This document shows positions 1 through 60,025 of a stretch of DNA of 60,025 nt, in pieces. The stretch's first letter is position 1; every line of letters starts with the position of its first letter. The notes under the pieces were generated by a model. It was not told the origin of the DNA and made no database searches. It saw only the letters and a program-made list of their open reading frames with translations. Origin of the DNA: a virus; the IMG/VR virus record IMGVR_UViG_3300009136_000006, positions 1 through 60,025 of that record. One strand, written 5' to 3'. Made by a program: the position numbers and the translations under genes.

Positions 1-8652: not shown

Positions 8653-9000
8653 ATGAAAAAAATGTCATTCAGTGAATACTTGAATTCAAAACAGGTGTTG
8701 CAACAGGCGATCACAGAGTCTCCCGTTCAAACCGTTTCGTATTCTGTTATGAAATATTGTCGTATTCCTGTTGGTGAGTTGAAAGAAGATAAGCAATATA
8801 TCACCCTCAAGCCAAAACAAAAAGTATTGGTAGAATGGAAATACACAAATTATATTACACCAGAAATACTATCGTTACAATTCGAGAACGTTGATGACGT
8901 TGAATTAGACGAGAGTTTCGATCCGTATTGGACGAGTCAACGACTACAAAAGTGGTTAAGCATCAATACAAAGAAAGAAACACCCGAAATATTTTCGTAG
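8653..9000 (+). CDS. Hypothetical protein, possible head-internal protein
   Basis: A 115-residue protein of no recognised family. The N-terminus, with SFSEYLNSK, resembles the capsid-targeting leader of T4 internal proteins (pattern F/Y-x-E-F/Y-L/I), and the body is a mixed, beta-leaning domain (VLVEWKYTNYITPEIL). It lies between gp23 and another gene with a similar leader. Both an early and a late promoter stand upstream, which is unusual for a purely structural protein. No cysteines suggest metal binding. Its function is unknown. Confidence 0.7.
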   Translation: MKKMSFSEYLNSKQVLQQAITESPVQTVSYSVMKYCRIPVGELKEDKQYITLKPKQKVLVEWKYTNYITPEILSLQFENVDDVELDESFDPYWTSQRLQKWLSINTKKETPEIFS

Positions 9001-9016
9001 TTGTTTAACTACTTTT

Positions 9017-9024
9017 GATAAATA
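9017..9024 (+). promoter_or_regulatory. Late promoter (GATAAATA)
   Basis: GATAAATA 32 bases before the next gene, differing from TATAAATA in the first base. Confidence 0.5.
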
Positions 9025-9055
9025 CCTTTTATACAAATTTACGGAGAATTAATGT

Positions 9056-9946
9056 ATGTCATTATCAACATTTAAAACTTTCTTAATTGAAGAAGCAGAA
9101 GGCAAAAAGAGTAAGAAGCTTTTTAACAAAGCAGATCTTACACGAAACATTAAAAAAGTCGTTAACTTGATGGACAAAAGCTACGATGATTCATTGACTC
9201 TTCTTGAGATGATCGTTTTGACCAAAGAAGTTCTTATCAGTCGTCTTGAGCCATACAGAGATGATCCTGAATACAAAGAACGTAAAAAGAATGACGATGA
9301 GCAAACTACTGATGCTATCTTTGATGAAGTTGAAGATACACTCAGCACTCACTTCCCAAATCACCGTGGACAGATCCTTCGCCAATTCTTAACATTAATT
9401 GTACGTCCAATCCTTGACGAAGTCAAGAGAGTTGGTATTGCAAACGCTGCTAGTTATTTTGATGATAAGCGTTTCGACAAGACTGCTAAAGATTCTTTTG
9501 GTGAATTCCTTCGCCAAATCGAAAACTCTGTTATCGTCCCTAATTCAGAAGACAAGGAAGTTGCTAAAACTGTTCTTGCTGCATGGAGCAAGGAAGCCCG
9601 TCTCAAGCAGAAGGAGGCAAAACTTACTCCTAAGCAACGTAGATTGTCTAGAATTAAGACTGCTGTTGAAAAAGTACAAAAAGATGACGATGTTGATGAC
9701 AAGAAAGATGACAAGGAAGATGTGAAAGAATCAATCGTGTCAGATCTAAAACGAAAAATGCAAGGAAAAGTATCTGGAAAGGCACAAATTAAACGCGTAT
9801 CTCTTTCTGCTCTTCAACGAATGGTTGATGGGATAAAGGATATGGACAAGTATGCAGATTCTCCTGAAGATTTCAAAAGTTATGTTATTGATATGCGCAA
9901 AGATTTAATTGATGCTATTAAAATGATAAAAGCTGTAGAAGACTAA
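9056..9946 (+). CDS. Lys/Asp-rich protein with capsid-targeting-like leader
   Basis: A 296-residue protein, unrecognised overall. The first 16 residues, MSLSTFKTFLIEEAEG, resemble the T4 capsid-targeting sequence MKTYQEFIAEA and include IEE|A, which fits the gp21 cleavage consensus. The rest is helical and very rich in Lys, Asp and Glu, with a charged KDDDVDDKKDDKED run at about 206-222, as in DNA-compatible internal head proteins. A head-internal role is inferred from the leader and the position after gp23. A terminator follows at 9977. The ATG at 9056 has GGAG upstream. Confidence 0.7.
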   Translation: MSLSTFKTFLIEEAEGKKSKKLFNKADLTRNIKKVVNLMDKSYDDSLTLLEMIVLTKEVLISRLEPYRDDPEYKERKKNDDEQTTDAIFDEVEDTLSTHFPNHRGQILRQFLTLIVRPILDEVKRVGIANAASYFDDKRFDKTAKDSFGEFLRQIENSVIVPNSEDKEVAKTVLAAWSKEARLKQKEAKLTPKQRRLSRIKTAVEKVQKDDDVDDKKDDKEDVKESIVSDLKRKMQGKVSGKAQIKRVSLSALQRMVDGIKDMDKYADSPEDFKSYVIDMRKDLIDAIKMIKAVED

Positions 9947-9976
9947 ACAAATACCCTTCGTTATTCGTAGTAATAC

Positions 9977-10003
9977 AAAAGAGCTGGTTAATCCAGCTCT
10001 TTT
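9977..10003 (+). terminator. Rho-independent terminator
   Basis: AAAAGAGCTGG and CCAGCTCTTTT form an 11-bp stem with a TTAAT loop, followed by a T-rich tail. Confidence 0.88.
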
Positions 10004-10015
10004 CTTTTCTCCCCT

Positions 10016-10023
10016 CATAAATA
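10016..10023 (+). promoter_or_regulatory. Late promoter (CATAAATA)
   Basis: CATAAATA directly after the terminator and 26 bases before the decorated neck gene. Confidence 0.6.
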
Positions 10024-10048
10024 CTCCAAATTACCAAAGGAGTAACAC

Positions 10049-12955
10049 ATGGGTACGTTTGATTCATTTGCCGACAGTCCATTTCAAATTCGGACCGAAG
10101 GTCAAGAAATAACAATTATTTTTGCGAGAACCGGAGAAACAACCGGACGTATCTCGTGGAATATTCCTCCTCCAGCATTAGGTTGTAATGCTGATCAACA
10201 AGCCTATAATGGTATTGTTGTCACTATAGACAGTACTGGTACTGCGGTATCAAAGCAGCCTGTAGATAAAACAGTCTATACCGCAGATCCTACAGGGAAT
10301 GAAGATTTACATGCTGGTGACAAAATCGGAACATCATTAGTTGTTGGTGCATTCTATGAAGACAAAGTAACAACATTTCTTGACATAACAGGATTAACAT
10401 CTGATCAAGTTGTATATGCTTCGGGTTTTGCTGTTGATGCACAGAACAGATATCACACTGCAGGTGTCCACTCTTATTCTCTTGATTACGAAGGTGGTAA
10501 TGAAAAAGATCCAATAGCAAGTGCACAGTACGTTGTACTTGGAGTCGATGGAACAGATCCAACATTGTTAACTGGTGAAACTGAATACAACTTTACACTC
10601 AACGTTGATGGAACAGAACACGACCTTACGGTGAACGGAACAGATTCTTCAACATATGATCAACTTGTTGCTGCGATTAATAAAGAAATAGCATTAACCG
10701 AAAATCCTATTGAAGATGTTAATCCACCAAACGCTGGTGAGTATTATTGGAATTCTACAACAGAAAGATTGTTTTTGTGGGATGGATACGAAAATGTTGA
10801 ACAAACTGTCATTGCAGAAGACACTGCTCCAAATACACCAGCGACTGGAGATTATTGGTACAACCCAACTACAGAAATATTGTATCAGTGGAATGGTGCT
10901 TCTTGGGATGTTCAAGTATACATAAATTATTATAAAGATCCTACAGCACTGAATGGAAGTGATTATTGGTTTGATGGAACGAATGCATATGTGTGGGATG
11001 GAAACACATGGTGCCAAAATCCATTAAGTAACCAAACAGTAGATCCATCGTTGCCTGTATTGCCTGAATTTGGTACTTATTGGTATGATACTGTAAACCT
11101 TTTTCTTAATAAATGGAACGATCAAACCGTTTCGTGGGATGCTGTCGATGCTATATATTGGGGTGTTGATCCTAATGCGTTGGCCGTTAATACATATTGG
11201 TATGATGAAACAAACGCTGTTGTAAATCAGTGGGATGGTTCAGCTTGGAATTTAATTGCTGCTACAATAAGCAGTACCGAACCACCATTTCCTCCTCCAA
11301 ATTCTTATTGGTATAATCCTGACACTGAAGAATTGAAACAACGCAATCCAGCAAATACTGCTTGGGTCGATTTAACAATTCTTGTTTTTGCAGATGATCC
11401 AACTGATCGTACTTCATGTGGTTTGTGGTGGAACTCTGCTACTGATCTTCTTTACGTTTGGGACATCGTTACAGCAAGTTGGGATCAAGTAACTAACTTT
11501 TTGCAACAAGCAACTGATCCTGCTGCCGCTCCGACATTGCCAGTTGATCATATGTGGTACGAACCTACAACAATGATCTTGTATCGTTGGGATGGTTCAA
11601 TGTGGGTGACTGTAAATTACATTGACTACCCAACTGATCCAACACTTGCTCCAATTGATACTGTATGGTTTGATTCAACAAATTCATTGTGGTATGAAAG
11701 AAGTGGCTCTCCATTATCTTGGATGTTGTTTGATCCTATCGACGCAACTTCGGATCCTTCTATTCCAACAACTGGAACGTTCTGGTTCGATACTACAAAT
11801 ACAATATTGTATCAGTGGACAGGATCGCCTGGTGCTTGGGTTTCAATTCCATTCTCTACTATTCCTTTAACACCAGTTAATGGAACACTATGGTTTAATT
11901 TAAATGATGATGTTATGTATGAATGGAGTAGTACAGCGTGGATTGTCGCGACCTTAATTGCAACAGCAGAAATGTCTGGTGGCGATATAAAATTTACCAG
12001 TGCAACAAAATCGAGTCAGTCTCTTATCATTATAACTGATGGTGACTTATTCTCATCATTGACTCCAGCAGGACAACTTAGTAATATAATAATAGGTGCT
12101 GATGGAATTGATCCAGAACCGATGTATGCTCAACTTGGTGTTGGGACAGATGGGACTGTAGACGAAAGACGCGAATTGATGGATAGCATTCGAGCGCAAC
12201 TTGGTTACCCTGTTGTCGATGTAGAGTTGACAAAATACCAAATGGATACAGCGATAACAGCAGCGTTAGAATCTCTTCGTAAGAGAAGTTCTGCTGCATA
12301 CAACCGCACATTTTTCTTTGTAGATATTCCGGTCGGCGAACAAGCAATTTTCTTAACAGATAAAACTGTAGGTTTTAATAAAGTTGTAAACGTGCTTGGT
12401 GCTTACCGTGTAACATCAGCATTCCTTTCTACAGCTTTTGGTTCAGGTGTTTATGGACAAATCGCTTTGCAACATTTATATACAATGGGAACATTTGACT
12501 TATTGAGTTATCATCTTGTTGCTTCATATATTGAGGAATTAGAAGTAATGTTTGCAACACGATTAGTATACAATTGGAATGAGCAGACAAGATTGTTAGC
12601 ATTCCACCAAACATTTGGTGCGACTGGAACGATAAATGGATTGCCTGGTGGAGTTCAAGCAGAAAGAATTTTACTTGATGCTTCCATTGAAAGAACTGAA
12701 CAAGAATTATTAGCTGATCGTTGGACAAAGTCTTGGATTGAAAAATATGCATCAGCACAAGCTCGATTAATGCTTGCAGAGATCAGAGGAAAATATGCTT
12801 CATTGCCAGGTGCTGGTGGTGGTGTGTCACTTAATGCTGGTGAACTTATCAGCCGTGCCGATATTGATATGGCCGATTGTTATCAGCAACTTGAAGACTA
12901 CGTTGTTAATCCGGTTGAAGAATATGGAATCGGCGTTCAGTTTACAATAGGATAA
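10049..12955 (+). CDS. gp13-like neck protein with long repeat-bearing N-terminal extension
   Basis: A 968-residue protein in three parts. Residues 1 to about 165 look like a fibronectin-III-type beta domain, followed by a small domain with the pattern YNFTLNVDG...TYDQLVAAI near 185-215. Residues about 225-635 hold roughly eleven repeats of 35-40 residues, each with a YW(Y/F)(D/N) core followed by L-Y-x-W-(D/N)-G-x-W. Residues about 690-968 resemble the neck protein of marine T4-like phages (annotated gp13): DSIRAQLGYPVVDVELT, aromatic NRTFFFVDI, then a long helical tail with GGVSLNAGELI. T4 gp13 is only 309 residues. The C-terminal domain probably joins the portal-neck ring, with the repeats projecting outwards. 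The gp13 assignment is from family memory. Confidence 0.7.
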   Translation: MGTFDSFADSPFQIRTEGQEITIIFARTGETTGRISWNIPPPALGCNADQQAYNGIVVTIDSTGTAVSKQPVDKTVYTADPTGNEDLHAGDKIGTSLVVGAFYEDKVTTFLDITGLTSDQVVYASGFAVDAQNRYHTAGVHSYSLDYEGGNEKDPIASAQYVVLGVDGTDPTLLTGETEYNFTLNVDGTEHDLTVNGTDSSTYDQLVAAINKEIALTENPIEDVNPPNAGEYYWNSTTERLFLWDGYENVEQTVIAEDTAPNTPATGDYWYNPTTEILYQWNGASWDVQVYINYYKDPTALNGSDYWFDGTNAYVWDGNTWCQNPLSNQTVDPSLPVLPEFGTYWYDTVNLFLNKWNDQTVSWDAVDAIYWGVDPNALAVNTYWYDETNAVVNQWDGSAWNLIAATISSTEPPFPPPNSYWYNPDTEELKQRNPANTAWVDLTILVFADDPTDRTSCGLWWNSATDLLYVWDIVTASWDQVTNFLQQATDPAAAPTLPVDHMWYEPTTMILYRWDGSMWVTVNYIDYPTDPTLAPIDTVWFDSTNSLWYERSGSPLSWMLFDPIDATSDPSIPTTGTFWFDTTNTILYQWTGSPGAWVSIPFSTIPLTPVNGTLWFNLNDDVMYEWSSTAWIVATLIATAEMSGGDIKFTSATKSSQSLIIITDGDLFSSLTPAGQLSNIIIGADGIDPEPMYAQLGVGTDGTVDERRELMDSIRAQLGYPVVDVELTKYQMDTAITAALESLRKRSSAAYNRTFFFVDIPVGEQAIFLTDKTVGFNKVVNVLGAYRVTSAFLSTAFGSGVYGQIALQHLYTMGTFDLLSYHLVASYIEELEVMFATRLVYNWNEQTRLLAFHQTFGATGTINGLPGGVQAERILLDASIERTEQELLADRWTKSWIEKYASAQARLMLAEIRGKYASLPGAGGGVSLNAGELISRADIDMADCYQQLEDYVVNPVEEYGIGVQFTIG
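10720..11965 (+). repeat. About eleven Trp/Tyr-rich coding repeats
   Basis: These coding repeats have a period of about 105-120 bases. Each encodes a core such as YWYNPTTEILYQWNGASWDV, with variants YWFD, YWYD, LWWN, MWYE, VWFD, FWFD and LWFN. They have diverged in DNA but are regular in protein. The same module occurs singly in the fibre proteins at 37261, 41457, 58522 and 59685. Confidence 0.85.
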
Positions 12956-12958
12956 AAA

Positions 12959-13288
12959 ATGAAACTACAAGAATTATGCGAAGGTGCAACATACATGAAA
13001 GAAATGTCTGATGACCAACGAGCTAAATATGACGAGTTGATTGATGAGTACAAAGAAATGTCAATGAAAGAAAGACGGGAAACATATAAGCCGTTTGGTA
13101 AGCTTGGAAAATTAACAAAACCAGAACAGGTACTTCGCCACAAAGTATTCGGTACAAATAGACACGATATGTCGTTTGATGCTGAATTCGCTGCAGGACG
13201 GAGAGGTAGTTTGGTCACAGAATACAAATGTATAGAGTGTGGCAAAGTTATTCGTCAAAACCAAAAAGGGAACAGAGTAAATTATTAA
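12959..13288 (+). CDS. Hypothetical protein with CxxC pair
   Basis: A 109-residue protein of unknown function. The N-terminus MKLQELCEGATYMKEM and the next 40 residues are helical and charged. The C-terminus carries YKCIECGKVI, a single CxxC knuckle that could bind zinc only with partner residues, for example in an oligomer. The gene starts three bases after the stop of the gp13-like gene, so it is translationally coupled in the neck operon and is probably a small virion or assembly protein. No late promoter of its own was seen. Confidence 0.75.
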   Translation: MKLQELCEGATYMKEMSDDQRAKYDELIDEYKEMSMKERRETYKPFGKLGKLTKPEQVLRHKVFGTNRHDMSFDAEFAAGRRGSLVTEYKCIECGKVIRQNQKGNRVNY

Positions 13289-13305
13289 AATAATAGGTAA
13301 TTAAA

Positions 13306-13584
13306 ATGAAATTAAAAAGAAAATTCAACGAAGAACTTAGCAAAATTACAGAAGCTGAAGATGTTCGTAAACGCCAGCAAAGAATTATAGCAAAGGCGGC
13401 AGATAGAATTGCTACAGATATTGAACAAGTTGCTGAAGAATTAACTGATCCTGGTGCTCAAAACCCAGACAAGAGACACGTTTTAGAAAACATACATTAT
13501 GTGCTGGAAGATATATTTGATCAACTTGAAGTTAATGGCTGGGACGTTGACGGAATGTTAAAAGACGATTACGTTGCTGACTAA
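13306..13584 (+). CDS. Hypothetical small helical protein
   Basis: A 92-residue, mostly helical protein. Its start, MKLKRKFNEELSKITEAED, again resembles a capsid-targeting leader (ITE|A fits the gp21 cleavage consensus). The rest alternates Lys/Arg-rich and Asp/Glu-rich helices. It sits 17 bases after the previous gene and 10 before the gp14-like gene, so it is part of the neck operon. A head-internal or neck-assembly role is possible, but no family is recognised. Confidence 0.72.
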   Translation: MKLKRKFNEELSKITEAEDVRKRQQRIIAKAADRIATDIEQVAEELTDPGAQNPDKRHVLENIHYVLEDIFDQLEVNGWDVDGMLKDDYVAD

Positions 13585-13594
13585 AGGAATTTAA

Positions 13595-15166
13595 ATGGCT
13601 TCATGTAAGGAAAATCCTGATGGTACTAAATGTCCTGATACTGGTGACTCAACATCCGACTGCGCTCCATGGCAGTTAACGAAAAGTAATGACAATTGCT
13701 TTATCGATGAAGTAGTTGACGAAAACCTTAATATTGGCGGCGCTGATATTAATGTATTCAAGCTTCTTGGTGTTCACGAACAAGGACAATTAATAGACCT
13801 AACAGAAAACGGTAGTGCGATCTCTAATGGAGATTGGACAGGGTTTCCTGCGTCTAATGCGTTTGATATCTTCGTATCTGAATGGAGATCGTCACAACAA
13901 GGAACTAATGTCCCTGCGACTGCATTCATCGGTTATGATTTCGGTGAAATTAAATTAGACAACAACAGACTTCGTTATGGAATAGACACATCAGTAAGAC
14001 ATAACATTGCAAAAATTAATATCAAACAAGGAGCAGTAGCAAAGAATAGAGCGACTCGTGTTCGCATGGAACGATCATCTGATAGCGTTACTTGGTACGG
14101 TGTAGGAATTTTTACTCTTCCAGATGACGATGAACTTAATACAGTTGAGTTTAATCATACAGTACCATCACGTTACTGGAGAATGCGACCAATTGATTTT
14201 AATGGTGGTGTAAACGATCAATGGATTGTTCAGGCGTTTGAGATGATGGATTACGACAGAACCTCAATCGATGATATTCAGGATGACATTTGGCTCGAAA
14301 ATAGAGATCGAGATTATGCATCCGAAAGTGTATTGATTAAAGGTTCATATGATTTGCTTGATCACCAAACAGAACTTTCTCGTTTTGGTATTGAGCTTCC
14401 GAGTCAACAATTTTATATTGTCGTAAGTTTTTCATCATCAGTAGCACAACTTGGACGTCCTCTTGTTATTGGTGATATACTTGAAATGCCAAGTGAATTA
14501 CAATATGATCCATTGCTGCAGCCAGTCAAAAAATATCTTGAAGTTACAGACGTTGCTTGGAGTACTGAAGGTTACACACCTGGATGGGTTCCAGTGTTGC
14601 AAAGAATTATTGCATCACCAATGCTTGCATCTCAAGAAACTCAAGACATCTTTGGAGGACTTGCTCCAAACATTGACGATATGGGATTGTCGGATACAGA
14701 CGATGGACAAAATCCAATCTTCCAAGATATTTCGAATGTTAGTCAATCAATCGAAGCGGAAGCTTTTGATGACACTCCTGAACGGGGTGGTGACGTAAAT
14801 GACATACATCAATTTTCACAAGAAGAAATTGACTCGGCTGCAGATCAGGGCGTTTCTAATATAAACAAACTTGGTGTCAACCCAACAGGGTTATATGTTG
14901 AAGATGCTATGCCTCCAAATGGATATGAATATTCACAAGGAGATACATTACCAGCAGAACCTACTGATGGTGATTACCATAGATTAACATACACAGGAAT
15001 ATCTCAGGACATTCCTGCAAGATTGTTTAGATGGTCGGTATCTAAAGGAAGATGGATATATATGGAAACAGACAAAAGAGCTCAGTACAATAATACAAAA
15101 CCGATATTACAGGAATTTTTGTCTAGTACGACAGCACAACCACCTGGCGAAGTTGAAAACGATTAA
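13595..15166 (+). CDS. gp14-like neck protein with F5/8C (discoidin-like) domain
   Basis: A 523-residue protein, twice the length of T4 gp14 (256). The N-terminus has five Cys in the first 40 residues. Residues about 60-205 resemble a coagulation-factor-5/8 type C (discoidin) domain: PASNAFD near 90, IGYDFGEIKL, then VRMERSSDSVTWYGVG and the closing RYWRMRPID. From about 235 the sequence follows the gp14 pattern, with LLDHQTELSRFGIEL, RPLVIGDILEMPSEL and the long tail. T4 gp14 is a neck protein acting in head-tail joining. F5/8C domains usually bind glycans or phospholipids, so a surface-binding decoration is inferred. The gp14 call is supported by the adjacent gp15. Confidence 0.68.
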   Translation: MASCKENPDGTKCPDTGDSTSDCAPWQLTKSNDNCFIDEVVDENLNIGGADINVFKLLGVHEQGQLIDLTENGSAISNGDWTGFPASNAFDIFVSEWRSSQQGTNVPATAFIGYDFGEIKLDNNRLRYGIDTSVRHNIAKINIKQGAVAKNRATRVRMERSSDSVTWYGVGIFTLPDDDELNTVEFNHTVPSRYWRMRPIDFNGGVNDQWIVQAFEMMDYDRTSIDDIQDDIWLENRDRDYASESVLIKGSYDLLDHQTELSRFGIELPSQQFYIVVSFSSSVAQLGRPLVIGDILEMPSELQYDPLLQPVKKYLEVTDVAWSTEGYTPGWVPVLQRIIASPMLASQETQDIFGGLAPNIDDMGLSDTDDGQNPIFQDISNVSQSIEAEAFDDTPERGGDVNDIHQFSQEEIDSAADQGVSNINKLGVNPTGLYVEDAMPPNGYEYSQGDTLPAEPTDGDYHRLTYTGISQDIPARLFRWSVSKGRWIYMETDKRAQYNNTKPILQEFLSSTTAQPPGEVEND

Positions 15167-15178
15167 GAGAAAAACATT

Positions 15179-15943
15179 ATGACAATGAGTACATATTATT
15201 ACGATAAGCAAATAAAAAAGTACATGACTCAATTCATGGCGATATTTGCTGGTATGGAAGTTAGTATTGGGAAGAATGAAGATTCAGACGAAGAGCAATT
15301 AATATCCGTTCCAATTCAGTACGGTAACAAAGATCGAGTTGTTGCTTGGATTTTCGGCGACCAAACACAAAACAAACCTCTTCGCCTTCCTATGATGAGT
15401 GCCTACATTAACGGAATCAATATGTCACCTGAATCACGCAAAGGTGTTGGACAAACTAAGAGACAGACATATCTTCCCCGTCAAGGCGTCTTTCCTGATG
15501 ATATTACCACAGTTCATCAGTATATGCCAATACCGTACAAGATATCTGCTGAGCTTTCAATATACGCAAGTAATTCGGAACAACACTTTCAAATACTTGA
15601 ACAAATTCTAATGTTGTTCGATCCAATTGTACAAATACAAATATCCGATGGTGTATTTGATTGGACAAAATTAACAACGGTTGAACTAGATAATATTAAT
15701 TTTGATCAAAATTATCCTGCAGGACAAGAGAGACGAATGATCATTTCTACGCTATCGTTTATATTCCCTGTATACATTTCAGCACCTGCTAATTTGCGTA
15801 ATGATTGGATCAAAGACATATATGTTCGAATAGGAGCAGTATCGACAAGTGCGGAGACAAATCAAGAAATGATTGACGATTTAGATGCTCAAGGACTAGA
15901 ATACGAAAAATGGTTCACGTTAGATGACATTAATTTGCCATAA
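15179..15943 (+). CDS. 15: Tail sheath stabiliser and completion protein gp15
   Basis: A 254-residue protein (T4 gp15 is 272). It caps the contracted-tail end where the sheath meets the head. Family-type features are the start YYYDKQIKKYMTQFMAIFAGM, the segment VPIQYGNKDRVVAWI, the LRLPMMSAYINGINM strand and PVPYKI-like MPIPYKISAELSIYA, followed by LEQILMLFDP. It follows the gp14-like gene by 12 bases, as in T4 (14-15), and ends before a late promoter that starts the sheath operon. An ATG at 15185 is an alternative start. Confidence 0.88.
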   Translation: MTMSTYYYDKQIKKYMTQFMAIFAGMEVSIGKNEDSDEEQLISVPIQYGNKDRVVAWIFGDQTQNKPLRLPMMSAYINGINMSPESRKGVGQTKRQTYLPRQGVFPDDITTVHQYMPIPYKISAELSIYASNSEQHFQILEQILMLFDPIVQIQISDGVFDWTKLTTVELDNINFDQNYPAGQERRMIISTLSFIFPVYISAPANLRNDWIKDIYVRIGAVSTSAETNQEMIDDLDAQGLEYEKWFTLDDINLP

Positions 15944-15957
15944 AAATGGGGTTGGGT

Positions 15958-15965
15958 TATAAATA
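15958..15965 (+). promoter_or_regulatory. Late promoter (TATAAATA)
   Basis: A perfect match to the T4 late consensus, 58 bases before the sheath gene. Confidence 0.7.
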
Positions 15966-16023
15966 CATTCAGACTTAAAAAGTTAAACAGGAAACAAACA
16001 AAAATGGTTAAGGAGATATAATA

Positions 16024-18543
16024 ATGGCTACATTAGTAAGTCCAGGCGTAAGTGTAACGGTAACGGATGAAAGTTTTTTCATTCCAGCAGCCGCATCCAC
16101 TGTACCGTTAATTTTTATTGCTACTGCTGCTGAAAAGGTTCAATCTGATGGACTTTCACCGGCGGCTGGTACTTATGAGAACGATGTTGTTCGAACTGTA
16201 ACATCTCTGACACAAAGTCTCGAGTTGTATGGAGTTCCATTATTTCTCGAAGATGCAAGTGGTCAGCAACTTCATGGTGATTCTCGTAACGAATATGGTC
16301 TTTTTGGACTAAACCAATTCTTAGGAATAGGTAACAGAGCTTTCGTAGTTCGCGCAAACGTTAACACAAACGACGATATTGACGCCGTTCGTGATTCTTG
16401 GGACTCCAAGATGACAACTAGCGGAATTACACTTGAAATTCTCGCACAAAACTTTATAAACGAATACAACGATGCAAACGGATTGATTCCAGCAGATTCT
16501 GGATATAAGACAACTATCACAACCAGTGAATTTATTTCATTATCCGAATCAGCAACTTCTGATATTTGGGATCTTAGTACTTTTAGTCCTCTCAGAGAGG
16601 ACTTCTTTGATGATGCCGGTGATCCTTCTTCAGCAACAGCTGGTGAGCAAACAGTTAACATGTCACTTAGTGACCAAGATGAAGTTGCACAAGTAACTCA
16701 GGTTGTTACAAATGGTGACAACAACGCAAATCGTCATGAAGGTAATTACTTTACTCTTCATTCAACAACTACTGATTACTACGTTTGGTATAATCTTAAT
16801 GGTGGTTCACCAGCAACAGTTGATCCTGGCCTTGCTGGATACACTGGCATTCCAGTAACATATGATTTAGATGATTCAGCAACAGTAATTGCTAATAAAA
16901 CTAGAGCAGCAATTAACGCTCTTGGTGGTTCACCATCAGCAGTATTCACAGCGACAAATATTACAAACACTGTAACAATTACTAATGACGTAGCTGGTGA
17001 TGCTACGAATGCAGTTGACGGTGGAGCTTCTCCATCCGAAGCAACTGGTTTCGTAATTACTACAAACACTGAAGGTGTTGACGCAGCAATTTACTCTGCT
17101 GTCGCATCTGGACTTGCGAATGATGCAACAGCATACACAGCAACAATTCTTGTTGATGGTACTGCTAACGTTGTAAGTATCGTAGGTAGCACAGCACAAA
17201 CATACGCTGACGTAATTACACAACTTGATATCAATCTTACTGGCGCAACATCTGCATTAGTATCACAAGGCGGTTCACCTGCGTTGTACGATATCGTTAT
17301 CACAAGCAGCACAACTGGTGCGACTTCTACAATCAGTATTACAGACGGAGCAACGATTCCATTGTTCGCAACATTAACTGATTTTGATAGTTTTGCAGAT
17401 CCTGTTGATGGCGTTTCTCCTGACTCAGCATTACTTGTTTATGCTAACGGATATTCACAACCATCTACTGGAACATATTCTGGTCTTGAAGGAATTGCAA
17501 ATAACTGGACAAGTGGTGGAACAGTATCTGATGAGTGGACACCTGCAGAAGCAGAAGCAACTCTTAATGGCGCGGCTGATGATTTCAAATTTACAGTAGA
17601 ATTTAAGAACGGAACAAGTCTTGGTGCAAACGACTCAGCACGTAGAGCAACTATCGTAACAGCTCTTCAAGCAACAGTCAACAGCAACACAGAAGTTCGT
17701 TCTGAAAACTTTGAATACAACTTGATCCTTTGCCCTGGTTATCACGAATTGGCTGACGAAATGTTAGCTCTTTCAGCGTTCATCAGTAACGAAGCCCTTG
17801 TTATTGGTGAAACACCAATGAACATGGATCCACAAGAAGTGGTTGCATGGGCAGGAACAACTGGACGTCAAAGTTCAACAGATATTGCTTACTACTACCC
17901 ACATTGTGAAGCTTCAAACCTTGACGGAGTAAACGTCTTTGTTGGAGCAAGTGGTACAGCTCTTCGCACATACGCATACAGTGATGAAGTTAGCCAATTG
18001 TGGTTCGCTCCTGCTGGAACACGTCGCGGATTGATTACAGGTGTAACTGAAATTGGTTACGTAACTGGTGATCTTGGATCTGCAACAACAATCGTTCCAT
18101 TGCACGCAAACCTTGGACAACGTGATGACATGTACAAATACTTCACTAACCTCAACCCACTTGTATTCTTCCCAGGAAGAGGATTGTTGGTTTGGGGACA
18201 GAAGACTTCTGCACCAGCAGCAAGTGCTCTTGACCGTGTAAGCGTTTCACGTCTTATTATGTACATCAGACGTCAATTGCGTAAGAATACTTTGGCATTT
18301 GTATTCGAACCAAATGATCAGCTTACAAGAGATAATCTTAAATCAGCTGTTGATGGATTCTTAGGTGACATCGTTATTAAACGAGGACTTTATGACTTTG
18401 CAACAGTTTGTGACGAAAGTAACAACACACCTGATCGTATTGATCGAAACGAAATGTATATTGATGTAGCTCTCAAGCCTGTCAAGGCAGCGGAATTCAT
18501 CTACATACCGATCCGCGTGGTTGCAACAGGTGCAGAGATTTAA
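16024..18543 (+). CDS. 18: Tail sheath protein gp18, with a large insertion
   Basis: An 839-residue protein, about 180 longer than T4 gp18 (659). It forms the contractile sheath. The N-terminus MATLVSPGVSVTVTDESFF and the C-terminal core (about 570-839: LPGYHELADEML-like, RRGLITGV, GLLVWGQKT, SRLIMYIRRQL, PVKAAEFIYIPIRVV) are typical of phage sheath proteins. The excess lies at about residues 215-480 and consists of Ala/Thr/Asp-rich beta modules (TYDLDDSATVIANKTRAAI; ATILVDGTANVVSIVG), probably exposed on the tail surface. AAGGAG precedes ATG 16024. Confidence 0.95.
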   Translation: MATLVSPGVSVTVTDESFFIPAAASTVPLIFIATAAEKVQSDGLSPAAGTYENDVVRTVTSLTQSLELYGVPLFLEDASGQQLHGDSRNEYGLFGLNQFLGIGNRAFVVRANVNTNDDIDAVRDSWDSKMTTSGITLEILAQNFINEYNDANGLIPADSGYKTTITTSEFISLSESATSDIWDLSTFSPLREDFFDDAGDPSSATAGEQTVNMSLSDQDEVAQVTQVVTNGDNNANRHEGNYFTLHSTTTDYYVWYNLNGGSPATVDPGLAGYTGIPVTYDLDDSATVIANKTRAAINALGGSPSAVFTATNITNTVTITNDVAGDATNAVDGGASPSEATGFVITTNTEGVDAAIYSAVASGLANDATAYTATILVDGTANVVSIVGSTAQTYADVITQLDINLTGATSALVSQGGSPALYDIVITSSTTGATSTISITDGATIPLFATLTDFDSFADPVDGVSPDSALLVYANGYSQPSTGTYSGLEGIANNWTSGGTVSDEWTPAEAEATLNGAADDFKFTVEFKNGTSLGANDSARRATIVTALQATVNSNTEVRSENFEYNLILCPGYHELADEMLALSAFISNEALVIGETPMNMDPQEVVAWAGTTGRQSSTDIAYYYPHCEASNLDGVNVFVGASGTALRTYAYSDEVSQLWFAPAGTRRGLITGVTEIGYVTGDLGSATTIVPLHANLGQRDDMYKYFTNLNPLVFFPGRGLLVWGQKTSAPAASALDRVSVSRLIMYIRRQLRKNTLAFVFEPNDQLTRDNLKSAVDGFLGDIVIKRGLYDFATVCDESNNTPDRIDRNEMYIDVALKPVKAAEFIYIPIRVVATGAEI

Positions 18544-18563
18544 TAGAATTCCATACATTTGGA

Positions 18564-18571
18564 TATAAATA
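18564..18571 (+). promoter_or_regulatory. Late promoter (TATAAATA)
   Basis: A perfect TATAAATA, 36 bases before the tail tube gene. Confidence 0.7.
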
Positions 18572-18599
18572 GTTAAAACAGGAAAAGGGAAATATAGAC

Positions 18600-19193
18600 A
18601 TGGCGACAATTAATGACATTGGAATCCCAGGCGTTGGTTCAGGTATTCTTCAACCAAAGCTAAAGAATAAATGGCGAGTAACATTTGCGAACTTAGGTGG
18701 TGGTGTAGATTCACAACCGCTTTCAATGCAAGCAATTACAATGACCCGTCCAACGCTTAACTTTGAAGAAATTCAACTTGATCGTTATAATTCAAGAGCA
18801 TGGGTAGCAGGTAAGCATACATTCGAACCTGTCACACTAACAATTGAAGATGACATTACAGGTACGGCTTCTCAGGTAGTTAACGAACAACTTCAAGCAC
18901 AACAGTGGTTGATCGGAGCAGAAGGACAATGGTTAGCATCAGCAGGTGAAGGTGCAGCATACAAATTTGTATCTTATCTTGATCTTCTTGATGGTAATGA
19001 CCAACCAGTTGAAAAGTGGACACTTGAAGGTTGCTGGTTACAGAACGTCGATTATACTGATTTGGATTACTCAGCAAGTGAAGCAGTTCAAATCACTATG
19101 GCAATTCGTTATGACCACGCCCGTCAGGATATCGGTGGATATTCTAGAGGAGAGGGTGTAGCTACTGGTGGTGCTGGTACAACTCAGAGCTAA
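18600..19193 (+). CDS. 19: Tail tube protein gp19
   Basis: A 197-residue protein (T4 gp19 is 163). It stacks as hexameric rings to form the tail tube inside the sheath. Family-like features are the N-terminal NKWRVTFANLGG, the central FEPVTLTIEDDITG strand pair and the C-terminal NVDYTDLDYSASEAVQITMAIRYDHA. The position directly after the sheath gene is as in T4 (18-19). A Gly/Thr-rich tail of about 20 residues is extra. It has its own late promoter and a strong downstream terminator, consistent with high expression. Confidence 0.93.
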   Translation: MATINDIGIPGVGSGILQPKLKNKWRVTFANLGGGVDSQPLSMQAITMTRPTLNFEEIQLDRYNSRAWVAGKHTFEPVTLTIEDDITGTASQVVNEQLQAQQWLIGAEGQWLASAGEGAAYKFVSYLDLLDGNDQPVEKWTLEGCWLQNVDYTDLDYSASEAVQITMAIRYDHARQDIGGYSRGEGVATGGAGTTQS

Positions 19194-19256
19194 ATAACAG
19201 GGAGTACACGGAAGTAACGCCAGATAAGGACATATGGCGACATGGACGTAAAATTT

Positions 19257-19286
19257 AAAAAGAGGAATTTTTATTCCTCTTTTTTA
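19257..19286 (+). terminator. Rho-independent terminator after gp19
   Basis: AAAAAGAGGAAT and ATTCCTCTTTTT form a 12-bp stem with a four-base T loop, followed by further T. The symmetry means it could also act on the minus strand. Confidence 0.85.
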
Positions 19287-19315
19287 TTGCGTGTGTGTTT
19301 TTTAAGTTTACTACT

Positions 19316-19323
19316 CATAAATA
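19316..19323 (+). promoter_or_regulatory. Late promoter (CATAAATA)
   Basis: CATAAATA 30 bases before the tube-like gene. Confidence 0.6.
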
Positions 19324-19352
19324 CACTGAAACGACAATAGGAGTTTATAACA

Positions 19353-20651
19353 GTGGCATTAGATCCCAGAAGATTTTTAGTAGCGAATTGTTCTAAAGAC
19401 AGAGCTTCACATATTAAGAAAACAACAGAAGCGAACATTTTCAATGACACAGCAAGACTTGTTGGTGGACTTGAAGGATTGGGTGATGTAAGTGAAGGAC
19501 TTCGTGCGTTGACAGGAGTATCTGATGTCATCGGTCTCGGCGGCGCAAGTCCGTTACCCGAAGGAAGTTCAACAGAACTCGGTGGTGATTTTGTTTTAAC
19601 TGAAGTTGCAATAAATCCTCGTGCCATTAGACAAAATGCTTCATTAAGTCCGGATGTTGTCAACAGAGGTGTTGGCGCAGCGGAACAGGTTTGGGAACAG
19701 GTTGAAGCTGGTAATTACAATGACATTACTGATCTTCCACAAGCAGCCGCAGATTTATTAAACTTAAAGACGTTTGCTGATAAAATCTTCACACCAACGT
19801 CAGGCGTATCACAACCAGATAGCATTTATTGTCAAGCATCTCCGTATGCGATGGATTTGATAGCTCGTCCTCCTAAAAATAAATTTATGTTCATTGTGCA
19901 GTTCAACTTCAGCCCTGCATATGAACAGTTAGGCGAAAGACTTAAAACGTTTACTTTTGTGGTAAAACAAAGCGATCGTCCGACCGTTGCATTTGATTAT
20001 GAAGAAGTTAATCTGTATAACTTCAAAACAAAAGCAATCAAGAGATCTACGTATAATCCAATAAATATGAGATTCTATGATGATCAATCGAATGAAGTAA
20101 TGCAATTCTATAACTCTTATCTTCGTGCAATGGTTCCAGTATCTAATATGTCACGTGATCAACAAACATTACTTGAGACTTCAGGATTGGCTTTTGAACA
20201 ACTAAATCAAGGAGCAGCACTTGGTGTTCCTACTCATCCATATTCAGCATCTGTAGGTCCACTCTTAGACAACGAGAAAACTGTACTTAAAGAAGTAACA
20301 CTGTATCATGTATTTGGTAATGGACACCTGTTAAACGTATACAGATTCCTCTCACCCAAGATTATGGAGCTGCAACTCGATGAGTTAAATATGGCTGATT
20401 CTGGTGAAGGAAACGAAATAGCATTACAGTTATCATATGATGCATTATACATTGAAGCTAATCAATCTACAAACGTTGGACTTAATCCAGAAACAAACAT
20501 CGAACATCTTACTCGTGGCGGTAATTATCCGTTACATTACATCAATCCTAAGAATGAGAAACCGCCTAGTGACTCTATTCCGTTTGGTAATGATGCGACT
20601 GAAAGTACTAACACAGAACTTCTGTCTCAACGAGATTTCTTTGATTTTTAA
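19353..20651 (+). CDS. Tail-tube-like structural protein, candidate baseplate tube cap (gp48/54-like)
   Basis: A 432-residue protein. The first 150 residues are a Gly/Asp-rich helical region. From about residue 170 the chain follows the tube-type pattern seen in virion proteins of marine T4-like phages: RPPKNKFMFIVQFNFSP, TFVVKQSDRPTVAFDYEEVNLYNF, YNPINMRFYDDQSNEV, then LYHVFGNGHLLNVYRFLSPKIMELQLDELNMAD. T4 gp48 and gp54 share the tube fold and initiate tube assembly on the baseplate, so that role is plausible here, but another tail protein is possible. The start GTG at 19353 has AGGAG upstream. Confidence 0.6.
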   Translation: MALDPRRFLVANCSKDRASHIKKTTEANIFNDTARLVGGLEGLGDVSEGLRALTGVSDVIGLGGASPLPEGSSTELGGDFVLTEVAINPRAIRQNASLSPDVVNRGVGAAEQVWEQVEAGNYNDITDLPQAAADLLNLKTFADKIFTPTSGVSQPDSIYCQASPYAMDLIARPPKNKFMFIVQFNFSPAYEQLGERLKTFTFVVKQSDRPTVAFDYEEVNLYNFKTKAIKRSTYNPINMRFYDDQSNEVMQFYNSYLRAMVPVSNMSRDQQTLLETSGLAFEQLNQGAALGVPTHPYSASVGPLLDNEKTVLKEVTLYHVFGNGHLLNVYRFLSPKIMELQLDELNMADSGEGNEIALQLSYDALYIEANQSTNVGLNPETNIEHLTRGGNYPLHYINPKNEKPPSDSIPFGNDATESTNTELLSQRDFFDF

Positions 20652-20657
20652 TAAGCT

Positions 20658-21095
20658 ATGGCGAGAAATTTCAAACAAGGGTACTACCAGCCGAAAAATA
20701 CTGATAAATACACTGGCGACTTAAATAAAATAATTTATCGTTCGTCGTGGGAATTAACGTTTATGCAGTTCCTTGATAACAACCCCAGCATACATCGTTG
20801 GGCATCGGAACCGTTTCCAATTCCGTACGTTAAACCAACTACGGGTCGGGTGCATCGTTACTTTCCTGATTTTTTTGTTGAATACCTTGATAAAGATGGT
20901 AACGCGAAAAAAGAAATAATTGAAGTTAAACCAGCACAACAAACAAGGAGAACTCGTTCGCGCAATCCAAAGACTAAATTGTATGAAGATATTACATACG
21001 CAATTAATATCGCAAAGTGGCAGGCTGCAAAACAGTTTTGTGACGATAACGATATAACTTTTAGGATTTTAACAGAGAACGAAATATACAAATGA
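20658..21095 (+). CDS. 4: Head completion protein gp4 (nuclease-like)
   Basis: A 145-residue protein (T4 gp4 is 150). It has a PD-(D/E)xK-type, TnsA-like nuclease fold: YRSSWELTFMQFLDNNPSIHRWASEP, then HRYFPDFFVEY (the acidic D) and KEIIEVKP (ExK) followed by a WQAAKQFC helix. In T4, gp4 completes filled heads before tail joining. It sits six bases after the tube-like gene, and its stop overlaps the start of gp16. A GATAAATA element at 20703-20710 inside the gene could give extra late transcription of the terminase genes. Confidence 0.88.
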   Translation: MARNFKQGYYQPKNTDKYTGDLNKIIYRSSWELTFMQFLDNNPSIHRWASEPFPIPYVKPTTGRVHRYFPDFFVEYLDKDGNAKKEIIEVKPAQQTRRTRSRNPKTKLYEDITYAINIAKWQAAKQFCDDNDITFRILTENEIYK

Positions 21096-21553
21096 GCGAA
21101 ACAAAAGAAGTAACACACCCATTAGAAGCGGCTTTTAACATCGAGGAAGGAACAACGATTGTTGAGTATGAAGAACCTACATCAACAGCACTTGTTAAGC
21201 ACGAAGAATATGATAAGAAAGATGTTGAAATTGAAGATCAATTTCAGGAAGTGTACGACAAGGCAATGGACGCGTTTGAAGCGCAGTCAGATATTACAGA
21301 ACAAGTAGAAGGAAAGTACGCAGCAAGAAATGCTGAAGTTGCGTCAGTCTTCCTAAATACAGCATTGAATGCTGCTAAAGAAAAAGGTGGACAGAAAAGC
21401 AATAAAGACAAATTAGCATTAGCAAAAAAGAATGTTGGAACACCAGATACGGTTAATAATAATTTAATTATGGATCGTAATGATTTAATTAGAATGCTCA
21501 ACGGTGAAGAAGATGCACCGATAAAGGATATTACCAATGAAGATGAAGCTTAA
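21092..21553 (+). CDS. 16: Terminase small subunit gp16
   Basis: A 153-residue protein (T4 gp16 is 164). It recognises DNA and regulates the large subunit during packaging. The layout fits the family: an acidic N-terminus starting with HPLEAAFNIE, a central coiled-coil oligomerisation region (about 45-105), and a C-terminal helix NNLIMDRNDLIRMLNG. The start overlaps the end of gp4 by four bases (ATGA), and the end overlaps the next gene by 17 bases. The neighbouring large terminase supports the call. Confidence 0.82.
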   Translation: MSETKEVTHPLEAAFNIEEGTTIVEYEEPTSTALVKHEEYDKKDVEIEDQFQEVYDKAMDAFEAQSDITEQVEGKYAARNAEVASVFLNTALNAAKEKGGQKSNKDKLALAKKNVGTPDTVNNNLIMDRNDLIRMLNGEEDAPIKDITNEDEA

Positions 21554-23006
21554 TTTACATAAACAAATTGACTTGTTAGCAGAAGTCAAAATGAATGATG
21601 CTGAGTTGTTAAAACCAAATGCTACGACTGGTGATCAACGTATTGATATTTTGTTAAAACGTATTCAAGCAGGTCAGCCTGTTGAGTTAAATAATGGTAA
21701 ATCTATTATTATTGATAAAGTCAAATCAAAAGCATTTATCAACATTCTAAAACTGGATGACGAAGATGATATAATCGACGGTCTTAAACAAGGAAACAAA
21801 TATTTAGATCTCATTGCTGACAAAGAAGGAAACACATACAAACTTACTGATTTGTCAAAGGCAGATTATTTTGGTGGTGGAGCTGGTTCGATGAAACCAA
21901 CTGCTACTTCAACTGCTCATCAAGAATCAGCACAAGCAATGGCAATCGCTGTTGCAGTTATGCTTAGAAGAAAATTAAAACCTGAAGATTTGACTGAAGA
22001 AAATTTTAAAAAGGCTGCAGCAAAATATGATGTAGATTCTTCTGTGAAGGATGCACTCGCAGTTATAACAAATCCAAATTGGGTTAAGAGTCTTGTTAAT
22101 ACTACAAATGAACTTCGCGGTGAAATTAATCTTGGTGGTAAAGTAATCCATCGTGGATCGAGTTGGGTTAAAGAACTTGAAGGAAAGTTCAATGAAGTTA
22201 ACAAAGACGAAGCAGGTCGAATTTTTCCAGGAAAAGATAAATGGAATCCAGCTGATATATGGCTTGTTAAAAAAGGAACCAAACTTCCAGACAATATCAA
22301 AAACTTACAGGCACTCAATGCTTGGATAGAGAAGATGTTTGAAGAAGACAAAATCGTTGGTGTCTCGTTGAAACAAACTCCTAAAGGTACACAATCAAAA
22401 ATATATAACCTTGGAAATGATATCGATGATCTTCTTAATATTTCAATCACCGATTTGCTTGTTTCTAAAACTAACAAATTGTTCCGAAGCAAAGATGCAT
22501 CAATTATGTTTGAACAAGCACCACTCTCTAGTCTAATAAACGAAAAGGCAAACGAATTTGTTGTTCGATCTTTTAAGGCACAAGACAATGTTGCTGGAGA
22601 AATTTCCGGCAGATATGCTGCAGGTGGTAAGATTGGCTTTGGACTTGTAAATCGTATTCTTTCTAGTATGAACCTCGATCAAGTTACTCATCGTAATGAT
22701 CTAAGACCATTGCTCGATAAAAAGAATAAAGACGATAAAGAAAAGTATTACAAAAAGATTTTTAATAAAATCATTGCAATGGCTAAGACGATAGATCCAG
22801 CAGTTGCGAGTGCAGCAAAGAAAGATTTTTCAAACCTTGCTAAAACATTAGACTTTAATCGTCTTGCTACAAAATATCAAGCTGTTGAAACATTAGCAAT
22901 TATCAAAGCTGCACCAAAGAAGAAACAAGAAGAGTTTATTCAAAAGGTTGTTCAATACGCAAGTAGTCGCTCTGATCTGTCATCGGTATACATCAAAGTG
23001 TGGTAA
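21537..23006 (+). CDS. Unknown protein between the terminase genes, PD-(D/E)xK-like motif
   Basis: A 489-residue protein, not present between genes 16 and 17 of T4. Visible candidate active-site elements are HQESAQAMAIAVA (Glu130), KWNPADIW (Asp240) and VGVSLKQ (Ser277-Leu-Lys279). The order E...D...(S/E)xK is that of PD-(D/E)xK nucleases. The C-terminal half is Lys-rich and helical, ending in YIKVW. It overlaps gp16 by 17 bases and ends 30 before gp17, so it is expressed with the packaging machinery. A nuclease role in packaging or head protection is an inference. ATG 21537 and 21543 are both possible starts. Confidence 0.72.
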   Translation: MKMKLNLHKQIDLLAEVKMNDAELLKPNATTGDQRIDILLKRIQAGQPVELNNGKSIIIDKVKSKAFINILKLDDEDDIIDGLKQGNKYLDLIADKEGNTYKLTDLSKADYFGGGAGSMKPTATSTAHQESAQAMAIAVAVMLRRKLKPEDLTEENFKKAAAKYDVDSSVKDALAVITNPNWVKSLVNTTNELRGEINLGGKVIHRGSSWVKELEGKFNEVNKDEAGRIFPGKDKWNPADIWLVKKGTKLPDNIKNLQALNAWIEKMFEEDKIVGVSLKQTPKGTQSKIYNLGNDIDDLLNISITDLLVSKTNKLFRSKDASIMFEQAPLSSLINEKANEFVVRSFKAQDNVAGEISGRYAAGGKIGFGLVNRILSSMNLDQVTHRNDLRPLLDKKNKDDKEKYYKKIFNKIIAMAKTIDPAVASAAKKDFSNLAKTLDFNRLATKYQAVETLAIIKAAPKKKQEEFIQKVVQYASSRSDLSSVYIKVW

Positions 23007-23022
23007 CTCCTTCATTTCTGCC

Positions 23023-23030
23023 CCTAAATA
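23023..23030 (+). promoter_or_regulatory. Possible late promoter (CCTAAATA)
   Basis: CCTAAATA only seven bases before the terminase start. It deviates from TATAAATA at the first two bases. Weak. Confidence 0.3.
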
Positions 23031-23036
23031 ATAATT

Positions 23037-24614
23037 ATGGGCAAGAAGCGAAACGACAAAATCAAAAGAGCAAATCAGGAAACTGAATTTACTCCCGAAC
23101 AAGTACTCGAACTTAAAAAGTGTACGGAAGATCCTGTATACTTTGCAAAAACTTATGTAAAAATTCAGCATCCAAAAAAAGGTGCTATACCTTTTCATCT
23201 ATACGATTATCAGATTGAAATGATGCGTGCGTTTATGGAGAATCGATACAATGTTATCCTTTCTGCTCGACAAACTGGTAAGTCCATCACCTCTGCTATA
23301 TACATTCTTTGGTTTGCAATATTCAACTTCGATAAAACGATTCTAATAGCGTCAAACAAAAACAAAGGTGCGATGGAAATGATTCGTCGTATTCGTTACG
23401 CATATGAAAATCTTCCTGTGTGGCTTAAACCTGGTGTTATGGATGATGGATGGAACAAGCACAGCATAGCATTTGATAATGATTCAAGAATAGACTCAAC
23501 AGCAACTTCCGAAGATTCTGGTCGTGGTGATTCTTTGTCATTGTTGTACTTAGACGAATTCGCGTTTGTTAAGGACAATATACAGGATGAGTTTTGGACT
23601 TCCATTTTGCCTACATTGTCAACAGGTGGTAGCTGTATTATGTCATCTACACCAAATGGAGATTCAGATCTATTTGCAACACTATGGCGTTCAGCAAATG
23701 TTAATAAGGAAATGTCTTTTGAAGATGAAGAGACTGGTGAAATTCAGAACTTAACATTTACTCCGATGCACATTAAATGGGATCAGCCGCCTGGCAGAAA
23801 CGAACAATTCAAAAAACAACAAATTGCTCTTATTGGTGAGCAGAAATGGAGACAGGAATATCTTTGTGAATTCTTATCTTCTGATGCGTTGTTAATTGAT
23901 TCTGTTGTATTGTCACAGATGACTCCTTTCGTTGAAAAGATTATTCCAGTTTTCGAGAAGCGTGGTGTTAAATTTTACCACCAAATAAAACCTGGCGGGA
24001 CATATCTCATAGGAGTAGATCCAGCAACTGGAACAGGAGAAGACTTTAGTGTTATTCAAATATTTAATTTTCCTGAATTAGATCAAGTTGCCGAGTACAG
24101 ATCAAACTCGATGTCGTCACCGGAAATGTATAAGATGTTGAAAAACATTATTCTGTTTTTGGAACAGAGACAATGCAACATTTACTTTTCCGTTGAAAAT
24201 AATGGTGTCGGTGAGGGAATAATATCATTGTACGAAGCAGATGAAAATCCTCCAGAACTATCTGAATTTGTTTCTGAAGAGGGAGCAAAACGAAGAGGGT
24301 TTACTACAACGCGAAAAACAAAAATGCGTGCTTGTCTTAGTATGAAAGAGATGATTGAAAAAAGCACACTTCAAGTAAATTCAAAGGTGTTGTTGCAGGA
24401 ATTAAAAACATTCACAAGAAAAGGTCGTTCGTATGAAGCACAGCGTGGAAGTACTGATGACAGCATTTCAGCAATACTAATCGTCATTCGAATTCTCGAG
24501 GAAATTGCGACATATGAACAAGAGGCATACGATAAATTGTATGCAATGGACGATGATGATGAGTGGGGTCGTGGCGGTGGTGAAGATGACGGTCCAATGC
24601 CAATGTCGTTTTAA
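23037..24614 (+). CDS. 17: Terminase large subunit gp17
   Basis: A 525-residue packaging ATPase and nuclease (T4 gp17 is 610; the N-terminal lead is shorter here). The ATPase domain has the Walker A variant SARQTGKS (residues 76-83), Walker B LLYLDE (Asp173-Glu174) and the coupling motif MSSTPNG near 202-208. The nuclease domain begins with GVDPATGTGEDFSVIQ (Asp328), continues with FSVENNGVGEG, and ends with the metal-binding STDDSISA. It docks on the gp20 portal and cuts concatemeric DNA. No clear ribosome site precedes ATG 23037. Confidence 0.97.
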   Translation: MGKKRNDKIKRANQETEFTPEQVLELKKCTEDPVYFAKTYVKIQHPKKGAIPFHLYDYQIEMMRAFMENRYNVILSARQTGKSITSAIYILWFAIFNFDKTILIASNKNKGAMEMIRRIRYAYENLPVWLKPGVMDDGWNKHSIAFDNDSRIDSTATSEDSGRGDSLSLLYLDEFAFVKDNIQDEFWTSILPTLSTGGSCIMSSTPNGDSDLFATLWRSANVNKEMSFEDEETGEIQNLTFTPMHIKWDQPPGRNEQFKKQQIALIGEQKWRQEYLCEFLSSDALLIDSVVLSQMTPFVEKIIPVFEKRGVKFYHQIKPGGTYLIGVDPATGTGEDFSVIQIFNFPELDQVAEYRSNSMSSPEMYKMLKNIILFLEQRQCNIYFSVENNGVGEGIISLYEADENPPELSEFVSEEGAKRRGFTTTRKTKMRACLSMKEMIEKSTLQVNSKVLLQELKTFTRKGRSYEAQRGSTDDSISAILIVIRILEEIATYEQEAYDKLYAMDDDDEWGRGGGEDDGPMPMSF

Positions 24615-24706
24615 TAGGTTAATTTCACTAACTTGTTGATTTGTGGGGAGTTTCCTAATTTTATCTATAGGGCCGTAACTCTTTGATTTATAAGGGATTA
24701 TTATTG

Positions 24707-24735
24707 TTGACTTTAGGGGCAAATTATAGTATAAT
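24707..24735 (+). promoter_or_regulatory. Early sigma70-like promoter
   Basis: TTGACT (24707-24712) and TATAAT (24730-24735) with 17-base spacing. AATATA-CC-TATATT (24733-24746) forms a dyad over the end of the -10 box. Confidence 0.8.
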
Positions 24736-24759
24736 ATACCTATATTAAGGAATATTACT

Positions 24760-26049
24760 ATGACTGAACAAACCGCAGAAACAGTAGAGATACCCACTTA
24801 CCGAATTCCAGTGTGGAATCTACCTGTTCTCGAAGCACGAGTTGCTAAATTGAGCAAACGCGCTATCAAATTAGGTTGTGATCCTCTGTCAATTACTATT
24901 CACGAAGAAGAAATGGTTGATGATCCGAAAATTCCTGCAATGGTTAGATCGGATATGAAGGCCAAAAACCTCACTATTCCCCAAATCAAAATCTGTGTCG
25001 TAACAATTGATGGTGCGACTCCGAAACTTGCTGGTTGGAAATTTGTTGGTACTTTGGATCATTATTCTCTTCCTGGCAAAGTGATCGTTAACACCGTTCC
25101 TGGTGAGACAGTTCCACAAGAATTTCATACTGGTGATCCGCTTTGTGGTCACTGTAACAAAATTCGTCGTCGTAAAGAGACGTTTGTTGTTGAAAACGAA
25201 GAAGGTGAAACGCTTCAAGTTGGACGTCAATGCATTAAAGATTTCCTCGGTCATAATCCTGCCCAACTTATTGGTTGGTTGCAAGCATTGTACGAGTTGA
25301 CTGGTGAATTGGACGATGAAGAAAACGAGCGTTTTCACGGTGGTCGTGCTGAGTATTACTACGATCTTATACAAATCCTTACAACAACTGCCGCCGTCAT
25401 TCGTAATCACGGTTGGACTCCTCGTAGTGCTGAAACTATGGAGCGTCAAGCGACTTCTGGTCGTGTATCATATGTTGTTAATCGTCCTTGGTCAGCAAAA
25501 GAAGTTCCTGCGTGGGAAGCATATATTGCAGAACTGAAAATTTGTGATGACGATAACAAAGAAGCACTTGATTCAATCGAATGGTTGACAACTCAAGAAG
25601 ATAATAACGAATATATGCACAATCTGAAAATGATTGGTGAAGCTGGTCAATTGACTCCCCGTCTTCTTGGTTATGCTTGTTCAATCGTTTCAGCGTTTCA
25701 ACGTGCTGCAGACAAATTAGCGTACGAAAAATCAGAAGCAAAACTGAAATTGAATGAGCATTTTCCTTCTGAGATCAAATCTCGAATTGGTGTTAACGTA
25801 GAAATCGTTAAAATCCGTCTCATTGATGGTCAATGGGGAACTGTTCGTTTGCTGAATATGCGCGATGAAGATGGTCGCACACTCACTTGGTTTGCAAACG
25901 CTGATCCTGATGTTGTTGCAGGTGGTAAATACCGCATTGTTGGCACCATCAAGAAATTCGACGAATATAACGAGTGGAAACAGACAATTTTGACTCGTGT
26001 TAAAATTACGGACGAATTAGGCGACGATTGGACCGTAGTTCAAGCATAA
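24760..26049 (+). CDS. Unknown protein with zinc-like centre and C-terminal OB-like domain
   Basis: A 429-residue protein, not recognised as a named family. The middle has CGHC (Cys129-Cys132) and GRQCIKDFLGHNP (Cys158, His165), which could bind zinc. The C-terminal 80 residues (GVNVEIVKIRLIDGQWGTVRLLN, then GGKYRIVGTIKKFDEYNEWKQTILTRVKI) resemble an OB fold, common in nucleic-acid-binding proteins. It has a strong early promoter and AAGGAA before ATG 24760, so it is likely made soon after infection. A DNA- or RNA-binding role is inferred; no catalytic motif is evident. Confidence 0.82.
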   Translation: MTEQTAETVEIPTYRIPVWNLPVLEARVAKLSKRAIKLGCDPLSITIHEEEMVDDPKIPAMVRSDMKAKNLTIPQIKICVVTIDGATPKLAGWKFVGTLDHYSLPGKVIVNTVPGETVPQEFHTGDPLCGHCNKIRRRKETFVVENEEGETLQVGRQCIKDFLGHNPAQLIGWLQALYELTGELDDEENERFHGGRAEYYYDLIQILTTTAAVIRNHGWTPRSAETMERQATSGRVSYVVNRPWSAKEVPAWEAYIAELKICDDDNKEALDSIEWLTTQEDNNEYMHNLKMIGEAGQLTPRLLGYACSIVSAFQRAADKLAYEKSEAKLKLNEHFPSEIKSRIGVNVEIVKIRLIDGQWGTVRLLNMRDEDGRTLTWFANADPDVVAGGKYRIVGTIKKFDEYNEWKQTILTRVKITDELGDDWTVVQA

Positions 26050-26055
26050 TATTTG

Positions 26056-26084
26056 TTGACATTCTTCTGTAAATAGGGGATAAT
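26056..26084 (+). promoter_or_regulatory. Early sigma70-like promoter
   Basis: TTGACA (26056-26061) and GATAAT (26079-26084) with 17-base spacing, just after the preceding stop codon. Confidence 0.75.
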
Positions 26085-26107
26085 AGGGGCATAAAGAGGA
26101 GAAATAC

Positions 26108-26539
26108 GTGTCAACATTACAATTAGCGATATCAATCACCGCAAAAGCATTCGAAGGTAAAACTGATCGAGGCGGACAACCATATATGCTTCATTGCTTA
26201 ACAGTTATGAATGCAGTTGGTCCTGACGATCAAGATTTAATGTCGGCTGCTGTTATGCACGATTTAGTCGAAGATACCGATTGGACGTTCGAAGACCTCG
26301 AAGAAAGAGGATTTTCAGATCGTGTTCTTTCGGCATTGATATTGGTGACGCATGAAGATGGTATTACGTACGAGCAATATATCAGACGTGCAGCAATTAG
26401 TGAAGATGCTCGAAAGATCAAAATGGCAGATCTTCGACACAATTCCGACATTCACAGAATGAAAGGATTGAGAGACAAAGATTTTGAAAGATTAAAGAAG
26501 TATCATAAATCATATGCATACTTGAGAGATTATAAATGA
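26108..26539 (+). CDS. HD phosphohydrolase, MESH1/SpoT-like
   Basis: A 143-residue HD-domain enzyme. It has the RelA/SpoT hydrolase pattern: RGGQPYMLH (His29), MHDLVEDT (His51-Asp52, Glu55-Asp56) and KMADLRHN (Lys105, Asp108, Asn112). Stand-alone proteins of this kind (MESH1-type) hydrolyse (p)ppGpp or related nucleotides using Mn2+, and no synthetase domain is present. In a phage it could lower host alarmone during infection (inference). It starts with GTG 26108 behind AGAGGAG and overlaps the next gene (ATGA), so it is coupled to the HD-Pnk gene. Another nucleotide substrate is possible. Confidence 0.85.
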   Translation: MSTLQLAISITAKAFEGKTDRGGQPYMLHCLTVMNAVGPDDQDLMSAAVMHDLVEDTDWTFEDLEERGFSDRVLSALILVTHEDGITYEQYIRRAAISEDARKIKMADLRHNSDIHRMKGLRDKDFERLKKYHKSYAYLRDYK

Positions 26540-27720
26540 ACGATTTAAGAACTACATTCATTCGTTGGTACAACAACGAATTCCACCAGACTGAAATGTT
26601 TCAGAAGATGAATGGTCTTGCTGAAAATTCACCTTGGCATCGTGAGGATTCTATCGGAATTCACACTGATATGGTTGTGTGCGAATACATTTCAAACACA
26701 CATTATGAATCTGTTGATGTTGATTGCTTAACTCCTGTCGATTTGAACGAATGGGATGGACACGATTTGCTTGGTGCTCTTGCTTGTGCTTTTCACGATG
26801 TTGGTAAGCCAGAGGCATCAGCACGTAACGGAATTAAGTGGAAGCCAGAACGTGGCAACTATTTGTCTTTTGGATCACACGAACAGATTTCTGCTCGTAT
26901 GTGGGAAGGATATGCTGTTAAGCAATGGGCACATTTGGTTGAATTGTTCGAATTGACACCTCGTGACATTTACACTGTCGCATGGATGATCGAACATCAC
27001 CTGCCTTGGGGAGTTAAGAAGCCCGAAAAGAGACGTGCACTTGCTCAAACTGTATTCGAATTGGATATTGTTGATGCGTTCACTTCGTTTTTGGTTGCTG
27101 ATACTTGGGGTCGCATTTCTGATGATGGTCCTGAAAAGAAGCAAAAGGTATTAGATTGGATCGGCGAGTTCCTTGAACTTGTTGGTGATTGTGAACGTGT
27201 TTCAGGTCCAAACACTGATCGTCCAACTTTGATGGTGCCAATTGCAGCATCTGGTTCTGGTAAGTCTACGTTTCGTAACACTCTTCCTGATTCCACTGAG
27301 ATCTTTTCAATGGATGATTTGAGAATTGAATTGTACTTGGATTACTTAGATCCTGATGCCGATTTCACTGACGAAGATTACAATCGTGCGTACACTTTGT
27401 CTACAGAAGATAAAGGATTTGCTCAGGCTGTTCAGAAGAAATTCAACGAATTGCTTGATACAGGTAACTCAATCTTCTGTGATAACACGAATACTTCGGC
27501 TCGTCGTCGTAGACATTACTGTGTTGATGCTCGTCGTCGTGGATATCACGTACAGGCTATTTTGATGCCGATTACTTTCGAGCAGTTGATGGATCGTCAA
27601 GAAACTCGTACAGACAAGACAGTACCGTATGGAGCAGTGAAGGCACAATACATGGGATTGCAAATGCCATCTTATGGTGATTTTGATTCCGTTATTGTTC
27701 TCGATTCAAACCTCTACTAA
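26536..27720 (+). CDS. HD-Pnk: HD phosphoesterase fused to 5'-polynucleotide kinase
   Basis: A 394-residue fusion. The N-terminal HD domain shows His43, HD at 87-88 (AFHDVGKPEA), SHEQ (His115), EHH (154-155) and VADTWGR (Asp189). The C-terminal kinase has the P-loop ASGSGKST (238-245), SMDDLR (258-263) and CDNTNTSARRRRHY, similar to the T4 PseT kinase. The same domain order is known in bacterial HD-Pnk (e.g. Runella), which removes 2',3'-cyclic or 2'-phosphates and phosphorylates 5'-OH ends. It probably heals nuclease-cut RNA or DNA ends during infection. No RNA ligase was seen in this window. A UUCG-loop terminator follows. Confidence 0.9.
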   Translation: MNDLRTTFIRWYNNEFHQTEMFQKMNGLAENSPWHREDSIGIHTDMVVCEYISNTHYESVDVDCLTPVDLNEWDGHDLLGALACAFHDVGKPEASARNGIKWKPERGNYLSFGSHEQISARMWEGYAVKQWAHLVELFELTPRDIYTVAWMIEHHLPWGVKKPEKRRALAQTVFELDIVDAFTSFLVADTWGRISDDGPEKKQKVLDWIGEFLELVGDCERVSGPNTDRPTLMVPIAASGSGKSTFRNTLPDSTEIFSMDDLRIELYLDYLDPDADFTDEDYNRAYTLSTEDKGFAQAVQKKFNELLDTGNSIFCDNTNTSARRRRHYCVDARRRGYHVQAILMPITFEQLMDRQETRTDKTVPYGAVKAQYMGLQMPSYGDFDSVIVLDSNLY

Positions 27721-27723
27721 CAT

Positions 27724-27745
27724 AAACTGCCCTTCGGGGCAGTTT
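27724..27745 (+). terminator. Terminator with UUCG tetraloop
   Basis: AAACTGCCC-TTCG-GGGCAGTTT forms a perfect 9-bp stem with the very stable cUUCGg loop also used in T4. The following T tract is short. Confidence 0.88.
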
Positions 27746-27748
27746 CCT

Positions 27749-27756
27749 CATAAATA
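27749..27756 (+). promoter_or_regulatory. Late promoter (CATAAATA)
   Basis: CATAAATA directly after the terminator, only six bases before ATG 27762. Late transcripts would have a very short leader. Confidence 0.5.
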
Positions 27757-27761
27757 CCACG

Positions 27762-28331
27762 ATGAATGATAATTTCAAATTTTTACGTGGGGCAAGACTT
27801 CTTCAATGGTCAGAAGATGACCTGATCGAAGTAACACTACAAGATCTCGAACGTGATACCGTATTTGGTTTCCCGAATACTACAAAGCGTCAACACGCAA
27901 CTGGTCCGGTTCACATTACAAAAACTAAATTGATCCCCGCTGTTCCTACAAATGATTTGATGTGTCACGCAACCGCAGCAAGTGAAGGAAAAAACTACAA
28001 TCCAAAGTTGTTGTTTTTGCAAGTTCAATACGATGACCAAGATACTAATGAGAATATTACATTCAACGGAAGTGATGGTAAGCAGTATAATATTACACCA
28101 ATATCATTAGCAAGAAGTAATGTAAAAGTTAATTGTGATTGTTTAGATTTTCGTTGGAGATTTTCTGTATGGAACGATAACAGTGATGCATTGTACGGTG
28201 AACCACCTCCACCGTATCAGAGAAAGACTACAACACGTCCACCAGCGAATCCGAATCGGACTCCTGGAATCTGTAAACATATTATCAAGCTAACGCAAGA
28301 ATTACGTCAGACTGGATTGCTTGGTCGTTAA
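27762..28331 (+). CDS. SWIM-like zinc-binding protein
   Basis: A 189-residue protein. The C-terminal part has Cys125-x-Cys127 (VNCDCLDFRW) and Cys171-x-His173 (GICKHIIKL), the CxC...CxH pattern of SWIM zinc modules, with a Pro-rich insert (about 147-165) between the two halves. Similar proteins are common in marine myoviruses and sometimes appear among virion proteins (from memory). A late promoter upstream supports late expression. It converges on a minus-strand gene with a four-base overlap at 28328-28331. The DNA-binding or structural role is not known. Confidence 0.78.
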   Translation: MNDNFKFLRGARLLQWSEDDLIEVTLQDLERDTVFGFPNTTKRQHATGPVHITKTKLIPAVPTNDLMCHATAASEGKNYNPKLLFLQVQYDDQDTNENITFNGSDGKQYNITPISLARSNVKVNCDCLDFRWRFSVWNDNSDALYGEPPPPYQRKTTTRPPANPNRTPGICKHIIKLTQELRQTGLLGR

Positions 28332-28654
28332 TCGTCTTCGCGATCGTATTGACTAATTAAATCGATCAAGCCACGTTTGAATGAAGCGTAACCTGCTGCT
28401 GGTCGTTCATTCTTCATTTCGTCTAACAACAGTTTCAGATCTTCGATTAGCTCATCACCCCAAGTCAAATCTTCATCCTCGCCATCGTATTGACTCATTA
28501 AATCAACTACTCCATTTTTGAGCGAAATTGCACCTGCTGCAGGTCGTTCTTTCTCTGTTTCATCTAACAACAATTTCAAGTCTTCGATAAGTTCATCGCC
28601 CCAAGTCAAATCATCGTCATCAAGGTTTTCGTTTAATATTTCATATAGTTTCAT
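28328..28654 (-). CDS. Acidic protein made of two tandem 46-residue copies
   Basis: A 108-residue protein. After a leader, MKLYEILNENLDD, it consists of two near-identical units, each starting DLTWGDELIEDLKLLLDE and continuing ERPAAG and then a (V/I)DL(M/I)SQYD end. It is strongly acidic and helical. The leader resembles a capsid-targeting signal (ILNE). Family and function are unknown. It lies two bases after the stop of the next minus-strand gene and is probably translated from the same message. Confidence 0.75.
   Translation of the reverse strand: MKLYEILNENLDDDDLTWGDELIEDLKLLLDETEKERPAAGAISLKNGVVDLMSQYDGEDEDLTWGDELIEDLKLLLDEMKNERPAAGYASFKRGLIDLISQYDREDD
28331..28618 (-). repeat. Tandem internal duplication, about 144 bases per unit
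   Basis: Two adjacent in-frame copies, about 28331-28474 and 28475-28618, encode almost the same 46-48 residues. The DNA copies are clearly alike but have diverged at third positions. Confidence 0.8.
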
Positions 28655-28655
28655 T

Positions 28656-29573
28656 TTATTTTCCTTTGACGATGTCGTGAACTTTCTGTGCTTGTTCAGA
28701 TAATTTTGGTTCTTCTTCTAACTTCTTGATAGCGCCTGCTAAGTTAGACTTACGAGTTTTAGTTGGTTTGTCTTCAACTGATTCGTGATAGTCAGCACCT
28801 TGTCTTTTGGCTGCGACTTTCTCTTGCCACGCTTCGTGATCTGCGATGTCTCTACCTTCTGAATATCCTTTGTAATATTCATCAGCATATGGACCAAACG
28901 ATGCTTCCGCATCTTTCTTTGGTCGCTCTTTCTTTCCATCATCCAATCCCATTTCAAATGCTTTCTGACCACCACCTTCAATAATTGGATCGACTTTCGC
29001 TGCTACTTCATCATCAAGTTTCTTTGCATCTTTTTTCTTCTTCTTCGAGGAGGTAGATGCAATCGCTTCTTTAACAAGTAAAGCTTTTTCAATTTCTTCT
29101 TCTGACTTAGGAGGAGTTAACTTCTTTTCAAGTGCTTTCTTCTTTAAGAATTTCTCGGCAAGGTCGTCCATTTCATCCTTCTTAGCTTGCTTCTCAGGAT
29201 TATCTTCTTTAACAGTAACCTTCCCGACGACTGGTGTGACAACTGGTGCTGTTGGACGAGTCTTGCTAACTTCTGTTGTTTTAACTTCTGGCTCTGCTGT
29301 GACATTAAGTGAACCACGATATGGTTCGAAGAAGTATCCATCAACTATAACTTCAATGTGAAAATTATATGATGTGTGAGGTAAGTGCGGAAGAGGTGGA
29401 ATATCAACTGACCATTTATTATCTTCTTCCGCAGTACAAGCGAATCCAAACTCTACTTGACCTGTTTCGATAACAAATTTTACAGCCATGTCCTTGTCAC
29501 TTACACCTTGAATTGTAATATCAAATTCAAGAGGATTAGATCGTGTGTTGACAATGTTTACGACATTTTCCAT
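28656..29573 (-). CDS. Probable virion protein: beta domain plus long Lys/Glu-rich tail
   Basis: A 305-residue protein. Residues 1-95 form a beta-sandwich-like domain (VKFVIETGQVEFGFAC, WSVDIPPLP, YNFHIEVIVDGYFFEPYRGSLNV) that I recall from virion proteins of cyanophage-type myoviruses. The remainder is a highly charged, Lys/Glu/Asp/Ala-rich, mostly helical tail with a KKKKKDAKK run near 175-183. A late-like AATAAATA lies at 29594-29601 and GGAG before ATG 29573. It may be a head or prohead protein. The assignment is tentative. Confidence 0.7.
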   Translation of the reverse strand: MENVVNIVNTRSNPLEFDITIQGVSDKDMAVKFVIETGQVEFGFACTAEEDNKWSVDIPPLPHLPHTSYNFHIEVIVDGYFFEPYRGSLNVTAEPEVKTTEVSKTRPTAPVVTPVVGKVTVKEDNPEKQAKKDEMDDLAEKFLKKKALEKKLTPPKSEEEIEKALLVKEAIASTSSKKKKKDAKKLDDEVAAKVDPIIEGGGQKAFEMGLDDGKKERPKKDAEASFGPYADEYYKGYSEGRDIADHEAWQEKVAAKRQGADYHESVEDKPTKTRKSNLAGAIKKLEEEPKLSEQAQKVHDIVKGK

Positions 29574-29593
29574 ATGTTTCTCCGTTTAGACAG

Positions 29594-29601
29594 GTATTTA
29601 T
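29594..29601 (-). promoter_or_regulatory. Late-like promoter (AATAAATA)
   Basis: Minus-strand AATAAATA 20 bases before ATG 29573, overlapping the stop of the previous gene. Confidence 0.4.
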
Positions 29602-30089
29602 TAGTCTTCGTCTTTGTTTCGAAGGTTTTTCACGAATGTTGTGATACGTGATGGAGTCTTTTTTATGTTGGATACGACAATGCCAAATCGTGATGCACGA
29701 ACGTTATGAACGGTGATAAGAATTCTGCTCTTAATTGTATTAACAACATTCAATACATTAACGATGATATCACCACGTTTCTTACTAACAATATAGTTAC
29801 GCTCTGTTACTTTGCCACGAAACGTTACAATAATCTTAACAGGGATTTGAGGTTCTTTTGGAAACTGATATAGTGGGTCAACAGGCTTGTAAAATGTTTG
29901 AATTTCGCCTGGTGCTAATGGACGTGAACCGCCACCTCCACCACCAACTGGAGGAGGTTCGGGTGGAATAATCGGACTACCACCAACAATAATCTTGATA
30001 AAACCAAGATTAAAGATGTTGCCGATTACTAATCCGGTTTGATCACACCCCAGACCAAATGTGATTACTCCTGGTGCGACATCTGCCAT
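29601..30089 (-). CDS. Hypothetical protein with Pro/Gly linker
   Basis: A 162-residue protein, unrecognised. An N-terminal beta segment (VITFGLGCDQTGLVIGN) is followed by a Pro/Gly linker (PPEPPPVGGGGGG, about 41-54) and a basic, Ile/Val-rich C-terminal half with alternating strands. The design of two small domains on a flexible linker is common in phage appendage and decoration proteins. It lies 16 bases after the next upstream gene in a minus-strand structural cluster. Confidence 0.7.
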   Translation of the reverse strand: MADVAPGVITFGLGCDQTGLVIGNIFNLGFIKIIVGGSPIIPPEPPPVGGGGGGSRPLAPGEIQTFYKPVDPLYQFPKEPQIPVKIIVTFRGKVTERNYIVSKKRGDIIVNVLNVVNTIKSRILITVHNVRASRFGIVVSNIKKTPSRITTFVKNLRNKDED

Positions 30090-30104
30090 TACGTTTAGCT
30101 CCCC

Positions 30105-30689
30105 TTATACTGGAACAGCATATCCTCTAAATGTCGTAATCGCAACTTGCCAAAAACTTGCATCAGATAATGGAGTTATATAGAATTCACCACCATTAGC
30201 AACAAAATCAGCACCCGAAAATAACGGAATCGCGAAATTAAATGATTGTGCAGTGCTATTTCCCTTTGCAAAAACACCGGTCTCTTGAAATATAACACCA
30301 GCTCCACCACCAACATCTAGCTCTAATTCAAACCGATTTGTGATTGCTACATCTGACCATCCTGTTACCGCCATACGAACCATTCCCCATTCTCCAACAG
30401 TGCCCGGAACTAATCTATTTGTTCCTGTATCCCAAAACTCACTACCATGTGATGATTGAGTATCTAGTACACCGTCACAAGTCATTTTTGTTCTAACACC
30501 AGCAGCAATTGCTCGCTTACTACCAAATGTATATGTGCTGTCTAAATGAAAATCCCATTGATGCCCTTGAATAGAATCGATACTAACGATAAAATCTCTT
30601 ATGTCTTGAGCCGTAATCGATCCGTTCGTTTGACCATCATTAAATAGTTGTGTCAATAATTCATTTTGTGTTCTAATTGTATCTGCCAT
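30105..30689 (-). CDS. Structural protein with fibre-type N-terminus
   Basis: A 194-residue protein. The start TQNELLTQLFNDGQTNGSITAQDIRDFIVSI is the Asp/Gly helix module often found at the N-terminus of phage head or tail fibres. The rest is beta-rich (TYTFGSKRAIAAGVRTKMTC, RFELELDVGGGAG, FWQVAITTFRGY) and looks like a compact jelly-roll domain, possibly trimeric. It lies in the minus-strand structural cluster, behind AATAAATA at 30714-30721. It is probably a small fibre or decoration protein; the target is unknown. Confidence 0.72.
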   Translation of the reverse strand: MADTIRTQNELLTQLFNDGQTNGSITAQDIRDFIVSIDSIQGHQWDFHLDSTYTFGSKRAIAAGVRTKMTCDGVLDTQSSHGSEFWDTGTNRLVPGTVGEWGMVRMAVTGWSDVAITNRFELELDVGGGAGVIFQETGVFAKGNSTAQSFNFAIPLFSGADFVANGGEFYITPLSDASFWQVAITTFRGYAVPV

Positions 30690-30713
30690 TATTAAGTACC
30701 TGTATTATTCCTT

Positions 30714-30721
30714 TATTTATT
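30714..30721 (-). promoter_or_regulatory. Late-like promoter (AATAAATA)
   Basis: Minus-strand AATAAATA 25 bases before ATG 30689, overlapping the stop codon of the upstream gene. Confidence 0.4.
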
Positions 30722-31547
30722 AATCGAACTCTGCTGAGAACTCATTACTAAATGGATTACCGAGTGCAGGAATTCGTTCAAAGATAGATGTTATTGATGA
30801 AATGCCGTTTTCATCTTTAAGATCGTACACTCTTATTGGTGTTATTTGATCATCATCGTATACTGTTAACGTAAATGCTGTTTCATCAATTAACGTTCTG
30901 TTCTTGTGATATTTAAGAATTTCATCAACAACAAGAAGGATATTGGATACGTCTACAGTAATAATATCAAGTTTAGTATCTAATAATGATACTTGACTAT
31001 CAATACTACCTACTATCATATTAGTATCATTAACAGTTTCTTGAATGTCATCAGTTGTAACAATAATCTCATCAACGTTTTCATCAACAATATCAATCTT
31101 AGCTTCAATTGTATTCATTTGATCAGTAATAACAGTTTGTGTTAATGAAGAAGTCTGAAGTCGAATTGAAGTATTGAAATTACCAAATGTTACAGAAAAG
31201 ATATCCAAGTTAGGATCTTGAGCAAACAGGTTACCAACTAATGTATATATAATGTCCTCTTCCGGCGGTTTAATTCTCCACCCACCTTGCTGTGGACTAC
31301 CTGCAGAAGAAGTGTGTTGATTTTGTAGAAAGTAATAGTCACCAGCTTCCAAACCACCACCGAGATCGTCACCACCGATTGTACGAAACATTTGTGGATA
31401 CTTTGCGTTATCGCCCAATAATATCCATTCTTTCCAGTATGAATATAGTTCTATTTGGACACTGGCACTTCTGGCACCGTCATATGGAGAACCTGCTCCA
31501 GATTCAAGAGTTACAAGAAGATTTGGACCGTCTATTAAAATCGGCAT
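30720..31547 (-). CDS. Virion protein with coiled-coil stalk
   Basis: A 275-residue protein. Residues 1-120 carry the module YSYWKEWILLGDNAKYPQMF, RTIGGDDLGGG, YYFLQNQ and GWRIKPPEEDIIY, which recurs in phage minor virion proteins. Residues about 130-215 form a heptad coiled coil rich in Ile, Val and Asp (DQMNTIEAKIDIVDENVDEI), probably trimeric, and a short C-terminal beta domain follows. This is the layout of a small fibre with an anchor, stalk and tip. It begins five bases after the stop of the 53-residue gene. Confidence 0.75.
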   Translation of the reverse strand: MPILIDGPNLLVTLESGAGSPYDGARSASVQIELYSYWKEWILLGDNAKYPQMFRTIGGDDLGGGLEAGDYYFLQNQHTSSAGSPQQGGWRIKPPEEDIIYTLVGNLFAQDPNLDIFSVTFGNFNTSIRLQTSSLTQTVITDQMNTIEAKIDIVDENVDEIIVTTDDIQETVNDTNMIVGSIDSQVSLLDTKLDIITVDVSNILLVVDEILKYHKNRTLIDETAFTLTVYDDDQITPIRVYDLKDENGISSITSIFERIPALGNPFSNEFSAEFD

Positions 31548-31552
31548 AAGTC

Positions 31553-31714
31553 TTACTCTTCATCTGGTGTTGCAAGAATCTTTACAATTTCCTGACGAAT
31601 AACGTTGTAATCTTTCACTAACGAATTTACATCATACCCTTCAGGCGGGTTGTCGATGTAATGTTCTATTACCTTTTCAATGTTGTTAATCGCTCGTTCA
31701 ATATCTCTCTTCAT
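31553..31714 (-). CDS. Hypothetical 53-residue protein
   Basis: A short minus-strand frame from ATG 31714 to TAA at 31553: MKRDIERAINNIEKVIEHYI, then NPPEGYDVNSLVKDY and an end in ATPDEE. It is helical and amphipathic. It fills the 180-base gap between two genes on the same strand, leaving five bases on one side and 12 on the other, which is the tight packing expected of a real gene. A weak GAGAA precedes the start. Its function is unknown. Confidence 0.6.
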   Translation of the reverse strand: MKRDIERAINNIEKVIEHYIDNPPEGYDVNSLVKDYNVIRQEIVKILATPDEE

Positions 31715-31726
31715 TATTATTTCTCA

Positions 31727-32023
31727 TTATGCCTGACGAGTAAATGCTGGAGGAGATTTAACACCTGTCGCACGATCATATCCACCCTTTCGCTCATCCC
31801 ATTCATCTTCAACAATTATTTCAAGAGGATGATTTGGGTCAACATCCCACGTAAACGTAAATGTTTTCCACGACATACCAAATTGGAATTGAGATTCCAT
31901 GTATTGTTTAAGATCGTCATTAACAACGTCTTTGTTTTCGCGAATACGGAACATTCTATAACGAACGTTTCTGCGGAAGTCACGTGTGTTTGGTGGGAGA
32001 TTTAAATCTTCTTTATCTAGCAT
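31727..32023 (-). CDS. Hypothetical conserved structural-cluster protein
   Basis: A 98-residue protein. An Arg-rich N-terminus (LPPNTRDFRRNVRYRMFRIRENKDVV) is followed by FGMSWKTFTFTWDVDPNHPLEIIVEDEWDE. Similar sequences occur in large myoviruses as conserved unknowns (from memory). It follows a TATAAATA late promoter on the minus strand at 32101-32108, so it is probably a late protein. No enzymatic motif was seen. Confidence 0.72.
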   Translation of the reverse strand: MLDKEDLNLPPNTRDFRRNVRYRMFRIRENKDVVNDDLKQYMESQFQFGMSWKTFTFTWDVDPNHPLEIIVEDEWDERKGGYDRATGVKSPPAFTRQA

Positions 32024-32048
32024 TTTATACCCTTTTTATTATTATAAA

Positions 32049-32080
32049 TCAGCACGATCCCGTTTCCAGAATCGTGCTGA
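32049..32080 (-). terminator. Probable hairpin terminator
   Basis: TCAGCACGAT and ATCGTGCTGA form a perfect 10-bp stem with a 12-base loop, downstream of the 880-residue gene on the minus strand. It is followed by AT-rich sequence without a clean T run, so termination is less certain than for the others. Confidence 0.55.
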
Positions 32081-32100
32081 ATGTTTAACTTACTCAGAAG

Positions 32101-32108
32101 TATTTATA
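32101..32108 (-). promoter_or_regulatory. Late promoter (TATAAATA)
   Basis: A perfect minus-strand TATAAATA lying between the stop at 32127 and the next start at 32023, upstream of the hairpin at 32049-32080. Transcripts from it would pass through that hairpin. Confidence 0.55.
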
Positions 32109-32126
32109 ACTATCAAAAAGGTCCTA

Positions 32127-34769
32127 TTATGTAGAATAGTTACGTTCAAGAGCCGCAACAAGACTGAAGTTGTTTGTCTTCGTACTCTCAAGTGTTCCGG
32201 TTGTTATAACGAACTGAGCTGTATTCAATCCAATAGCAACAACTGTTACCGGAGCATCTACACCCGCTGATCCAGCACCACGTTGAACGTTGAAGTCGTA
32301 GTCAAATGTGAACGCAACTGATGGAGCACCACTAACTGTACCAGTAATTGGAATACTATCAGCATCCTGAACTATGATCGCATCTTTAGTACCATAATCG
32401 CGAGCAAGGTTATCACCGGCGTCATCAGTAGTAAAGAACATCCAGTACTTTGCATCACTGTCATTCTGAAGGTTGTTGTTAAAGCTGATAACACCTGTTG
32501 CAACGAATGCATACAAACGACCAGTTCCTGTTGCATCACCGAACGTTACGTTGTTCAAATCAGCAGGAGCAATATCATCAATGTGCATATTTGTTGTTGT
32601 ACCCGTTGGCGCTGCAAACGACATTAACAAGTCAGTTATATCACCACGATTTACACCATCACCAAAGTCGATGTCAGTATTTTGACGAAGTTGGTGTTGT
32701 ACGAACTGATAAGCTTCAGATGCGAGACCACCATTACCAAATAAGCGCCATCCAAATCCGTAAACTACAGATGAGATTGTACGCTTGAATGGGGTGTTAA
32801 CTGCAATTGTAGCAGTAGTGTCGTTGGTATCAGCAGTAAGTATATCAGTACCTACAAGAGTAATTACGCTTGAAGTAGCAGATGCAACCGTATATAAACC
32901 ATCATTTGCTGGAACTGTAGAGTTTGCAACAGTAACAATATCACCAGCTGTAACAGCACCCCAAGGAGTTCCTGTTGATGTGATTGTATCTGGATTTGCA
33001 TCAGCAAAATCAAAACCTGCGCCGCCATCAAGTGCTGCAGCGACAAGAACATCAAATTTGAATTCAAGGTACATTCCAGGCTCTGTAACATAGAAATCAA
33101 TACCTGTAAGTGTACCACCAGTAAATGCTCTATCAGTTGTATCCAATGTTAATTGGTTATCCGTATCGTTTGAAATAACTTTATATACGCCAGAGTGTTC
33201 ATTTGATGGTTCATTAATAACAACCATATCACCTGCAGCAATACCAGCACCAGTAAAGCCACCAGTTGCGGATGACAATGTACCAGTTACTGTTGAAACA
33301 TCGGCAATAACACCATCGGTTTGTTGTGGATGAATATCAGAAGTTTCAACTGTAAATGTAATACCTGTATCACCAGTGAATGTTCCATCAGCAATTGACA
33401 ATGTTAATTCGTTAGCACCTACAACAGCAACGATATCATATACTCCTGCATCAGTACCTGCTAGTGTAAGTGAGTCACCAATTCGTACTCCATCAGCGAC
33501 AAAAGAAGCAGTAGCAGAAGTAAATGTTCCTGTACCTGCAACAGTCACACCGTCCACTTGAGCACCAGTAATTGGCTTATCAACAACAGCATTTGTATAC
33601 GGTGTTGTCGAACGAATTGCGCCATCAGTAGCTGTAATCGCAGCGTCATCTGCGTGAGCAAGTGGGAATCGGTTAACAATTGTTTGGATTGTTGTTACAC
33701 CAATATCCGATATTTGTGATCCGGAATATGTCTTAGTCTTTTTACGTACGAACAATTTCAAGAACGTTCTACGATCATCATCTGGAGAACCAGCTGTATC
33801 CAATGTTAAGATAGCTTGGTTAACCGCACCTGTCAAAACGAAGTCGACGGGAGCAGTTGATGTACTAATTTGTTGGTAGTATACCTGTGCGTCAGCATCT
33901 AGTGTTCCCAACGTGATGATTCCAGCATATTCAAAATCTGTTGCTGATGCGTTGTCTTTATCAGCCCATCCACCAGTTCTGATATAGTGAATAGTTTCGT
34001 CTGTATCGGTAGGACCGTTGAACCAAGTCCAATCGAAGTGAGCGGCACCACCACCGATTTCCATCTGCTCCGATGTGATCGCTTCGAATGGAAATTCGTG
34101 CTTGATCAAATCGTCGCGGTTAAATTGCATTGAGTCCACTCGCCACTCTTCCTTAGCGAACGAATAAATTGACTGAAGTGTCGCACCATCTGCAGCAGAG
34201 CCACCTGATGGATCGTGAATGTTATAAGCAATAACTTCAAAGCTTGGAGAACCAACTACACCGTATGCATCAAATGCTGTGAAGCCAGTAAACGCATCAA
34301 CAGTAACTGTAGTTGTTCCAACTGTATTAATGTTGTAGTGACCGGCGTTTGGTCCACTGTAAATACATAAAATATCATTAACGGAAACACCTGCTGAACC
34401 AAAGTCTTTTGTAAGATCTTCAAATATGAGAGACGCACCAGCTGTTTGTCCTTCAGAGAAGTTAAATGTTATTGTATTTTCTGTTGCTGCGAAATCTCTG
34501 TCAACCGTAACAGTGTTTGCTGTCAAAAATGCAATAATTTCGTAGCTTCCGATATTGTTTCCACTCTCTATAATAATATGAGCGCCAACATCATTTGCAG
34601 CAAACGCGTATGATGTACTTGTAAACGTAGGATCATTGATTGTTACATCACCATCAACACCATCATTATATGTTAATGCTCCAACCGGAAAAAAAGCAAT
34701 TTCCTGTGGGTTCGTACCAAAAATTATTTGTTGACGATCTAAATTGTCTGGGTCGACGATAATTGCCAT
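32127..34769 (-). CDS. Large repeat-containing virion protein (fibre or baseplate-associated)
   Basis: An 880-residue, beta-rich protein, Asp/Thr/Gly/Ala-rich with almost no Cys. At least five copies of a 55-70-residue unit are visible: GD.L.I......G.Y.I..V....LT(V/L), twice near residues 50-170 and three times near 405-640. They flank a central non-repetitive domain (about 195-390: FAKEEWRVDSMQFNRDDLIKHEF) that looks like the functional core, and a C-terminal domain with TDIDFGDGVNRGDITDLL. AGAAG precedes ATG 34769, with a late promoter at 34817-34824. The role within the virion is unknown. Confidence 0.75.
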   Translation of the reverse strand: MAIIVDPDNLDRQQIIFGTNPQEIAFFPVGALTYNDGVDGDVTINDPTFTSTSYAFAANDVGAHIIIESGNNIGSYEIIAFLTANTVTVDRDFAATENTITFNFSEGQTAGASLIFEDLTKDFGSAGVSVNDILCIYSGPNAGHYNINTVGTTTVTVDAFTGFTAFDAYGVVGSPSFEVIAYNIHDPSGGSAADGATLQSIYSFAKEEWRVDSMQFNRDDLIKHEFPFEAITSEQMEIGGGAAHFDWTWFNGPTDTDETIHYIRTGGWADKDNASATDFEYAGIITLGTLDADAQVYYQQISTSTAPVDFVLTGAVNQAILTLDTAGSPDDDRRTFLKLFVRKKTKTYSGSQISDIGVTTIQTIVNRFPLAHADDAAITATDGAIRSTTPYTNAVVDKPITGAQVDGVTVAGTGTFTSATASFVADGVRIGDSLTLAGTDAGVYDIVAVVGANELTLSIADGTFTGDTGITFTVETSDIHPQQTDGVIADVSTVTGTLSSATGGFTGAGIAAGDMVVINEPSNEHSGVYKVISNDTDNQLTLDTTDRAFTGGTLTGIDFYVTEPGMYLEFKFDVLVAAALDGGAGFDFADANPDTITSTGTPWGAVTAGDIVTVANSTVPANDGLYTVASATSSVITLVGTDILTADTNDTTATIAVNTPFKRTISSVVYGFGWRLFGNGGLASEAYQFVQHQLRQNTDIDFGDGVNRGDITDLLMSFAAPTGTTTNMHIDDIAPADLNNVTFGDATGTGRLYAFVATGVISFNNNLQNDSDAKYWMFFTTDDAGDNLARDYGTKDAIIVQDADSIPITGTVSGAPSVAFTFDYDFNVQRGAGSAGVDAPVTVVAIGLNTAQFVITTGTLESTKTNNFSLVAALERNYST

Positions 34770-34816
34770 TACTACTTCTCCGTATTAAAATTAATTATAA
34801 ATTTGTTTGTTGTGTT

Positions 34817-34824
34817 TATTTATA
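34817..34824 (-). promoter_or_regulatory. Late promoter (TATAAATA)
   Basis: A perfect minus-strand TATAAATA 48 bases before ATG 34769. Confidence 0.65.
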
Positions 34825-34852
34825 GGTAAACTCTTAAAATGTACCTTTTCTG

Positions 34853-36715
34853 TTATGGTGGATTACTGTATACTCGATCGACAGCTTGTTGTACTGGAAT
34901 GTTTTGGTCTGCTCCACTCAACACAATATCTACAATACGAATATCTTTAAAGTCCAAATGAAAAACAACTAGATATGCGTCTACATCACTTGCAGCATTA
35001 TAATTGTATGTAAATGTTCCTCTGACTGTTAACGTGAATGTTGCATTGCTGTTTCCAGCATCAGTAACAGATGCTGGTGATGGTGGATCAACAGAATAGT
35101 CGCCAGCTGTTGTAATTGATACGGCTGTAATCACGCCACCAGTTTCTGCCGTTACGGTTAATGTTGCTGCCGTTCCAGTTCCACCAACAACTGTTAACAC
35201 GTCACTAACACTATAACCAGTTCCTCCATCGAATATCTTGGCAACTACTACTTCACCGTTTTGATTTTCAATTCCAGCAAGTTCTGTTTTAGTAGTATCA
35301 TATACTCTAACTTCTGAGTTTGTGACAATATTAGAAACAGAGAAGGTAATTGGATTAACAATATCTGTAGTTGCTCCACTTCCGTTTAATACAGTAGGAG
35401 AGTCACCACCAAGAACATTAATTGTTACTAATCCACCTGAGTCATTAAACACAGCGGCAGTGTCAGACGCATCTAATCCATATCCATTATATGTAAAATT
35501 AGTAAAATCATATGTCCCTGTAGCAGTAATATAAATGGCGTGTCCAACGATTGGAGAGCCTGTTCCATCACCATAGTTAAATATTAAATCTTCCCAGTTT
35601 GCAGATCCGTCTGCATCTAATAGTATTCCGCCATCTATGTTGGTTGTATCAGAAATAGTATTACCAGTAAATGTAACATCACCAGGATCAATTTGTCCTG
35701 ATTCAGTAAAAACATTGTTTGTTATATTATGACCTGTTGCATCAGCAGCATTGGAAAACGTTACCGAGTTACCAAGACCAACAAAAGCGTTAGCGTCTAA
35801 CGTTAATGTATCAAGATTGCCACCAGAAAAATCCATTGAGACTAGCGGTCCAGCAGTTGTGATTGTGCAACCCGATAGCGAGAATAAATTTGTTACACCA
35901 GCACTGCCTGCCACGTTAATATAATATTTGTCGTCACTAATGTTTCTGTCTTCAAAAGAGAGAACGCGGCCTACATCTTCGAAATAACAATCTGTTATTG
36001 GAGAGCTTGCATCACCAAAGTTTAGTGGACCTTGAGCACTATACAATCCTGTACTCAATGTTCGTATAATTCCGTGTGCTTTGCCATCTGCCGATGATTG
36101 GTCTTCATTAACAATTTCTTGCAAGGTACCTCGCGCACCTGTTGTGCCGCCTGATATTCTAAGCCCATCATTCCCATAACGAATAATATCTGTCGCAACG
36201 TTTACACCACCACCCAATCCCTTTGATAGTGTAGTAAAATCTGAGCCTATTTGAGTAATGTTTGTTAAGTCAAGGGCTGCGAATGTGCCTGCTATTTCCT
36301 CTGTGTGTCCGGCGGTGTCCATTGCAGATGCTTGTGATCCGTCAAGAACCAAGCAATCCCAGTCAACTTGGATTCCTGTCCCTGCATCCAGATGTGCAAA
36401 AACTTTTCGATTATTGCCTGCCATCATAAATGAAACTTGATCTGTGCCATCGCCTAACATTAATGCGTTGGGTGGTGGTGACGTATCCCACGGATCCTGC
36501 AATGCAAAGTTGTTAGACCACACATATATTAGCATATCAGACATATCAACTGCTGTTTTTGTGGCATAAAGCTGACCTGTTGCAATGTTCAATGTATCAA
36601 TAATTGAATTCGCTGCTTCAGCAAATACTGTAGAGAGTGCATCACCTGTATTCCAATCTGTGATGGTATCGGCATCGTCCCATGTAGTTCTTGTATCTGT
36701 TACTGTTACTGACAT
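34853..36715 (-). CDS. Beta-helix-like fibre or tailspike protein
   Basis: A 620-residue protein. The N-terminal 150 residues (TRTTWDDADTITDWNTGDAL and after) are followed by a long stretch (about 200-440) of short Asn/Gly/Thr-rich strands such as NAFVGLGNSVTFSNAADATGHNI and NVFTESGQIDPGDVTF, a pattern of right-handed parallel beta helices. Near 500-570 is GGTGYSVSDVLTVVGGTGTAATLTV, a small adhesive module common in phage appendages. It may bind or degrade surface glycans, but no catalytic residues can be assigned. Its start overlaps the end of the next gene by 10 bases. Confidence 0.72.
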   Translation of the reverse strand: MSVTVTDTRTTWDDADTITDWNTGDALSTVFAEAANSIIDTLNIATGQLYATKTAVDMSDMLIYVWSNNFALQDPWDTSPPPNALMLGDGTDQVSFMMAGNNRKVFAHLDAGTGIQVDWDCLVLDGSQASAMDTAGHTEEIAGTFAALDLTNITQIGSDFTTLSKGLGGGVNVATDIIRYGNDGLRISGGTTGARGTLQEIVNEDQSSADGKAHGIIRTLSTGLYSAQGPLNFGDASSPITDCYFEDVGRVLSFEDRNISDDKYYINVAGSAGVTNLFSLSGCTITTAGPLVSMDFSGGNLDTLTLDANAFVGLGNSVTFSNAADATGHNITNNVFTESGQIDPGDVTFTGNTISDTTNIDGGILLDADGSANWEDLIFNYGDGTGSPIVGHAIYITATGTYDFTNFTYNGYGLDASDTAAVFNDSGGLVTINVLGGDSPTVLNGSGATTDIVNPITFSVSNIVTNSEVRVYDTTKTELAGIENQNGEVVVAKIFDGGTGYSVSDVLTVVGGTGTAATLTVTAETGGVITAVSITTAGDYSVDPPSPASVTDAGNSNATFTLTVRGTFTYNYNAASDVDAYLVVFHLDFKDIRIVDIVLSGADQNIPVQQAVDRVYSNPP

Positions 36716-37140
36716 TTTGTCTGCCTATCATACATTACTGCGACTAAGATTTGATGCGGCCACATAACGCCGTTATTAACAACTGTCTGTAATCGCACAG
36801 ACAAATCACCTTCACGCTTACGCTCCATAGGAGATCGACCTGCGTTACCAAAAAAATATACTGCGTTTTCTGGATGCTCAAATTCATCTAAAGTTGTTTC
36901 GCCTTTCTCATCTACGAACACTCGTACACAATCCTCGCTAAATTCTTCGACCATATTTGCTACCTTCTCATATTCAGTTAAATGCATCTTACGGTGATTT
37001 TCGTTGTGAGTTATTCCTGTAACAGGGGACATTGCCCAATCCGCAATACCAAATTCACGAAGAGGAAATGTCCACAGATGAGATTCACACAAAGGAGTGT
37101 TCCAATTTAATTCCCAAATCCCTGCGACTTTGACCGTCAT
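36706..37140 (-). CDS. Conserved unknown, possibly SPOUT-methyltransferase-like
   Basis: A 144-residue protein with no structural character, although it sits in a structural cluster. It begins VKVAGIWELNWNTPLCESHLW and contains VRVFVDEKGETTLDEFEHPENAVYFFGNAGRSP and VRLQTVVNNGVMWPHQILVAVMYDR. The FG.(A/E)G and final LW.HQ...V.(L/M)YDR elements are reminiscent of the knotted cofactor site of TrmH-type SPOUT RNA methyltransferases (weak inference). Related sequences occur in cyanophage-like myoviruses (from memory). A minus-strand late promoter lies at 37184-37191. Confidence 0.68.
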   Translation of the reverse strand: MTVKVAGIWELNWNTPLCESHLWTFPLREFGIADWAMSPVTGITHNENHRKMHLTEYEKVANMVEEFSEDCVRVFVDEKGETTLDEFEHPENAVYFFGNAGRSPMERKREGDLSVRLQTVVNNGVMWPHQILVAVMYDRQTKCQ

Positions 37141-37183
37141 GATCTAAACACCCTCTTATTTGTTGCTTTATGCGTATAGGTTA

Positions 37184-37191
37184 TATTTATG
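37184..37191 (-). promoter_or_regulatory. Late promoter (CATAAATA)
   Basis: Minus-strand CATAAATA 45 bases before ATG 37140, divergent from the fibre promoter at 37222. Confidence 0.55.
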
Positions 37192-37221
37192 AACGAAACC
37201 TATATAGGTTAAAGTCCTTTG

Positions 37222-37229
37222 TATAAATA
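37222..37229 (+). promoter_or_regulatory. Late promoter (TATAAATA)
   Basis: A perfect TATAAATA 39 bases before ATG 37261. It overlaps the 14 codons of an upstream open frame, which argues against the ATG at 37219. Confidence 0.65.
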
Positions 37230-37260
37230 TAAGAAGACTATTATCCAAGAGGTTTCCAGA

Positions 37261-40200
37261 ATGAAAGTATCATTTCGTCAAGGCATTATCAGACATCCAG
37301 TAAGCAACGGTTTGCAAGACTTTTTGCGAGTCAATGGATCATATGTTGATTTAGTAGCTGACAACGGTGATATTGATATTAATTTTGCGCACATATTAGC
37401 AAATTATTACTACACTGAATCGAACACAGTATCACAAGCTTGGGGACCGTTTACAGCAAGTACAGATCAATGGTTATACTGGGATATTGATTTATTAACT
37501 GGTGCTCGTACGTTTGGAATTACTTTACTCGAGCCAATTACATCTGATTCAGAACCAACTTCACCAGCCGATGATCAACATTGGTTTGATAGTGTATCTA
37601 CCACAATGTTTGTATATTCGAGTGGTGCATGGAATGCTCGTGTTCGAGTATTTTCAGCAATGTTCAATGGTGTTAACGTATTCACATCGATGTCAGGTGG
37701 ATTGTTGCAATATCCGTTCGCAGGTTCACAAGTTAGCTTAGGAACAGAAACAAACTTCTCAGGAAGAATTGTTTTTGATGGAACTGGTGCAGTCGTAACG
37801 AAAACATCAACTGAACTTTTTACAACAGAAGATCAATTCTTCGCTGAAGGATCAGATATTAGTGCTGTTCGATTAGAGTCAAATGTTCATCAGGCAACGA
37901 CATATGAAACGATTGGTGCTTACAATATTGTAAAATACATGTCTGATGGAAGAATTCAATTAGCGGCATATAATGATATCGGTGATACAGTTGTTGGTGT
38001 TGTTCCAGAAGCAACACTTCAAGGAAATATTGGAACAGTTATAGTTCAAGGCTCCATTAAAAATATTAGTTGGACATGGACAACAGTTAACGCTCCATTA
38101 TGGATTAATGACAGTGGAGAGTTAACAGAAACAGATTTGAGCATATCCGATCCATCAGGACACCCAGTTAAGCACGTTCCAGTCGGTCGTGTTATATCAT
38201 CAAACGAAATTATTTTTGAACAAGGTCTTGGTGGAATAGGAAGACAAGGTCCGCAAGGCGATGCTGGTCTGGATGGTGGATCTGCTTGGGGAACAATCGC
38301 TGGAACATTATCAGATCAAACAGATTTACAAACAGAATTAAATGCAAAGGCGGATAACAGTCACACACAAGCGGCGACTACTGTTACTGTCACTGCTGCA
38401 GGAAATATCTCATCAGCAAACGTTCAAGCTGCACTGGAAGAATTAGATACGGAGAAACTTGCTGTCACTGGTGGTACACTTACTGGATCGTTGATACTTG
38501 ATGGTGATCCATCAGTCGCACTTGGTGCTGCAACTAAACAATATGTTGATAATTCTACGAGTCCTCCAGCAGGCGCAAATACACAACTACAATATAATAG
38601 CAGTGGTGCATTTGGAGCGAGTGCTAACTTAACTTATGATGGAACAGCCATTGATTTAGATGGAAGAATTGAGTTATCGAGTGCAACTTCTGGAACACCA
38701 AATGTTCGTTTTGAACAAACTGGTGAAACAGCCGACGAAGGAAACTGGGAAATAAAAGTTACAGATAATGAATTTTCAATTCATGCAGCAAACGATGCCT
38801 ACGATTCAATATCAGAAATGATAAAAGCTGAAAGAGGAACAGGAGAGTTAGTTTCAGTTTTAAATATTGGATCAACAGAAGTTGATCAATTAGAATTATC
38901 TGCTGCGACCGTAGTTAATGTTAATACACCGCTGGTCTCGTTAGCAAGTGATACAGCATCAGCAGGATTTAATATTCCAGAAGGCGTTGCTCCAACGTCT
39001 CCAGTCGATGGTGATATGTGGGTTACCATTGATGATATATTTGCACAAATTAATGGTACAAGCGAATCACTTCTTGGTGGAGGTGGAGGTGTTCCAGCAG
39101 GCGGAACCGTAGGTCAGTTTTTGATTAAACAATCTGCAACAGACGGCGATGCTATATGGGATGATTTAGGTGCTTCGGTGGCTGGCAGTGAATATTGCCC
39201 AGGTTATGGATATACATTTATAAATGTAGGTAGCTTTAGTGTTCCTGGTGTTGATGTTACTAACCTTATAGCAACTGGTCGAAACTTAAAATTTATCGAA
39301 GGAACAACATTTACATACGGCGAAGTAGTATCTAGTTCATTTGGTGGCGGTGTCACTACCGTAATAATGGACATGAATGGCGCAGAAGAATTAACTGCTG
39401 GAGTTACTGAATTTTGTATGGTAACTGGAGCAACAACTTGGAGCCCAGCGGCCGCTGATCCATTTTCCGGTAATGCAATTCAGGATATAGTCAGTGGTTC
39501 CGTTGGCGGCACAATATACTGGGTTATAGTCGGCAATGGCGGCAGAATAGCGTATAGCACAGACGGTGGTCTTACATGGACTACAAGTTCATCCGGCACA
39601 GTAGAAAACTTATATCAAGTAGATTTTAATCCTAATGCTGAGACATTTGTAGCGGTAGGTAACGGAGAAGTAATCACACGTAGCACAGACGGTATTAACT
39701 GGACAGCAGACACCGTTCAAGTTAATACAATAAAAACAGACGGCGACGGCGATGTTCTTGGCGTTATTTACCATCCTAAACTTGGTGTCGATGAATGGAT
39801 GATTGCATTCCAATCAGCAGCAGTAGGCACAATAGCTATGGCTTATAGTACAGACGACGGCGTTACGTGGACTGTTTTTGAAACATCGTTAGTGACAAAC
39901 GCAACGAGTATTCGTGACAGCGGCCTGAATGTTTTTCGGACGACTGCTAATGTATTACAAGGCGTAATGTACGCAAGCTCAGCTGACGACGTGTATTACG
40001 TTACAGACAGAACCGACATTTCTGACCAAGTCTTAATAAACAACAGCGGCCGCGCAAAAGTCACAGCCTTAATATCAAGAGACTGGACATTGGGCGGAGG
40101 ATTAGCACATTTTCAAGGTTTTGCTGATGGCGAAATTGCACGAAGTACGAGCAACTTTGAAACCACTCCTAACACTACATTTGGCACAAGTGCTATTAGA

Positions 40201-41427
40201 GCCTTTGCTTGGTCAAACACACACAATCGAGTGGTAGCTGTAGGAGATGACGGCAAAATTGCTACTATCGAAGAGTCCAATATGGGCAGCGGCGAAGGTC
40301 CGTTCTCTTTAGTAGCTAACGGCTCAAACCCATTATCAAACTTTACTGAAGTCCATTGGGATGAAACTGATGGGTTATTTATTGCGGTCAATGACGCAGG
40401 ACAAATATTACGATCAACTAATGGACTTGGTACTGGAGCATCTTTTGAATATTCTGGTTGGACTGCTATCGCAGCTGATCCATTCTCTGGTGGAAACATT
40501 GATTTTATTGTTACTGGTACAATTGGCATAACTGAATGGTGGATGATAGCTGGAAGCACACAACTATATACATCGACTGATGCCGGCATAACTTGGACTG
40601 TAAGAACAACAAATCTTACTACATCAATTACAGCACTTTCCTATGATTCAACCAACGAGGTATTCGTAGCAGGAACCTCTGACGGAGACTTTTCTTGGAC
40701 ATCCAATGGAACGGCGTGGACACTTGACAACACGTCGGTTACTGCAATTAAAGCCGCCGGAAGCGGTCGTATCAACTCAATGGTTTGGGACATCGCTGGG
40801 GGTTTATGGCAGTTTATAGTTGATCACAATGCGACTTCTGTTGGCACCTATAGTTGCACTGGAACTTTTACAGGATTTGCAATTCACGAAGGCTCAACGA
40901 CAGCGAACATGGGTTACCGTAATACAGGCGTTTACCAAACCGGGATTGCATCCCGCTCAATTTGGTCTGGTGGTACCACAATAGGACAATATTGGTCTGG
41001 TGCTACTGATACAGGACCATCGGCTCACGCAAGCATGGTAGAAACTATTACTGCTGTTTTTGGTAAACCAGGAACGTTAGGCGATGCCGCTGATATTTTT
41101 TACGGCGATAATAACGGCGATATAGAGTTATGGGCTACTGCAAAAAGAACTGGATGGCAAGGGGCGTTGGTTGGATCGGTAAATGGTATTGCTTGGTCGT
41201 CGGTATCAGACAGAATGATAGCAGTTGGTAACGCTGGCGAAATTAAAACCATAGCTGGAGCGGCTATCGAATCAGGCGGTTGGTTTAATGTTGTCACACC
41301 ATTTAGCGGTAACATAAATGCAGTAGCATATAGCGCATCAGACGACATATTTATTTGCGTTTGCGCCGACGGTGTAATAGCAAGATCAACAGATGGTATC
41401 AGCTATCTTGCAGGATCACCAGCATAA
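37261..41427 (+). CDS. Tail fibre with duplicated Asp-box (BNR-like) tip
   Basis: A 1388-residue protein. The start MKVSFRQGIIRHP is chosen because the paralogous next gene begins the same way and AGAGG lies upstream. Residues 1 to about 460 are the shared fibre shaft: AWGPFTASTDQWLYWDIDLLTGARTFGI, a single WFD...W repeat, a short collagen-like GRQGPQGDAGLDGG, and KADNSHTQAAT and TKQYVDN trimerisation elements. From about 725 come two related copies of a region with Asp boxes (S-T-D-G-x-x-W, e.g. YSTDGGLTW, RSTDGINW, STDAGITW), typical of sialidase-type beta propellers. It probably recognises a surface glycan. No sialidase catalytic set was assigned. Confidence 0.85.
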   Translation: MKVSFRQGIIRHPVSNGLQDFLRVNGSYVDLVADNGDIDINFAHILANYYYTESNTVSQAWGPFTASTDQWLYWDIDLLTGARTFGITLLEPITSDSEPTSPADDQHWFDSVSTTMFVYSSGAWNARVRVFSAMFNGVNVFTSMSGGLLQYPFAGSQVSLGTETNFSGRIVFDGTGAVVTKTSTELFTTEDQFFAEGSDISAVRLESNVHQATTYETIGAYNIVKYMSDGRIQLAAYNDIGDTVVGVVPEATLQGNIGTVIVQGSIKNISWTWTTVNAPLWINDSGELTETDLSISDPSGHPVKHVPVGRVISSNEIIFEQGLGGIGRQGPQGDAGLDGGSAWGTIAGTLSDQTDLQTELNAKADNSHTQAATTVTVTAAGNISSANVQAALEELDTEKLAVTGGTLTGSLILDGDPSVALGAATKQYVDNSTSPPAGANTQLQYNSSGAFGASANLTYDGTAIDLDGRIELSSATSGTPNVRFEQTGETADEGNWEIKVTDNEFSIHAANDAYDSISEMIKAERGTGELVSVLNIGSTEVDQLELSAATVVNVNTPLVSLASDTASAGFNIPEGVAPTSPVDGDMWVTIDDIFAQINGTSESLLGGGGGVPAGGTVGQFLIKQSATDGDAIWDDLGASVAGSEYCPGYGYTFINVGSFSVPGVDVTNLIATGRNLKFIEGTTFTYGEVVSSSFGGGVTTVIMDMNGAEELTAGVTEFCMVTGATTWSPAAADPFSGNAIQDIVSGSVGGTIYWVIVGNGGRIAYSTDGGLTWTTSSSGTVENLYQVDFNPNAETFVAVGNGEVITRSTDGINWTADTVQVNTIKTDGDGDVLGVIYHPKLGVDEWMIAFQSAAVGTIAMAYSTDDGVTWTVFETSLVTNATSIRDSGLNVFRTTANVLQGVMYASSADDVYYVTDRTDISDQVLINNSGRAKVTALISRDWTLGGGLAHFQGFADGEIARSTSNFETTPNTTFGTSAIRAFAWSNTHNRVVAVGDDGKIATIEESNMGSGEGPFSLVANGSNPLSNFTEVHWDETDGLFIAVNDAGQILRSTNGLGTGASFEYSGWTAIAADPFSGGNIDFIVTGTIGITEWWMIAGSTQLYTSTDAGITWTVRTTNLTTSITALSYDSTNEVFVAGTSDGDFSWTSNGTAWTLDNTSVTAIKAAGSGRINSMVWDIAGGLWQFIVDHNATSVGTYSCTGTFTGFAIHEGSTTANMGYRNTGVYQTGIASRSIWSGGTTIGQYWSGATDTGPSAHASMVETITAVFGKPGTLGDAADIFYGDNNGDIELWATAKRTGWQGALVGSVNGIAWSSVSDRMIAVGNAGEIKTIAGAAIESGGWFNVVTPFSGNINAVAYSASDDIFICVCADGVIARSTDGISYLAGSPA
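39436..41424 (+). repeat. Two divergent copies of an Asp-box domain in the fibre tip
   Basis: Copy 1 is about 39436-40450 and copy 2 about 40451-41424. They open alike (TWSPAAADPFSGNAI and WTAIAADPFSGGNI). Copy 1 uses GGC and AGC codons heavily and contains two GCGGCCGC octamers (39448-39455 and 40046-40053). Most of the window uses GGT, GGA and TCA. Confidence 0.75.
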
Positions 41428-41435
41428 CATAAATA
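41428..41435 (+). promoter_or_regulatory. Late promoter (CATAAATA)
   Basis: CATAAATA right after the fibre stop and 29 bases before the GTG start of the paralogue. Confidence 0.6.
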
Positions 41436-41456
41436 AGGCATTAAGAGGGCATATAA

Positions 41457-43826
41457 GTGAGAGTACCATTTAGACAAGGAATCATTCGTTATCCATACAG
41501 CGGATCGTTGCAAAACTTTCTTCAGATTAATGGAAGTTACATTAATTTAAACGCTGCCAATGGACAAACTGAAGTAACACTTGCTCATCGCGGAACAAAT
41601 TACCTTCACATTGAAAACAGTACGGTTACGAATGCTTGGGGACCTTTCACTGCGAGTACAGATCAGTGGTTGTATTGGGATATTGATTTATTAACTGGTG
41701 CTCGTACATTTGGAATTACATTAGTTGAACCAGTATTCAGTGCGACTGAACCAACATCTCCTGTCGCAGATCTTCATTGGTTTGATTTAACAAATAATTT
41801 TATGAACGTATACTCAGGCGGTTCATTTTCTGAAGTCGTCCGAGTGTTTGCTGCCAAATTTGACGGGAATGTAACATTCTCTCCAGTTGCAGCAGGTTTA
41901 ACAAATCTTCCATACGCTGGAACACAAGTAGGATTAAATATTAGCAACTTCTCTGGAAGAATCATTTTTGATAATCTTGGAAGTGTTATAACAAGAGAAA
42001 ATAGCGAACTGTTTACAACCGAAGATCAATTCTTCGCAGCAGGTGCTCAAATAAATGCAGTTCGCTTGGAGTCAAATGTTCACTATGTAGAAGCAAGTGA
42101 AACACTTGGTGCATGGACTGTTGTTAAATATACAACAGGTGGATTGGTAACACCAGCTGAATATGGCGATACTGGAAGTTCAACAATTGCGATCGTTCTT
42201 CAAGACACAGCTGTCGGAGAAGTCGCAGCAACAATAATTCAAGGTGTCGTTAAAAGTTCTATTTGGACTTGGCCAACAATAGGTACAGAATTATGGGTTA
42301 GCACGAATGGTTTACTGGTAGATGTCGATCCAAGTATATCTGATCCATTAACATATCCTGTTAAACAAGTTCCTGTCGCTCGTGTTCTTTCAACAACAGA
42401 AATTATCTTTGAACAAGGATTGGGTGGAATAGGAAGACAAGGAGTAAAAGGAGATGATGGATTAGACGGTGGATCAGCATGGGGAACTATTGCTGGAACA
42501 CTATCTGATCAAACTGACTTGCAAGCTGAATTAAACGGCAAGGCTGACAACAGCCACACTCAAGCAGCGACAAGTGTTACATTTCAGGCTGCTGGAAATC
42601 TTTCGTCTGCAAATGTTCAAGCCGCACTGGAAGAATTAGATACAGAGAAAGTAGCAGTCGCTGGTAGTACAATGACTGGACTTCTTATTTTAAGTGGAGA
42701 TCCTTCAAACGTATTAGGAGCTGTAACAAAACAATACGCTGACGCAATAGATAATGCAAAAGTTGCGATTGCAGGTGACACCATGACTGGATTGTTAACA
42801 CTCAGTGGTGATCCTTCAACAAGTCTCCAAGCAGCTACAAAACAATATGTTGATAACTTACTTGGTGGAAGTGATCTTGGTGATTTGTCAGACGTCACAA
42901 TTACAAGTCCATCCCAAAGTCAAGCATTGGTATATGCAGGAAGTCCTGCGATATGGATTAACGGAGACATAATCGCTTCGACAGTTCCCGTTACTCCTTT
43001 TGGTGGTAGTCCAACTGGAATTCAATCAACTAACGTACAAGACGCATTAGAAGAATTGAATGCTGATATTATAGCAAACACTGCTGGTCTTCAACCTTAT
43101 GATCTTGCTGGTCAAGTTGTTGGATTACCTGATGCAGGTGCAACAGTTTTTCGTTTCTTATCGGTACGAGATTTTACAATTCCGACATCAGGTTCACTCG
43201 CAATGGCAGATGTTGCATCAACAGGTTCTGCTGTGTTCGATGTTGACGTTAATAATACAACAGAAATGTCAATTACATTCGCCACATCAGCTACTGGAAC
43301 AGTTACTATGATCGGTTCACCAGCAGTAGATTTAATTATTAATACTGGTGACGTAATTACAATCGTCGCGCCTGATCCTCAAGATGCAACTTTATCAGAT
43401 ATTGAAATGACATTATTTGGATATATTGATCCGTTGTATGTCGCACCAGTTCCTGATTTTACTCCAGGCGTAGAAGGTTTTACTATTACAGAAGGCAATG
43501 TCGCATTTGATTTTGGTTATTCCGATACAACCGATCACACAGGAATGGGATCAGTCGCTCCGACAACAACATCCGGCCCGTTTGATTTGAAAGCAGCATA
43601 TATTCAAAACCTCGGAATTTATTTCAATATTCGTATTTCAGGCAATCACGCAGAAGCAGCTATAACTCAAGTTGAACTTGTCGGATATGAAACTGTTACA
43701 ACAGCAGGTGATTTGATTTCTCATAGTTATGATGCCGGAGATGATTATACGTGGTGGCAGTGGACTGTCGCAGGTGCGCACTGGAACGGCAGTGGGACAG
43801 AGGATATCAACATAACATTCTCTTAA
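41457..43826 (+). CDS. Second tail fibre, paralogue of the preceding gene
   Basis: A 789-residue protein starting with GTG 41457 behind GAGGG. Residues 1 to about 470 repeat the plan of the previous fibre (VPFRQGIIRYPYSG, AWGPFTASTDQWLYWDIDLL, GLGGIGRQGVKGDDGLDGG, KADNSHTQAAT, two MTGLL-LSGDP-KQY shaft units). The C-terminus (about 540-789) is unrelated to the Asp-box tip and is beta-rich with Trp near the end (YDAGDDYTWWQWTVAGAHW). The pair looks like a shaft duplicated with a different receptor-binding tip on each copy. Confidence 0.82.
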   Translation: MRVPFRQGIIRYPYSGSLQNFLQINGSYINLNAANGQTEVTLAHRGTNYLHIENSTVTNAWGPFTASTDQWLYWDIDLLTGARTFGITLVEPVFSATEPTSPVADLHWFDLTNNFMNVYSGGSFSEVVRVFAAKFDGNVTFSPVAAGLTNLPYAGTQVGLNISNFSGRIIFDNLGSVITRENSELFTTEDQFFAAGAQINAVRLESNVHYVEASETLGAWTVVKYTTGGLVTPAEYGDTGSSTIAIVLQDTAVGEVAATIIQGVVKSSIWTWPTIGTELWVSTNGLLVDVDPSISDPLTYPVKQVPVARVLSTTEIIFEQGLGGIGRQGVKGDDGLDGGSAWGTIAGTLSDQTDLQAELNGKADNSHTQAATSVTFQAAGNLSSANVQAALEELDTEKVAVAGSTMTGLLILSGDPSNVLGAVTKQYADAIDNAKVAIAGDTMTGLLTLSGDPSTSLQAATKQYVDNLLGGSDLGDLSDVTITSPSQSQALVYAGSPAIWINGDIIASTVPVTPFGGSPTGIQSTNVQDALEELNADIIANTAGLQPYDLAGQVVGLPDAGATVFRFLSVRDFTIPTSGSLAMADVASTGSAVFDVDVNNTTEMSITFATSATGTVTMIGSPAVDLIINTGDVITIVAPDPQDATLSDIEMTLFGYIDPLYVAPVPDFTPGVEGFTITEGNVAFDFGYSDTTDHTGMGSVAPTTTSGPFDLKAAYIQNLGIYFNIRISGNHAEAAITQVELVGYETVTTAGDLISHSYDAGDDYTWWQWTVAGAHWNGSGTEDINITFS

Positions 43827-43833
43827 TTAATCG

Positions 43834-43862
43834 TTGACCTTTGGGGTAACTCATTGTATAAT
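43834..43862 (+). promoter_or_regulatory. Early sigma70-like promoter
   Basis: TTGACC (43834-43839) and TATAAT (43857-43862) with 17-base spacing, eight bases after the fibre stop. Confidence 0.78.
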
Positions 43863-43866
43863 GGGT

Positions 43867-43887
43867 ACTAACTTAAATGAGGTTAGT
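43867..43887 (+). promoter_or_regulatory. Hairpin or dyad covering the ribosome site
   Basis: ACTAACTT (43867-43874) pairs with AGGTTAGT (43880-43887), with one G-T pair and an AAATG loop. The GAGG ribosome site falls in the 3' arm, four bases before ATG 43891. The predicted transcript start is close to the 5' arm. Confidence 0.4.
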
Positions 43888-43890
43888 GAT

Positions 43891-44538
43891 ATGCTCTATA
43901 CAGATGAACATCTACAAGAAAATCCCGACTCCATTCACAACATGTCAGAATTTGACGTTGACGAATTTATAACGCAATACAAAGGAAAACGTAAAATACT
44001 ATCTCGTGATGATGTGGTAATGAAAAAGAGAGAGTTTATCGCAGCAGAAAAGTTACGAAATACCATTCAAACCAAAAAACCACTAACTATGAAAAGAATA
44101 AAGAAGATTATGTTTATTCTTTCATATCCTGATGCTGTTAACGATGTTTGGGGATTAGGTCGGACAATTAGCAACGAAATTCACGATCTTCCAAAAATTT
44201 GGACTGGGTATCAAAGTCAAGCAAGTATCGAATCAGAGAAGTTTGTGTATGAACACTTTTACCCAAGACAACACGCAGGTGAGTTTATTGTTGAGGAATA
44301 CATACGGTTGGGTGATGATTTCACAATTTCATACTTAGTTGAACTTCTACGTCAATTTTGTAGTGTACACAAAACAACGAAGAAAGAAAACGAAGATTTG
44401 ATGAAATATCAAACAAAAGAAAACTTATTTAAATGGAAAAAATCTTACAAGAAAGCTGTAAGTAAAATGATTCAAGTTAGTACAGAAAGTCACTGGTATG
44501 ACCTTATGTTTGAAGAGATTTTATCCGACTTAAAATAG
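43891..44538 (+). CDS. Hypothetical early protein
   Basis: A 215-residue protein. ATG 43891 (MLYTDEHLQENPD) is chosen because any start further upstream lies within the promoter. The protein is helical and charged, with MKRIKKIMFILSYPDAVNDVWGLGR (about 78-102) and FYPRQHAGEFIVEEYI as the most distinctive parts. No family is recognised. It is the first gene of the replication segment, immediately before gp32, and has its own early promoter, so it probably acts early on host or replication functions. Confidence 0.75.
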   Translation: MLYTDEHLQENPDSIHNMSEFDVDEFITQYKGKRKILSRDDVVMKKREFIAAEKLRNTIQTKKPLTMKRIKKIMFILSYPDAVNDVWGLGRTISNEIHDLPKIWTGYQSQASIESEKFVYEHFYPRQHAGEFIVEEYIRLGDDFTISYLVELLRQFCSVHKTTKKENEDLMKYQTKENLFKWKKSYKKAVSKMIQVSTESHWYDLMFEEILSDLK

Positions 44539-44558
44539 GTAACCTTTTACCTCTCAAG

Positions 44559-44566
44559 CATAAATA
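44559..44566 (+). promoter_or_regulatory. Late promoter (CATAAATA)
   Basis: CATAAATACC upstream of the gp32 early promoter. It would give a long-leader late transcript. Confidence 0.5.
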
Positions 44567-44590
44567 CCCTTAGAGAAAACAATTTAATTG

Positions 44591-44619
44591 TTGACTCTAA
44601 GTATTGTTTGTAGTATGCT
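44591..44619 (+). promoter_or_regulatory. Early sigma70-like promoter of gp32
   Basis: TTGACT (44591-44596) and TATGCT (44614-44619) with 17-base spacing. The same -10 variant is used before gp44. Confidence 0.75.
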
Positions 44620-44641
44620 TCAATAAGTACAAAAAGCATCA

Positions 44642-44693
44642 AGTCAGGGAAAGGGTTTTCTGACTAAAAAGTTAAACACTTAGTGTACCCTTT
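44642..44693 (+). promoter_or_regulatory. Candidate autoregulatory pseudoknot in the gp32 leader
   Basis: Stem 1 is AGTCAG (44642-44647) with CTGACT (44660-44665). Its loop contains AAAGGGT (44650-44656), which can pair with ACCCTTT (44687-44693) as stem 2, giving an H-type pseudoknot. An A-rich, structure-poor leader of about 50 bases follows up to ATG 44752. T4 gp32 represses its own translation by nucleating at a leader pseudoknot next to AT-rich RNA, so the same control is inferred. Confidence 0.5.
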
Positions 44694-44751
44694 AAGTGAA
44701 AATAATATCGTTAATTAAAGCGAAAATAATAAGAAGAGAAAGGAGAACACA

Positions 44752-45627
44752 ATGACTCTATCTATTGATCAACTCAAAGCAGCATTTAAAACCCCCGAAC
44801 GTACAGAAGGCAGCAATATGCCTAACAACTATTATCCTTTTTGGAATATGGAAGTTGGCGAATCTTGCACAGTCCGTTTCTTACCTGACGCAGACTCAGA
44901 CAATCCACTTGGCTTTCTTGTAGAGAAAGTAATGCATAACCTTGAAATTAATGGTGACCGTAAATCTGTCCCATGTCTTTCAATGTTTCAAGAAGATTGC
45001 CCAGTATGTGCAGTTTCTTCTGCATTCTACAAAGCAGAAGACAAAGCAAACGGTTCAAAGTATTGGAAGAAGAAGCAGCATCTTGCGCAAGCATTGATTG
45101 TTGAAGACCCACTTCCAGCAGACGAAGCTACACAGGAAAAGCATGAGGGTAAAGTTCGTTACATCGCACTTGGATGGCAGATCTTTAACATCATCAAAGA
45201 AGCGTTTGAAAGCGGTGAACTTGATGAAGTACCTTTTGCATACGAAGGCGGATGTAACTTCATCATCAAGAAGACTAAGCAAGGCGAATATGCAAGTTAT
45301 GCAGTAGGTTCAAAATTCGCACGTACAGCAACAGATCTTGATGAAGATACAATCGCAAACTTCGATCTGTCAACACTTGCTGACCTTTTGCCAAAAAATC
45401 CTGGCAGAGAAAAGATTGAAACTATGTTGGAAGCAGCATTAACAGGTGGTGAGTATACTGAAAGTTCTACTCCATCCACATCAACTGAAACAGAAACAGA
45501 AACTCCAGCTAAAACCGAAGCAGTGGTCGAAACTAAAGCAGAAGTTACTGATGACACTTCAGATGTTGATGACGAAGCTGACGATATCCTTGCTCAAATT
45601 CGCAGTCGAAAGAAAGCAAAGGCGTAA
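44752..45627 (+). CDS. 32: Single-stranded DNA-binding protein gp32
   Basis: A 291-residue protein (T4 gp32 is 301). It coats single-stranded DNA and organises replication, recombination and repair. The zinc ligands are visible as His62, Cys75, Cys83 and Cys86 (VMHNLEING...VPCLSMFQEDCPVC), the T4 HC...CxxC order. The OB-fold core follows, with YWKKKQHLAQALIVEDP and GCNFIIKKTKQGEYASY. The C-terminus is an acidic Thr/Glu/Asp tail for partner binding, ending RSRKKAKA. AAGGAG precedes the ATG, and a 130-base leader with a possible pseudoknot suggests autoregulation. Confidence 0.95.
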   Translation: MTLSIDQLKAAFKTPERTEGSNMPNNYYPFWNMEVGESCTVRFLPDADSDNPLGFLVEKVMHNLEINGDRKSVPCLSMFQEDCPVCAVSSAFYKAEDKANGSKYWKKKQHLAQALIVEDPLPADEATQEKHEGKVRYIALGWQIFNIIKEAFESGELDEVPFAYEGGCNFIIKKTKQGEYASYAVGSKFARTATDLDEDTIANFDLSTLADLLPKNPGREKIETMLEAALTGGEYTESSTPSTSTETETETPAKTEAVVETKAEVTDDTSDVDDEADDILAQIRSRKKAKA

Positions 45628-45687
45628 TATAAGGGGTGAAGTGAGAGGCGCAATGTCTCTCACTCCCTTTTCTCATAGGAGTACAAT

Positions 45688-46776
45688 ATGAAATTTCTAA
45701 CAGATTTCGAAAAGACCATTGACAAAGTGGCAGGTGTTGGAGGTTCGTCTCAACCACCTAGATATTTTTATTCGTTCGGCAATTATGTATTGAACCGAAT
45801 TATGGCTGGTAGTTTTCTAAAGGGTGTTCCTCAAGGAAGAATTACTGGTTTAGCAGGACCATCAGGCGCAGGTAAAAGTTTCATTATTGGTAACCTTGTC
45901 CGAGCAGCACAACAAGCTGGTGCGTACATTCTTGTTATCGATTCTGAGAATGCACTTGATGATAATTTTATGCAAGCAATTGGTGTAGATACTGAAAACA
46001 ACTACAACTACAAAGCAGTAACAACAATCCCACAAGTAACAAAAATCGTTTCAACATTTCTTAGTGGATACAAAAAAGAATATGGAGACGATCCTGATGC
46101 TCCTCAAGTTTTCATTGCAATTGATTCTCTCGATATGTTGATGACCGAAACTGAATTGGATCATTACGACAAAGGAAATTCAAAGGGTGATCAAGGACAA
46201 CGAAACAAGCAAATGAAAGCAATGTTGCGTACGTTTGTTCAAGACATCAAAATGTTGAATGTTTCAATGGCTGTTACGTGTCAGGTTTATCGCAATCAAG
46301 ATTTGAAAAATGGTGAAGGAACTTGGATCGTAAGTGACGCAGTTCGTTACTCATTATCACAAATCGTTCTGTTGACCAAATTGAAATTGAAAGACGAAAA
46401 TGCTGGTGTCGGAGTGTTCTTGGGTATTCGAATGAAGTGTCAAGGATACAAGACTCGATTCACCAAACCATTCCAGTCAGTTACAATTGAAGTACCTTAC
46501 GACAAAGGAATGGATCCGTATTCAGGTCTAATTGAAGTATGTGTTTCAATGGGTCTTCTCGTTAAGAAAGGATCTCGATTGTCACTTAAAGGTCAAGAGA
46601 AATCTTGGTATGCAAAAGAGTTCGCAACATATGCTGGTGATTTGTTGGTTCAAGCCGAAAAAGAAACAAGTGCAATTCTTTCAGTCGCTGAGTCTGATGA
46701 CGAGGAAGAAGACGAAGATGCAATCAAGAAACTTACGGCTAAATCTCGTCGCAAGAAAAAGGCAGGAATAGAATAA
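45688..46776 (+). CDS. uvsX: UvsX recombinase (RecA/RadA-like)
   Basis: A 362-residue protein (T4 UvsX is 391). It forms filaments on ssDNA and catalyses strand exchange for recombination-dependent replication. Walker A is GPSGAGKS (57-64) and Walker B-like VFIAIDSLDML follows near 135-145, with Gln-rich DQGQRNKQMK as loop L1/L2-region. The C-terminus is acidic then basic (DDEEEDEDAIKKL...RRKKK). It follows gp32 in the same operon behind AGGAG, and its last base is the first base of the next ATG (TAATG). Confidence 0.95.
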   Translation: MKFLTDFEKTIDKVAGVGGSSQPPRYFYSFGNYVLNRIMAGSFLKGVPQGRITGLAGPSGAGKSFIIGNLVRAAQQAGAYILVIDSENALDDNFMQAIGVDTENNYNYKAVTTIPQVTKIVSTFLSGYKKEYGDDPDAPQVFIAIDSLDMLMTETELDHYDKGNSKGDQGQRNKQMKAMLRTFVQDIKMLNVSMAVTCQVYRNQDLKNGEGTWIVSDAVRYSLSQIVLLTKLKLKDENAGVGVFLGIRMKCQGYKTRFTKPFQSVTIEVPYDKGMDPYSGLIEVCVSMGLLVKKGSRLSLKGQEKSWYAKEFATYAGDLLVQAEKETSAILSVAESDDEEEDEDAIKKLTAKSRRKKKAGIE

Positions 46777-47000
46777 TGGGTTGGAATGGTGGAACAGAAA
46801 TCTTCGACGTAGTTGTCGAAGATATTCTATTTGAACTTGGAGACGAGGCGCTTGAAAACAAAATCATCGTCAATCTACTCAATGTTCTTGAAGGTCAAGA
46901 TTGGGATAACGTTTATGAAAGTGAATATTATGAGCATCCAAGAATCCGAGCAATTCTCAAAGAGCGAGATCCCGCACTTTACGACGACGAGGATGAATAA
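46776..47000 (+). CDS. Conserved small acidic protein
   Basis: A 74-residue protein starting MGWNGGTEIFDVVVEDILFEL, with a helical core, an LEGQDWDNVYESEY segment and an acidic end. Small proteins beginning MGW/MGS.....(V/I)FD.(V/I)V and containing a Q/KDWD(T/N) element occur widely in phages and conjugative elements (from memory), without a known role. It is coupled to UvsX through the overlapping TAATG. It is followed at once by the promoter of the next gene. Confidence 0.75.
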   Translation: MGWNGGTEIFDVVVEDILFELGDEALENKIIVNLLNVLEGQDWDNVYESEYYEHPRIRAILKERDPALYDDEDE

Positions 47001-47008
47001 CTAAACTG

Positions 47009-47037
47009 TTGACTTCATTCCCATTTTGGGGTATAAT
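47009..47037 (+). promoter_or_regulatory. Early sigma70-like promoter of the RlaP-like gene
   Basis: TTGACT (47009-47014) and TATAAT (47032-47037) with 17-base spacing. The -10 box overlaps the first of two palindromes. Confidence 0.82.
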
Positions 47038-47056
47038 ATATCTGTACCGATATATT
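47035..47056 (+). promoter_or_regulatory. Operator-like palindrome 1
   Basis: AATATATC, six bases (TGTACC), then GATATATT: a perfect 8-bp dyad covering the last bases of the -10 box and the probable transcription start. Confidence 0.6.
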
Positions 47057-47061
47057 TTAGG

Positions 47062-47083
47062 AATATATCTATGTAGATATATT
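47062..47083 (+). promoter_or_regulatory. Operator-like palindrome 2
   Basis: The same arms as palindrome 1 (AATATATC, six bases TATGTA, GATATATT), starting 27 bases downstream and ending just before the GGAG ribosome site. Identical arms with different spacers suggest binding of a dimeric regulator. Confidence 0.6.
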
Positions 47084-47093
47084 TGGAGATAAC

Positions 47094-48155
47094 ATGAAGA
47101 TTAAAAACGCACAAGAAATGATGAAAGAGAACATGCTGGTTAAACACTATGCAGGTTCAATTTCATATGGGACAAATCTACCAACATCCGATGTTGACTT
47201 TCGTGGTGTTTTTTGTGCTGATCCTGTTAACATTCTGACACCATTTTTCCCTGTTCGTGAATGCGAAGACAAAGATGAGGAAGACACGAAACTATTTGAA
47301 CTTTCTCACTTCATGAAACTTTGCCTCGATTGTAATCCCAACGTTATTGAAACGCTTTGGGTTGATCCTGACGACATCACATTTCGAACAGAAGCATACG
47401 ATCTACTTCGTAGTCATCGTCATGCACTGTTGTCTTCTAAGATTGCGTTTACCACAAGTGGATACGCTTTGTCTCAATTGAAGAGAATCAAAGGTCACAA
47501 TAAGTGGATCAATCAACCTCAAAGTGAACAACCACCAAGGCAAATTGATTTTGTTTCTTTAGTCCAAAACTTTACAGATGAAAAAATGTTCAAAGCTGAC
47601 ATGGAACGGTTTCGTGGTGGACACAGATTAATTCCTTACGGTGATAACACATACGGTGTTATTGAATCTCAAGGATACGAAACATCTGATAAAGACTTTC
47701 GGTTAAATACGAATGCTGATGAATCTGTTATTGGACTAACAGGTCCTGAGCGTGTTCCGTTAATCATTGTCAAATTCAATAAGTTGGAATACAACCAGGC
47801 ACTTGAGAAACATAAACAGTACTGGTCTTGGAAAGAAAATCGTAACGAGGCTCGAGGTGAACTTGAGGAACAACATGGTTACGATACAAAACACGCTATG
47901 CATCTTGTTCGACTTCTTCGAATGGGAATTGAAGCACTGCGTGATGAAGAAATTGTAGTTAAGCGTCCTGATGCGGAAGAGTTATTACGAATCCGCGATG
48001 GCGCATGGACATATGAGGAAATTGTTAAATATGCTGAGGCTATGGATAACGAGGTTCGTATGGTGTTGTATCAAAGTACTAATCTTCGCAAAAAACCTGA
48101 TCTTAAATTTGCTGCGAAGTTGCTTATGGACGTACAAGAAACCATCTGGAAATAA
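47094..48155 (+). CDS. RlaP-family nucleotidyltransferase
   Basis: A 353-residue polymerase-beta-type nucleotidyltransferase. The motif GSISYGTNLPTSDVDFRGVF (residues 21-40) holds the GS helix and the two metal-binding aspartates (Asp33, Asp35) in the GS..YGT..P.SD.D.RG form typical of the RlaP family, which is associated by genome context with RNA repair. The C-terminal half is helical (HAMHLVRLLRMGIEAL), as in that family. It probably adds or restores nucleotides on damaged RNA (inference). It is expressed from its own early promoter overlaid by twin palindromes, suggesting tight control. Confidence 0.85.
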   Translation: MKIKNAQEMMKENMLVKHYAGSISYGTNLPTSDVDFRGVFCADPVNILTPFFPVRECEDKDEEDTKLFELSHFMKLCLDCNPNVIETLWVDPDDITFRTEAYDLLRSHRHALLSSKIAFTTSGYALSQLKRIKGHNKWINQPQSEQPPRQIDFVSLVQNFTDEKMFKADMERFRGGHRLIPYGDNTYGVIESQGYETSDKDFRLNTNADESVIGLTGPERVPLIIVKFNKLEYNQALEKHKQYWSWKENRNEARGELEEQHGYDTKHAMHLVRLLRMGIEALRDEEIVVKRPDAEELLRIRDGAWTYEEIVKYAEAMDNEVRMVLYQSTNLRKKPDLKFAAKLLMDVQETIWK

Positions 48156-48156
48156 T

Positions 48157-48681
48157 ATGCGAGACGTAAATTCTATTGAAGAAATGTTCATTAAACGATA
48201 TAATGCCTATCGAAAACATACGATGGGTATTATTAAATCAATGGAGCATGTAACAAAAGGAATCGAACTCACATTAGTTGATGAAGAGTATGAAACGCTT
48301 GCGTGGGAAGAAGTTCAATACATTCCAGAAGATCAGATAGTCGTGTTAAGCGGAAATATCAAATTAACGGTTGGTGACGATATACAACTCGATACAGGAA
48401 AAGTTGTAACTGTGACCGAAGAAAATGTTGATGGACTTCGTCGAATTGTTCGTGTTGGAATCCCTGTTAAACTTGCATTAGATGGATCTGCTGAGGACGT
48501 TTTCGAATTTCTAAAAGGTAGTGAAACAAAAAATTATACTTTGCTCGAAGATCAAGGTGTTGATCCAGCGGACAAAGATGATACAGCAATATACAATCAA
48601 GATTATTCAGCAGAAATTGATTTGACTGATGAACAATACGAAAGTATGAAACTAACCCCACCAAGTAAGAAAGTACATTGA
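48157..48681 (+). CDS. Hypothetical protein in the recombination operon
   Basis: A 174-residue protein. ATG 48157 (MRDVNSIEEMFIK) is used, one base after the RlaP stop; the frame is open further upstream, but only as a shadow of RlaP. A helical N-terminus is followed by a beta-rich part (IVVLSGNIKLTVGDDIQLDTGKVVTVT, RRIVRVGIPVKL) and an acidic C-terminus. No family is recognised. Its stop overlaps the TTG start of the UvsY-like gene. Confidence 0.72.
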   Translation: MRDVNSIEEMFIKRYNAYRKHTMGIIKSMEHVTKGIELTLVDEEYETLAWEEVQYIPEDQIVVLSGNIKLTVGDDIQLDTGKVVTVTEENVDGLRRIVRVGIPVKLALDGSAEDVFEFLKGSETKNYTLLEDQGVDPADKDDTAIYNQDYSAEIDLTDEQYESMKLTPPSKKVH

Positions 48682-49136
48682 GCATTATAGCAGAACTTGG
48701 AGATGGTAATGAAAATCTCAAAACAATTTTAGATCGGTACGATGCCGCTCTTGAAGATGTTGAGGAGAATTTGATTATCAAAGGAAAGAAGTTAGAGCAC
48801 GCAAACCGCGAACATCCTGGTTGGCAGAGTTACTATGACGAACGGAGAATCGAACTGCACACATTAGTTAAATATTTTGAAGCACAAGTGAACAAAGTTC
48901 GAGGAAAACTGTTTAAGGATTATACGGAAACTTACTCAAGAGAATTAACTGATCGAGGGAAAGACAAATATATTGATAAAGAAGAATCGTATCTGAACAT
49001 ATATGAAGTTTATCTTGAAGTAAAGGAAACGCACGATCAATTCGTTCGCGTTGTTGATGCATTCAAGTCGCGTGGATTCGCTTTAAATAATATTACTAAG
49101 ATTAGGGTTGCAGCGATGGAAGATGCAGTTATCTGA
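48678..49136 (+). CDS. uvsY: UvsY-like recombination mediator
   Basis: A 152-residue protein (T4 UvsY is 137). It starts with TTG at 48678, overlapping the previous stop (TTGA). It is helical and charged: YDAALEDVEENLIIKGKKLEHANREH, WQSYYDERRIELHTLVKYFEAQ, then a long helix and a final VVDAFKSRGFALNNITKIRVAAMED, which matches the end of UvsY family proteins. UvsY loads UvsX on gp32-coated ssDNA. The position between the uvsX region and uvsW supports the call, though sequence identity to T4 is low. Confidence 0.72.
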   Translation: MSIIAELGDGNENLKTILDRYDAALEDVEENLIIKGKKLEHANREHPGWQSYYDERRIELHTLVKYFEAQVNKVRGKLFKDYTETYSRELTDRGKDKYIDKEESYLNIYEVYLEVKETHDQFVRVVDAFKSRGFALNNITKIRVAAMEDAVI

Positions 49137-49302
49137 TACTATATTAGCACACATTTGCGTAGATGGAGTATACCGAAAGTATCCTTCCATCTTGTGTAGT
49201 TTATGCAAACCAAATGAAGGAACAGATCTTATCCTTCCAGAAGAAGAAATTAATAATAAAAACGATGCAATCCAGACAAGTAAAAATAAAAATATTAGAT
49301 GA
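49123..49302 (+). CDS. Possible small overlapping gene between uvsY and uvsW
   Basis: A 59-residue frame from ATG 49123, overlapping the end of uvsY (14 bases) and the start of uvsW (38 bases), which bridges the 128-base gap between them. The sequence has CVDGVYRKYPSILCSLCKPNEG, where Cys-x-x-Cys and a further Cys could hold zinc, and an acidic-to-Lys end. Bridging with short overlaps is typical of real phage genes, but no clear ribosome site is seen. Unknown function. Confidence 0.45.
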   Translation: MQLSDTILAHICVDGVYRKYPSILCSLCKPNEGTDLILPEEEINNKNDAIQTSKNKNIR

Positions 49303-50785
49303 AGTAAATTGTGTAGTTGTTGGATTAACACCTGACCACTCATTATATTTCTTTGAAGAATATGCCAGACATGCTCCAAATTATTTCTTCAATCCCAAAT
49401 TCAAACTTGGTTCTTGGGATGGTAAGATTCGTTATTTCCATAAAACGGGAAAGACGTATACATACTTGCTGTCTTCAATCATTCCAGCATTATCCGCGTT
49501 CGGTTATAAAATTGAACTTGATGATCAGCGGTTAGGAAAACCATCTGAACCTCCATTAATAGATAAACATTATTTCAGTCACATTGATGATCCTGAAACT
49601 GGTAAACCAATAGTCCTTCGTCCATATCAAGTTGACATGGTCAATGAATTGATAACGTCTGGTGGTGGAATCGGTGTAGCAGGAACTGGTGCTGGTAAAA
49701 CAATAATGAATGCCGCCCTTGTCGAATCGTATGGTAAACTTGGATTGAAATCAATTACGGTTGTACCAAATACTGATTTGATTCAACAAACAAAAGACGA
49801 GTTTATCTATTGGGGATTAGATACTGGTGAGTATAGTGGCGACATTAAAGACATCAAACACGAACACGTAATATCAACCTGGCAAGCATTACAGAACAAC
49901 AAAAAGATAATTAGTGAATTTGATTTAGTTGTAGTTGATGAATGTCACGGATTGAAAGGTCAAGTATTAACCGACCTTCTTAACAATCACGGAAAAGGAA
50001 TATTATATCGGTTCGGATTAACAGCAACAATTCCAAAACCAGAAACTGATGCAATGGCTGTTCGTATTGCTGTTGGAGATGTTCAGTATACAATTCCTGC
50101 TCATGTCTTACAAGCACAAGGATACCTTGCATCAATTCATATTAACATCATGCAATTGGAAGAAGATTTTACTGAACAATATGAACGTTATTTGGTCGAG
50201 TGGGATGAAATGTCTGATACGTCAAAAACTCTGCACAAGAAGATGACGTATATTCAATTTAAAGATTCATACTTTCCAGAATATGCTGCTGAAAAAAGAT
50301 ACCTTCAATCTAACAAAGAACGACTTGAATGGATTACAATGTACATTGAAGCGAAACGTGATATGAAAAAGGGGAACGTTTTCTGTTTGGTAGATGGTAT
50401 TAACTTTGGTAAAAAGTTGGCAAAGATGATTCCAGAAGCTATTTTTGTTTACGGAAAAGATAAAAAGGCAGCAAGGAAACAAATATATGAATTGTTTAGA
50501 GACAATGATAACCTTGTTGTAATTGCGACTGTTAATATCGCAAGTACAGGATTAAACATTAAACGAATATTTAATCTGATATTCATCGATGTCGGGAAAT
50601 CTTTTATTCGGGTAATTCAAACGATTGGACGTGGATTGAGAAAAGCACCAGACAAAGACCATGTGGATGCTACAGATATTTGTACCGATTTGAAATACGG
50701 TAAAAAACATGTTAGGGAAAGAATAAAGTTTTATAAGGAAGCAAAATACCCACACAAGAAGAGAAAAGTTGATTACACTAATTAG
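49265..50785 (+). CDS. uvsW: UvsW helicase (RNA-DNA / branched DNA)
   Basis: A 506-residue superfamily 2 helicase (T4 UvsW is 503). ATG 49265 (MQSRQVKIKIL) is chosen over an ATG at 49163 because it gives the T4-like N-terminus. The N-terminal substrate domain contains NPKFKLGSWDGKIRYF. Helicase motifs: Q-like RPYQ, I GVAGTGAGKT, Ia VPNTDLIQQ, II VVDECHG, III GLTATIPK, and C-terminal VIATVNIASTGLNI and VIQTIGRGLRK. It unwinds R-loops and branched DNA, switching origin to recombination-driven replication in T4. Confidence 0.95.
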   Translation: MQSRQVKIKILDEVNCVVVGLTPDHSLYFFEEYARHAPNYFFNPKFKLGSWDGKIRYFHKTGKTYTYLLSSIIPALSAFGYKIELDDQRLGKPSEPPLIDKHYFSHIDDPETGKPIVLRPYQVDMVNELITSGGGIGVAGTGAGKTIMNAALVESYGKLGLKSITVVPNTDLIQQTKDEFIYWGLDTGEYSGDIKDIKHEHVISTWQALQNNKKIISEFDLVVVDECHGLKGQVLTDLLNNHGKGILYRFGLTATIPKPETDAMAVRIAVGDVQYTIPAHVLQAQGYLASIHINIMQLEEDFTEQYERYLVEWDEMSDTSKTLHKKMTYIQFKDSYFPEYAAEKRYLQSNKERLEWITMYIEAKRDMKKGNVFCLVDGINFGKKLAKMIPEAIFVYGKDKKAARKQIYELFRDNDNLVVIATVNIASTGLNIKRIFNLIFIDVGKSFIRVIQTIGRGLRKAPDKDHVDATDICTDLKYGKKHVRERIKFYKEAKYPHKKRKVDYTN

Positions 50786-50814
50786 TTGACTTTTTCCCAA
50801 AAGTAATCTATAAT
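50786..50814 (+). promoter_or_regulatory. Early sigma70-like promoter
   Basis: TTGACT (50786-50791) and TATAAT (50809-50814) with 17-base spacing, starting right after the uvsW stop. Confidence 0.82.
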
Positions 50815-50843
50815 GTAGCAATAATAATAAAAATAGGCAACAT

Positions 50844-51332
50844 ATGTTAATATTCGATGACAATTCTGAAGCAATAATATTAGAAAGCATTTACTCCCCA
50901 ACATTAACTGAATACTTTTGGGTGATTGATTTATCCATATTGGATTTTACTCTGACACCGCTTCTTGTGTTGGAAGAAATCATTAGTCCATCAGTGACAT
51001 TAAATATTCGAGGATTCAATTTTATTGTCCCATCAAATTGGAACATCCTTGTTTTCTCTGAAGAAACTCAACAACTTGACATCGTTCCTGTTGGAGATAT
51101 TGCTGGAAGAGAGTTCACTGCACTTGTCGGAGGACCAAACGTTCACGGATCTGAGGCAGGATTAGTCACGGTGGTCGATTACACACCAGAACATCAACAC
51201 GTAGCACCATCTTTGAATAAACATCAAATGCTTTGTCATCCTATAGGCCCAGAAGAATGGGTTAATATTGCCCCTGCTGATACATACAATAAATATCTAA
51301 AAGAATTAGTCACAGGCGACATATTAACATAG
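50844..51332 (+). CDS. Conserved hypothetical phage protein
   Basis: A 162-residue protein that I recall as a conserved unknown in marine T4-like phages but cannot name. The N-terminal part is Leu/Ile-rich (IILESIYSPTLTEYFWVIDLSILDF), the middle has PSNWNILVFSEETQQLDIVPVGDIAGREFTALV, and the C-terminal block APSLNKHQMLCHPIGPEEWVNIAPADTYNKYLKEL is the most distinctive. His and Cys in this block (HQMLCH) could be catalytic or metal-binding, but this is unproven. It leads an operon behind a strong early promoter. Confidence 0.75.
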   Translation: MLIFDDNSEAIILESIYSPTLTEYFWVIDLSILDFTLTPLLVLEEIISPSVTLNIRGFNFIVPSNWNILVFSEETQQLDIVPVGDIAGREFTALVGGPNVHGSEAGLVTVVDYTPEHQHVAPSLNKHQMLCHPIGPEEWVNIAPADTYNKYLKELVTGDILT

Positions 51333-51342
51333 GAGAGATGAC

Positions 51343-51762
51343 ATGGATGATTTAGAATCATTTGAGAGTAAACCAACAATAACATTTGACGAATTTAAAG
51401 CATGGTTATCAGGATTAGTAGTGGGTAAAGGTGGCGCTGTACCCGACATTAACGACTGGAAGAAGATCAAGAAAATGATGGATAAAGTAGTTGAGGCAGA
51501 ACCATATCAACCAATATTTCCACAAATTCCACTCATTCCTGGCAGACCTGAAAATCCATTCACGCATCCAATATTTCCATACGATGATTCTGGTACACCG
51601 TTCAATCCATGGATTGAACCAACGACGACACCTGTTTTACCGAATCAAGATTGGACAATAACATGTGGAGATACGTTAGTTTGGGCAAATCCAGATAATG
51701 TAAAGACAACTACTACCTTTGATATTGATGCATCAAACGAATTACAATTAAACGAGAAATAA
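51343..51762 (+). CDS. Hypothetical protein with AWL/WKKI module, copy 1
   Basis: A 139-residue protein. Residues about 10-50 are the module ITFDEFKAWLSGLVVG...PDINDWKKIKKMMDKV. The middle is a long Pro-rich linker (about 55-105, e.g. PIFPQIPLIPGRPENPFTHP) and the end has PNQDWTITCGDTLVWANPD. The next gene carries the same module at the same place, so the two are paralogues. Function is unknown; the layout suggests a helical binding module on a flexible arm. GGAG precedes the ATG. Confidence 0.72.
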   Translation: MDDLESFESKPTITFDEFKAWLSGLVVGKGGAVPDINDWKKIKKMMDKVVEAEPYQPIFPQIPLIPGRPENPFTHPIFPYDDSGTPFNPWIEPTTTPVLPNQDWTITCGDTLVWANPDNVKTTTTFDIDASNELQLNEK

Positions 51763-51763
51763 A

Positions 51764-52168
51764 ATGGCAGAAGAAAATAAAAATAATATATCGCTCGAAG
51801 AATTTAGAGCATGGTTACAAGGTGTAGAAGAAATGCAAGAAGATGATTGGGCTCCTAACACTACTCAGTGGAAAAAGATCCGCGAAAAGATTGATAATAT
51901 CGCTGCATCACAACAAGCATTCGTTCCTTATCCAACGCATCAACCAATGTCGCAAGGAGTAATTCATCACCAGCCACAACCTGGTGTTTTAATGCAAGAT
52001 GAAGAAGGTGGAGTAATTCCTGGTCCGAGTGCGCTTGATACGCAACTTCGAGCACCAACGAAAAATATAGAGTTGAATCCAGACGCGCCAATTGCAAAAG
52101 GACAAGAGCAAGTAAAGACGCCGAATATCGACACAGCTGATGGTGATTACAAGAGTGCATTCGCATAA
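51764..52168 (+). CDS. Hypothetical protein with AWL/WKKI module, copy 2
   Basis: A 134-residue paralogue of the preceding protein: ISLEEFRAWLQGVEEM...PNTTQWKKIREKIDNI at residues about 9-48, followed by a Gln/Pro/His-rich, probably disordered part (FVPYPTHQPMSQGVIHHQP). It starts one base after the previous stop and overlaps the following polymerase-like frame by 29 bases. Unknown function. Confidence 0.72.
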   Translation: MAEENKNNISLEEFRAWLQGVEEMQEDDWAPNTTQWKKIREKIDNIAASQQAFVPYPTHQPMSQGVIHHQPQPGVLMQDEEGGVIPGPSALDTQLRAPTKNIELNPDAPIAKGQEQVKTPNIDTADGDYKSAFA

Positions 52169-52712
52169 AACAGAACTGAATGATCGAACGTTATGGTTCG
52201 ATGGGGATTCTACAATCTCAGCCGATCAACTAACCAGCTTGTTATCAATTTTAAGTGGTGACACTAGTGGGTTATTTGTAGATGAGATAACTGATGATAT
52301 CAAACAATTCAATGTACTTGTATCGTCCGATCAACAAATTAAAATAAAGGATGACATCACAAAACTGGATACAACATGGAACATTCCACAAGAATATCTT
52401 GACCTTAATCTTGCAACATATTTTGTTGATAGATTTGAGGATGAATATCAATTAGATGGTGATCATTCTGAGCAGTATTGGAAAACCCGCGCAACTCGCA
52501 TATCAGACGAAATAAAATTATATAAAGGATTAAAATTAGAAAACGTATTACGGACGATTATTTATATCATAAATACCCTTGATTCGAAAAAAGTCGTGTG
52601 GGGCGTTGGTCGTGGTAGTAGTGTATCATCGTACTTATTGTATCTAATTGGGGTACATAATGTCGATAGTGTTGAGCATGAGCTTGACATAACCGATTTT
52701 CTTCGAATATAA
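52140..52712 (+). CDS. Stand-alone fragment resembling DNA polymerase III alpha (DnaE)
   Basis: A 190-residue protein. The C-terminal third, VWGVGRGSSVSSYLLYLIGVHNVDSVEHELDITDFLRI, matches the bacterial DnaE/PolC palm-entry pattern GRGS..GS...Y.LGIT.VDP..Y.L.FERFL. Upstream is a helical segment with ATRISDEIKLYKG. The catalytic aspartates of DnaE lie beyond this point and are absent, so it cannot be a polymerase alone. T4-like phages use a family B polymerase, so this may be a domesticated or decoy fragment. Starts at ATG 52140 or GTG 52143/52155 are possible. A late promoter motif lies inside it at 52568-52575. Confidence 0.7.
   Translation: MVITRVHSHKTELNDRTLWFDGDSTISADQLTSLLSILSGDTSGLFVDEITDDIKQFNVLVSSDQQIKIKDDITKLDTTWNIPQEYLDLNLATYFVDRFEDEYQLDGDHSEQYWKTRATRISDEIKLYKGLKLENVLRTIIYIINTLDSKKVVWGVGRGSSVSSYLLYLIGVHNVDSVEHELDITDFLRI
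52568..52575 (+). promoter_or_regulatory. Intragenic late promoter (CATAAATA)
   Basis: CATAAATACCCTT, identical over 13 bases to the element before gp32 (44559), but within the DnaE-like coding frame. It could feed the genes from 52731 onwards. Confidence 0.4.
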
Positions 52713-52715
52713 ATA
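52708..52715 (+). promoter_or_regulatory. Possible late promoter (TATAAATA)
   Basis: A perfect TATAAATA, but only two bases before the AAGGAG ribosome site. A transcript from here might lack that site, so it may serve the next genes or be fortuitous. Confidence 0.35.
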
Positions 52716-52730
52716 TAAGGAGAACACTAA

Positions 52731-52952
52731 ATGCCAAGAAAAACTAGAAGTGCGAAAGGCGTAATGATTGATTTTGATTTGTTGAAGATCAAACAGCAAA
52801 TTGCATCAGCACCGCCAACAACCGATGTAAAAAAGCGTGAAGATTTTATCGACCGTAAACTTCGTCGTCGTGTCAAAAGAATAAAAAAGGTTGAGCCAGT
52901 TGTAGAAGACGTAGTAGAAACAGAAACAGAAGATAAAAAAGAAGAGGAATAA
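52731..52952 (+). CDS. Small conserved basic/acidic protein
   Basis: A 73-residue protein: a basic N-terminus (RKTRSAKGVMIDFDLLKIKQQIASAP), KREDFIDRKLRRRVKRIKK in the middle and an acidic VETETEDKKEEE tail. Small proteins starting (R/K)TRSAKG..(I/V)DFDL.KIK recur in T4-like phages as conserved unknowns (from memory). AAGGAG precedes ATG 52731. The Arg/Lys-rich helix could bind nucleic acid (inference). Confidence 0.75.
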   Translation: MPRKTRSAKGVMIDFDLLKIKQQIASAPPTTDVKKREDFIDRKLRRRVKRIKKVEPVVEDVVETETEDKKEEE

Positions 52953-52955
52953 AAC

Positions 52956-53264
52956 ATGCTAACACCACTATTCGACGGAATTTTGTTTATTTTTGTAGAC
53001 GATCTTAAAAAAGGTTTCTTTCAAACAAAAACAGATTGGGGATTTCAATTAAGAGGAAATTCTGATGACTCTGCGCAAAGTGGACGATGGGGCAAAGTTG
53101 TCGCTGTCGGTCCTGATGTACCAGAAGATGAAGTAGAAAATGGAACATTCATTTTCGTTGAACCGTTGATGTGGACAAAAGGAGTTAAGCATGACGATGT
53201 GGAAGTTTGGAAAACGGACATTACAAAAGTAATGGCTGTTTCCAGTGACTATCCAAAAGACTAA
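52956..53264 (+). CDS. GroES/gp31-like co-chaperonin candidate
   Basis: A 102-residue protein of GroES size (about 97; T4 gp31 is 111). PLFDGILFIFV at the start and GRWGKVVAVGPDVPEDEVENGTFIFVE in the middle match the GroES barrel pattern (P..D.(I/V)L......GKV.AVG...V..G). The stretch between them (about 20-45: GFFQTKTDWGFQLRGNSDD) would be the mobile loop that contacts GroEL. In T4, gp31 is needed to fold gp23. The three-base gap from the previous gene shows coupling. Similarity is modest, so the assignment is tentative. Confidence 0.6.
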   Translation: MLTPLFDGILFIFVDDLKKGFFQTKTDWGFQLRGNSDDSAQSGRWGKVVAVGPDVPEDEVENGTFIFVEPLMWTKGVKHDDVEVWKTDITKVMAVSSDYPKD

Positions 53265-53293
53265 AAACATTATTTAAAGGGAGTTTAATTGTA

Positions 53294-54952
53294 ATGTGGT
53301 TTGGAATCTTCACCTTATTCACTGCTTTAACAATCAGTGTAATTGCTGCGTGGTATAGTATCATTGGCTTGACTGCAATTTTTGCAGCGGCCTTCCTGCC
53401 TATCGTTCTGATGGGTGGTAGCTTAGAAGTTGGTAAAGTTGTCACTGCTGTTTGGTTGCACCAAAACTGGCAACGAGCTAATAATTTAATGCGATCATAT
53501 TTAATAACGGCGACAGTTGTGTTGATGCTCGTTACAAGTATGGGTATATTTGGATTCCTGAGTAAAGCTCACATTGAACAAACTGCAGCATCAGAAGAGA
53601 ATGTTGCAAAGATCGAACAATATACAAATGAAGCTACTCGTCAGGGGCAAATCATTGAACGATCAACTATTAAAATCGATTCATTAGAAAGTGCTGGTGC
53701 ATCAACTGATACAAAATTCCAAGCGCAAATCGATCAAGAACAGATTCGGATTGATTCAGCGTATGAAAGAATTCAACCAGCACTCGCCGAACAAAACGTT
53801 ATAATCGCTGACCAAACAAAACTTTATCAAGAACAACTCGACAAAGTAAAAGCAAATCTTATTTTGTACGAACGATATATTGATGAAGGTGAGATCAAAA
53901 AGGCACAATCGTTAATCGGTACAAAACCTGATGGAAGTTGGAAAGGACTTACTGTTATTGCTGCTGAAAAGTGGGTAGGGAAACAAGAAAAAGAACTTGC
54001 AAGACTTATTGCTAAGATTGAAGACGTGTCACAAAACAATTCAGCAATTCTCGCAGCGAGAGCTGAGATTACTCGTTTGCGTCAAAGTGCAGAAAGTCAA
54101 ATTGCACAATCAAATACACTCATTAACAGATTACGTAGCAAAATTGGTACTACAGAAACAACAAACGTTGAAGCACTTGTCGATGAGCACTATGCAAAAA
54201 TTACCAACGCGAACGCAGAGATTGAAAGATTGACAACTGCGAGATATGAATTAGAAGGGGAGTACAGAAAGTTAGAAGCTGAAGTAGGCCCAATCAAATA
54301 TATCGCAGAGTTTGTGTATGGTCAGGAAGCTGATCGTGAACTGTTAGAAGAAGCAGTCAAATGGGTTATCATCATGTTAATATTTGTATTCGATCCACTT
54401 GCTATTTGTTTAATACTTGCAGGTGCTCAACAAATTCAATGGTCAATGAAAACCAAACCCAAAGAACAAGCAGTCACATTAGGTCCAGCACCTGGTGTTC
54501 CGCCTGTTAATGATGTTGTTCTCGATTCTCCTGATGTTCCATTTACAGTAGTTGATGATGCGGAGGTATCAGAATTTGTATTGGATGACACAAAAGAAGA
54601 ATATCCATCATTTGATAGTTTCACGGATGAAGAAACACATGAAGAGCCTGAACCTACAATTGAAACAATAGAAGAGCCAACGCAATCTATTGTCGACAGC
54701 ATGGAAAAACTTGAACCTAAAGCTGAGACAGAACAGCAAAAGAATACCAGATTAAAGAAAGCATTACAACAAAACAACCAAGAAAGAGAACAGTTGATTG
54801 AGGCAACAAAGAAAGAAGATCGTCTTCCACAATTGGAGCCAATAAAACAAAAATCGGAAATCAAAACAACTGATGTGTTACCCCCAATTAAAGTAGCAGA
54901 CTTTAATTCGGTTGCTGGAACAGGAAAACCGTTCGAGAAGAAACACAAATAG
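53294..54952 (+). CDS. Membrane protein with long coiled coil
   Basis: A 552-residue protein. Three N-terminal membrane segments (about 1-22, 26-45 and 68-90) include LMGGSLEVGKVVTAVWLHQNW between the second and third. A large soluble coiled-coil region (about 95-345) is rich in Gln, Glu, Lys and Ala. A fourth membrane segment (about 357-380) contains FDPLAICLILAG. The C-terminal 170 residues are acidic and Pro-rich, probably cytosolic. Related proteins with the same N-terminus are widespread in cyanophage-type myoviruses (from memory) but lack a function. Lysis, exclusion or membrane organisation are all possible. Confidence 0.78.
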   Translation: MWFGIFTLFTALTISVIAAWYSIIGLTAIFAAAFLPIVLMGGSLEVGKVVTAVWLHQNWQRANNLMRSYLITATVVLMLVTSMGIFGFLSKAHIEQTAASEENVAKIEQYTNEATRQGQIIERSTIKIDSLESAGASTDTKFQAQIDQEQIRIDSAYERIQPALAEQNVIIADQTKLYQEQLDKVKANLILYERYIDEGEIKKAQSLIGTKPDGSWKGLTVIAAEKWVGKQEKELARLIAKIEDVSQNNSAILAARAEITRLRQSAESQIAQSNTLINRLRSKIGTTETTNVEALVDEHYAKITNANAEIERLTTARYELEGEYRKLEAEVGPIKYIAEFVYGQEADRELLEEAVKWVIIMLIFVFDPLAICLILAGAQQIQWSMKTKPKEQAVTLGPAPGVPPVNDVVLDSPDVPFTVVDDAEVSEFVLDDTKEEYPSFDSFTDEETHEEPEPTIETIEEPTQSIVDSMEKLEPKAETEQQKNTRLKKALQQNNQEREQLIEATKKEDRLPQLEPIKQKSEIKTTDVLPPIKVADFNSVAGTGKPFEKKHK

Positions 54953-54955
54953 TTG

Positions 54956-54984
54956 TTGACTTTGCATACGGAGTATTGTATGCT
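54956..54984 (+). promoter_or_regulatory. Early sigma70-like promoter of gp44
   Basis: TTGACT (54956-54961) and TATGCT (54979-54984) with 17-base spacing. Confidence 0.78.
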
Positions 54985-54985
54985 A

Positions 54986-55013
54986 CCTATTGAAAGTACT
55001 GTATGTCAATAGG
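54986..55013 (+). promoter_or_regulatory. Dyad at the gp44 transcription start
   Basis: CCTATTGA (54986-54993) and TCAATAGG (55006-55013) form a perfect 8-bp inverted repeat with a 12-base spacer, beginning one base after the -10 box. The 5' arm is probably only partly transcribed, so a DNA operator is more likely than an RNA hairpin. Confidence 0.45.
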
Positions 55014-55028
55014 ATAATAATAACAATA

Positions 55029-55961
55029 ATGAATACACAATTACAAAAACTTTGGGTCGAGAAATACAGACCCTCCAACTTAGAAGATTATATCTTCCAG
55101 TCAGCAAACCAAAAAGTATCTTTTGAGAAGATGCTGGACGAAAAAAGCATTCCAAATCTCCTTCTTTCTGGAGTTCAGGGGTCAGGCAAAACAACAATGG
55201 CTCTGATCCTATTACAACAACTTGATCTCGACGAGACAGATATTCTGATCATTAATGCATCAGATGAAAACTCTGTTGATACAATGCGAGATAAGTTGAA
55301 AAGCTTTATATCAACGTTTGCAATCGGTCCTTTTAAAGTTGTACTTCTTGAAGAAGCTGATTACATAACTCACAACGGACAAGCGATATTACGTCGAATG
55401 ATGGAAGAGTTTTCAGATTCAGCCAGATTTATTCTTACGTGCAACTACGAACACAAAATCATTCCACAAGTTTCGTCTCGTTGTCAGCATTATCGTTTTA
55501 AGTCATTCGACAAAGACGATATTGCAGAAAGAGTTGTTGAGATTCTTGCAACAGAACACATAAAGTTCAATCTCGAACTAATTGACAAATATGTAGCAGC
55601 AGGTTATCCAGATGTACGAAAGATCATTCAACTTCTTCAACAAAATTCTGTTGATGGAGTTTTACTGGAACCAACTTCCACAGACGAGGCAGGAGATTAT
55701 AAGTTTCAGTTACTTGATTTAATTGAACGTGATCTTTGGTTTGACATTCGTAAGCTATTATGCGGAGCAGTTTCAGCAGAAGAGTGGGAAGATGTATACA
55801 GATTTTTATATGAAAATTTAGAGAAGGGTGCTAAGTTTTCAAATCAGGAAAAATGGGAGGCAGGAATTGTTATTATTGCTGATCACCTATACAAACATGG
55901 TGTTGTAGCAGACCCAGAAATAAATGCATGTGCAATGTTTATAAGACTTGCAACAATTTAA
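55029..55961 (+). CDS. 44: Clamp loader large subunit gp44
   Basis: A 310-residue AAA+ ATPase (T4 gp44 is 319). With gp62 it loads the gp45 sliding clamp. ATG 55029 (MNTQLQKLWVEKYRP) is chosen because the upstream ATG at 54990 lies at the predicted transcription start. Motifs: EKYRP, Walker A GVQGSGKT (48-55), Walker B VVLLEEAD (104-111), sensor 1 LTCNY and the arginine-finger SRC (Ser150-Arg151-Cys152). The C-terminal collar domain follows. Confidence 0.95.
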   Translation: MNTQLQKLWVEKYRPSNLEDYIFQSANQKVSFEKMLDEKSIPNLLLSGVQGSGKTTMALILLQQLDLDETDILIINASDENSVDTMRDKLKSFISTFAIGPFKVVLLEEADYITHNGQAILRRMMEEFSDSARFILTCNYEHKIIPQVSSRCQHYRFKSFDKDDIAERVVEILATEHIKFNLELIDKYVAAGYPDVRKIIQLLQQNSVDGVLLEPTSTDEAGDYKFQLLDLIERDLWFDIRKLLCGAVSAEEWEDVYRFLYENLEKGAKFSNQEKWEAGIVIIADHLYKHGVVADPEINACAMFIRLATI

Positions 55962-55974
55962 TAGGAGAATGATA

Positions 55975-56907
55975 ATGAATAAAGAAAGTATCAAGAATGG
56001 TTGGGAAAGATTTGTAGACGAAAACAAACAAGAAGAACTTACATTTGATAATGGGCCTACATCTGGTGGTTATGCATTTCAGCCTGTACCCGCAACTATC
56101 GACGATAATATTTTAACGATTAATGGCGGTGACGATTTGGATATGCTGGTTAGTATTCAACGTGATGGTACTCTCGAATATGGTAAAAATTATAATCCAG
56201 ATGAAGCTGCAAAAGTCTTTTGGGATTGTCTTTCCATGTACTCGCCAACCGCAGAACTGATGAAAGAGATTGAAGAACTAAAAGCACAACTTGCTGACGC
56301 AACAAGAGTTCCAAATGAAATTATTGGACTTGCACCTCCATCAAATGAAAATATTGGTATGGCAGGTCCAGATGTTCGAGGCGGAGGTGCGAAACTTCAA
56401 TTTGTGGGTGAGCCTGTAACCGATAGAACAGATTGGGTTCAAGACGACTGGGTGGTAGACGAACAAGGTAAAGCTCAGATTAGAGATGGTGGGTGGGAAG
56501 AAGAACCTAACACAGTTGACGTCAAAATAGAGAATGTAAACTTGGGTAGCATTTGGTATAATCAAAACGAACAAGATGCGGGAATGTATTACGTCGATCC
56601 TGATGGTAAAGAAATGCTGTTAAGTGATTGGGCTGAATATTATGATCAGAAAGAAGGTGAGAAAGAAGTTGCTGAAACTTGGGACGATATTGCGAAATTT
56701 GATATCGATAATGGACATTGGGGTGTGATAACAACATACGATCCACTTTCGTTACAAGAAGACTTCATCTTTCCCTCACAATGTCCCGCCAAAGGTTCAC
56801 AAGTAGAAACTCTTCCTGAAACTACCGCAGAAGAACTTTTGCAGAAGATTAGAGATATGGCAAAAGAAGAAACACCATACGAACGAGCAATGAAGGTAGT
56901 AGAATAA
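55975..56907 (+). CDS. Hypothetical protein between gp44 and gp62
   Basis: A 310-residue protein. ATG 55975 (MNKESIKNGW) follows AGGAG closely. The first half contains GYAFQPVPATIDDNILTINGGDDLDMLVSIQRDGTLEYG, a beta-rich segment, then a helix (AELMKEIEELKAQLADA). The second half is Trp/Asp-rich (DRTDWVQDDWVVDEQGKAQIRDGGWEEE; WAEYYDQKEGE). No known family or motif was recognised. It lies in the clamp-loader operon and overlaps the next gene by one base, so it may be an accessory replication protein. Confidence 0.75.
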   Translation: MNKESIKNGWERFVDENKQEELTFDNGPTSGGYAFQPVPATIDDNILTINGGDDLDMLVSIQRDGTLEYGKNYNPDEAAKVFWDCLSMYSPTAELMKEIEELKAQLADATRVPNEIIGLAPPSNENIGMAGPDVRGGGAKLQFVGEPVTDRTDWVQDDWVVDEQGKAQIRDGGWEEEPNTVDVKIENVNLGSIWYNQNEQDAGMYYVDPDGKEMLLSDWAEYYDQKEGEKEVAETWDDIAKFDIDNGHWGVITTYDPLSLQEDFIFPSQCPAKGSQVETLPETTAEELLQKIRDMAKEETPYERAMKVVE

Positions 56908-57272
56908 TGGCTAGAAAAAAGAAACCAGAAAACGAGACTGATCAGGAAGCACGACTTCGACAATTGTTTGAATCGATTGCGAACGATGCAACCAGAAGCG
57001 AAAAGACATCTTGGAATCGCAAGATGAACAACATGGTTAAGTTGATTGCTTTGTTACGACCAATCGAACAAGAGATTCTTGATCTGATGGCATCGAAGTT
57101 ACCGATTGCTGATGACATTGCTGCACTTCGTCAAGAGATGGTCAAAGAATGTATTCATCCTCTCGAACAGTTGATTAATAAAGAAGATCACATCGAATGT
57201 AAATTTTGTAATCGTAAAATTAATACCACCGGATTCTGGTGGGATGGAATAACGCGTGACACAGAAGACTAG
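56907..57272 (+). CDS. Hypothetical small zinc-knuckle-like protein
   Basis: A 121-residue protein. A Lys/Glu-rich N-terminus and a helical middle (MVKLIALLRPIEQEILDLMASK) lead to Cys82-x-His84 (ECIHPLEQL) and Cys98-x-x-Cys101 (ECKFCNRK), which together could form a zinc site. It overlaps both neighbours (one base with the previous gene, 17 bases with gp62). A regulatory or DNA-binding role is possible. RegA, which follows gene 62 in T4, is not similar. Confidence 0.72.
   Translation: MARKKKPENETDQEARLRQLFESIANDATRSEKTSWNRKMNNMVKLIALLRPIEQEILDLMASKLPIADDIAALRQEMVKECIHPLEQLINKEDHIECKFCNRKINTTGFWWDGITRDTED

Positions 57273-60025: not shown

What the first reader, a model, noticed from the sequence alone, without database searches (positions are those of the whole stretch)
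10049..12955. Neck protein fused to an array of about eleven Trp/Tyr-rich repeats
The C-terminal 280 residues look like a gp13-type neck protein, while the first 635 hold a fibronectin-like domain and a long repeat array. The usual protein is about 300 residues. The repeats share a core with single modules in the tail fibres of this phage. This suggests a ring of flexible, possibly glycan-binding arms around the head-tail junction, unlike T4 whiskers, which are made of fibritin.
Basis: partly seen in the sequence, partly recalled or inferred. Interest (0 to 1): 0.7.

Follow-up and report, generated by a model that had tools for sequence, protein, structure and literature searches.

The report
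Phage neck protein with built-in collar arms
In a T4-like giant-phage lineage, the ring protein that joins head to tail carries, fused to it, an immunoglobulin-like domain and a chain of exactly eleven small tryptophan-rich modules, so the particle probably gets a ready-made collar with the ring instead of attaching separate fibres as phage T4 does.

Summary
ORF 10049-12955 (968 aa) is one gene whose C-terminal part (about 701-968) is a gp13-type head-tail adaptor: profile against T4 gp13 E 2.6e-12, predicted-fold Z 12.7. Residues 11-144 have a fibronectin-III fold. Residues 223-638 hold eleven repeats, each above all its shuffles in a leave-one-out test.

The architecture is shared by about 60 metagenomic phage contigs and by isolates XacN1, CM1 and RAS14, where annotated records say "hypothetical protein".

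(1) The array is inserted into one small domain whose halves flank it; the phage's own sheath protein holds an uninterrupted copy. The array is thus a loop anchored at both ends, not a free arm. (2) 37 of 45 relatives have exactly eleven repeats, each more like its counterpart in other phages than its neighbours. Spacing is nearly fixed except at the repeat 5/6 junction, probably the loop's tip. This argues against flexible beads. (3) T4's fibritin-binding domain is absent, and no fibritin gene was found in eight records searched.

Glycan binding has no support: the tryptophans look structural. Location on the virion is inferred. Verdict: new variant of a known kind, a gp13 adaptor with a built-in collar.

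The parts
10049..12955 (+). Fused neck adaptor gene, 968 aa: FN3-like domain, split IN-like domain carrying 11 repeats, gp13 domain
   Evidence: full-length match to phrog_211 'head-tail adaptor Ad2' E 5e-208
10079..10480 (+). FN3-like domain (res 11-144)
   Evidence: predicted fold, Z about 8-9 to many FN3 domains; Pfam fn3 not reached
10511..10714 (+). N-terminal half of IN-like domain (res about 155-222), beta-beta-alpha
   Evidence: joined-halves HMM, hmm 2-82; weak Flagellin_IN 18.9 bits, cut-off 22.7
10715..11962 (+). Array of 11 repeats (res 223-638), each predicted as up to four short beta strands
10715..10825 (+). repeat 1
   Evidence: 37 bits
10829..10930 (+). repeat 2
   Evidence: 46 bits
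10937..11026 (+). repeat 3
   Evidence: 29 bits
11054..11161 (+). repeat 4
   Evidence: 30 bits
11168..11278 (+). repeat 5
   Evidence: 43 bits
11282..11389 (+). repeat 6; the 5/6 junction is where relatives gain or lose sequence
   Evidence: 30 bits
11396..11515 (+). repeat 7
   Evidence: 32 bits
11534..11635 (+). repeat 8
   Evidence: 43 bits
11636..11743 (+). repeat 9
   Evidence: 27 bits
11753..11854 (+). repeat 10
   Evidence: 42 bits
11864..11962 (+). repeat 11
   Evidence: 31 bits
11963..12100 (+). C-terminal half of IN-like domain (res about 639-684)
   Evidence: joined-halves HMM, hmm 82-132, iE 1e-7
12125..12160 (+). conserved linker (GVGTDG motif, res 693-704), low model confidence but among the most conserved stretches
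   Evidence: invariant G697, G699, D701, G702; mean pairwise identity 0.54 for 685-704
12149..12952 (+). gp13-type head-tail adaptor domain (res 701-968), without T4 domain III
17107..17412 (+). Uninterrupted copy of the split IN-like domain in the tail sheath protein (res 362-463 of ORF 16024-18543)
   Evidence: iE 1e-9, hmm 23-132; hhalign 97%, E 4e-11
37555..37638 (+). single repeat module in fibre-like ORF 37219-41427
   Evidence: 18 bits
41751..41837 (+). single repeat module in fibre-like ORF 41457-43826
   Evidence: 16 bits
58816..58896 (+). repeat module in Gp10_C-containing ORF 58459-59685; a second, weaker one at res 163-179
   Evidence: 24 and 10 bits; Gp10_C 58 bits

Best explanation
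It is a gp13-type head-tail adaptor with a collar built into its N-terminus. By analogy with T4, twelve copies form the ring between portal and stopper; every copy brings an FN3-like domain and an IN-like hub domain from which one fixed array of eleven beta modules loops out and back. When the ring docks on the filled head, a collar of up to twelve arms (132 modules, about 0.9 MDa) would be installed in one step, without separately docked fibritin. Its most likely job is structural: a fairly rigid shelf that braces the head-neck-sheath joint and gives folded tail fibres something to rest on. Shown here: the fusion, the gp13 identity, the inserted position of the array, the fixed number and register of repeats, the variable 5/6 junction, the lack of fibritin (in the records searched) and of T4 domain III. 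Inferred: dodecamer, outward projection, the 5/6 junction as distal tip. Guessed: bracing and fibre docking.
For: gp13 identity by profile and fold, by full-length phrog_211 match and by its place among gp20, gp23, gp15, gp18 and gp19 homologues. The array sits inside one domain: the sheath protein's uninterrupted copy aligns across both halves at E 4e-11, against 1.1e-6 and 4.7e-7 for single halves and 1.1e-6 for swapped halves; L054 holds a second uninterrupted copy. Eleven repeats in 37 of 45 relatives, nearest neighbour at the same position in 357 of 407; position-matched identity 0.39 against 0.27. Centre-to-centre spacing sd 0.3-7 residues except 30.6 at repeats 5-6, where three relatives carry an extra IN-like stretch. 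Model of 152-690: mean pLDDT 93.6. In T4, gp13 is a dodecamer and its domain III docks fibritin (PMC12270204); that domain has no counterpart here.
Against: No virion or microscopy data for this protein were found; XacN1's negative-stain EM reported no tail fibres and its text mentions no collar, which also weakens a fibre-docking role. Loss of domain III is general outside T4 among the gp13 proteins compared, so it is no special sign of replacement. pTM is only 0.45 for the whole model and 0.64 for 152-690, so the relative placement of modules is uncertain. How the N-terminus leaves the ring was not modelled.
Confidence: 0.62

Rival explanations
1. Accessory adhesion: the arms are receptor- or glycan-binding devices on the collar that catch host surface sugars before the tail engages.
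For: The same modules occur in fibre-like ORFs of this phage and of XacN1 and RAS14; FN3/Ig-like domains on phages are proposed to bind cell-surface carbohydrate weakly (PMC10721106); the array diverges faster than the gp13 domain (0.35 against about 0.50 identity); the next large virion gene carries an F5/8C discoidin-type domain.
Against: No lectin or CBM match. Conserved Trp recur at the same module positions in all repeats, as a structural core would. Fixed number and spacing are unlike adhesins that grow and shrink. In phage A-1(L) the neck-fibre carbohydrate module did not bind the host (PMC10966104).
Confidence: 0.2
2. Assembly or scaffolding tail: the N-terminal part helps place neck, head or sheath during assembly and may be removed or hidden in the mature particle.
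For: The IN-like domain is shared with the sheath protein, which may point to a common partner; neck decorations are proposed as possible assembly chaperones in phage 812 (PMC12886913).
Against: No protease-site evidence; domain order and length are conserved throughout; no virion proteomics could be read.
Confidence: 0.12
3. Flexible beads-on-a-string whiskers.
For: Modules are separated by Pro-rich linkers (consensus start DPTTP); pTM well below 0.8.
Against: Spacing nearly fixed at nine of ten junctions; both ends anchored in one domain; high pLDDT throughout.
Confidence: 0.15

Closest known systems
T4 gp13 neck protein (head-tail adaptor Ad2, phrog_211)
   Same: C-terminal 268 residues: helix-bundle and swing domains, sequence profile E 2.6e-12, fold Z 12.7; neighbouring T4-type structural genes
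   Different: Carries about 690 extra N-terminal residues; lacks fibritin-binding domain III (T4 residues 190-239)
T4 fibritin (wac) whiskers and collar
   Same: Works like it at most: appendages at the gp13 level
   Different: T4 whiskers are separate trimeric fibres docked on gp13 domain III (PMC12270204); here modules are fused in and no PF07921 match exists in 8 records
Phage A-1(L) neck fibres (gp82/gp81/gp80)
   Same: Chain of repeated beads at the neck
   Different: Separate proteins forming 100-nm trimeric fibres on a pentadecamer (PMC10966104); not fused, no sequence link tested
Phage Milano collar and phage 812 neck decoration proteins
   Same: Coverings around the neck, proposed to strengthen it
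   Different: Separate gene products attached to the neck
Xanthomonas phage XacN1 ORF268, Stenotrophomonas phages RAS14 and CM1
   Same: Same architecture over the full length, about 40% identical, eleven repeats in XacN1 and RAS14
   Different: Annotated only as 'hypothetical protein' (CM1 record has no annotation)
Short forms L066, L069, L071, L072
   Same: Similar N-terminal domain, same repeat type, gp13 domain
   Different: 485-506 aa, only two repeats; no IN-like match found

Membership tests
gp13-type head-tail adaptor (Ad2) | Sequence homology to T4 gp13 | tested here: met
   Profile A3 vs 9mkb/9lu4 gp13 E 2.6e-12, two collinear stretches; phrog_211 E 5e-208
gp13-type head-tail adaptor (Ad2) | Fold: four-helix bundle plus swing domain | tested here: met
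   9lu6_A Z 12.7, rmsd 4.0 over 119 residues, model 701-968 on chain 3-308
gp13-type head-tail adaptor (Ad2) | Dodecameric ring on the portal, binding gp14 | not testable with these tools
   Known for T4 (PMC12270204)
T4 gp13 with fibritin-binding domain III | Domain III, T4 residues 190-239 | tested here: not met
   15 residues opposite T4 186-242 instead of 57
Fibritin (wac) whiskers | Fibritin_C (PF07921) in the genome | tested here: not met
   0 of 8 records incl. XacN1 and RAS14; T4 control E 2.3e-34. The window itself is only a fragment
Fibronectin type III domain | FN3 beta-sandwich fold at 11-144 | tested here: met
   Z about 8-9, rmsd mostly 2.2-3 over 83-95 residues, many FN3 entries
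Fibronectin type III domain | Pfam fn3 above cut-off | tested here: not met
   Best 11.2 bits in L006, cut-off 25; the fold match carries the claim
Flagellin_IN (PF07196) | Pfam score above cut-off | tested here: not met
   18.9 bits, cut-off 22.7; called 'IN-like' only
Beta-propeller | Closed ring of four-stranded blades | tested here: inconclusive
   Foldseek lists many propellers at low probability with rmsd about 30-45; best Z 2.3
Carbohydrate-binding module or lectin | Match to a known CBM or lectin family | tested here: inconclusive
   No Pfam match in the array; absence does not exclude binding

The most novel reading that the evidence does not exclude
A new kind of neck appendage: instead of docking separate fibres, the adaptor ring itself carries twelve fixed, rigid hairpin loops, each of eleven blade-like beta modules inserted into a single hub domain, with the loop tip at the repeat 5/6 junction.
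Probability: 0.4. Interest if true: 0.66.

Novelty: new variant of a known kind. Interest (0 to 1): 0.52.

Why it matters
All other neck decorations met in the papers read here (T4, A-1(L), Milano, phage 812) are separate proteins attached to the neck. An adaptor with a built-in decoration of fixed size would couple collar formation to sealing of the head, and it gives a simple test of what collars are for: trim the array without touching the ring. It also puts a function class and a testable location on a 970-residue protein that is 'hypothetical' in the annotated phage records.

Tried and rejected
Expandable tandem repeat: rejected, number and register are conserved. Assembly artefact or chance fusion: rejected, the same single ORF in about 60 contigs and three isolates. 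The C-terminus as something other than gp13: rejected. Trp/Tyr richness as evidence of glycan binding: not accepted. Closed propeller: not supported, but fold search of a long repeat model is weak. Repeat profile against PDB sequences: nothing better than E 0.43. Next gene as gp14: profile comparison with T4 gp14 not significant. Mirror symmetry: median repeat spacings are mirrored around the 5/6 junction (permutation frequency 0.003), but this was noticed after the fact and mirrored repeats are not more alike in sequence (0.252 against 0.267), so it is only a hint of a hairpin. Position of the XacN1 protein in virion proteomics: not found in the main text; supplements could not be read. No megablast relative of the region in phages.

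Full report
What is there. The window is a 60,025-base virus record with T4-type structural genes: portal, major capsid protein, tail sheath stabiliser, sheath, tube and large terminase homologues. ORF 10049-12955 encodes 968 residues. The whole protein matches phrog_211, 'head-tail adaptor Ad2', at E 5e-208 over 964 of 976 profile positions, so this architecture is already inside a database family, although no paper found in the searches describes it.

The C-terminal domain is gp13. Annotated neck proteins of jumbo myophages match residues from about 692 onward. A profile of 45 relatives finds T4 gp13 at E 2.6e-12 in two collinear stretches. In the AlphaFold2 model (mean pLDDT 82.9, pTM 0.45) residues 701-968 align with T4 gp13 at Z 12.7. 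Between the two stretches T4 has a further domain, residues 190-239, which in the virion binds fibritin (PMC12270204). Here 15 residues stand opposite T4 186-242 instead of 57; the same holds for the other stand-alone gp13 proteins compared, so this is a T4 peculiarity rather than a loss tied to the arms. No Fibritin_C was found in XacN1, RAS14, five long contigs or the window, while T4 gave E 2.3e-34.

The N-terminal domain, residues 11-144, has an FN3 fold, below Pfam's sequence cut-off.

The repeats. Eleven repeats of about 38 residues, consensus DPTTPTCGTYWYNTTTNKLYQWDGTAWVEVTVIVQPT, fill residues 223-638. Each beats all its shuffles when left out of the model. Most are predicted as four short strands. 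Local fold matches are to beta-propeller blades but no closed propeller is supported. Related single modules sit in three other ORFs of the window and in fibre-like ORFs of XacN1 and RAS14.

The array is inserted into a domain. Residues about 155-222 and 639-684 look like the two halves of one small domain resembling Flagellin_IN. A model of the joined halves, built without the sheath, finds an uninterrupted copy in this phage's sheath protein at residues 362-463 (iE 1e-9) and hits the neck protein as two parts meeting at model position 82. Profile alignment to the sheath copy gives E 4e-11 for halves joined in order, about 1e-6 for either half or for swapped halves. L054 carries another uninterrupted copy between its repeats 5 and 6; similar stretches lie there in L059 and L061. 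The array therefore starts and ends at the same place: it is a loop.

Fixed number and register. Of 45 relatives 37 have exactly eleven detected repeats. Repeats resemble the same position in other phages (0.39) more than other positions (0.27), and the nearest neighbour is at the same position in 357 of 407 cases. Relatives with eight or nine seem to lack repeats near positions 5 and 6. Centre-to-centre spacing varies by sd 0.3-7 residues everywhere except between repeats 5 and 6, where it is 30.6. A loop whose mid-point is free to vary and whose flanks are not is the simplest reading; the mid-point would be the tip. The array is strongly acidic (net charge -44 here, median -35).

Distribution. 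Among 50,697 phage records only XacN1, CM1 and RAS14 match the array region. In IMG/VR, 73 loci were found with a profile. Four contigs (L066, L069, L071, L072; L071 and L072 look identical) hold a short form with two repeats. In a tree of the gp13 domain, long and short forms group together (support 0.78), beside stand-alone gp13 of RaK2, PA5oct and others; long forms alone have support 0.47.

How it most likely works. As in T4, gp13 should form a twelve-membered ring on the portal (inference). Each subunit would then present its FN3-like and hub domains and one looped array. The best-supported function is structural, a collar that braces the joint and may hold fibres; adhesion is the main rival. 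No experiment places the protein. XacN1 EM showed no tail fibres and the text mentions no collar.

Limits. Coordinates and inter-domain errors of the models were not available; pTM values are moderate. Metagenomic contigs are fragments. The mirror-like spacing is a post-hoc hint only.

Noticed in passing
window 13595-15166; L001 10949-12604: The next large gene, before the gp15 homologue, has an F5/8 type C (discoidin) domain, above Pfam's cut-off in XacN1 ORF267; relatives lie in 64 of the fetched loci. Position suggests gp14, but profile comparison with T4 gp14 is not significant.
   Followed up: partly
window 16024-18543, residues 362-463: The tail sheath protein contains an uninterrupted copy of the domain that the neck protein's array interrupts.
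   Followed up: yes
L054, L059, L061, between repeats 5 and 6: An extra IN-like domain sits at the middle of the array (the model match is significant in L054 only).
   Followed up: partly
BFVD hits A0A2I2L6E5, A0A2I2L5J8, A0A2I2L5F3, A0A2I2L3G6: Predicted structures of Orpheovirus proteins, three named collagen-like, match the model strongly (E down to 5e-22), suggesting similar modules in a giant virus of amoebae; which part of the model they match was not printed.
   Followed up: no
L079 3001-3780: The PA5oct gp13 match starts 27 bases upstream of the annotated start, so that gene start may be annotated too late.
   Followed up: no
window residues 685-704 of the neck protein: The linker before the gp13 domain is predicted with low confidence yet is among the most conserved stretches (0.54), with an invariant GxGxDG core.
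   Followed up: no
window 37219-41427: A 1402-residue fibre-like ORF with BNR/Asp-box repeats and one repeat module; no PHROG match.
   Followed up: no
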